This document shows, one piece after another, positions 1 through 36,021 of a stretch of DNA of 36,021 nt (positions within the stretch are counted from its first letter, which is position 1; every line of letters begins with the position of its first letter). The DNA lies in the NCBI RefSeq assembly GCF_027052235.1, contig NZ_JALUFF010000050.1:1-36021 (forward strand). The letters run 5' to 3'. A model generated the notes under the pieces. That model was not told the DNA's origin. It did no database searches and worked only from the letters and a program-made list of their open reading frames with translations. Made by a program: the position numbers and the translations under genes. This DNA is from Thermococcus sp. (GTDB lineage: Archaea; Methanobacteriota_B; Thermococci; Thermococcales; Thermococcaceae).

Positions 1-1
1 T

Positions 2-1039
2 CTCTTAGTTCCCGGCATAGGGAAGTTCGAGCACGGAACCTTTGAAGGAAACGCCATGGACGTCTATTATCGCGCCCTCCACGGCCTCTCCCAGGTAATC
101 CCGGTTGATGGAAAACTGGAGGTGCACTTCGACATAACCCACGGGCTGAACTACGTAACCTTCCTCGTCCACCGTGCACTCAGAGAACTCCTCGGGATGA
201 GGACACTAACCAGCGAGACCCTCTTTAAAGCCTACAACTCCGACCCCTTTGTGCCAAAGCTCAGCTCTGAGCTCGGCATTAACGTCATCGAGGACGTCAA
301 AGTTGAGCCGCATCCCTTAACCGAGGGGCTTCCAGCTCTCAACGAATACCTGGTTCCATACTTCATCGAGAAGAACGCCCTGGGAGAACTCAAAAGAAAG
401 CTGAAGGCCTTCGAGCTTATAAAGTCTGAGAAGAGGAAGCTGGAGGCGTGGATAGGGTCGGTCGTCTTCGGCTTACCGCTCCTCTTCGCCGAGAACTTCC
501 CCGAGACCGGGCCCATTGAAGAAGCGGTTGATGAGCTCATGAAGACCTGGGAAAGCTACGTCGAGGTCTCCAACAAATCCGTGAGGAGAAAGCTGGCCTT
601 TGGCCGGGGTTTTGGCGTTCTGGTGAAGCTGGCCTTTCAGGCGAGGGCCCTGGAAAAATTCAAGCTTGGCCTTCCGCCGAGCCTCGACGACCTCTACAGA
701 ATCTCCGGCGGAGTCTTCAGGGGCGCCAACAGGGAGAGGGCAAATGTTGAACTTGGCAAAATAGAGGACAGGGCCATAGCCTACGCCCTGGCCAAACGCT
801 TCCCGGACTGGATGCCTCTGAGGGACTTTCTGGGCTTTGAAAAAGCCAACGCTACGATAGTGCCGCGGAACTTTCTTGCGCATGCGGGCCTTGAGGCGAA
901 CGCAACCGAGGCTAGGATGGAGGGCTGGAACGTTAAAGACGCCGGGAGGGAGGCGAGAAAGCACACCTTCCTCAGGTATTCGCCAGAGGCAAAGAGGCGC
1001 GTCGAGGAGATAACGGCAAAGACCTTAGGAGGTGTCTGA
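2..1039 (+). CDS. csx1: CRISPR-associated Csx1 (CARF-HEPN ribonuclease), 5' truncated by window edge
   Basis: The reading frame is open from base 2, so the gene begins before the window; about 345 residues are visible. The first ATG, at 56, is internal: the residues before it (LLVPGIGKFEHGTFEGNA) read as family sequence. The segment DITHGLNYVTFL near the visible N-terminus is typical of the CARF domain of archaeal Csx1. Near the C-terminus, RNFLAH fits the HEPN RNase motif (R, four residues, H). Family knowledge: Csx1 proteins are ancillary RNases of type III CRISPR systems, switched on when the CARF domain binds cyclic oligoadenylate made by Cas10; the Pyrococcus furiosus homologue lies inside the Cmr operon. 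Inference: a type III cas locus lies to the left of the window. The catalytic residues seen look intact. Confidence 0.87.
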   Translation, partial: LLVPGIGKFEHGTFEGNAMDVYYRALHGLSQVIPVDGKLEVHFDITHGLNYVTFLVHRALRELLGMRTLTSETLFKAYNSDPFVPKLSSELGINVIEDVKVEPHPLTEGLPALNEYLVPYFIEKNALGELKRKLKAFELIKSEKRKLEAWIGSVVFGLPLLFAENFPETGPIEEAVDELMKTWESYVEVSNKSVRRKLAFGRGFGVLVKLAFQARALEKFKLGLPPSLDDLYRISGGVFRGANRERANVELGKIEDRAIAYALAKRFPDWMPLRDFLGFEKANATIVPRNFLAHAGLEANATEARMEGWNVKDAGREARKHTFLRYSPEAKRRVEEITAKTLGGV

Positions 1040-1500
1040 ATGCTAGATGCATGCCTGAAGAGGGCGAGCTCTTCCTCAAAAGCAGGGGCATAGAGGAGAT
1101 CAGCGGGGATACGATAAGGCGGGCTTACCTGTGGCCGGTCGAGGAGATGAGCGGGCTTAGCGTTGGGGGTGGGGGGAGAGGCTGGATGACACCGTCTTCA
1201 TAGTCGAGCACACCATTATCCAGAGGAGCTTGAGCCTCAAAGGGAAAAACCCGCCAAAACGGGCTTGCCTTATCCAGATTTGACCGCCGAAAAGGTTGAA
1301 GTCCTCTCAATCTTCCGGGCTTTTGAATTCACCGACTACTCCGAGAGCACCAGGGAAAGGCCTCCAAAGCTCTCTAGGAGGATAGGCGAGCTCTCAGGGG
1401 AAGACGCGGGAAACCTCCTAAAGCTCGGCCTCTATTCCTACGCCATTAAACTCATAAAAAACCGACCGCACCGCTGGGAGAATGTAAAGAAACGAGCTCT
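1040..1500 (+). pseudogene. Frameshifted remnant of an unidentified gene downstream of csx1
   Basis: A ribosome binding site (GGAGGTG) precedes an ATG at 1040 that directly follows the csx1 stop, so a gene once started here. It now reads in pieces: a few codons from 1040, then MPEEGELFLKSRGIEEISG and onward from 1051 until a stop at 1201, then a third frame from about 1179 (RLDDTVFIVEHTIIQRSLSL) to a stop near 1273, then a fourth stretch from about 1265 (PYPDLTAEKVEVLSIFRAFE ... SYAIKLIKNRPHRWENVKK). One shift falls at a G-rich run (1165-1176), a typical slippage site. The joined pieces look like one protein of about 150 residues. I do not recognise the family. Position behind csx1 suggests a CRISPR-linked gene, but this is inference. 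Assembly errors in the G run could explain one shift but hardly all. Confidence 0.6.
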
Positions 1501-1505
1501 GGGGC

Positions 1506-1646
1506 TCACCACTCGTCGTCCTCTTCTTCCCAGTCCTCTTCTTCCCACTCCTCCTCGTCCCACTCCTCGTCCTCCCATTCCTCAAGCTCGAACTCCTCGT
1601 CGAGCTCTTCCTCCTCTTCGACCTTTTTCTTTTTAGGAGGTTCCAT
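1506..1646 (-). CDS. Highly acidic, Trp-rich 46-residue miniprotein
   Basis: On the minus strand an ATG at 1646 follows a good ribosome binding site (GGTGGGAGT immediately upstream) and opens a 46-codon frame ending in TGA at 1506. The product starts MEPPKKKKVEEEEELDEEFE and continues with four Trp residues set in Glu/Asp runs (EEW-EDEEW-DEEEW-EEEDW), ending EEEDDEW. Well over half the residues are Glu or Asp; the only basic residues are the four Lys of the N-terminal patch. A TATA-like element (rc of 1681-1690) lies about 40 nt upstream of the start. The frame is short but its start signals, promoter and strongly biased, ordered composition argue that it is real. Function unknown. Acidic tails of this kind often bind basic proteins or act as nucleic acid mimics; that is only inference. 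Confidence 0.68.
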   Translation of the reverse strand: MEPPKKKKVEEEEELDEEFELEEWEDEEWDEEEWEEEDWEEEDDEW

Positions 1647-1676
1647 ACTCCCACCGATAATGGTTGGGCTGGAGGG

Positions 1677-1690
1677 CCTATAAGTTTTAT
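1677..1690 (-). promoter_or_regulatory. TATA-like promoter of the acidic miniprotein gene
   Basis: Read on the minus strand, the stretch gives AAAACTTATAGG, a TATA-like element about 40 nt before the ATG at 1646. It would place the transcript start near 1660 and leave a leader of about 14 nt that contains the ribosome binding site. Confidence 0.45.
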
Positions 1691-1696
1691 TCCTCC

Positions 1697-1711
1697 GGAA
1701 AGGTTTTTAAC
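1697..1711 (+). promoter_or_regulatory. BRE/TATA promoter of the RuvC-like/cdc48 operon
   Basis: GGAAAGG followed by TTTTTAA fits an archaeal BRE/TATA pair. Its centre is about 26 nt before the ATG at 1733, and no Shine-Dalgarno sequence is present, so the transcript is probably leaderless. Confidence 0.6.
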
Positions 1712-1732
1712 GAACCGGAGAACCCTCCAACC

Positions 1733-2488
1733 ATGAGGGTGGCGATAGTAACGACCGACCCGAGGGTCTACTACAGGGCCACTAAGGTGCTGAAGGAGTA
1801 CAGGATACCCTTTCTCAGCCTCCGGGTCGGCGAGAGGATTCCCTACGACGTTGAGGTCATCCTTACGGGTGAGAGGGATAAAGTGGAGTTCCCCGTGAAG
1901 GTCATCGTGAGGGACGAGAACTTCATAGACGAGCTCCTCGCGAGGCTAGAAGGCAGGGAGAGGTTTAGGAAGGTCTTCATAGCGATAGACCCCGGCGAGA
2001 GGCCGGGCCTGAGCGTTGTAGCCGATGGCAAGGTCGTTGAGGTTCATCAGCTCAAGAGCCCTAGGGACGTTGAGCCCGTCCTTAGCCTCCTTGAGAAATA
2101 TCCTGGGGCGAGGATAAAGGTCGGCCACGGGGCGAAGAGGCAGAGGGTCATGATGCTCAAGGCCCTCGGAAGGCTCCTCGGCTACGACTACCCGATAATC
2201 GTGGTCAACGAGACAGGTACAACTCCCAAGGTCGGCGGGGTTGAGGGTTCGGCAGTGCTGGATATAGTCGCGTCCATAAACATCGGCCTCAGGCCCGGGA
2301 GAGAGGTTACGATAGGCGAGCTTCTGGAGGTTAAGGAGCCCACGAAGCGCGAGATAGAGGACATAAAGAGGAGGAGTCGTGAGCTGAGCGGAAACATCAC
2401 GATAACCTCAAGGCTTGCCCGGGAAGTTGCTCTCGGCAACCTGACCCTTGAGGAGGCGATAGAACTTCACAGGAGGCGTTTAAGATGA
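1733..2488 (+). CDS. RuvC/YqgF-like (RNase H fold) protein upstream of cdc48
   Basis: The product has 251 residues. The start at 1733 ([15 protein letters not shown]) is chosen because it lies about 26 nt after a TATA box; the frame is open further upstream, but that stretch carries the promoter. The second half has the signature spacing of RuvC/YqgF-type RNase H folds: AIDPGERPG (first Asp in DPG), then VVNETGTTP (Glu in the second strand), then [14 protein letters not shown] (late Asp on a helix). This resembles the catalytic acid triad of that superfamily. The stop overlaps the Cdc48 start by four bases (ATGA), so the two are probably translated together. The substrate is unknown; it may be a Holliday-junction or RNA-processing nuclease, or an inactive relative. 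The fold is an inference from motifs. Confidence 0.7.
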
Positions 2489-4992
2489 TATTTGGTAAGG
2501 ATTCGGATGAGAAGGTTGAGGAGGTAAAGCTCCGCGTTGCAGAGGCCCTGAAGAGGGACGTGGGAAGGGGCATAGTGCGCTTCGACAAGAAGTACCAAAA
2601 AAAGCTGGGCGTCGAGCCGGGCGATATAGTGGCCCTGATAGGCGAAAGGACGACCGCCGCGATAGTGGCAAACCCCCATCCGGACGACAGGGGACTGGAT
2701 ATAATCAGGATGGACGGCTACACGAGGAGAAACGCTGGAGTAAGCATAGGCGACTACGTGACGGTCAGAAAGGCCGAGGTTCACGAGGCCAAGAAGGTCG
2801 TCTTAGCTCCGGCTCAGAAGGGCGTCTTCATCCAGATACCGGGGGATGTCGTGAAGGGCAACCTCCTCGGAAGGCCGGTGGTCAAGGGGGACCTCCTCGT
2901 TGCGAGCAGCAGGAGCGAGACCTACTACAGCTCACCCTTCGACGAGCTCTTCAGGGGGCTTTTTGAGGCCATGCCCTTCGGCTTCGGCGAACTCAAGTTC
3001 GTCGTTGTAAACACCGTCCCCAAGGGGATAGTCCAGATAACCTACAACACCGAGGTTGAGGTTCTCCCCCAGGCTGTGGAGGTGAGGGAGGAGAGCATAC
3101 CGGAGGTCACCTACGAGGACATCGGTGGCCTCGACGAGGCCATCCAGAAAATCCGCGAGATGGTCGAGCTGCCCCTCAAGCACCCGGAGCTCTTCGAGAG
3201 GCTCGGAATTGAACCGCCGAAAGGAGTCCTCCTCTATGGCCCGCCGGGAACGGGTAAGACTTTACTCGCTAAGGCAGTAGCCAACGAGGCCAACGCCCAT
3301 TTCATAGCGATAAACGGGCCGGAAATAATGAGCAAGTTCTACGGTGAGAGTGAGGAGCGCCTAAGGGAGATATTCAAAGAGGCTGAGGAGAACGCTCCGA
3401 GCATAATCTTCATCGACGAGATAGACGCGATAGCCCCCAAGAGAGAGGAAGTGGTTGGCGAGGTCGAGAAGAGGGTCGTTTCACAGCTCCTTACGCTGAT
3501 GGACGGTCTCAAGAGCCGTGGAAAGGTCATAGTCATCGCCGCGACCAACAGGCCTGACGCGATTGATCCGGCATTGAGGAGGCCGGGAAGGTTTGACAGG
3601 GAGATCGAGGTCGGCGTCCCGGACAAGCAGGGAAGGAAGGAGATACTCCAGATACACACCAGAGGAATGCCCCTTGAACCGGACTACGATAAGGGCGAGG
3701 TATTGAGGATCCTCAGGGAGATGCGCGAGAAGGGCTCCTTCGATGCCAAGAGGATAGAAAAGCTCATGGAGCGGGTTGAGAAGGCCACCACCGAGGAGAA
3801 AATCAAGGAGATACTGAAGAGCGAGGGCGAGATATACGCTGAAGTTAGGAACAGGCTCATAGACAGAATGCTTGAGGAGCTGGCCGAGAAGACCCACGGC
3901 TTCGTGGGAGCTGACTTAGCGGCGCTCGCCAGGGAAGCGGCTATGGTCGTCCTCAGGAGGCTCATAAACGAGGGCAAGATAAACCCCGAGCAGGAGAAGA
4001 TACCCCCAGAGGTTCTGAGCGAGCTCCGCGTCAGGAAGGAGGACTTCTACGAGGCGTTAAAGATGGTCGAGCCTTCAGCCCTCAGGGAAGTCCTCATAGA
4101 GGTTCCAAACGTCCACTGGGAAGACATAGGCGGACTAGAGAACGTAAAGCAGGAACTCAGGGAAGCAGTCGAATGGCCACTCAAGTACCCGAAGGCCTTC
4201 CAGAGGCTCGGCATCGAACCGCCGAGGGGTGTTCTCCTCTACGGGCCGCCGGGAACGGGTAAGACCTTACTAGCGAAGGCTGTTGCAACCGAGAGCGAGG
4301 CCAACTTCATAGGCATTAGAGGGCCGGAAGTACTGAGCAAGTGGGTTGGCGAGAGCGAGAAGAGGGTGAGGGAGATATTCAGGAAGGCTAGACAAGCTGC
4401 ACCAACGGTGGTCTTCATCGACGAGATAGACGCGATAGCTCCCGCGAGGGGAATGGAGGGCGACCGCGTCACCGACAGGCTCATCAACCAGCTCCTCACC
4501 GAGATGGACGGAATCCAGGAGAACAGCGGTGTCGTCGTCATTGGAGCCACCAACAGGCCCGACATCATTGATCCGGCCTTGCTTAGACCCGGGCGCTTCG
4601 ACAGGCTCATCCTCGTTCCAGCGCCCGATGAGAAGGCGAGACTTGAAATACTCAAAGTCCACACGAGGCGCGTCCCGCTGGCCGAGGATGTCAACCTCCG
4701 CGAGCTGGCGAAGAAGACAGAAGGCTACAGCGGTGCAGACCTTGAGGCCCTTGTAAGGGAGGCGGCGCTGAGGGCGATGAGGAGGGTCATGAGGGAACTG
4801 CCGAGGGAGCTCGTGGAAAGGGAGGACGAGAGGTTCCTGGAGAGGCTCAAGGTCTCAAGGAGGGACTTCGAGGAGGCCCTGAAGAAGGTTAAGCCGAGCA
4901 TAACCCCCTACATGGTCGAATACTACAAGAACTTCGAGGAGAAGAGGGCCAAGAAGCCCGGCAGGGAGGGGGAGGAGTACTACACCTTCTGA
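2485..4992 (+). CDS. cdc48: Cdc48/VCP-type AAA ATPase with two ATPase domains
   Basis: This 835-residue protein is the archaeal homologue of p97/Cdc48, a hexameric unfoldase that threads proteins through its pore using ATP. Order of domains: an N-terminal substrate/adaptor domain (about 1-200), first AAA domain with Walker A GPPGTGKT at 252-259 and Walker B IIFIDEID, and second AAA domain with GPPGTGKT at 587-594 and VVFIDEID. Both domains keep arginine-rich GRFDR segments. An extra stretch of about 60 charged residues (roughly 395-455) sits in the first ATPase domain before its C-terminal helices, as in other Thermococcales Cdc48 proteins. The C-terminus ends in EEYYTF, which is not a standard HbYX proteasome-docking motif. 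The gene follows the RuvC-like gene with a 4-base overlap. Confidence 0.96.
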
Positions 4993-4999
4993 CCCTCTC

Positions 5000-5006
5000 T
5001 TTTTTT
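5000..5006 (+). terminator. T-run terminator after cdc48
   Basis: Seven consecutive T residues begin eight bases after the cdc48 stop. Short T runs are enough to stop archaeal RNA polymerase, so this is a likely intrinsic terminator. Confidence 0.5.
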
Positions 5007-5023
5007 GGAAAAAGGTTTTATAC
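5007..5023 (+). promoter_or_regulatory. BRE/TATA promoter of the PRC-barrel gene
   Basis: GGAAAAAGG followed by TTTTATAC is a clear BRE/TATA element. A transcript start near 5045 would leave a short leader with GGGGTGG before the ATG at 5068. Confidence 0.65.
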
Positions 5024-5067
5024 GTTGACATCCAAGGGCCTACACGAACGAACAAGGGGTGGCGAAA

Positions 5068-5430
5068 ATGGTCAAGATACTGGCCTCAAAACTTAGGGAC
5101 GTGGAGCTGATAACAGATACCGGAATAAGGCTCGGATGGGTCTACGACCTGAGCTTCGACGAGGAGACCGGAGATATACTCGTTATAGTGGCTGAACCTG
5201 ACGAGGATCTGGACACGAGCGAGTTTGTCACCGACAGCGAGGGGCTCCTCCTGATTCCGGTCAGCGCGGTAAAGAGCATCGGAGAGGTCATAATCATAGA
5301 CTCCGCCAAGCTGGCGACCCGCTCCAAGATAAGGAAGAAGACCCCGCCACTGCCGAAGCCCGCACCCGAGAAGAAGTCTGAGAGGGAAGAAGGCCTCCCC
5401 AAGCCTAAGGAGATAAAGCTTGAGCTTTAA
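5068..5430 (+). CDS. PRC-barrel domain protein
   Basis: The product has 120 residues from the ATG at 5068. A GTG at 5059 is in frame, but it overlaps the ribosome binding site GGGGTGG, which sits correctly for the ATG. Residues 1-80 (MVKILASKLRDVELI ... GEVIIIDSAKL) form a beta-rich PRC-barrel, with the typical pattern of a setting that 'reverts to original' values: VELITDTGIRLGWVYDLSFD and VSAVKSIGEVIII. A charged, proline-rich tail (about 85-120) follows. PRC-barrels in archaea occur in RNA-processing and cell-division proteins; archaeal PRC-barrel proteins such as CdpB take part in division-ring assembly. Whether this one does so cannot be told from sequence. It ends three bases into the stop of the convergent phosphoesterase gene. 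Confidence 0.8.
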   Translation: MVKILASKLRDVELITDTGIRLGWVYDLSFDEETGDILVIVAEPDEDLDTSEFVTDSEGLLLIPVSAVKSIGEVIIIDSAKLATRSKIRKKTPPLPKPAPEKKSEREEGLPKPKEIKLEL

Positions 5431-6131
5431 TAGCCCTCGAAGAGCCTCTCGGCCAGAAACCTCGGAAGGCCTGCTTCAACTATCTTTCTGGCCGTTTCTT
5501 CCACGTCGTACTCGACCCGGTGGAAGTGAACGTTCTCCGGAGGTTCTTCAGTATCAATGAGCGCGTACGAGGCCCTCCAGTCGCCGTCCCTCGGCTGACC
5601 AACTGAGCCGGGGTTGATTATCCTCCTGCCATCTATGAGTCTCAGCATTGGCATGTGGGTGTGTCCCACGAGGAGGTCGTCCTGTCTCACGTAGCCGAGT
5701 ACGCTTCTGAACTCGCTATCCGGAAGCCAGGGAAAGAGGTATTCATCGAGGGGTGCCCTCGGCGAGCCGTGTATCAGGAGATAGCTCCTTCCGGTGTCGT
5801 CGGTGAAGAGTTGCCTCACGGGAAGACGCCTTAGGAACTCAAGGTTTTCAACGCTCATAACCCTCTGGTGCCACCTGACCGCTTCCCTGGCGTAGGGGTT
5901 GAAGCCCCAGTCGAGGCCGAAAGCGACGGCGTTGTCGTGGTTTCCGCGAACGCAGAGGAAATCCCTCCGCTCCATCTCTCTCCTCACGAACTCGACGACT
6001 TCGTTTGGGTTGGGGCCGTAACCCACGAGGTCACCCATGCACAGGATTACGTCTGCTCGCTTAACCTCTCTCCACACCACCTTAAGGGCCTCAAGGTTCG
6101 AGTGGATGTCCGAGATGAGAGCGATGAACAT
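5427..6131 (-). CDS. Calcineurin-like metallophosphoesterase (YfcE/MJ0936 type)
   Basis: The product has 234 residues from the ATG at 6131, the one correctly spaced behind GGTGAT; two further in-frame ATGs upstream overlap or precede that site. All five dimetal phosphoesterase motifs are visible: DIHSN at the N-terminus, GDLVGYG, GNHDN, LIHGSP and GHTHMP. These residues bind two metal ions and cleave phosphodiester or phosphomonoester bonds. The size and GPNPNEVV segment fit the small YfcE/MJ0936 family, whose archaeal members hydrolyse cyclic or bis-nitrophenyl phosphodiesters in vitro; the true substrate is unknown. The gene converges on the PRC-barrel gene, and the two stops overlap. Confidence 0.9.
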   Translation of the reverse strand: MFIALISDIHSNLEALKVVWREVKRADVILCMGDLVGYGPNPNEVVEFVRREMERRDFLCVRGNHDNAVAFGLDWGFNPYAREAVRWHQRVMSVENLEFLRRLPVRQLFTDDTGRSYLLIHGSPRAPLDEYLFPWLPDSEFRSVLGYVRQDDLLVGHTHMPMLRLIDGRRIINPGSVGQPRDGDWRASYALIDTEEPPENVHFHRVEYDVEETARKIVEAGLPRFLAERLFEGY

Positions 6132-6186
6132 GGGCATCACCGGATAAAAAATGGTGGTTGGGCTTATAGGCTATTTGGCCGAGTCT

Positions 6187-7032
6187 TCATATCTTCCACA
6201 GTCCCCAGGCGAGGAAGATGAGCCCCAGGAGCCCCGTGAGCATCGGAACGTCCCGGCTTTCCCTTTCAGCGGACGGGATTTCAACCGTGCAGTTGATGGT
6301 GAGGGTTAAGTCGCTGAAGGAGAAGCCCCTTCTCAGAACGAGCTTTTCCGGTCTCCATTCGACGGTTACCGCGTGGGCATCAAATGCCCCGCGTCCGAGT
6401 TTCAGACTTATCAGGTACCCTGTGACCCTGAAGCCCACGCCCCCTCGACAGCCCGTGCAGAAAGAGGCGAGCACTTTCTGGGGAGAGCCAGTAAAGGTTC
6501 TGTTTCCGGCAGAGGCTTTTGAGTCTGTAAAGAGGAAATCCATCCCCTTCTCGCCGAGAACCGAGAACGAACCCCGGGGACTGGTGGCGTTGAGACTGAA
6601 GCCCCTTGAGACGTTTATGGTGATTTCCTTCTTGAGAACGAACCTCCCGCCGGAGAAGTTAACTGGGGGCACGTGAAGGGCCATCGAATCCGAGTAAAAA
6701 ACTCTGAAGCTGGCGTTTGCCGGGAGTTCGGGTATTAAAATCTTCCCGGTAACCTTACCCTTCGGGATGTAAACCCCACTCCTCTTCACGAGCTTCACAT
6801 CGTTTCCGGCTAAACCCAGCTCCGGAAGGCTTGAATTGACATCCAGAGCGAGGAGCGAGCCATCTATGTGGGCACCGTTTTCGACAACCTTTGAGTGAAG
6901 GCCGAAGTACAGGCTCGGAGCCGGCATCGCTGAACTGCAGGCAGGCCTCTGGTTGATTTCGCTGTTCATTATCCCCGCGATGATGAGGAGCAGAACTCCG
7001 AGGATGAGGAAGGCCCTCTTCAAGCCTTTCAC
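6187..7032 (-). CDS. Membrane-anchored hypothetical protein with N- and C-terminal helices
   Basis: The product has about 281 residues and an N-terminal hydrophobic helix (RAFLILGVLLLIIAGIM), a beta-rich region of about 230 residues facing outward, and a C-terminal helix (MLTGLLGLIFLAWGLWKI). A CTGCRGG segment and single Cys near the N-terminus could form disulfides outside the cell. I do not recognise a family. The start is uncertain: GTG at 7032 lies about 25 nt after a TATA box (minus strand, 7053-7061), which would suit a leaderless message, whereas TTG at 7023 (LKRAFLIL) has a perfectly spaced GGTGA. Either leaves the membrane helix intact. The gene stands alone, between the phosphoesterase and acetyl-CoA synthetase genes. 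Confidence 0.75.
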   Translation of the reverse strand: MKGLKRAFLILGVLLLIIAGIMNSEINQRPACSSAMPAPSLYFGLHSKVVENGAHIDGSLLALDVNSSLPELGLAGNDVKLVKRSGVYIPKGKVTGKILIPELPANASFRVFYSDSMALHVPPVNFSGGRFVLKKEITINVSRGFSLNATSPRGSFSVLGEKGMDFLFTDSKASAGNRTFTGSPQKVLASFCTGCRGGVGFRVTGYLISLKLGRGAFDAHAVTVEWRPEKLVLRRGFSFSDLTLTINCTVEIPSAERESRDVPMLTGLLGLIFLAWGLWKI

Positions 7033-7087
7033 CCTTGAGAGTTGGAAAAAGAGTTATAAAAGCTTATCGGAAAGAGCTAAAAAGAGG

Positions 7088-8485
7088 TCACTCCTTCCTC
7101 TGCTTGGCCTTCCACCCGCTCCAGCGGTAGAGTGCAGCGAGGGCCTTTATGGCCCGGTCGGGCTCTGGATAAGCAGGAATGCCCTCCTCGTTGAGCCTGT
7201 CTATTGCCTCCTTGGCCTCTATGCCGCCGACGATGGCCACAACCAACGGCTTCTTCCTACCGCTCTCGTTGTACTCGCGTATCACTATGTCCGCTAACTC
7301 TCTCGGGTCAAGCACAGCCGTCTGGCAGTAGAGAACCGCTATGCTGTGCATGTTTGGATTCCTGAGGGCCTCTCTTACCGCTCCCTCGTAGCTCTCCGCC
7401 CCGGCCATTCCGGTCAGGTCAACGGGGTTCTTGTAGGAACCGAAGGGTGGCATGTAGTTGGAGAAGACCTTCAGCTCGTTGAGGTCGTCGTAGAGGTGCA
7501 GACCGCTTTCCTCAGCCGCGTCGGTTGCCATGACACCGATTCCACCGCCGTTGGTGATTATCACGAGGTTCTCGCCTTCTGGCTCGGGGAGGTTGCTGAG
7601 GGTTCTCGCGTAGTCGAAGGCTTCCCCGATGGTGTAGGCCCTTATTATCCCTGCCTGCTTGAATGCCGCGTCGTATATCCTGTCGCTTCCTGCCAGCGAA
7701 CCGGTGTGAGAGGCTGCTGCCTTTGCACCGCGCTCACTCCTTCCGGCCTTGATGACCACTATCGGCTTGACCCTGCTGACCTTCTTGGCTGTCTCAAGGA
7801 AGCGCCTCCCGTCCTTTACTCCTTCCATGTAGATGAGTATGGCCTTCGTGTTCTCGTCCTCCTTGAAGAATTCGAGCAGATCAGCATCGTCGATGTCGCT
7901 CTTGTTCCCGACGCTGACGACTGCCGAAAGGCCCACCTTCTCAAGTATCGTCCACCCCATAAGGGCTATTCCAAGGGCTCCACTCTGGCTGATAAGGGCC
8001 AGCGGGCCGGGCAGGACATCGGTAGGACCGAAGGTCGCGTTGAGCTTTTCGGGTGTGTAAACAACGCCGAAGATGTTCGGGCCGAGGATTCTCATGCCGT
8101 ACTTTCTGGCTGTTTCAACGAGCTGTTCCTCGACCTTCTTGCCCTCTGGGCCGAGCTCACCGAAGCCGGAACTTATAATCGGGAGGACTTTAACTCCCTT
8201 CTGACCGCATTCTTCGACGACCTGGGGGACGAACTTGGCCGGGACAACTATGACGGCCATGTCAACCTCGTCGGGAACGTCGAGGATGCTCCTGTAGGAC
8301 TTGAAAACGCGGTTCCCTATCCTTATCTCGACGCCCTTGATGTTGACGGCGTATATCTTGCCCTCGTAGCCGTATTCCACGAGGTTCTTCATAATCGCGT
8401 ATCCTATCTTACCCGGCTTTTCAGAGGCGCCTATGACGGCGATGCTCCTGGGCTTGAAAAGTGCCTCGATATTCGGGTCAACCAT
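7088..8485 (-). CDS. acdA: Acetate-CoA ligase (ADP-forming) alpha subunit
   Basis: The product has 465 residues starting MVDPNIEALFKPRSIAVIGA. The ATG at 8485 is chosen over an in-frame start at 8506 because AGGTGAT sits just before it. This is the alpha subunit of ADP-forming acetyl-CoA synthetase, which turns acetyl-CoA, ADP and phosphate into acetate, CoA and ATP, the main substrate-level phosphorylation step of peptide and sugar fermentation in Thermococcales. A CoA-binding Rossmann domain comes first (GASEKPGKIGYAIM), then succinyl-CoA-ligase-like domains. The phospho-carrying histidine is in ASHTGSLAG (His260). The ATP-grasp beta subunit is not in the window; separate alpha and beta loci are usual in this order. 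Similarity to the P. furiosus AcdA I protein is very close by eye, so this is likely isoform I. Confidence 0.94.
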   Translation of the reverse strand: MVDPNIEALFKPRSIAVIGASEKPGKIGYAIMKNLVEYGYEGKIYAVNIKGVEIRIGNRVFKSYRSILDVPDEVDMAVIVVPAKFVPQVVEECGQKGVKVLPIISSGFGELGPEGKKVEEQLVETARKYGMRILGPNIFGVVYTPEKLNATFGPTDVLPGPLALISQSGALGIALMGWTILEKVGLSAVVSVGNKSDIDDADLLEFFKEDENTKAILIYMEGVKDGRRFLETAKKVSRVKPIVVIKAGRSERGAKAAASHTGSLAGSDRIYDAAFKQAGIIRAYTIGEAFDYARTLSNLPEPEGENLVIITNGGGIGVMATDAAEESGLHLYDDLNELKVFSNYMPPFGSYKNPVDLTGMAGAESYEGAVREALRNPNMHSIAVLYCQTAVLDPRELADIVIREYNESGRKKPLVVAIVGGIEAKEAIDRLNEEGIPAYPEPDRAIKALAALYRWSGWKAKQRKE

Positions 8486-8530
8486 TTTTATCACCTCTGA
8501 TGACATTTACACTTTTACGTCTGTAAAAGC

Positions 8531-8541
8531 CCGTTAAAACC
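8531..8541 (-). promoter_or_regulatory. TATA box of acdA
   Basis: On the minus strand AAAGGTTTTAACGG lies about 50 nt before the acdA start, giving a transcript start near 8510 and a leader of about 25 nt that carries the ribosome binding site. Confidence 0.5.
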
Positions 8542-8708
8542 TTTCCCCTCTCCTTTTGCCGATAAGAGACTCGACAGTCGTTAAAAACAGTTCGAAGGCT
8601 TCCCTTCAGGAATTTTGCTGGCGGACGATATCCTCGAAGTAGTTTCGTCCTTTCCGACCCTTTCGAAAAACTTTTTAGGTATTATCCCGCCCTAAAATGG
8701 GTGTGAAA

Positions 8709-9164
8709 ATGGGGAAGAAGCAAAATGAGATGGGCTTCGTAGAGCAGGGGCTTATGAAGTGGCTCAACGTAATCTTCGATATTGTGGTGATAGCCCTCGC
8801 TACGATAACCATGGGCTACGTAGTTGTGATGCTCGTCCAGCTCGTCCAGATGGGCCTTCACGGCCTTAATGTCGAGGAGATCCTGCACCAGATAGTCCTG
8901 ATAATTATCTTCCTTGAGATATTCGAACTCCTTGCCATGTACGTCAAGGAGCACCACGTGAGCATGAGGAACGTCGTTGAGCTCGGCGTCCTGGCGATGG
9001 TCAGGAAGATAATAATAACCCTCGACTACAATCAGCTCGGCTGGCAGACCCTCATCGGGATGTCGGCTCTGATATTCGTTATGGGCTGGATATACGTCCA
9101 GGAGAGACAGAGAAGAACTAAGCATGAGGAGTTCCTCATTCAGCACGGTCTCAGGGAAGAGTAG
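8709..9164 (+). CDS. PsiE-like four-helix membrane protein
   Basis: The product has 151 residues from ATG 8709, preceded by GGGTG; an in-frame ATG at 8697 overlaps that site. Four hydrophobic segments are visible: NVIFDIVVIALATITMGYVV, IVLIIIFLEIFELLAMY, VVELGVLAMVRKIIITL and LIGMSALIFVMGWIYV. The pattern FLEIFELLAMYVKEHHVSMRNVVELG is typical of the PsiE (phosphate-starvation-inducible E) family, widespread in archaea with no known biochemical activity. The protein ends in a charged cytoplasmic tail. It stands alone between divergent acdA and the candidate RNA upstream of fen. Confidence 0.82.
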   Translation: MGKKQNEMGFVEQGLMKWLNVIFDIVVIALATITMGYVVVMLVQLVQMGLHGLNVEEILHQIVLIIIFLEIFELLAMYVKEHHVSMRNVVELGVLAMVRKIIITLDYNQLGWQTLIGMSALIFVMGWIYVQERQRRTKHEEFLIQHGLREE

Positions 9165-9217
9165 CCGATGAGGAGCCTTCCCCTCTCTGAGGTATGATGA
9201 GCAACCCGGTAGGCCGA
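9164..9217 (+). ncRNA. Candidate C/D box guide sRNA between psiE-like gene and fen
   Basis: Just behind the psiE-like stop the four boxes of an archaeal C/D box RNA appear in order: C-like box CCGATGA (9165-9171), D' box CTGA (9187-9190), C' box TGATGA (9195-9200, exact) and D-like box CCGA (9214-9217). The guide segments are 15 nt (9172-9186) and 13 nt (9201-9213), and the D'-C' gap is four bases. Total length of about 55-60 nt fits the class. By the N+5 rule the methylated target bases would pair with 9182 and 9209. C and D each have one mismatch to consensus. The fen TATA box follows at once, so the RNA must use the psiE-like transcript or its own start. Target not identified. Confidence 0.5.
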
Positions 9218-9224
9218 GGCAAAC

Positions 9225-9233
9225 CCTAAATAC
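9225..9233 (+). promoter_or_regulatory. TATA box of fen
   Basis: CCTAAATAC about 37 nt before the ATG at 9266 predicts a transcript start near 9255 and a short leader containing AGGTGGTG. Confidence 0.5.
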
Positions 9234-9265
9234 TCTTGCTCCCTCTTTTCTTTCAGGTGGTGCCG

Positions 9266-10291
9266 ATGGGAGTGCAAATAGGCGAGCTCGTCCCGAGGAA
9301 GGAGATAGAGCTTGAGAACCTCTACGGAAAGAAGGTTGCCGTAGATGCCTTCAACGCCATGTACCAGTTCCTCTCAACGATAAGACAGCGCGATGGGACA
9401 CCCCTCATGGACTCCCAGGGCAGGATAACCTCCCATCTAAGTGGCTTCTTCTACAGGACCATCAACCTGATGGAGGCGGGCATAAAACCCGCTTACGTCT
9501 TCGACGGCGAACCACCCGAGTTCAAGAAGAAGGAGCTTGAGAGGAGGAGGGAAGTCAGAGAGGAGGCCGAGGAGAAGTGGTATGAGGCCCTCGAAAGGGG
9601 CGAACTTGAGGAGGCCAAGAAGTACGCCATGAGGGCCACTCGCGTCAACGAGCAACTCGTAAACGATGCCAAGAGACTCCTTGAGCTGATGGGCATCCCA
9701 GTTGTCCAGGCGCCGAGCGAGGGGGAGGCTCAAGCTGCCTACATGGCCAGAAAGGGCGATGTTTACGCCTCGGCAAGTCAGGATTACGATTCGCTTCTCT
9801 TCGGTGCGCCAAGACTTGTAAGGAACCTCACGATAACCGGCAGGAGAAAGCTCCCTGGAAAGAACGTTTACGTTGAGGTGAAGCCCGAGCTGGTCGTCCT
9901 TGAGGAGGTTCTCAAAGAGCTCGGGGTAGACAGGGAGAAGCTGATAGAGCTGGCCATTCTCGTCGGGACTGACTACAACCCCGGCGGAATCAAGGGCATC
10001 GGGCCGAAGAAAGCTTTAACCATAGTTAAGCGCACGAAAGACCCGCTCAGGAAGTACCAGAAGGAGAGCGAGGTTGATCTGTACGCTATAAAAGAGTTCT
10101 TCCTCAACCCGCCGGTTACCGACGAGTATGAGCTCAAATGGCGCGAGCCGGATGAGGAGGGAATACTGAAGTTCCTCTGCGACGAGCACGACTTCAGCGA
10201 GGAGCGCGTTAAAAACGGCCTTGAAAGGCTGAAGAAGGCAGTAAAAGCGGGAAAGCAGAGAACCCTTGAGAGCTGGTTCATGAAGAGGTAA
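9266..10291 (+). CDS. fen: Flap endonuclease 1
   Basis: The product has 341 residues from ATG 9266 ([20 protein letters not shown]), which follows AGGTGGTG; the frame runs further upstream but without family sequence. FEN-1 removes 5' flaps during Okazaki fragment maturation and base excision repair. The N-terminal nuclease region with [11 protein letters not shown], the arch region rich in charged residues (about 85-135), the catalytic [13 protein letters not shown] and [11 protein letters not shown] motifs, and the helix-hairpin-helix [11 protein letters not shown] are all intact. The C-terminus carries a PCNA-binding PIP box, QRTLESWF. Length matches the archaeal family. The stop codon directly abuts the stop of the convergent tfb gene. 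Confidence 0.97.
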
Positions 10292-11191
10292 TCAGACCGG
10301 AACCTTCAGGTTTAGTTTTTCCACGAGCTCTTTATACCTGTTCCTCACCGTTACCTCGGTGACGCGAGCCACTTCCGCAACTTCCCTCTGGGTTCTCTTC
10401 TCCCCCTCAAGGAGGCCGGCTATGTAGAGGGCAGCAGCCACCAGCCCTGCGGGGCTCTTTCCGCTCGTGAGGCCCTTCTGGTAGGCCTCTTCAAGTATCT
10501 CTATTGCCCTCCTCCTCACCCTCTCGCTCAGGTTCAGCTCGTCGGCGAACTTGTTGACATAGTCGGTCGGCTTGACGAAGAGCTTCTTCGGGGTGAGGTT
10601 GAGGTGCCTAGCTATGAAGCGGAAGCTCCTGCCGATTTCCTTCTTGTCAACCCTCGATATGTCGGCTATCTCGTCAAGCGTTCTCGGAACCTTTAGCAAT
10701 CTGCACGCGGCGTAAACGCAGGCAGCTATGACCGCCTCGATGGAGCGCCCCCTTATCAGGCCTTTCCTAACGGCCTCACGGTAGAGCCTCGCTGCTTCCT
10801 CCTCGACGTGCCTCGGGAGGCTCAGCTGGCTGGCTATTCTGTCGAGCTCGCTCAGGGCGAAGGCGAGGTTCCTCTCTGCGGCGTCGCTGACTCTCAAACG
10901 GCTCTGCCACTTTCTAAGCCTGTACATCTTCTCCCTCATCAAACCGGTGAGGGAACGGTCTATGCCTATATCGGTTGAGAGACCCTTGTCGTGGAGCAGT
11001 ATGCTCTCGGGAGCACCGGTTCTTGCGCGCCTCTCACGCTGGCTCGGGTCGAAGGCCCTCCACTCGGGCCCCTCATCCACAACGTTCTCCTCAATAACGT
11101 AACCACACCTGGCACAAACTATCTCGCCCCTGCTGGGGTCGTATATGAACTCGGTAGAACCACACACGGGACAGACTCTCTTCCCGCTCAC
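10292..11191 (-). CDS. tfb: Transcription initiation factor B
   Basis: The product has 299 residues. TFB is the archaeal TFIIB: it binds the TBP-promoter complex through the BRE and recruits RNA polymerase. An N-terminal zinc ribbon uses C7, C10, C26 and C29 (CPVC and CARC). The B-reader/linker follows (GPEWRAFDPSQRERRARTGA), then two cyclin-fold repeats (about 110-200 and 205-299) ending in the BRE-reading helix region TQREVAEVARVTEVTVRNRY. All expected parts are present. Thermococcales carry two TFB paralogues; the near-identity by eye to P. furiosus TFB1 suggests the housekeeping copy. Confidence 0.97.
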   Translation of the reverse strand: MSGKRVCPVCGSTEFIYDPSRGEIVCARCGYVIEENVVDEGPEWRAFDPSQRERRARTGAPESILLHDKGLSTDIGIDRSLTGLMREKMYRLRKWQSRLRVSDAAERNLAFALSELDRIASQLSLPRHVEEEAARLYREAVRKGLIRGRSIEAVIAACVYAACRLLKVPRTLDEIADISRVDKKEIGRSFRFIARHLNLTPKKLFVKPTDYVNKFADELNLSERVRRRAIEILEEAYQKGLTSGKSPAGLVAAALYIAGLLEGEKRTQREVAEVARVTEVTVRNRYKELVEKLNLKVPV

Positions 11192-11213
11192 TCAAACACC
11201 CCCGGCCGGCGGG

Positions 11214-11507
11214 CTATTTAGTAACCCCCTTATAAACCTTAACTTTCGGGAAGACCTGGCGGATCAGCCAGAGGAGGTCATCTCTCTTGAAGGTTATCCT
11301 CTCAAGAACGCGGACGTCCCAGTCCTCTTCAACAATGTTGGCGTAAATCCACAGGTAGACGGGGTCATCATCGCTCCCCACATGCCTGTTCCGGTAAAGG
11401 ATGTCGGCTGTTCCGTCATCGTTCTTCTTGACAGAGATGACCTTCCAGGTGTCGAGACTGACCTCTCCCTTATCATGGAGGATGCGTATTACCTCCCGGG
11501 CGTCCAT
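11214..11507 (-). CDS. Conserved small hypothetical protein at the end of the S19e/PDCD5 operon
   Basis: The product has 97 residues, MDAREVIRILHDKGEVSLDT and onward. No transmembrane segment or known motif is seen. It starts ten bases after the PDCD5 stop on the same strand, so it is probably cotranscribed with PDCD5. The sequence mixes a short N-terminal helix with strands (WKVISVKKNDDGTADILYRN; DPVYLWIYANIV) and ends in a basic helix, which could suit a small nucleic acid-binding fold, but that is a guess. Codon use looks like that of its neighbours. Confidence 0.7.
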   Translation of the reverse strand: MDAREVIRILHDKGEVSLDTWKVISVKKNDDGTADILYRNRHVGSDDDPVYLWIYANIVEEDWDVRVLERITFKRDDLLWLIRQVFPKVKVYKGVTK

Positions 11508-11517
11508 CGGGTTATCC

Positions 11518-11856
11518 CTACCACTTTATCCTGAACTCTTTCCTCGTCCTCGCGTCTATCTGGGCGAGAATCCTCTTCAGCTTCTCGTCGTCTATTGGTT
11601 CCCTTATCTGGCCAGCCTGGTAGAGCTGGACGAGGACGAGCTCGACCTGTCTCGCGAGTTCGGGCTTAACGAGCTTCACCCTTCCGAGCCTCTCCCTCGC
11701 CTCTGGCGTCAGAATTCTCCTCATTATGGCGTTGAGCTGGGCTTCAAGCTCCATCTCCCTCTTCATGGCCTCCTCCTGCGCTTTCTGCTGTTCGAGGTAC
11801 TTCTTCTGGAGCTCCATGAGCTTGCGCTTCCTGATTTCCTCTATGTCCTCCGCCAT
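11518..11856 (-). CDS. PDCD5-family DNA-binding protein
   Basis: The product has 112 residues. The family (archaeal relatives of human PDCD5/TFAR19 and Methanothermobacter MTH1615) has a long, charged N-terminal helix and a three-helix core. Here the helix (MAEDIEEIRKRKLMELQKKY through LEAQLNAIMRRIL) is followed by LTPEARERLGRVKLVKPELA and the terminal IDARTRKEFRIKW, all typical. Archaeal members bind DNA weakly or are linked to chaperonin and ribosome function; the exact role is unsettled. It follows rps19e after a 74-nt gap with a TATA element of its own. Confidence 0.92.
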   Translation of the reverse strand: MAEDIEEIRKRKLMELQKKYLEQQKAQEEAMKREMELEAQLNAIMRRILTPEARERLGRVKLVKPELARQVELVLVQLYQAGQIREPIDDEKLKRILAQIDARTRKEFRIKW

Positions 11857-11888
11857 TCTCTCACCCCCATTTCAAAACTCTTGGAAAT

Positions 11889-11899
11889 GGTTAAAAAGG
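11889..11899 (-). promoter_or_regulatory. Internal TATA box before the PDCD5 gene
   Basis: On the minus strand ATACCTTTTTAACC lies about 38 nt before the PDCD5 start, inside the gap behind rps19e. It could give PDCD5 and the 97-residue protein a second promoter in addition to operon read-through. Confidence 0.5.
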
Positions 11900-11930
11900 T
11901 ATCCTCTGGATGATGGAGAAAAGTAGGAGC

Positions 11931-12383
11931 TCAGTACTTCTTGAGCTCCGGAATCTGCTCCTCAAGCTCCTTCTTGAGCTCTGTGGCTATTTTGTCGAGG
12001 AAGCTCTGGCCCTTCGGGGTTACTATCCTCCCTTCTCCCGGAACCTTCTGGACGAAGCCGGCCTTTTCGAGCTGCTGGAGGGCCTTCCTTATGATGCTTC
12101 CTCCGGCCTTGTAGAAGTGCTCGGGGGCGTGCCCGCGGTTCTTCCTTCCGCCGTACCAAGTCCTAAGCCTCTCGATTCCGACCGGCCCGTCGATGTAGAC
12201 CTTTCTAAGTATGCTCGCAACGCGGTAGTACCACCAGTCCTCCTGCTCTGGAAGCCTCTCCTTGTGCCTTCCGGTCTTTACAAAAGCCGCCCACTCCGGG
12301 GGCTTTATCTCCTCAACCTCCTTGAGGGCCTGTGCGACCCTCTCTACGAGCAAATCACCGGGAACGTCGTAGACCGTCGCCAT
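11931..12383 (-). CDS. rps19e: Small subunit ribosomal protein S19e
   Basis: The product has 150 residues and is full length for eukaryote/archaeal-type S19e. Typical segments include [60 protein letters not shown] and the basic [20 protein letters not shown] loop, followed by the winged-helix part. The protein sits on the head of the 30S subunit and is needed for late subunit maturation. It starts three bases after the stop of the CRM-domain gene, so the two are an operon. Confidence 0.97.
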
Positions 12384-12386
12384 TCC

Positions 12387-12794
12387 TCAATCCCTCCCTT
12401 TCCTAAACTTCTTCCTGAAGTTAGCGATATCGAGCCTGACTTTACGGACGGGCTTTTCCTCCCGTCTGGCCCGGCCCTTTCTTTCAAGGCGCCTTAAATA
12501 CCTTTCCCAGCCTTCCCTCGGTTTGAACAATATAAACCTTTTGCCCCTCACATCTATGAGCTCGCTGTCCGTCATTTCCGCGACCTTCTCGGCTATGGCT
12601 TTCCTGTCCATCCCCGTTGAGATGAGCGCGCCTTTTCTGATCTCGACTTTGAGGACCCCATCCTTTTCAAGCTGGGTGTTTATCTCCTCTATAACGCTCT
12701 CGGCAAGTCCCTTTTTCCCTATCCACGCACGCGGTTCTATGTCGTAATATCTCGCGCGGAGTGACCTTCTCACCTTTCCGGGCAACCTCTTCAT
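12387..12794 (-). CDS. YhbY/CRM-domain RNA-binding protein
   Basis: The product has 135 residues. Residues 1-85 match the CRM domain (bacterial YhbY): LRARYYDIEPRAWIGKKGLAES, a conserved GKKGL glycine loop, and KAIAEKVAEMTDSELIDVRGKRFILFKP. CRM proteins bind structured RNA; YhbY is tied to pre-50S assembly. The rest is a very basic tail (RRLERKGRARREEKPVRKV). Being first in an operon with S19e supports a role in ribosome assembly. The start has a well spaced GGTGA. Confidence 0.9.
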   Translation of the reverse strand: MKRLPGKVRRSLRARYYDIEPRAWIGKKGLAESVIEEINTQLEKDGVLKVEIRKGALISTGMDRKAIAEKVAEMTDSELIDVRGKRFILFKPREGWERYLRRLERKGRARREEKPVRKVRLDIANFRKKFRKGRD

Positions 12795-12827
12795 ACTCTC
12801 TCACCTAATTTCCGGGCGGGCAAGGGG

Positions 12828-12836
12828 CTTATAAAG
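12828..12836 (-). promoter_or_regulatory. TATA box of the CRM-domain/S19e operon
   Basis: On the minus strand CAACCTTTATAAGCC is a strong BRE/TATA match about 38 nt before the ATG at 12794. Confidence 0.6.
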
Positions 12837-12980
12837 GTTGGCCTAAGCCCGTACTTCTTCGCCAGCTTCCCGGGTGTAAACCTTGGGGGCCAGCCAAATG
12901 GCAAGGGTCGAACACTTCAGCTCCAGTTGTGGAAGACGGTGGTTTTAAGAGGGAGTTGGCAAAGGCCCTTCGGTGAGACC

Positions 12981-13580
12981 ATGCTCGTCCATCACCTCTA
13001 CTCCGGCGGGAAGGACTCAAGCTTAGCTGCATGGGTTCTCACGAGGCTCGGCTACGAGGTCGAGCTGGTGACCGTTACCTTTGGACTGCTCGACAACTGG
13101 CGCTTCGCGAGGGAGACGGCAAAAAGGCTCGGCTTCAAGCACAGGGTTCTCAAGCTCCCCGTGGAAGTCCTTGAAAGTGCTGTGGAGACCGCAATAAGGG
13201 ACGGACACCCCAACAACGCCATCCAGTTCATTCACGAGAAGGCCCTGGAAGCCCTAGCCTCGATGCCAGATGTGGTGAGGGTTAGCGATGGAACTAGGCG
13301 GGACGACCGCGTTCCCTTCCTCGACCTTCCGAAGGCCCGCTCGCTGGAGGACAGGTTTAACGTCGCCTACATAAGGCCACTCCTCGGTCTCGGCTACAAG
13401 ACGATTAGAGAACTTACGGAAAGGCTCTTCATCGTTGAAATCAGGGAGAGCGAAGAACTCCAGAAGGCCGACTATGAGGTGGAGCTGAGGCATCTCCTCA
13501 GGGAGAGGGGCATAGACCCGCTCGAAATATTCCCTAAAAGGCACTACCAGTCAAGGGTTCTGGGATGGAAATCCCTTTAA
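12981..13580 (+). CDS. PP-loop ATPase of the COG1365 type
   Basis: The product has 199 residues from ATG 12981, which follows a well spaced GGTGA; the longer frame from 12927 has no family sequence. An N-terminal PP-loop, YSGGKDSSLAAW (residues 7-18), marks the N-type ATP pyrophosphatase superfamily, which activates substrates by adenylation (as in ThiI, TilS and NAD synthase). No zinc-binding cysteines or THUMP domain are present; in fact the protein has essentially no cysteine. Later segments include SDGTRRDDRVPF and IRPLLGLGYKTIREL. Archaeal stand-alone members of this size have no proven substrate. A TATA box (GGTTTTAAG, 12942-12950) lies about 35 nt upstream. Confidence 0.8.
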   Translation: MLVHHLYSGGKDSSLAAWVLTRLGYEVELVTVTFGLLDNWRFARETAKRLGFKHRVLKLPVEVLESAVETAIRDGHPNNAIQFIHEKALEALASMPDVVRVSDGTRRDDRVPFLDLPKARSLEDRFNVAYIRPLLGLGYKTIRELTERLFIVEIRESEELQKADYEVELRHLLRERGIDPLEIFPKRHYQSRVLGWKSL

Positions 13581-13611
13581 GCCATGCACCGGAGCAGACT
13601 CAGGTGGTTGT

Positions 13612-14373
13612 ATGGAAATCCTCACGGTTCTTCCGAGGGGGCCGTTCTCCGGGAGGATTAAAAGGGTCGTACATGATGTTATCTCCAAAACTGAAGTCTC
13701 TGATGATACTATCGTTTTTTCTGAAAAAGTGACTGCCCAGTTTGGTATTTTTAGATCAGTTAGTAGTGTCCTCGTAGGTAGCAAAATATGGCGGGGGAGC
13801 CCAGGTTACCTTTCAGGCTGGCTGTTCAACACGTCGAGGGAATTTTCGCCGGATCAGAGGGTGGTTTCAGGGGAGCTCCCGTTGCCTTCTTCCCCCTATA
13901 GGGTTGAGATTTCCCCAAATGGCGCAGGACTGATCGAACTCCCGGGCTATAGACTGGATAACGGGGTGGTTATTCTTTACGTAACGCCGGAATATCGGTT
14001 TCATTTCCCAAGGGAAGTCCTGAACGCTGGGGACGTCGAGAACTATGCCCAGCTTTCCCTAAAGCCCACTCAAAATGGATTCAACGGGATCGTTGACGTG
14101 AACATAAGAAAGGGATACGCTGAGGTTATACTCAGGGGACGAGCCGTTGAGGATCAGGTGTTTCTCGATGAAAGGTCTGGAGACTTTACGTACAGGTTCA
14201 TAAAAGACCCTCTGCTCGTAGTCTCTCACGAGAAAGTACTGTCACCCCAGGGCTTTCAAAAAGCGTTAAACGGATTCATGGGTCTAAGCGGACACGGTGA
14301 TTTTACAATATGCCTGAAGGTTGGAAAACAGAAGGATGACATGACGTTCAGCGTTAGGCTGGGAGAAGAATAA
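13612..14373 (+). CDS. Orphan hypothetical protein
   Basis: The product has 253 residues from ATG 13612, preceded by AGGTGGT. No transmembrane helix, signal peptide or familiar motif is seen. The sequence is rich in predicted strands (PYRVEISPNGAGLIELPGYR; NGVVILYVTPEYRFHF; IVDVNIRKGYAEVILRGRAV), suggesting a beta-sandwich-like protein. Codon use, especially over 13670-13760, is more A/T-rich than in neighbours, with rarer TTT, ATT and TCT codons, a sign of recent arrival or relaxed selection. A C/D-box-like RNA layout lies inside its 5' part. It is probably cotranscribed with the PP-loop gene 31 nt upstream. Confidence 0.65.
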   Translation: MEILTVLPRGPFSGRIKRVVHDVISKTEVSDDTIVFSEKVTAQFGIFRSVSSVLVGSKIWRGSPGYLSGWLFNTSREFSPDQRVVSGELPLPSSPYRVEISPNGAGLIELPGYRLDNGVVILYVTPEYRFHFPREVLNAGDVENYAQLSLKPTQNGFNGIVDVNIRKGYAEVILRGRAVEDQVFLDERSGDFTYRFIKDPLLVVSHEKVLSPQGFQKALNGFMGLSGHGDFTICLKVGKQKDDMTFSVRLGEE

Positions 14374-14375
14374 AA

Positions 14376-14615
14376 TCAGAGTTCGAGGCTGAGCCTTCTG
14401 ACGACGGGGTTCTCGGCCTCTTCGGGCTTTATCTCCTCGATGCTCTCTATCCATATCTTGGTTCTCGGAACCCTGTGCTTGCTCCCAATCTCTGAGTAAA
14501 CGAGCTCCTCAACATCTTCAGGCTTCAGCGCCCTGTACTCCTTCGTGAAGGGCTGTTTGTGAGTGCCCCTCTGGAATATTCCCTTAACGCGGTAGACCTT
14601 GACCTCCATCTTCAT
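14376..14615 (-). CDS. rpl18a: Large subunit ribosomal protein L18a (LX)
   Basis: The product has 79 residues (77 if the second ATG is used). [20 protein letters not shown] and the [20 protein letters not shown] helix are the hallmark of archaeal L18Ae/LX. The protein lies on the 50S subunit near L20e positions. It is the last gene of the L39e-L31e-aIF6 operon, 37 nt after aif6. The upstream GGTGGGGGG suits the first ATG at 14615. Confidence 0.94.
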
Positions 14616-14652
14616 CCCCCCACCAATTTTTGGAGCCCTCTTTTAAGTTTTT

Positions 14653-15336
14653 TCAGAGGAAACCGAGGGCCTCCTCGATCTTCACGATCTCCGGGCCCGT
14701 TGTGAGGTGCCCTACGACGACGCCGTGGGAGTTGGCCAGCATGCACGAGCCGACGAAGGGAACTCCCATGTTGGCGGTTCCAACGTAAACATCGACCTTG
14801 AAGAGGTCGCGGAGCCACTCAAGCTCCTCATCGGTTGCCTCGGGGTGGACGAGACCGCCCCTGTTGGTCACAACGCCAACGCTCCCGACCGCTGTGTAGT
14901 CCGCTATAACGCCCCTCTCGGCCTCAATCCCGAGTATCTCGCCTATTTTCTTGGCCTCCTCGCGGGTGAACTCCTTGCTGACGAGTGCCCCCCTGTCGTT
15001 TGCCAGAATCAGGTTTCCAAAGGCGGTCAGCCTGCTCTTGAAGGGCACGACTTCCATGTCTATGCCGAGCTCCCGGAGGGAGTTCTGGATGTGCTCCAGC
15101 TCGGTGTCCCAGATGTACCACGGGACTATTATAGCATTCGAGTTTCCAGCCGTGAAGATGCCCACTATGCGGGACTTCATGACGCTCGTCTCTATGATCG
15201 GAACCTTGAGGACGTCCCTAATTACGTCAAGCTTCTTCTCACCCAGCCCCTCCCTGAGGAGGACTACCCTATCGCTCGCAAACCCGTAAACTCCAAGGTA
15301 TGGTGAGTTCTCAAAATCGAGCCTCTCAATGTGCAT
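14653..15336 (-). CDS. eif6: Translation initiation factor aIF-6
   Basis: The product has 227 residues, full length for the family. aIF6 binds the 50S subunit and blocks early joining with 30S; it also helps 50S maturation. The fivefold pseudo-symmetric pentein fold shows as repeated segments of about 45 residues (for example IERLDFENSPYLGVYGFASD; GIFTAGNSNAIIVPWYI; FGNLILANDRGALVS; GSVGVVTNRGGLVHPEAT; VGSCMLANSHGVVVGHLTTG), each with a similar strand-turn pattern. It lies between rpl31e and rpl18a in the usual archaeal order. Confidence 0.97.
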   Translation of the reverse strand: MHIERLDFENSPYLGVYGFASDRVVLLREGLGEKKLDVIRDVLKVPIIETSVMKSRIVGIFTAGNSNAIIVPWYIWDTELEHIQNSLRELGIDMEVVPFKSRLTAFGNLILANDRGALVSKEFTREEAKKIGEILGIEAERGVIADYTAVGSVGVVTNRGGLVHPEATDEELEWLRDLFKVDVYVGTANMGVPFVGSCMLANSHGVVVGHLTTGPEIVKIEEALGFL

Positions 15337-15362
15337 CTCGTCACCTCGGAAAAATTGTTGGG

Positions 15363-15632
15363 TCAGGCGAGGGAGACCCTGGCAACCCTCTTGCCTTCCC
15401 TCTCCTCAACGACGACCTTGACGCGGAGCTTGTTGGGGGGCTTCTCCGCTCCGCGTTCCCAGATCTTCTCGTTGACGTCGGTGCCTATTATGACGTCCTC
15501 TGCCTTGGCGTGCCTCGCCACCCACTCGCGGACGAAGCGAACAGCTCTCGGTGCCCTCTTCCAGCGCGGAACGCGCTTCTTTATCTTCCTGATGGGAACG
15601 ACGAATATTACCTCACTTCCGGGCTCAATCAT
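15363..15632 (-). CDS. rpl31e: Large subunit ribosomal protein L31e
   Basis: The product has 89 residues from ATG 15632 ([18 protein letters not shown]). An in-frame GTG at 15641 is rejected because it is part of the ribosome binding site GAGGTGG. The segment [20 protein letters not shown] and the terminal [20 protein letters not shown] are typical of L31e, which lies near the peptide exit tunnel and contacts signal recognition particle. It starts 11 bases after the rpl39e stop. Confidence 0.95.
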
Positions 15633-15642
15633 CCGAACCACC

Positions 15643-15798
15643 TCACTCCTTCAGCTTGGTTCTCCTCCAGTGCCTCCTCTTCGGGTGGGTGAGAACCTTC
15701 CTGTTCGTTTTAACGATGACCCACACGGGGATGCGCCTGTTCTGCTTGTTAGCCTTTGCAAGCCTGAGCTTCTTCGCCAGTGGCTTGTTCCTAGCCAT
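15643..15798 (-). CDS. rpl39e: Large subunit ribosomal protein L39e
   Basis: A 51-codon gene on the minus strand. The product is [20 protein letters not shown] followed by the conserved [13 protein letters not shown] and [14 protein letters not shown], exactly the length and make-up of archaeal L39e, a small basic protein lining the exit tunnel. GGAGGTG lies six bases before the ATG. It is first in the operon with rpl31e, eif6 and rpl18a. Confidence 0.96.
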
Positions 15799-15844
15799 GA
15801 TAACACCTCCGTAACTGTAATGCCTGTCCTTGCTTTGAGGATGC

Positions 15845-15854
15845 GTTTTTAAGC
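15845..15854 (-). promoter_or_regulatory. TATA box of the L39e-L31e-aIF6-L18a operon
   Basis: On the minus strand GAAAAAGCTTAAAAACGC is a strong BRE/TATA about 52 nt before the rpl39e start. The transcript would begin near 15825 and have a leader of about 27 nt. Confidence 0.6.
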
Positions 15855-15879
15855 TTTTTCGTGGGGAAGAAAAGGGGGT

Positions 15880-17280
15880 TCAGAACCTCCTCCTGAGGAG
15901 CAAGAGGGGCAGAACCGCCAGTGCAACGAGCAGTGCGGGCCCGCAGGTGCTCTTAGAACTGCTTCCGAGCTGGTACTTGAACTCGACCTTGTCCGGGACC
16001 TTTGACATCAGCTCCTGATAGTCCTTCAGAGGGGTGCCGTAGCGGAGGAAGACCTCGCTCCTGATGACCACCTCGGAGTCGCTGACCTTCTCAACCTTCA
16101 GGATTATCCTGTTGCCGTTGGAGCTTACCTCGATGTCCTTCGGGATTTCAACGAACTTGGCTCCTTCTGAAAGGACGAACCTCGTGACCTTCGTCTCGTT
16201 TATGCTTGCGTCGAGTCTGTTGAGGAACTGCATTGTTCCTAGCTCAAGCTTGGGGTCGTAGGCGTAGATGTAGGTGCCGTTGACTTCCTTGGTGAAGTTC
16301 TGCAGAACGAAGTGGTACTCAACGATGAGGGGCCCGGTGGAGTTGAGGTTCAGAATCCTGACCTTCCCGCTCCTGACTGTGATTCCCTCCTTCTGGAAGG
16401 CCTGGGCGTACCTCTGGTAGAGTCCCTGCTCGGCCTTGTCAACGCCCTGATAGGATATCTGGATTTTGAGGTAGTTCACGTAGGACTCGGGTTCGAGGTA
16501 CTTCTCAACGCTGTCAAACACCGTCTGGTTCTTTCCGACGGTTATGTTGTTGAATATCTGCATCTTCCAGAGGGTCGCGTTCTCCTTCCCCGGTTTCCCC
16601 CGATATTGGATCACGAAGGCCCTCGGCTTTCCGTATATCTTCTGGATGTCGGCGTAGCTCACCCCCTTCGCGAAGTATATGACCGAGTGTATCACCACAT
16701 CGCTCCCCTTTCTGGAGACGGCGATCTTCACGTAGCTCCCGTTGGAGGTCGCGCTGTAGTTCTCTGGAAGGAGGGTAACCTCCGCACCCTCGGGGAGATG
16801 AACGGTGAAGGTGTTCTCAAGCGTCACGCTACCGTTTATCTTCGTCGGGTCAATCTGGTAGAGGTCGGCAACCCTGAGGACGTCAAGGGATATCTCCCAT
16901 ACCCCGTCGTAGGAGTAGTACCTTGCGAAGTTCGGGATGTAGCCCCTAACTATCGTCTCAAGCGGGCCGGTGGAGTTGTAACCGAGTATCTCGGCCGTGG
17001 CGTTCTCCATCTTGAGGCCCTGCTGGGCGAGCTTCTGTGCCGTCTGGCTGGCAAAAAGTCTCGTGGCGTTCTCTATCCCAACGTCGAGTATGCTCTCCTT
17101 AGTCCTGTTGAGCAGGTCAGCCGGGCCGTAGAGGATTGTATCGAGGGTGACGTTAGCACCGCCGTCCCATGAGACCCAGTATTCCTCCTTTTGAACCTCG
17201 TGGAATCCATCAGCAGAAGCCGAACCGGCCAGCAACCCCAGAACAACGAAAAGAACCATCAACAGACCACTTTTCCTCAT
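15880..17280 (-). CDS. Secreted surface protein with CGP-CTERM anchor
   Basis: The product has 466 residues. An N-terminal signal peptide (MRKSGLLMVLFVVLGLLAGS, cut near ASA-DGF) leads a large beta-rich outside region with many N-glycosylation sequons (NVT, NRT, NAT, NGS, NIT). The C-terminus is CGPALLVALAVLPLLLLRRR then F: Cys-Gly-Pro, a hydrophobic helix and an Arg cluster, the CGP-CTERM sorting signal found in Thermococcales. This signal is thought to lead to processing and lipid-type anchoring at the cysteine. Two similar halves may exist (the phrases NSTGPL and EVSSNGNRI / ATSNGSYVK recur). Function unknown; likely a cell-surface or S-layer-associated protein. SD GGAGGT and a TATA box (minus, 17321-17330) precede the start. 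Confidence 0.88.
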   Translation of the reverse strand: MRKSGLLMVLFVVLGLLAGSASADGFHEVQKEEYWVSWDGGANVTLDTILYGPADLLNRTKESILDVGIENATRLFASQTAQKLAQQGLKMENATAEILGYNSTGPLETIVRGYIPNFARYYSYDGVWEISLDVLRVADLYQIDPTKINGSVTLENTFTVHLPEGAEVTLLPENYSATSNGSYVKIAVSRKGSDVVIHSVIYFAKGVSYADIQKIYGKPRAFVIQYRGKPGKENATLWKMQIFNNITVGKNQTVFDSVEKYLEPESYVNYLKIQISYQGVDKAEQGLYQRYAQAFQKEGITVRSGKVRILNLNSTGPLIVEYHFVLQNFTKEVNGTYIYAYDPKLELGTMQFLNRLDASINETKVTRFVLSEGAKFVEIPKDIEVSSNGNRIILKVEKVSDSEVVIRSEVFLRYGTPLKDYQELMSKVPDKVEFKYQLGSSSKSTCGPALLVALAVLPLLLLRRRF

Positions 17281-17320
17281 GACTATACCTCCATCTTCCC
17301 TGTCGCTAAAAACGGCCCGG

Positions 17321-17357
17321 ACTTATTAAGCTTTGCCCAGTGGAAGAAGTTTATAAA
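17321..17357. promoter_or_regulatory. Divergent promoters for the CGP-CTERM and M20 genes
   Basis: The minus strand carries AAAGCTTAATAAGT (TATA at 17321-17330) for the CGP-CTERM gene, and the plus strand carries AAGTTTATAAAGG (TATA at 17350-17357) for the M20 peptidase gene. The two elements are about 25 bp apart, so binding of TBP/TFB at one could affect the other. Confidence 0.55.
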
Positions 17358-17388
17358 GGGCTGGGCCAATATGCGTTAGGTGACTCAA

Positions 17389-18441
17389 ATGAAGACCGAA
17401 CGCGCGAAGGAGATACTCCTTCAGCTCTTGAAAATCCCCTCTCCGTCCGGCCAGGAAGACAGGATAATGCTTCACATCATGGAGTTCCTCCACAAGCTCG
17501 ACTACGACGTCCACATCGAGAGCGACGGCGAGATAATCGACCTTGTTGTAAACCCCGATGCAGAGCTTTTCTACGAGGTTCACGTCGATACGATACCTAT
17601 AAGGGCAGAACCCTTCGTCAGGGGCAACATAATCTACGGAACCGGGGCGAGCGACATAAAGGGAGGAGCAGCGGCAATACTCCTCATGATGGAGAGCTTG
17701 AGGAAGGAAGGTAAAGACCTGAACGTTGGCGTCGTCTTCGTCAGCGACGAGGAGCACGGTGGGCGTGGCAGTGCCCTCTTCATGGAGCGCTATAGGCCAA
17801 AGATGGCCGTCGTGCTCGAACCTACTGACCTTGAAGTCCACATAGCTCATGCCGGCAACATAGAGGCCTACTTCGAGGTTGATGGGAAAGAGGCCCATGG
17901 CGCCTGTCCGGAAAGCGGGGTCAACGCCATAGAGGAGACCTACAAGATGCTGGAGGAGCTCAAGAACCTTGAACCATTCAAGCAGAAGGGTAAGTACTTC
18001 GACCCCCATATAGGCATCCAGGAGCTTCTCTGCGAGAATCCGGTTTACCTCATCCCGGCCCTCTGCAGGGGAAGGCTTGAGGCCAGGCTCCTTCCAAACC
18101 AGGAAGTCGAGGACATACTCGACATGCTCGACCCAATCCTAGACGAGTACACAAAGAGCTACGAGTACACCGAGATATGGGACGGCTACGAGCTCGAACC
18201 GGATGAAGAGATAGTTGTTCTCGCTAAAAAGGCGATGGAAAAAACCGAGATAGACGAGTTCGGTGGTATGAGGAGCTGGACTGATGCTATAAACTTCATG
18301 TACAACGGGACAAGGACGATAGTCTTCGGCCCGGGTAACCTTGACATTTCCCACACCACCCACGAGAGAATAGACGTCAGGGACGTTGTCACTGCCAGCG
18401 AGTTCCTCAAGGTTCTCAACGAGATTTACGGTAGCGAGTGA
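17389..18441 (+). CDS. M20-family metallopeptidase (ArgE/DapE type)
   Basis: The product has 350 residues from ATG 17389, spaced correctly behind GGTGA; a GTG at 17380 is inside that site. Di-zinc M20 residues are visible: YEVHVDT (His and Asp), GTGASDIKGG (bridging Asp), SDEEHGG (catalytic Glu-Glu), VLEPTD and, near the end, ISHTTHERI (His). The inserted lid domain (roughly 165-275, GNIEAYFEVDGKEAHGACPE) is present. M20 enzymes deacylate N-acyl amino acids or cut dipeptides; in Thermococcales related enzymes release lysine or ornithine from LysW, but no lys/arg genes are near. The substrate therefore remains open. Confidence 0.88.
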   Translation: MKTERAKEILLQLLKIPSPSGQEDRIMLHIMEFLHKLDYDVHIESDGEIIDLVVNPDAELFYEVHVDTIPIRAEPFVRGNIIYGTGASDIKGGAAAILLMMESLRKEGKDLNVGVVFVSDEEHGGRGSALFMERYRPKMAVVLEPTDLEVHIAHAGNIEAYFEVDGKEAHGACPESGVNAIEETYKMLEELKNLEPFKQKGKYFDPHIGIQELLCENPVYLIPALCRGRLEARLLPNQEVEDILDMLDPILDEYTKSYEYTEIWDGYELEPDEEIVVLAKKAMEKTEIDEFGGMRSWTDAINFMYNGTRTIVFGPGNLDISHTTHERIDVRDVVTASEFLKVLNEIYGSE

Positions 18442-18464
18442 GGGCAGGTTTTATTGAGCTGAAC

Positions 18465-18485
18465 CCCCACCAGTAACTGGTGGGG
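18465..18485. repeat. Perfect 9-bp inverted repeat (hairpin) downstream of the M20 gene
   Basis: CCCCACCAG (18465-18473) and CTGGTGGGG (18477-18485) form a perfect nine-pair stem with a three-base TAA loop. It lies 24 nt after the M20 stop and just before the end of the broken ATPase gene on the other strand, so it may end or protect both transcripts. No T-run follows on the plus strand. Confidence 0.6.
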
Positions 18486-18495
18486 CCTTCACCAC

Positions 18496-19196
18496 TCAGG
18501 AACGGAGCGCCCTCTCTATGACGGGGTCTGTTATCCGGTACTCGTTCCCCCTCTTTTCTAGGTAGCCATAGCGGACGAGATTCTTTATCTCGGTGTTAGA
18601 GAGTCCCCTTGTTGATCTCCCGGTCCTCTATCCTCTCAATGTATTCCTTTATTGCCCTCCACGAGCGGTAGCCTTCAGCAACGGCCGCCACGATGCGGAG
18701 ATACCTTGGCGAGTACCGCGAAAGCTCGTCTATTATGTCCCTTTTTGCCCTCTGGAAGACCTCTTCAATTGCAGTCGTGTGATCCTTTCCCCTGTATTTC
18801 ATCCATCCGTATTCCCTAAGCCACCCAACGATGCCGTCAAGTGCCTCAACGGCACTTTCCAGCTCCCGCTCTGGAACCCTCATCCCGAGCTCTTCAAAAC
18901 CCCTCCTCAGGTAGAGGAGGCTTTCGCCCCTGCTGAAGCGCTCGAGGTGCATTATCTCGTGCTCCCTTTTGTAGAGGGGAGTGCCTGTCGTTGAATTCCA
19001 AAAATTCCTCGAGTATCTGAACTTCCGATCCCGTTAGAATTACGGTTATGTTCTCGTAGCCGTCGTTTAAGGATGCAAGGAGCGCCGTGTAGTCGTAGTT
19101 TGAATACCTCAGGTACTGGGCCTCATCGAAGACCCATACTGTATAGGGGGTGCCAACATATTTGAGCGTTGTTGCTCTGGAACGGTCATGAGTCAT
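18496..19196 (-). pseudogene. Truncated, frameshifted archaeal ATPase (Arch_ATPase family)
   Basis: Three pieces read as one protein on the minus strand. The first (from 19196) holds the Walker B segment VWVFDEAQYLRYSNYDYTAL and the following ITVILTGSEVQILEEFLEF. A frameshift near 18988 leads to SPLYKREHEIMHLERFSRGE and a long helical part (YSPRYLRIVAAVAEGYRSWR). A second shift near 18606 leads to SNTEIKNLVRYGYLEKRGNE YRITDPVIERALRS and a stop at 18496. These are the expected middle and C-terminal winged-helix parts of archaeal STAND-like ATPases (PF01637). The N-terminal Walker A part, about 100 residues, is absent: the frame begins where the helicase gene ends, with overlapping stop and ATG. 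So the gene is dead by both truncation and shifts. Confidence 0.85.
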
Positions 19197-21976
19197 GATG
19201 TGCTCTTATCCGAGGAGTTTTCTTCCTCACCCTTCTCCTTCACCCAGAACCTTCTCGTCCTTATAAACTGCCTCTCGCGCTCCATGAGGGCAACCAGAAG
19301 GGCGTCCCCTTTATACTGTGCCAGAAGCCTCGCTGCCGTGTCCGGCCCCGTCCCGTAGCTGGCCAGAGCCAGAACCGCCTCGAAGCCGTAGGAATCAACC
19401 AGGTCAGCCGCTTTCAGCAGTTTTCTGTAGGTTCTCTCCTCCTTTTTCTCCAGCGACTTTCCGTGGCGAACCTTCTCCAGAACGGGCAGGAACTCCTCCG
19501 CATCGATAGGATGGGCAACGGCGAGCATCTTCGAGCCGCAGCGCGGGCACTCCCTGTCTTTGATGTTTCTCAACCTTGAGACCTTTGTCTTCGAGTGCCA
19601 GCCGCAGTTAGTACATACCAGAACGACCTCGTGGTCGAGCAGCCTCTTCCTGAAGAGCTCAAGGATTTCGTCCCTCTCAAGGGCCCCGCTCAGGAGGAAC
19701 TCGCCCCCAACGGTCATGTTGAGACTCGCCAGCGTCGAGGGTTCTCCCCTGAGGGAGGTTTTCACGCGCAGAGAACCGGCTTTCAGCATCTCAAGGACGA
19801 GCTTTCCCTTGCTTACATCGACCTTGTCGTGGTAGAGCTCGTTGAGGGTTTCCCTCTCAATTACCGTCCCCTCGAAGAGCCTCTCAACGCGCCTTATCCT
19901 TGCTTCTCTTCTCAAAGCCCCGAAGCGCTTCGCGACGTTCAGCATTCTCCATCTGTAGGCGTGGGAGTCGCGGAGGGAGCGGGCGACTATTGGCTCCAAG
20001 CTATCCGGCTCCCCGTAAAGGTAGCGCTTCACCTCCTCCGGGTTCAGATGGAAGGGCGTTTTGAAAACGACGGCATGTGCCTGGCTCCTCATTGAGAAGA
20101 CCTTTCCGTAGGTGAGGCTCAGGAGTGAGTACACAAGCCTACCGAGGGCCTCGTTTGCCCTGTTGCCGAAGTCCGCGTGGATTACCAGGGCTTTTGGGGT
20201 GCTCTCCACAACGATGTCCCTGTCGGTTGAGAAGGGCTCGTCCCGTATTTCCTCAATCGCCCTCCTCAGTTCTTCCTCCTCGAACTCGACTCCCTTTAAA
20301 AGATCCTTCGCCTTCTCAAAGTCAAAGGCCAGCTCCCTCTTCAGCCTTCCGACGGTGAAAGCGACCTCAAAGGGAACGGGAATCATCTCGCCCTCCCAGC
20401 TCGGTATTGCACTTTCGAGGCTCTTGCTCTCGCGGACTTTGATGAGTTTTGCATCATCGTCAATCTTGAGCACTATCCAGCTCCGCCCGTTCATCACGAA
20501 CTCCATGCCCTCCTCAAGGTCCATCACGAAGCTCTCGTCCAGTCTGCCTATGACGTGCCCGCTCCCTGCATCGAAGACCCTCCAAGAAACTTCATCCGGT
20601 ATCGTGGAGAGGTTCTCGTAGTAGTACTGGAAGGCTCCCCTCCTTAGGTAGAGGAGGCCCTTTTCTTCGTCGTAGCCTATCAGCCTAGAATCTTCTAAAA
20701 CCTTCAGGACGTCGAGGTAGTCTTCCCAGCTCAGATCCCTGTAAACGTATGCCCTCCTCGCTATCTCGTAGGGCCTCTCGCGGGGAAGCCTCTTATGCTC
20801 GATGAGGAGGCCGACTATGAAATGGGCCAAAACGTCGAGGCCTCCAATGGGCTCAACGGCCTCAAAACGGCCTTCTAAAGCCATCTTCGCTATGACCAGG
20901 CTCTGGAGGTAGTCCTCCACGTTCGTCGCTATGATGTAGGCCTCGCTCACCTCGCCTATCCTGTGCTTAGCTCTACCGGCGCGCTGAACCAGACGATTGA
21001 CCTGGCGCGGGCTCATGTACTGAATAACGACGTCTACATCTCCAATGTCTATGCCGAGCTCCATCGATGAAGTGCATATCAGCGCTTTGATTTTCCCCTC
21101 CTTGAGCGCTCTCTCCGCCCTTATCCTGGCCTCCTTGGCGAGGGAACCGTGGTGAACCTCCACGGGCTTTCCCCAGGCCTTCAACCGGTGGGCTAAAATC
21201 TCGGCGAACTGGCGCGTGTTGGTGAAGATGAGGGCTTTCCCGTGCCTCTCGACGATATCCCAGAGTAGTCTTAAGCGAGACGCTATCTCCGGCGAGAGGC
21301 TCAGCTTTCTCGCGAGCTCCTCGTCTTCTCCGCTTGGTTCTGGATATAGGATGTGGAAGCGGTAGCTCTTCCTCCAGGAGGGCTTCACTATAACGTCCGC
21401 TTTGAGCCACTCCCTCACCTCATCCTCGTTGCCGACCGTCGCGGTCATGCCGATCCTCTTGAACTCGGCTATCTCCTCTAAACGCTCAAGGTTGAGGAGA
21501 AGTTGAGCACCGCGCTTGTTGTCCACGAGCTCGGCTATCTCGTCAACTATAACGAACTTAACGTTGGATAGGTGTTTTCTGAGTGATTTAACCGTCAGGA
21601 TAACTCCGAGCGTCTCGGGGGTGATGATGAGCATCTGAGGAGGGTTTTTGACCTGTTTCGCCTTCCTGTAGGCCGAAGTGTCGCCGTGCCTCACCTCAAC
21701 GCTTATCCCTAGCTTTCTCCCCCACCATTCGAGCCTGTCGAGGAGGTCTCTGTTTAAGGCTTTGAGAGGAGCTATGTAGAGGGCAGAAATCGGCTTAAGG
21801 TTCTCCTCAAGGATTTCGTTGAAGACCGGAAGGACTGCCGCTTCCGTCTTTCCCGAGCCGGTTGGCGCTATAACCAGAACGCTCTTTCCCAAGCTAACCT
21901 CCCTGAAGGCATCCTGCTGGAGGCGGTTCAGCCTGCCGAACTTCTCTTTAATGGCCTTCCTGAGGAGGGGGTACAT
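19193..21976 (-). CDS. Lhr-like superfamily 2 DNA/RNA helicase with zinc ribbon
   Basis: The product has 927 residues from ATG 21976 (MYPLLRKAIKEKFGRLNRLQ), about 25 nt after a TATA box (minus, 21997-22005), so probably leaderless; the frame extends into the divergent MFS promoter but without family sequence. Motifs: I APTGSGKT (37-44), II DEIA (145-148), III MTATVGN, and VI QRAGRAKHR. Long C-terminal parts follow, with a Cys4 zinc ribbon (CTNCGWHSK and CPRCGSKML) near residue 830. The order fits archaeal Lhr-type ATP-dependent 3'-5' helicases, linked to DNA repair or RNA handling. The last residues (EEENSSDKSTS) run into the truncated ATPase gene, so the C-terminus may have been altered by the same event. 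Confidence 0.9.
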   Translation of the reverse strand: MYPLLRKAIKEKFGRLNRLQQDAFREVSLGKSVLVIAPTGSGKTEAAVLPVFNEILEENLKPISALYIAPLKALNRDLLDRLEWWGRKLGISVEVRHGDTSAYRKAKQVKNPPQMLIITPETLGVILTVKSLRKHLSNVKFVIVDEIAELVDNKRGAQLLLNLERLEEIAEFKRIGMTATVGNEDEVREWLKADVIVKPSWRKSYRFHILYPEPSGEDEELARKLSLSPEIASRLRLLWDIVERHGKALIFTNTRQFAEILAHRLKAWGKPVEVHHGSLAKEARIRAERALKEGKIKALICTSSMELGIDIGDVDVVIQYMSPRQVNRLVQRAGRAKHRIGEVSEAYIIATNVEDYLQSLVIAKMALEGRFEAVEPIGGLDVLAHFIVGLLIEHKRLPRERPYEIARRAYVYRDLSWEDYLDVLKVLEDSRLIGYDEEKGLLYLRRGAFQYYYENLSTIPDEVSWRVFDAGSGHVIGRLDESFVMDLEEGMEFVMNGRSWIVLKIDDDAKLIKVRESKSLESAIPSWEGEMIPVPFEVAFTVGRLKRELAFDFEKAKDLLKGVEFEEEELRRAIEEIRDEPFSTDRDIVVESTPKALVIHADFGNRANEALGRLVYSLLSLTYGKVFSMRSQAHAVVFKTPFHLNPEEVKRYLYGEPDSLEPIVARSLRDSHAYRWRMLNVAKRFGALRREARIRRVERLFEGTVIERETLNELYHDKVDVSKGKLVLEMLKAGSLRVKTSLRGEPSTLASLNMTVGGEFLLSGALERDEILELFRKRLLDHEVVLVCTNCGWHSKTKVSRLRNIKDRECPRCGSKMLAVAHPIDAEEFLPVLEKVRHGKSLEKKEERTYRKLLKAADLVDSYGFEAVLALASYGTGPDTAARLLAQYKGDALLVALMERERQFIRTRRFWVKEKGEEENSSDKSTS

Positions 21977-21996
21977 GGTGTGAACTTTATCTGTGA

Positions 21997-22005
21997 GTTT
22001 ATAAC
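21997..22005 (-). promoter_or_regulatory. TATA box of the Lhr-like helicase gene
   Basis: Minus strand GGGGTTATAAACTC is a clear BRE/TATA centred about 25 nt before the ATG at 21976; no Shine-Dalgarno site is needed for a leaderless message. Confidence 0.6.
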
Positions 22006-22018
22006 CCCTACCGCTAAG

Positions 22019-22027
22019 CTTATAAAG
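22019..22027 (+). promoter_or_regulatory. TATA box of the MFS exporter gene
   Basis: CTAAGCTTATAAAGCG is a good BRE/TATA element about 36 nt before the ATG at 22060; it predicts a transcript start within the downstream palindrome. Confidence 0.6.
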
Positions 22028-22049
22028 CGATATATCGTTCGACATATCG
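22028..22049. promoter_or_regulatory. Palindromic operator candidate over the MFS transcript start
   Basis: CGATATATCG (22028-22037) and CGACATATCG (22040-22049) are inverted copies separated by TT, matching at nine of ten positions. The element starts one base after the TATA box and ends in the ribosome binding site, the classic place for a repressor. No regulator gene lies beside it, so the binding protein must be coded elsewhere. Confidence 0.5.
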
Positions 22050-22059
22050 GTGAAGAGAT

Positions 22060-23559
22060 ATGATCGTTGAGAGGAACGGTGAAACCTACGACCTGAGCTA
22101 TGCAAAAAGGGCCATGCTGGTTGTTGTCATTTTGCCACTCCTCGTCATGTACACCGAGGCAATGCTCACACCGGCTTTGCCCACCATCCAGAGGGAGTTC
22201 GCGATAAACCCGAACGACGTCAGCTGGGTTCTTACAATCTACCTCCTCGTTGGAACGGTGAGCGTTGCCCTGTTTGGAAAGCTAGGCGACATGTACGGGA
22301 AAAAGAAGATGTTCCTCATCGCGTTAGCCTTCTACACCACCGGCGTCATACTGAACGGCTTCGCGCCGAGCTTCCAGTGGCTTCTCGTTACGAGAGCCAT
22401 TCAGGGCTTTGGAATGGCGATATTCCCGCTCGCTTTTGCCCTCGTTAGGGAGGAGTTTCCGCCCGAGATGGTTCCCCAGGTTCAGGGAATGATAAGCGCG
22501 ATGTTCGCGGTAGGTATGGTCATCGCACTACCCCTCGGCGCTTGGGTTACCCAGAACTGGGGCTGGCGCTGGACGTATCACTCCGCTGCGCCATTCGCGG
22601 TTCTCATGTTCTTCCTCGCGTGGAAGGTTTTGAGGGAGAGCCGTTACATAAACCCGGGAAAGGTTGACTGGATCGGTGCTGTTCTCCTGACGGTAGCCGT
22701 TGTCCCGGCCCTCGTGGCCGTTACGAGAGCACCTAACGTCGGCTGGACTGCCAGGGAGACCCTGGCACTCTTCGCGGTGGCCCTCATTGGTACTGGACTC
22801 CTGGTTCTATGGGAGAGGAAGGTCGAGAACCCGATAATCCCGCTCGGGATAATAACCGCTAGAAACCCCTCCATAGTTAACATCGGGATAATGTTCGCGG
22901 CCTTCGGCATCTCAATGATGAGCCAGGCGAACACCTACATCTTCCAGATGAAGCCACCCTTCGGCTTCGGGAAGACCATTCTCCAGAGCGGAATACTCAT
23001 GACGCCGATGGCTCTAGTGATGCTCATAGTTGCCCCAATAGCCGGAAAGCTCATGCCGAAGGTCGGTGCAAAGCCCGTCGCCTTAACCGGTGCGCTCACC
23101 GCGGCCATCGGTTTGGGAATCCTGTCGAAGTACGCCCCCCAGCTTCCACCGAGCCACCTCTGGGCCTTCGTGGGGCTCATAACCTTAGTCGGAACGGGAA
23201 TAACGCTGATGAACATCTCCCTAATCAACGTGCTGGTCTTTTCGGTTCCGCCGAGGGTTATGGGAGTGGCAACCGGAGCGAACAGCCTCTTCAGAAACTT
23301 CGGCTCGACATGGGGGCCGGCCATCGCTGGCACCATAATGAGCACCTACTACATCCTCTTCCACCCGCCCGGAGCTCCACCTTGGGTCAAGATTAAGATC
23401 CCGACCACAAAGGCCTACGAGGTGCTCTTCGGAACTTCGGCCGTCATATTCCTGCTCCTTGCCCTGCTGATCTTGGCAATCCGGGAGGTCATGAAGGGCG
23501 GGAGGATTCATGAGGTCGAGAACGGTGGGGAAAAGGACGTTGTAGTCGAGCCCGCTTAA
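22060..23559 (+). CDS. MFS multidrug exporter, DHA2 (14-helix) type
   Basis: The product has 499 residues and 14 hydrophobic segments. Motif A of the family is seen as GKLGDMYGKKKMFLIA in the first loop; motif C-like glycine/proline pattern is in the fifth helix (GFGMAIFPLAFALV). The conserved MYTEAMLTPALPTIQREFAI at the first helix is typical of EmrB/QacA-type drug:proton antiporters. The product exports drugs, organic acids or other toxic small molecules; the real substrate is unknown. The start has GGTGA six bases upstream. The gene stands alone with its own promoter and palindrome, as expected for a gene induced by its substrate. Confidence 0.92.
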   Translation: MIVERNGETYDLSYAKRAMLVVVILPLLVMYTEAMLTPALPTIQREFAINPNDVSWVLTIYLLVGTVSVALFGKLGDMYGKKKMFLIALAFYTTGVILNGFAPSFQWLLVTRAIQGFGMAIFPLAFALVREEFPPEMVPQVQGMISAMFAVGMVIALPLGAWVTQNWGWRWTYHSAAPFAVLMFFLAWKVLRESRYINPGKVDWIGAVLLTVAVVPALVAVTRAPNVGWTARETLALFAVALIGTGLLVLWERKVENPIIPLGIITARNPSIVNIGIMFAAFGISMMSQANTYIFQMKPPFGFGKTILQSGILMTPMALVMLIVAPIAGKLMPKVGAKPVALTGALTAAIGLGILSKYAPQLPPSHLWAFVGLITLVGTGITLMNISLINVLVFSVPPRVMGVATGANSLFRNFGSTWGPAIAGTIMSTYYILFHPPGAPPWVKIKIPTTKAYEVLFGTSAVIFLLLALLILAIREVMKGGRIHEVENGGEKDVVVEPA

Positions 23560-24043
23560 GCTGGCCCATGCAGTTTATCACGCTATAATTCTTTCTTTTC
23601 TCCCAAAACGTTCTTTAACACCTCCTTCTTGCAATCTGCCGGCAGACGGCTCTCTGGAACTCTTTAACAACCGAAAGTTAGTATTTAACATTAAGTCACG
23701 ATTTAAATTAAATTTGTAACGAAAATCTTTCGAAAACAGGAAATGGAACGGGAGGAAGCTGAAAACTCTCCAAATCCGAACGTAACCGTTTTTTTGAAGA
23801 TTTTGGGGTTCCAAAATGGACTAGTCGCTAATCAAACCCTGATGAAGTCTCCGGAAGTTTCATGTACATAGGTGTGCATTAAGATGGGGCGGTGCTCTTG
23901 GAAGCCAGTTCCCTGGTTAACGCCTTAGATGCCCCCTGCTTAAACCTCTCTCAGGGCCTGTTTAAGACCCCTTTGAGGAAAAGCTTATAAGATTCGAGTG
24001 TTTTTTATTTCTCTGTTGGGCGAACGGAGGAAAAAGTCGCCCT
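23560..24043 (+). promoter_or_regulatory. CRISPR leader and AT-rich gene-free region
   Basis: This stretch of 484 bases holds no supportable gene. The first 270 bases are AT-rich (for example around 23690-23720), unlike the GC-rich genes around. It precedes the array on the side where repeats are perfect, as CRISPR leaders do, and Thermococcales leaders are of similar length. A promoter, GAGGAAAAGC followed by TTATAAGA (TATA about 23984-23991), lies some 55 nt before the first repeat; transcription would start near 24013 and read into the array. The bases adjoining the first repeat, which set the site of new spacer insertion, are GTCGCCCT. Confidence 0.75.
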
Positions 24044-24945
24044 GTTGCAATAAGACTTTAGGAGAATTGAAACTGTTATCCGCCTCCTCGGCGAGATAGA
24101 GCACGTTCTCGTTGCAATAAGACTTTAGGAGAATTGAAACCTGTGGGGACGTTCAGGGATGTCGTGGGAGCTAGGGGTTGCAATAAGACTTTAGGAGAAT
24201 TGAAACCGTTTACTACGAGTATAGGATTAACAGGTCAGATGTTCGTTGCAATAAGACTTTAGGAGAATTGAAACGGAGCGGGGGGGTGGGTTTTTTCTTC
24301 CCTGTACGCTGGTTGCAATAAGACTTTAGGAGAATTGAAACTCGAGGAACGGGAAAAGCAACAGAACATTGAAACGGTTGCAATAAGACTTTAGGAGAAT
24401 TGAAACGGGGCTGGGTGGCCTCGCTCTGGTGATTAGGAAGGGGGTTGCAATAAGACTTTAGGAGAATTGAAACAAAACCCATGTAGAACTCGACACAACA
24501 TCCAATCCAAGTTGCAATAAGACTTTAGGAGAATTGAAACTCACCTTAACCCGGCCCTTCTCTGTCTCTTTCAGTCAGCGTGTTGCAATAAGACTTTAGG
24601 AGAATTGAAACCCTTCAGGGTCTGGGGGTCAAAAATTAACCCTACCCGGTTGCAATAAGACTTTAGGAGAATTGAAACGAGGTAGAGATAAACACTGCGG
24701 TCATGAGAATCACCTGTTGCAATAAGACTTTAGGAGAATTGAAACAAGAACGAGTACGACCCAGACAAGGTTCCTGAGTACGTGGTTGCAATAAGACTTT
24801 AGGAGAATTGAAACCAAGCGGACGCACCACCTTTTCTAAGTGATGATGAGTTGCAATAAGACTTTAGGAGAATTGAAACTTCGTGGAAGAGGGCTGGTTC
24901 AAGCCGTCCTTTGACGTTGCAATAAGACTCTTAGGGAAATGGATC
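24044..24945 (+). CRISPR. CRISPR array: 14 repeats of 30 nt, 13 spacers
   Basis: Thirteen identical 30-nt repeats begin GTTGCAATAAGAC and end GAATTGAAAC; they start at 24044, 24111, 24177, 24245, 24312, 24377, 24444, 24511, 24582, 24649, 24716, 24785 and 24850. A fourteenth copy at 24916 is degenerate. Spacers are 35-41 nt (37, 36, 38, 37, 35, 37, 37, 41, 37, 37, 39, 35, 36). The terminal ATTGAAAC gives the usual 8-nt 5' handle after Cas6 cleavage, so transcription is on the plus strand, with the leader at left and the decayed repeat at the far end. The repeat type is that of Thermococcales, shared by type I and III systems. No cas gene adjoins the array; csx1 is about 23 kb away. Confidence 0.99.
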
Positions 24946-24950
24946 ATAAG

Positions 24951-24984
24951 CTGAGAGTCGTCTGAGCACGACGAGTAAGCTCAG
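24951..24984. repeat. Two-tier hairpin just behind the CRISPR array
   Basis: CTGAG (24951-24955) pairs with CTCAG (24980-24984), and inside it GTCGT (24957-24961) pairs with ACGAC (24968-24972). The fold begins five bases after the last repeat. It could end the pre-crRNA or mark the former edge of the array. Confidence 0.45.
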
Positions 24985-25002
24985 ATTCTCCAAGGGATGC
25001 CC

Positions 25003-25551
25003 TCAAAAAGCCCTTGAAAGAAGCCCTCCCAGGAAGACGAACCACGATAGTATGAAGATTGCCCCGATGAGCTCGGGAATCGCGAGTCCCCCAAAGAGAT
25101 TGAGTTTAACTATCGTCAGCATTGAGAGCAGCGTCAAAAAGGAAAGTGCGCTCCACAGGTAGCCAAGCTCAAGGCCCTTCTCACCGAGCTTGAAGCCGAC
25201 GATGGCTATGTCCGCCAGAGCAAGGAGGTAAAACAGAACCGCCGAGGGAGCATGGTAGGGCAACTCCTCAGGAAAGAGGCCCACAAGGAAGAGAAAAACC
25301 ATGGCAAGGGGCATGAGGTAAGACAAGCCGTTCCTGAAGGCTGCATAAGCAGGAATAAACGCAAGAACCGCGAATCCCATGAGAAAGCCGTTGAAGTACC
25401 ACCTGGCCGGGTTCTTCAGGGAACCCATGTCGCTGAAGGCGTTGTTCTGGAGAGAGAACCACGGGTTATGGGCTATGACAAGCGTTATTGACAGGGCAAA
25501 GACGAAGGGAAGTGAGATTGCTATGTACGGGGCGGGCCTGAGGAGGTTCAT
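25003..25551 (-). CDS. DUF998 family membrane protein
   Basis: The product has 182 residues and about six membrane helices. The family marks of DUF998 are present: NPWFSLQNNAFSDMGSLKNP in the first outside loop and LFPEELPYHAPSAVLFYLLA in the middle. No function is known for the family. It starts four bases after the thiI stop on the same strand, so it is probably the last gene of a thiI operon. Its stop lies 18 nt from the hairpin behind the CRISPR array. Confidence 0.88.
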   Translation of the reverse strand: MNLLRPAPYIAISLPFVFALSITLVIAHNPWFSLQNNAFSDMGSLKNPARWYFNGFLMGFAVLAFIPAYAAFRNGLSYLMPLAMVFLFLVGLFPEELPYHAPSAVLFYLLALADIAIVGFKLGEKGLELGYLWSALSFLTLLSMLTIVKLNLFGGLAIPELIGAIFILSWFVFLGGLLSRAF

Positions 25552-25555
25552 CTTC

Positions 25556-26698
25556 TCAGCACCCCTTCCTTCCCGGCTCCTCCCCGAATATCGCTTTATA
25601 AATTTTCTTGAACTCCTCCCATGAGCCCCTTATTACAGGGTGCTTCGGGATGAAGGGTATCTCGTCCTCGGGAAGCGTTGAAAGCTCGAAGGTACCGATT
25701 TTCTTCGCTATGGCCACTATCTCCTCCTTGTCCATGCCTATCAGCGGGCGGTAGATTGGCAAATCGCTCGCCTGGCTGACGATGTACATGTTCTCAAGGG
25801 TCTGGCTCGCCACCTGACCGAGGGAGTCGCCCATCACTATGCCCTTCGCCCCGAACTCCTTGGCTATTCTGTCGGCGTTCCTCACCATCATAAACTTGCA
25901 CATCACGCAGGTGTACTTCTCCTTCTTCATTTCTTTGAGCTTTTGGATTATCCTATCGCGCTCCTTTGGCTTCACAACTATCAGCTCGGCCTTTCCGCCG
26001 TAGTGGTACTTTTTGAGCTGGTTCCATATCTTTCTGACCTTTTCAAGGGTCTTCTCCCCCATGTAGATGTGGACTGGAATAACTTCAACGCCACGCTTCA
26101 TCATGAGGAATGCCGCCACTGGGGAGTCTATTCCACCGCTCAGCAGGGCCACGACCTTTCCCTGCGTTCCTATCGGCAAACCGCCCCACGCCTTAATCTT
26201 GTCCACGAAGACGTACGCTCTGCCCTCCATCAGCTCCACTCCAACCTCGATGTCGTAGTCGTGCAGGTCAACTTCGCTCTCCTCGTTCTCAAGGATGTAC
26301 TCGCCGACCTTCGCCTGTATCTCTGGGCTCTTGAGCGGGAACTCCTTGGTTATCCTCCTCGCGGTGACCCTGAACTTGGGCTTCTCAAGGCCGAGCTCGC
26401 GCTTTTTCCTCCTGAAGAGCTTGAGGGCGGTTCTGTTTATCTTTCCCAGCTCAGCCTCAACCTCCATCGCCGGCGAGAGCGATACTATGCCGAAGACCCG
26501 CTGAAGAACCTCCACCGCTTCCTTTGCCCTGTTGGTCCTCACGAGAACCCTGCCGTGCTTGGCCTCGACCTTTTTAAACTCAATCCCCTCGCTGACAAGA
26601 GCCTCGCGTATGTTGTTCATTAGTATGTTCTCGAACCATCTCCTCGTCTGCCTCGACTTCGTGCCTATTTCACCGTATCTGACGACAACCACGTTCAT
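25556..26698 (-). CDS. thiI: tRNA 4-thiouridine synthetase ThiI
   Basis: The product has 380 residues. ThiI puts sulfur on uridine 8 of tRNA. Domains in order: an N-terminal ferredoxin-like domain (VVVRYGEIGTKSRQTRRWFE), THUMP (about 60-165) and the PP-loop ATPase (LLSGGIDSPVAAFLMMKRGV). There is no rhodanese domain, as in other archaea; instead a CVMC motif (in KYTCVMCKFMM) matches the CxxC that in methanogen ThiI holds an iron-sulfur cluster used for sulfur transfer. The start at 26698 has GGTGGG upstream. It follows the small membrane protein gene by three bases. Confidence 0.95.
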   Translation of the reverse strand: MNVVVVRYGEIGTKSRQTRRWFENILMNNIREALVSEGIEFKKVEAKHGRVLVRTNRAKEAVEVLQRVFGIVSLSPAMEVEAELGKINRTALKLFRRKKRELGLEKPKFRVTARRITKEFPLKSPEIQAKVGEYILENEESEVDLHDYDIEVGVELMEGRAYVFVDKIKAWGGLPIGTQGKVVALLSGGIDSPVAAFLMMKRGVEVIPVHIYMGEKTLEKVRKIWNQLKKYHYGGKAELIVVKPKERDRIIQKLKEMKKEKYTCVMCKFMMVRNADRIAKEFGAKGIVMGDSLGQVASQTLENMYIVSQASDLPIYRPLIGMDKEEIVAIAKKIGTFELSTLPEDEIPFIPKHPVIRGSWEEFKKIYKAIFGEEPGRKGC

Positions 26699-26701
26699 CT
26701 T

Positions 26702-27037
26702 TCATCCCACCGGGCTTATCGGGTGAGGCAACCTGACAACTATCTCAACGTACTTCTGGATGACGGTGTAGAGGACGAGCGACATCAGGTAGGAGGAGAG
26801 GAGTATGAGCTCGTTCATCTCAAAGATGTGACGGGCGAGCTCCTTGGCCCTCGGCGTCGCGTCCACTATGGTTCTCATGTAGCGCGCCTTCCACCTCTGG
26901 TTCATCACGAGGAACGCAACGAGGAAGAGAACCCCAACTAGGCCCCACATCTTTCCGAAGGCGAGCATAAGGAAGAGCGTCGTTGCCATCACGAGCCATC
27001 CGCCTATGAGGCCGAGCAGTATTACGAACTCTATCAT
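26702..27037 (-). CDS. Small membrane protein of unknown function
   Basis: The product has 111 residues. Two hydrophobic stretches at the N-terminus (FVILLGLIGGWLVMATTLFL; MWGLVGVLFLVAFLVM) are followed by a basic loop (RWKARYMRTIVDATPRAKEL) and a third helix (LILLSSYLMSLVLYTVIQKY). No family recognised. GGGAGG is well placed before the ATG. The stop is three bases before thiI on the same strand, so the genes are an operon; a link to tRNA thiolation is not implied. Confidence 0.78.
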   Translation of the reverse strand: MIEFVILLGLIGGWLVMATTLFLMLAFGKMWGLVGVLFLVAFLVMNQRWKARYMRTIVDATPRAKELARHIFEMNELILLSSYLMSLVLYTVIQKYVEIVVRLPHPISPVG

Positions 27038-27077
27038 ATTCCTCCCACTCCCTTTCCCCGCCGGGGCATAAAAACGT

Positions 27078-27686
27078 TTAGACGAACTTCACAACATCGG
27101 TCGACCCTTTCCTCCTCTTCCGGGGCCTCACCTCGTCCCTTGGATAGCCCACCGGAATGACGCCGACAAGGTAGTAGTTCTCGTCGAGGCCCGCCAGCTC
27201 CCGGACTTTCTCCTCTATCCCTTGAAAGTTCGTCACGCCGATGTAGACCGTGCCGAGGCCGAGTTCAGTCGCTTTCAGCATGAGGTTTTGAATGGCCATC
27301 GCCGCGCTCTCGACACTCCATATGAACTCGACCTCGTCGAACTTCCTTCCATTTAGGAATCGGACGCGCCTGTCTATGAAGACCGCTATGTAAACCGGCG
27401 CCCTGTACATGCCCTCCTCGTACATCCTACTTTTGAGCTTCTCCATCTTATCCTCCGGCAGGTTGACGGCGCGGTAGTATTCGACCATTCCCTCAGCTAT
27501 CAGGTCGTAGAGCTTTTTTCTGGCTTCTTCGCTCCGGAACACTACAAAGAGCCAGTTCTCAAGACCGCTCGCTGTAGGGGCCCTTATGGCGCTCTCCACG
27601 AGCCTGAGGATTGTCTCCTCGCTGAGGGGTCTCTCATCGAAATACCTCACAGATGTCCTCCGCGCTATGGCCTCATCCAGCTCCAT
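27078..27686 (-). CDS. Nitroreductase-family flavoprotein
   Basis: The product has 202 residues. Typical features are AIARRTSVRYFDERPLSEET (FMN phosphate-binding RR-S-R), IRAPTASGLENWLFVV, an inserted helical lid, SVESAAMAIQNLMLKATELG and the C-terminal PVGYPRDEVRPRKRR. These enzymes bind FMN as dimers and use NAD(P)H to reduce nitro groups, quinones, or act in specialised redox steps; the physiological substrate is unknown here. GGTGG precedes the ATG. It is 40 nt upstream of, and on the same strand as, the small membrane protein gene, and divergent from the isomerase-family gene. Confidence 0.92.
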   Translation of the reverse strand: MELDEAIARRTSVRYFDERPLSEETILRLVESAIRAPTASGLENWLFVVFRSEEARKKLYDLIAEGMVEYYRAVNLPEDKMEKLKSRMYEEGMYRAPVYIAVFIDRRVRFLNGRKFDEVEFIWSVESAAMAIQNLMLKATELGLGTVYIGVTNFQGIEEKVRELAGLDENYYLVGVIPVGYPRDEVRPRKRRKGSTDVVKFV

Positions 27687-27778
27687 ACAACCACCGGGCT
27701 AAGTGCTCACCGGACTTAATCACCTTTTCCAAAACCAAAGGTTTAATAGAACCCGCGAGTAGTTCCAGCGGTGGAATT

Positions 27779-28492
27779 ATGTACGGATGGAGAGGAAGGC
27801 TCGGCCTTATAGTTCCCTCATCGAACACAACAATGGAGATGGAGCTCCACACGTATCTGCCCCACGGTGTTTCCCTCCACACTGCTAGAGTTCCGCTCAG
27901 GAACGTCAACGAGCAGGAACTGATCAGCATGAACGCTCTGGCCGTTGAAGCCGCGAAGCTCCTTAAGGATGCCGGCGTCGAGCTGATACTCTACGGGTGC
28001 ACGAGCGGTTCGTTCATAGGCGGAAAGGACTACGAGAAGGAGCTTGAGGCAAAGATAGAGGACGAGGTTAACGTTCCGGTTGTGAGCACGAGCACTGCCG
28101 TTGTGGAGGCCCTCAAAGTACTCGACGCCCAGTCAATTTTAGTAATAACCCCCTACACCGACGAGATAAACCAGAGGGAAAAGGAGTTCCTTGAAGCCAA
28201 TGAGTTTGAGGTTCTTGACATAAGAGGCCTTGGAATAGAGGACAACACCCAGATCGGGAAGCTTGAGCCCTACGAGGCCTACCGCCTTGCGAAGGCCAGC
28301 TTTATCGAGGAAGCCGACGCGATATTCATAAGCTGCACGAACCTGAGAACGTTCGAGATAATCGAGCCCCTTGAGGAAGACCTGGGAATCCCTGTCGTTA
28401 CCAGCAACCAGGCCTCGCTCTGGCTTTCCTTGAGGGAAATGGACGTCATGGAGAAGATACCTGAACTGGGAAGGCTCTTCACCGAGTACTGA
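27779..28492 (+). CDS. Maleate isomerase / Asp-Glu racemase family enzyme
   Basis: The product has 237 residues from ATG 27779, preceded by GCGGTGG and by a TATA box (GGTTTAATAG, about 27740-27750). The N-terminal LGLIVPSSNTTMEMELHTYL is the signature of the maleate cis-trans isomerase/arylmalonate decarboxylase group. The two cysteines of the active site are in LYGCTSGSF (Cys74) and FISCTNLRTFE (Cys186), so a two-cysteine isomerase or racemase mechanism is likely. No other gene of a maleate, nicotinate or hydantoin pathway is near, so the substrate is open. Confidence 0.87.
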   Translation: MYGWRGRLGLIVPSSNTTMEMELHTYLPHGVSLHTARVPLRNVNEQELISMNALAVEAAKLLKDAGVELILYGCTSGSFIGGKDYEKELEAKIEDEVNVPVVSTSTAVVEALKVLDAQSILVITPYTDEINQREKEFLEANEFEVLDIRGLGIEDNTQIGKLEPYEAYRLAKASFIEEADAIFISCTNLRTFEIIEPLEEDLGIPVVTSNQASLWLSLREMDVMEKIPELGRLFTEY

Positions 28493-28513
28493 ATTTTAAT
28501 TTTTGCCGAAACT

Positions 28514-28521
28514 CTTTTAAG
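28514..28521 (+). promoter_or_regulatory. TATA box of pfkC
   Basis: GAAACTCTTTTAAGAG is a BRE/TATA-like element about 50 nt before the start at 28568. Transcription would begin near 28543. Confidence 0.5.
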
Positions 28522-28547
28522 AGTGCTCCCTTCACTATTCCTCAGTT

Positions 28548-28564
28548 ACTCACTGATGGTGATA
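28548..28564 (+). promoter_or_regulatory. Thermococcales glycolytic motif (TGM)-like operator in the pfkC leader
   Basis: ACTCAC, five bases, then GTGATA matches the TGM consensus TATCAC-N5-GTGATA at ten of twelve positions. Established knowledge: the regulator Tgr (TrmBL1) binds TGM and represses glycolytic genes when the motif lies downstream of the TATA box. This copy lies downstream of the TATA box and overlaps the ribosome binding site GGTGAT, as expected for a repressed glycolytic gene. Confidence 0.65.
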
Positions 28565-28567
28565 CAC

Positions 28568-29950
28568 ATGATCGGGCTCCTCGACGAGGCTAGAAGGCTC
28601 TCAATGTTCACAGCTTACAACACGAACGTTGACGCGATAGTCTACCTCAGGGGAGAGACCGTTCAGAGGCTGATAGACGAGTTCGGGGCCGAGGCAGTAA
28701 AGAAGAGAATGGACGAGTACCCGAGGGAGATAAACGAACCACTGGACTTCGTTGCCAGACTCGTGCACGCGCTCAAGACAGGAAAGCCAATGGCGGTTCC
28801 CCTCGTCAACGAGGAGCTCCAGGGCTGGTTTGATTCGCACTTCAAATACGACGTCGAGAGGATGGGCGGACAGGCGGGGATTATAGCAAACCTTCTCGCA
28901 AACCTCGACTTCAGCAGGGTGATAGTCTACAGTCCTCATCTCGCGAAGAGGCAGGCCGAGCTCTTCGTGCCAAAGGCCAACCTCTTCTATCCCATTGTTG
29001 AAGACGGCAGGCTTGTTCTAAAGCACCCGCGCGAGGCCTACCGCCAGAACGACCCGGTTAAGGTCAACAGGATATTCGAGTTCCGTGCCGGGACGACCTT
29101 CAGGCTGGGGGACGAGACCGTGACGGTTCCCTTCTCCGGCCGCTTTATAGTCTCGGCGAGGTTCGAGAGCATAAGGATATACACCGAGGAGAGGCTCAAG
29201 CCCTTCCTTCCCGAGATAGGCCTTATGAGCGACGGGGCAATACTCTCGGGATATCAGGGCATAAAGCTCCGCTATTCCGACGGAAAGGACGCAAACTATT
29301 ACCTGAGGGAAGCTAAAAAGGACATACTCCTCCTCAAGCGCGAGAAGGACATAAAGGTCCACCTTGAGTTCGCCTCAATCCAGAACCGCGAGCTCAGAAA
29401 GAAGGTCATCTACAACCTCTTCCCGCTCGTCGACAGCGTTGGAATGGACGAGTCCGAAATAGCCTATGTGCTCAACGCCCTCGGCTACCCGGAGCTGGCC
29501 GAGAGGATATTCACCTACAACAGGATAGAGGACACCGTCCTTGGTGGCAAGATACTCATCGACGAGATGAACCTTGAGGTTCTCCAGATACACACCATAT
29601 ACTACCTCATGTACATCGCCCACGCCGGCAACCCGCTTGGCGAGGATGAGCTGAAGAGCAGTCTGGAGCTCGCAACGACCTTGGCCGCGGCGAGGGCATC
29701 TCTCGGTGAAATCCGCTCGCCTGAGGACTTTAAAGTAGGTCTCAGCGTCCCGTACAACGAGCGCGGTGAATACGTCAAGCTACGCTTTGAGGAAGCGAAG
29801 AGGAGGCTCAGGACAAGGGAGTACAAGATAGTGATAATCCCGACGAGGCTCGTCAAGAACCCGGTCTCGACTGTAGGCCTCGGCGATACAATCTCAACCG
29901 GGGCATTCACCAGCTACCTTGCACTTCTGAGGAGAAAGGACGCGCTTTGA
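28568..29950 (+). CDS. pfkC: ADP-dependent phosphofructokinase
   Basis: The product has 460 residues from ATG 28568 (MIGLLDEARRLSMFTAYNTN), which has GGTGAT four bases upstream; earlier in-frame ATGs are not preceded by such a site. The enzyme phosphorylates fructose 6-phosphate with ADP in place of ATP, the committed step of the modified Embden-Meyerhof pathway. Ribokinase-like fold signs include NVDAIVYLRGE, RMGGQAGIIANLLANL, GAILSGYQGIKLRYSDG and the catalytic Asp in GLGDTISTGAF. By-eye similarity to P. furiosus PFK is very high. A TGM-like site predicts control by Tgr and sugar. Confidence 0.96.
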   Translation: MIGLLDEARRLSMFTAYNTNVDAIVYLRGETVQRLIDEFGAEAVKKRMDEYPREINEPLDFVARLVHALKTGKPMAVPLVNEELQGWFDSHFKYDVERMGGQAGIIANLLANLDFSRVIVYSPHLAKRQAELFVPKANLFYPIVEDGRLVLKHPREAYRQNDPVKVNRIFEFRAGTTFRLGDETVTVPFSGRFIVSARFESIRIYTEERLKPFLPEIGLMSDGAILSGYQGIKLRYSDGKDANYYLREAKKDILLLKREKDIKVHLEFASIQNRELRKKVIYNLFPLVDSVGMDESEIAYVLNALGYPELAERIFTYNRIEDTVLGGKILIDEMNLEVLQIHTIYYLMYIAHAGNPLGEDELKSSLELATTLAAARASLGEIRSPEDFKVGLSVPYNERGEYVKLRFEEAKRRLRTREYKIVIIPTRLVKNPVSTVGLGDTISTGAFTSYLALLRRKDAL

Positions 29951-29961
29951 TTTTCTTAAGT

Positions 29962-30729
29962 TTACTCAATCAGCTCCTCTATCAGCCGGGCCTTCTCCTG
30001 GGCCTTCCTCAGGTGTTCAACTGTGACCTTGGTGTATATCTGCGTCGTGGAGAGGTTTGAATGGCCCAGAAGCTCCTGAATGGCCCTTATGTCAACGCCC
30101 CTTTCGAGCATGTGAGTTGCAAAGCTGTGGCGGAGCCTGTGGGGGGTCACCTCAACTCCAGCCTTCTCGCCGTACTTCTTGAGGAGATGCCAGACTGTCT
30201 TGGGCGAGAGCCTGTCCTTCCTCTTCCGCCTGTCCTCGACTATGAGGTACTCGCTTTCATCCTTCCTTGTGCCGAGGTAGTCCCTTATGGCATCGCTCAG
30301 AAAGGCCGGAATAGGGACCACCCTGTCCTTAGCACCTTTTCCCCCGCGCACAACTATGAGATTCCTCTCAAGGTCAACATCAGACCTCTTCAGGTTGCAG
30401 AGCTCGCTGACGCGCAGACCGGCACCGTAAAGCAGGAGAACGATAAGCCTGTCCCTCTTCTTTGTCGGGGGAATAGCTGAGAGGAGCCTCTTAACTTCCT
30501 CCCTTGTTAGGGCCTTTGGCAGACTCCTCGGAACCTTGGGCGGTTTGAGCTTTTCCGCCTCCTCATCCGCTCCTTCAAAGCGGAAGTAAGCGCGCAAGGC
30601 CTGAACGACAAGGTTCAGACTCCTGTTTGAGTAGCCCTCCCTCCTCAGCCGGGCCAGAAAGCGGAGGGCGGAGCGCGCGTTTAGCGTTCCCCTCCATTCA
30701 AGGTATCGCCTGACGTAGTAGGAGTACAT
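29962..30729 (-). CDS. xerA: Tyrosine recombinase XerA
   Basis: From the first ATG (30729) the product has 255 residues, but the frame is open upstream and reads [18 protein letters not shown] before it, matching the N-terminal SAM-like domain of Pyrococcus XerA; the true start is therefore probably near 30786, where no ATG, GTG or TTG exists. Catalytic residues are present: Arg in [12 protein letters not shown], Lys in [30 protein letters not shown] with the nucleophilic Tyr. XerA resolves chromosome dimers at the dif site. It follows the Toprim gene; the upstream frame overlaps that gene's stop. It converges on pfkC. Confidence 0.92.
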
Positions 30730-30790
30730 CCTAACCGTGTTGGGGCTCTTGCCCTCAAGGTCGAGGTAGGTCTCGAACTCCTCAATGATT

Positions 30791-31663
30791 TCAGAGCTCG
30801 TTGAGGTTCACCTCGGCGTCCTCTACGACCTCGGGCTTTTCCGGCTTTTCCTGTCCTTCTGCAACCTCTCTGCTCTCCCCTTCGGCCTTCTCCTCAAGGC
30901 TTTCCTTAATGGAGAGGCTCAGGTAGACCGTTCTCATGAGCTCCTCTATGAGCTCGTAGTCCTCGGCGAAGACATAGCCCTGCCCGACGATAACCTTTCC
31001 GGCAAGGCCGAGCTTTTCAACGGCTATTGCAAATATTCTCTCGTCGGGAAGAGGCTCCGCCGGAAAGAGGTTGCTCCACGCCTCTTCGAGCTTCATCGGC
31101 TGTATCTTTTTCTCAAGTAACTCCTTCAATGCCTCGTTCTCCCTCCTCAGGGCCTCGCTCTCCCTCGTGAGTTCCTCGTATTTCCTCCCGAGCTCTTCGT
31201 GCTCCCTGTATAGAGCCTCGTACTGGCCGGCCAGCTCGTCGTACCTGCCCTTGATGTCGAGCAGCTGTTTCCTCAGCTCCATGTACTCCGGCAGAACCTG
31301 AAGGCTCTTTAGGCCTGCCCTCACGAGGGTGTTCCTGAGCTCCTTCCTGACAAGTTCTACATCAACGTGTTCTAAGTCGTGGCCGAGGGGGAGCTTCATC
31401 CTCTCTATGTGCCCGACCATCTGGCTCAGCTCGTTGAAGAGCCTCTCGGCGAGCTCCCTGCCAACTCTGTCCGCGTCGGTCGCTATTATGAGCAAATCCG
31501 CGCCTGCCGCGGCGCTCTTGGCTATCTCAACGTTGGTCGTCGGGATTATCGAGGAAATCGTGATGTTGTACTCGCTCCCGAGTGCAAGCCCCTGGAGAGC
31601 TTTACTGACGACCTCAACGTCGCTCGCGCCCTCGACCAGAATCCTGACGTCAACTATCGCCAT
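30791..31663 (-). CDS. Toprim domain protein with long coiled coil
   Basis: The product has 290 residues from ATG 31663 ([20 protein letters not shown]), placed four bases after GGTGAT; earlier in-frame starts at 31672 and 31669 overlap that site. The Toprim motif is visible as the acid in [10 protein letters not shown] and the DxD of [20 protein letters not shown], the metal-binding layout of topoisomerases, primases and OLD nucleases. A coiled coil of about 70 residues ([20 protein letters not shown] and on) follows, then a globular part and a Glu-rich tail. Related stand-alone archaeal proteins have no set function. It lies head to tail with xerA, perhaps coupled, hinting at a job in DNA-end or dimer handling. 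Confidence 0.83.
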
Positions 31664-31708
31664 GTCCATCACCTAAAGGAGTTTTCCCGACCAGTTTAAA
31701 AACTTCTC

Positions 31709-32422
31709 TTAAACCTCAATCTCAAGCTCTGGCCTCTCAAGGATGACCCCCTTTCCAGGGAGCAGGGAGATGCTCAGGGCGTGGATTTCAACGCCGGCCT
31801 TCTCCGCCTCCCTCAAAAGCCTCGCTATCTCGGGATCGCCCCTCTCGTAGGGCCTGAACTTTTCAACACCTGGCATGGCCCCAATGAAGAATATCATCGC
31901 CCCTTTTCCGGCCTTTTTAAGCTCGATAAGTTCTCTTATGTGCTTTTGCCCCCTCGTTGACGGGCAGTCGGGATACATCGCGTATTCTCCGCGTTTTCCG
32001 CCCCTCAAAACTGCACTCTTCATCTCGGCATAGGTTTCTCCACCCGGGCAGTCGAAGAGGTAATCGAGGCGAGAGCTCCCCACTTTAACCTCCTTTCGCT
32101 TTATCCTGCAGTCTTTGAGCCAGGGAACCAATCCGAGCTCAACGGCCCTCTCGAAGGCTTTGGCCTGAGTTCTCGTGTCTATCACGGCCCCCTTTCCCTC
32201 CAAGTCCTCGAAGGCAACCAGAACGAAGTCGGTCTTTCCGCTGGTTTTCGGAAGGCAAAAGGCTTTTCTCCCCGGGATCATGAACTCCTCCAAGCGACCG
32301 GTGTTTGTGACGAGGGCTTTTCTGGTTTCCCCGTTTACATCAACTAAGGCCACGAAGCGGTTGAGCCTCTCGATGAAGGTGCATGGAACGGTGTTCAGTT
32401 CGAGCAATACCGGCTTTTTCAT
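31709..32422 (-). CDS. sfsA: SfsA-type DNA/sugar-fermentation stimulation protein homologue
   Basis: The product has 237 residues from ATG 32422 (MKKPVLLELNTVPCTFIERL). Family marks are NRFVALVDVNGETRKALVTN, the NTGRLEEFMIPGRKAF stretch, the PD-(D/E)xK-like core LDYLFDCPGGETYAEMKSAV and MYPDCPSTRGQKHIRELIEL. SfsA proteins have an OB-like domain and a nuclease-type fold; E. coli SfsA binds DNA, but the job in archaea is not known. A TATA-like CTTAAAAACG (minus, 32446-32454) about 28 nt upstream and the lack of a Shine-Dalgarno site suggest a leaderless message. Confidence 0.92.
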   Translation of the reverse strand: MKKPVLLELNTVPCTFIERLNRFVALVDVNGETRKALVTNTGRLEEFMIPGRKAFCLPKTSGKTDFVLVAFEDLEGKGAVIDTRTQAKAFERAVELGLVPWLKDCRIKRKEVKVGSSRLDYLFDCPGGETYAEMKSAVLRGGKRGEYAMYPDCPSTRGQKHIRELIELKKAGKGAMIFFIGAMPGVEKFRPYERGDPEIARLLREAEKAGVEIHALSISLLPGKGVILERPELEIEV

Positions 32423-32444
32423 GTGGTTTACTAGACCGAAAGGC

Positions 32445-32454
32445 GTTTTTAAGT
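32445..32454. promoter_or_regulatory. Shared TATA element between sfsA and the divergent gene
   Basis: GTTTTTAAGT can be read as TATA on both strands: it lies about 28 nt before the sfsA start on the minus strand and about 30 nt before the start at 32481 on the plus strand. One site may thus serve two opposite transcripts. Confidence 0.45.
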
Positions 32455-32480
32455 TTAGGGCAATCTTAAGCGGTGGTTCG

Positions 32481-33077
32481 ATGCTACCGGAAGAGTTCAT
32501 CCGCTACGCCTTCGAGGAGAGGGTGGCTGGAATAAAGAAGCTCGCCGAGGGGAAGTTCGGGCCGGAGGCTCTGATAGGCTTCACCAGACACAACGCCGCT
32601 ATAATAACCTGCGGTAAAGCCGGAGTAAACGGCTCGATAAAGGGAATCGGCTTCATCCACCGTGAGGATCTTCTCGCGGAGACGATAGGGAAGCTGAGGG
32701 AAGAGCTGAGGAGGCCCTACAACCCAAGGGAAGCCCTCGAATTCCTCCTGAACGAGATATACGTCCGCGAGAAGATAGACTTCACGAAGTTCGTCTCCCT
32801 TGAGCTCGCGAAAAAGCACACGTGGCAGAACGTTATTTCGGGGAGCAGAGAGGCGACGATACTCTTCTTCACGCCACCGAGTACTTCCTACGAGGTTCGC
32901 TGTGAGGTCGAGGTTCACGAGGGAGATGAGATATGGGAGTACACCAACGCCGTCCACGACGTCTTTCACAGGCCCAAGAAGCCGAGGGACTGGAGTAAAA
33001 CGCCGGCGTATCTCTTTAAAATCCGCGAGATTTACGACAACGGGGAGAGGGCGATGGGGGTGAGAATCTACCCCTAG
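32481..33077 (+). CDS. Conserved hypothetical protein
   Basis: The product has 198 residues from ATG 32481, preceded by GGTGG; the longer frame runs antisense through sfsA and is rejected. Sequence starts MLPEEFIRYAFEERVAGIKK and holds a strand-rich start (EALIGFTRHNAAIITCGKAG), a helical centre, and SREATILFFTPPSTSYEVRC EVEVHEGDEIWEYTNAVHDV later. No known motif or membrane helix is visible. Codon use matches neighbours, so it is likely a real core gene of Thermococcales with no assigned role. Confidence 0.78.
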   Translation: MLPEEFIRYAFEERVAGIKKLAEGKFGPEALIGFTRHNAAIITCGKAGVNGSIKGIGFIHREDLLAETIGKLREELRRPYNPREALEFLLNEIYVREKIDFTKFVSLELAKKHTWQNVISGSREATILFFTPPSTSYEVRCEVEVHEGDEIWEYTNAVHDVFHRPKKPRDWSKTPAYLFKIREIYDNGERAMGVRIYP

Positions 33078-33139
33078 ATAAAGTTTTATTCAGAAGAGAC
33101 TGTCTGACCGTTGATGGACTGCTCTCGCCCTTGGAAAAC

Positions 33140-33148
33140 CTTAAATAT
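33140..33148 (+). promoter_or_regulatory. TATA box of the aminopeptidase gene
   Basis: GGAAAACCTTAAATATC lies about 50 nt before the ATG at 33194, giving a leader of about 20 nt with GGAGG. Confidence 0.55.
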
Positions 33149-33178
33149 CTGCCCCCCAACATTCAGACGGAAATCTAA

Positions 33179-34240
<1,062 letters not shown>

Positions 34241-34305
34241 CCCTACCTTAAATTTTTAAACACTCCACACCAATATTTTCCAGTAGAGCACAAGGGTGTC
34301 CATGG

Positions 34306-35010
34306 ATGAAATCAAGAACCCTCGAATTTCCGTTCTCAGGGGACTGGGACGCGGTAAGGTGGGTAACGTCCAAACCGGTTGAACTCCTTCGCTCCCTTCC
34401 CTTTGAGGGTGAAGTTACGGGAGAGGGACCGCTCAGGGCGAGAATTTCCCTAAGGAGAAGGTTTCTCAGGTTCGACTTTGAGGGCTCCCTTGAGGTGACC
34501 TTTGCGGACTCCACTGCAACCTACGTGATGAAGGGCTTTAAGGGCCTGCTCATACTCTCCTTCTCCGTTGAGGATGAAAGGCTTATCTCAAGGGCCTCCG
34601 CCGACCTCGTCGAGCGCTTTCTCGGAAGGAAGCTCTCCGAGCTGGCGAGGGGCTTCGGGCTGGCCGTCTGCAGGTTCGCGGAGAGTTATAGAGAGATAGA
34701 GGGAGTCCTCCTGCCCCTTGGCGGTGAGGAGTTCTACGTGAGGAACCTGACGGGGGAAAAGTTGCCCCATCTTGTAAGGCACCTGCGCTTCTCAACAGGT
34801 CTTAGAAGCTTTGAGATTGTTGGAGAGGGCGAAACGGGGAAGTTCGTCATTAAGGTTAAGGACGACTCCGTTGAGAACGTTGAGCACCACAACTCCTCAG
34901 GGAGCGCTATTGTTGAGGTTGGAAAGTCCCTCCTTGAGGTCAATGAGGAGGACTTCGGGGGGCTTGAAATAAAGGGAGAGCACAGGATTACCCTTCGCCG
35001 GCTCCCCTAA
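34306..35010 (+). CDS. Hypothetical protein, N-terminal SRPBCC-like fold suggested
   Basis: The product has 234 residues from ATG 34306 (MKSRTLEFPFSGDWDAVRWV). The first 125 residues have the strand-helix-strand run and long last helix (RASADLVERFLGRKLSELAR) seen in small START/CoxG-type lipid- or ligand-binding domains, with a WDAVRWVTSKPVELLRSLP helix pair after the first strand. This is a fold guess only. The rest is strand-rich (LRSFEIVGEGETGKFVIKVK; AIVEVGKSLLEVNEEDF). No signal peptide or membrane helix. Its 3' end overlaps the convergent small membrane gene by 23 bases. Confidence 0.65.
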   Translation: MKSRTLEFPFSGDWDAVRWVTSKPVELLRSLPFEGEVTGEGPLRARISLRRRFLRFDFEGSLEVTFADSTATYVMKGFKGLLILSFSVEDERLISRASADLVERFLGRKLSELARGFGLAVCRFAESYREIEGVLLPLGGEEFYVRNLTGEKLPHLVRHLRFSTGLRSFEIVGEGETGKFVIKVKDDSVENVEHHNSSGSAIVEVGKSLLEVNEEDFGGLEIKGEHRITLRRLP

Positions 35011-35227
35011 CTTCCCCGGGCTTCTTCTCAATTTTCCAGAACTCGTAGGCCAGAAAGGCCAGCGCCATGGCCAGACCGCCGACGACGAAGGGCCATCTGG
35101 ACGGGAGAGGAAGCCCCCTGTGCCACCTGTGAAGGAGGTAGTTCTGGTAGAGGAAGAGGTAGCCGAGCCACCATATCAGGAGGGCCTCGATGACGTATTC
35201 GATTATCTTCCACTCCTTCTCCTCCAT
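34988..35227 (-). CDS. Small two-helix membrane protein
   Basis: The product has 79 residues from ATG 35227 (MEEKEWKIIEYVIEALLIWW); a start at 35275 in the same frame is rejected because it covers the promoter and the divergent helicase start. Two helices are visible (YVIEALLIWWLGYLFLY and WPFVVGGLAMALAFLAYEFW), joined by a basic loop (HRWHRGLPLPSR), so both ends probably face the same side. Unknown family. It is divergent to the XPD-like helicase gene and overlaps the gene at 34306 by 23 bases at its end. Confidence 0.68.
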   Translation of the reverse strand: MEEKEWKIIEYVIEALLIWWLGYLFLYQNYLLHRWHRGLPLPSRWPFVVGGLAMALAFLAYEFWKIEKKPGEVRGAGEG

Positions 35228-35242
35228 TTCAACCACGGGAAA

Positions 35243-35251
35243 GGTTAAAAG
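35243..35251 (+). promoter_or_regulatory. TATA box of the XPD-like helicase gene
   Basis: GGAAAGGTTAAAAGAG is centred about 27 nt before the ATG at 35274, so the message is probably leaderless. A minus-strand TATA-like GGTTTTAACAC for the divergent gene lies a few bases away (35255-35265). Confidence 0.55.
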
Positions 35252-35273
35252 AGAGGTGTTAAAACCCTTTCCC

Positions 35274-36021
35274 ATGAGTGAACCCGGTTTGGAGTACTTC
35301 CCCTACGAACCAAGGGAGCACCAGCTTGAGTTCATCGAGCTCGTTAGGGAATCTGCAGAGAGGGGAGAGAACGCCATAATCGAAGCGCCAACCGGCTTTG
35401 GGAAGACGATAAGCGTTCTGGCCGGAGTTCTCCCCGTTGCCAAAGAGCTCGGCCTCAAGGTTCTCTACCTCGCGAGGACTCACAGGCAGATGGACCGCGT
35501 TATAGAGGAGCTGAAGGCGATAAACGCCAAGAGCCCGGTTTCAGGTGTCGAGCTGAGGAGCAGAAAGGAGCTCTGCCTCCACAGCTACCTAAGGGAGTAC
35601 ACGAGCGACGCCTACACAGCTATGGTCGTCTGCAGGAACCTGAAGAAGCTCGGGAAGTGTCCCTTCTACGAGAACGAGAAAAAGAAGAAGGCCGAGTTTG
35701 ACGAGCTAGTTCGCTTCTTCCTTCAGGAGCCGAGCCATCCGGCCGAGATATTGAGCTATGCAGAGACCCTCGAACTCTGCCCCTACGACCTGACGAGAAA
35801 GATAGCCGAGAAGGCCGACGTTATAGTGGCGAGCTACCTGTACGCCCTCAACCCGAGCATAAGGGAGAGCCTGATGAGCTCGCTGGGCATCGATTACTCC
35901 GACCTGATAGTGGTCTTCGACGAGGCCCACAACCTTCCCGATCAGGCTATCTCAGCTTTGAGCGACAGGCTGAGCATAAACGCCGTGAACAGGGCCATCA
36001 AGGAAGCTGAAGAGTACAACG
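35274..36021 (+). CDS. XPD/Rad3-like iron-sulfur DNA helicase, 3' truncated by window edge
   Basis: The frame runs open from ATG 35274 to the window end (249 codons). Walker A is APTGFGKT (38-45) and the DEAH box is at 216-219 (VVFDEAHNLP). Between them the four cysteines that hold the 4Fe-4S cluster of XPD are visible: C101 (ELCLHS), C120 (VVCRN), C129 (GKCPFY) and C169 (LELCPYD). The family unwinds DNA 5' to 3' and in archaea is a candidate for repair and replication restart. All catalytic parts present in the window are intact. Confidence 0.94.
   Translation, partial: MSEPGLEYFPYEPREHQLEFIELVRESAERGENAIIEAPTGFGKTISVLAGVLPVAKELGLKVLYLARTHRQMDRVIEELKAINAKSPVSGVELRSRKELCLHSYLREYTSDAYTAMVVCRNLKKLGKCPFYENEKKKKAEFDELVRFFLQEPSHPAEILSYAETLELCPYDLTRKIAEKADVIVASYLYALNPSIRESLMSSLGIDYSDLIVVFDEAHNLPDQAISALSDRLSINAVNRAIKEAEEYN

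Follow-up and report, generated by a model that had tools for sequence, protein, structure and literature searches.

The 36,021-nucleotide stretch of Thermococcus sp. DNA analysed here (hereafter the window) carries on its minus strand an open reading frame whose product, MEPPKKKKVEEEEELDEEFELEEWEDEEWDEEEWEEEDWEEEDDEW, contains 30 Asp/Glu, 4 Lys and 5 Trp among its 46 residues. The locus raises the question of whether so short and so biased a frame is a gene and, if it is, what a protein of this kind could do.

The miniprotein gene and its conservation

The frame begins with ATG, ends with TGA and is preceded by a BRE/TATA-like element and a ribosome binding site (Table 1), which, judging by their positions, are sensibly placed for archaeal promoter and ribosome binding elements. 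Both elements are repeated in the upstream regions of the orthologues, where they usually take the form of GAAAAAAGTTTATAAGCC and a G-rich site. The gene structure proposed in a first-pass annotation, namely a 46-codon minus-strand gene with a TATA element, a ribosome binding site and a stop, is thus confirmed by the open reading frame itself and by the recurrence of the upstream elements. A six-frame scan of the window found no second 40-residue stretch of this kind. A 123-aa open reading frame with a Pro/Arg-rich end at 1265-1636 of the plus strand lies partly antisense to the miniprotein gene; it mirrors the acidic codons and is unlikely to be a gene.

Table 1. Features of the miniprotein locus and its surroundings in the window.
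Feature	Position	Strand	Basis or remark
csx1 (CARF-HEPN), cut by contig start	2-1039	+	Profile match
Miniprotein CDS, family type A	1506..1646	-	Open reading frame, frame conservation, synonymous excess
Acidic tail, Trp 24, 29, 34, 39, 46	1509..1577	-	C-terminal Trp conserved
Basic N-terminal tract EPPKKKK (residues 2-8)	1623..1643	-	Conserved among aligned members
Ribosome binding site GGTGGGAG	1655-1648	-	Sequence
BRE/TATA-like promoter element AAAACTTATA	1688-1679	-	Sequence; 32 bases upstream of ATG
251-aa protein, divergent neighbour	1733..2488	+	Stop overlaps cdc48 start by ATGA
CDC48-family AAA ATPase (cdc48), in divergent operon	2485..4992	+	TIGR01243, 1312.7 bits

For the orthologue survey, the stretch upstream of the 251-aa gene was fetched in 57 further genomes of the genus and the window was added. 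In 45 of these 58 genomes, all of which have the 251-aa gene, a matching frame of 44-56 codons with an M-x-PP-K-rich start and a similar tail occupies the same divergent place in the same orientation. Compared with its nearest relative (G077), the window gene shows 9 synonymous changes per 16 sites, 1 non-synonymous change per 119 sites and one whole-codon indel. The identity between the two is 91% in the coding region and only 45% on the 3' side of the stop; in the upstream part, where the promoters lie and the neighbour gene begins, it is 88%. Among 14 close pairs, 6, 8 and 96 changes fall on codon positions 1, 2 and 3, respectively. The median dN/dS ratio is 0.15, and the ratio is below 1 in 99.7% of the 361 usable pairs, which are not independent of each other. 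The conserved homologous frame, whose absence from related genomes the first-pass annotation had named as the outcome that would speak against its proposal, therefore exists, and its conservation goes beyond chance because the frame persists in 45 of the 58 genomes, dN/dS lies well below 1 and third-position changes dominate. With a conserved frame and a synonymous excess in its relatives, the miniprotein gene is a protein-coding gene under strong purifying selection. We have hardly any doubt that the gene and its family are real.

The 251-aa neighbour gene occurs in every near-complete genome of the genus and in 58 of the 61 overall, and its product has no Pfam or NCBIfam match. A model of it gave weak RNase H-like matches (TsaB, TerL nuclease and resolvase, best E 0.0023), from which an RNase H-like fold may be proposed with low confidence. 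As these matches are weak, the fold was left out of functional inference.

Distribution of the family and its loci

We defined the family by an M-x-PP-K/R-rich start followed by an acidic tail with several Trp, a description that the window protein fits, and searched for it with profiles A1-A4 and the start pattern. Members were found in six genera of Thermococcaceae. The other four families of the class, represented by 21 genomes, yielded none, and neither did 23 genomes from a different class. The phylum search gave the 115 genomes of the class search again and so added nothing. The sensitivity of the search was incomplete: one profile or another missed some members that had been seen directly, and most Pyrococcus genomes gave no match in a search that does not detect all divergent copies. 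The family has no matching model in Pfam, NCBIfam or PHROGs, a plasmid search returned no match for the miniprotein and a literature search found no publication that describes it.

Loci of the family are of at least four kinds. Type A, the type of the window gene, adjoins the operon of the 251-aa gene and cdc48 and in many cases has moeA downstream. Type B of the same genus has the form M(Y)YPPKKKVxPKV...EEEFDPLxxVEEAYED plus a tail and in most genomes is divergent from a gene for a PLP-dependent enzyme, with an MFS-like transporter alongside; in other genera, the type B place holds a MQPPKKKKKVEDYEEEPLV-like form. A similarity of type B to cytochrome bc1 subunit 6 (E 0.014) comes from an acidic run plus DPL, and we judged it to be due to chance. 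Type C lies between the genes for a metallophosphatase-domain protein and a phosphate permease. The Pyrococcus type is found directly upstream of nip7. In the P. abyssi-like genome G088 (L200 2437-2613), the source of which was inferred in part from the identity of its nip7 product with PDB 2p38, the gene of a 58-aa member ends in GATGAGTGGTGA, which contains the ATG of nip7. This overlap, as read from the sequence, suggests translational coupling. The basic N-terminal tract is nearly alike in types A, B and C.

The comparison of types A and B turned out to be suggestive. Type A is missing or not intact in 13 of the genomes with the 251-aa gene, and 11 of these have type B (G011, G083, G021, G007, G026, G022, G023, G019, G003, G062 and G028). 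The remaining two have incomplete assemblies: completeness is 86% for G074, the sister of a B-bearing genome, and 74% for G072. Conversely, type B was detected in only 8 of the 45 A-bearing genomes (Fisher p 2e-5, not corrected for kinship). The genome G007 (L141) contains a type A copy, in which the ATG has become AGG and the tail is shortened, and an intact type B elsewhere. On a tree of the neighbour and CDC48, type A changes at least six times, and the supported independent pairs are too few for a formal test of significance. Every near-complete Thermococcus genome examined keeps at least one of the two copies. As 11 of the 13 A-less genomes have type B elsewhere and the other two are incomplete, the types look interchangeable and trans-acting, which is suggestive rather than proven. 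Action in trans is also argued by the change of neighbours among the loci (cdc48/moeA, PLP enzyme/MFS, phosphatase/phosphate permease and nip7). If the interchangeability is right, selection acts on the shared anatomy rather than on the neighbour genes.

Anatomy of the protein and its proposed role

Among the aligned members, P4 is invariant and P3, K5 and K6 are kept in at least 90%. At the other end, the Trp columns near the C-terminus are kept in 41-45 of the 45 orthologues, and the final residue is Trp in 42 of them. Between these ends, in-frame indels change the length of the tail and the number of Trp-acid repeats, with the PPKK start and the terminal Trp remaining constant. The regular acid-Trp spacing noted earlier holds for the window protein, where it is 5, 5, 5 and 7, but it is not conserved: across the 45 orthologues the spacing is mostly 4, 5 or 6, and WEEEW (spacing 4) is frequent. 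The strict 5-5-5 pattern is, as far as the alignment goes, local to the window sequence.

AlphaFold predicted one lone helix (mean pLDDT 71.8, pTM 0.31), which is what charged disordered chains often give. The Trp residues do not share a helical face (0.353 vs 0.370 for random), and an amphipathic helix with a Trp face is hence unsupported. The best fit is probably a disordered multivalent tail, which is favoured because indels vary the tail length while the PPKK start and the terminal Trp stay.

Such an anatomy, i.e. an M-x-PP-(K/R)-rich start and then a polyanionic tail of about 35-60 residues with several Trp/Phe anchors, fits the earlier idea of a binding tail for basic proteins or a nucleic acid mimic. 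This class of explanation appears to be the best available, and it indicates no specific partner. We tentatively favour a mechanism in which the miniprotein, a probably disordered polyanion bearing aromatic anchors, would shield or escort some basic protein that binds nucleic acids. The miniprotein would work in trans as a flexible, multivalent ligand of a basic surface; its carboxylates would mimic the phosphate backbone, its Trp side chains would occupy hydrophobic pockets, and in this way it could shield, escort or release an abundant nucleic-acid-binding protein. The tail may bind the K-tract for as long as no partner or nucleic acid competes with it. We infer that both the ligand class and the escort role are probably of this kind. 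The most likely clients would be a histone or a ribosomal protein, followed by the RNA polymerase cleft; as the P. abyssi-like member overlaps nip7, a ribosome biogenesis gene, ribosomal proteins would be equally good clients.

Three points count against this mechanism. The neighbours are unlike between loci, so genome context names no pathway. Other archaea handle histones, Alba and ribosomal proteins without this family, and Pyrococcus, with its few matches, also has histones and ribosomes. The acidic domain of APLF provides a precedent: its aromatic anchors sit in histone pockets, and it imitates histone-DNA contacts and chaperones histones (PMC9328677). The composition and the conserved Trp columns of the miniprotein likewise amount to an acidic stretch, interrupted by aromatic anchors, that might mimic DNA towards a basic protein, which is insufficient to place it among the histone chaperones. 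In APLF-type proteins, moreover, this stretch belongs to a larger protein, whereas histone binding by the miniprotein is only putative.

Alternative readings and significance

The region could act in cis, serving the adjacent genes as a purine-rich leader or a non-coding RNA, and not through a protein. Its purine-rich tract and conserved promoter would agree with this, but 96 of the 110 changes between close pairs affect the third codon position, the aligned orthologues stay in frame with the low median dN/dS given above, paralogues occur at unrelated loci and no Rfam family reaches its gathering score in the miniprotein region, which makes a cis-acting element extremely improbable. The anti-nuclease or CRISPR regulatory role that the first-pass annotation allowed for started from the CRISPR-linked genes nearby, and csx1 does adjoin the miniprotein gene in the window. 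This arrangement was seen only in this genome, however: csx1 is absent from beside the gene in all the fetched relatives, which have other genes in its place, the nearest one having moeA and serS. As the csx1 linkage is not conserved and no phage family in PHROGs matches, we do not class the miniprotein as CRISPR-associated or anti-CRISPR, and we consider such a role unsupported and very improbable.

A more substantial alternative is a DSS1-like hub, in which a small disordered acidic/Trp protein would use W-x3-W acidic motifs to bind a ubiquitin-like modifier or the CDC48/proteasome machinery, and/or would compete with DNA on recombination proteins. The ubiquitin motif of DSS1 requires at least two aromatics along with acids, the aromatics preferably being Trp at a distance of about three residues (PMC9381478), and the frequent WEEEW of the family fits it. 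Type A is divergent from the cdc48 operon in most genomes, but types B and C and the Pyrococcus type are not beside cdc48. SEM1/DSS1 is among the few weak PDB matches of the family profile, with an E of 1.2-1.4 that is not significant; hhalign gave probabilities of 18% and 9%, and the Pfam model DSS1_SEM1 (PF05160), which gives human DSS1 82 bits, matches no family member. DSS1/SEM1, a protein of about 70 aa with many binding partners, is also very acidic and disordered with recurring Trp/Phe in acid runs. The miniprotein family differs from it in having a PP-K/R-rich start and no non-acidic C-terminal part and in its restriction to Thermococcaceae. We did not assign the family to DSS1/SEM1, and a DSS1-like function is unlikely but not negligible. 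The miniprotein might also be an RNA polymerase-associated nucleic acid mimic that, like the acidic tail of Bacillus delta, aids the release of RNA or DNA from the polymerase. Delta also has a lysine tract ahead of its acidic tail, which we counted in favour of this reading together with the polyanionic tail of the miniprotein. The acidic C-terminal region of delta is disordered, has a net charge of -47 and displaces DNA from RNA polymerase (PMC7749165). The two proteins are thus alike as disordered polyanions that may compete with nucleic acid, but delta has a folded docking domain, which the miniprotein lacks, and no rpo gene or other link to RNA polymerase was present among the neighbours examined. 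This function is distinctly unlikely.

The amino-group carrier protein LysW is likewise small and acidic with an E/D-W C-terminal tail, but the miniprotein has no zinc ribbon. A weak match of the single miniprotein sequence to a zinc-ribbon relative in G044 was driven by composition and was lost with the family profile. That LysW-like zinc-ribbon protein (G044:C3:181237, L144) has the tail EEDWEEEEDF, and a second weak match lies 0.6 kb away.

The escort of a basic protein by a disordered polyanion remains our preferred reading. As of 2021, no homologue of a histone chaperone was known from archaea (PMC7990501). It is possible, if still doubtful, that archaeal chromatin or ribosomal proteins have in this family their first dedicated chaperone of a disordered, acidic kind, or that the family works with CDC48 as a functional counterpart of DSS1 in archaea. 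Its short length and low complexity let a gene that is nearly ubiquitous in the genus escape the protein family databases. A conserved acidic/Trp family in the genetically tractable Thermococcus is a concrete candidate for a histone-chaperone-like factor or a DSS1-like hub.
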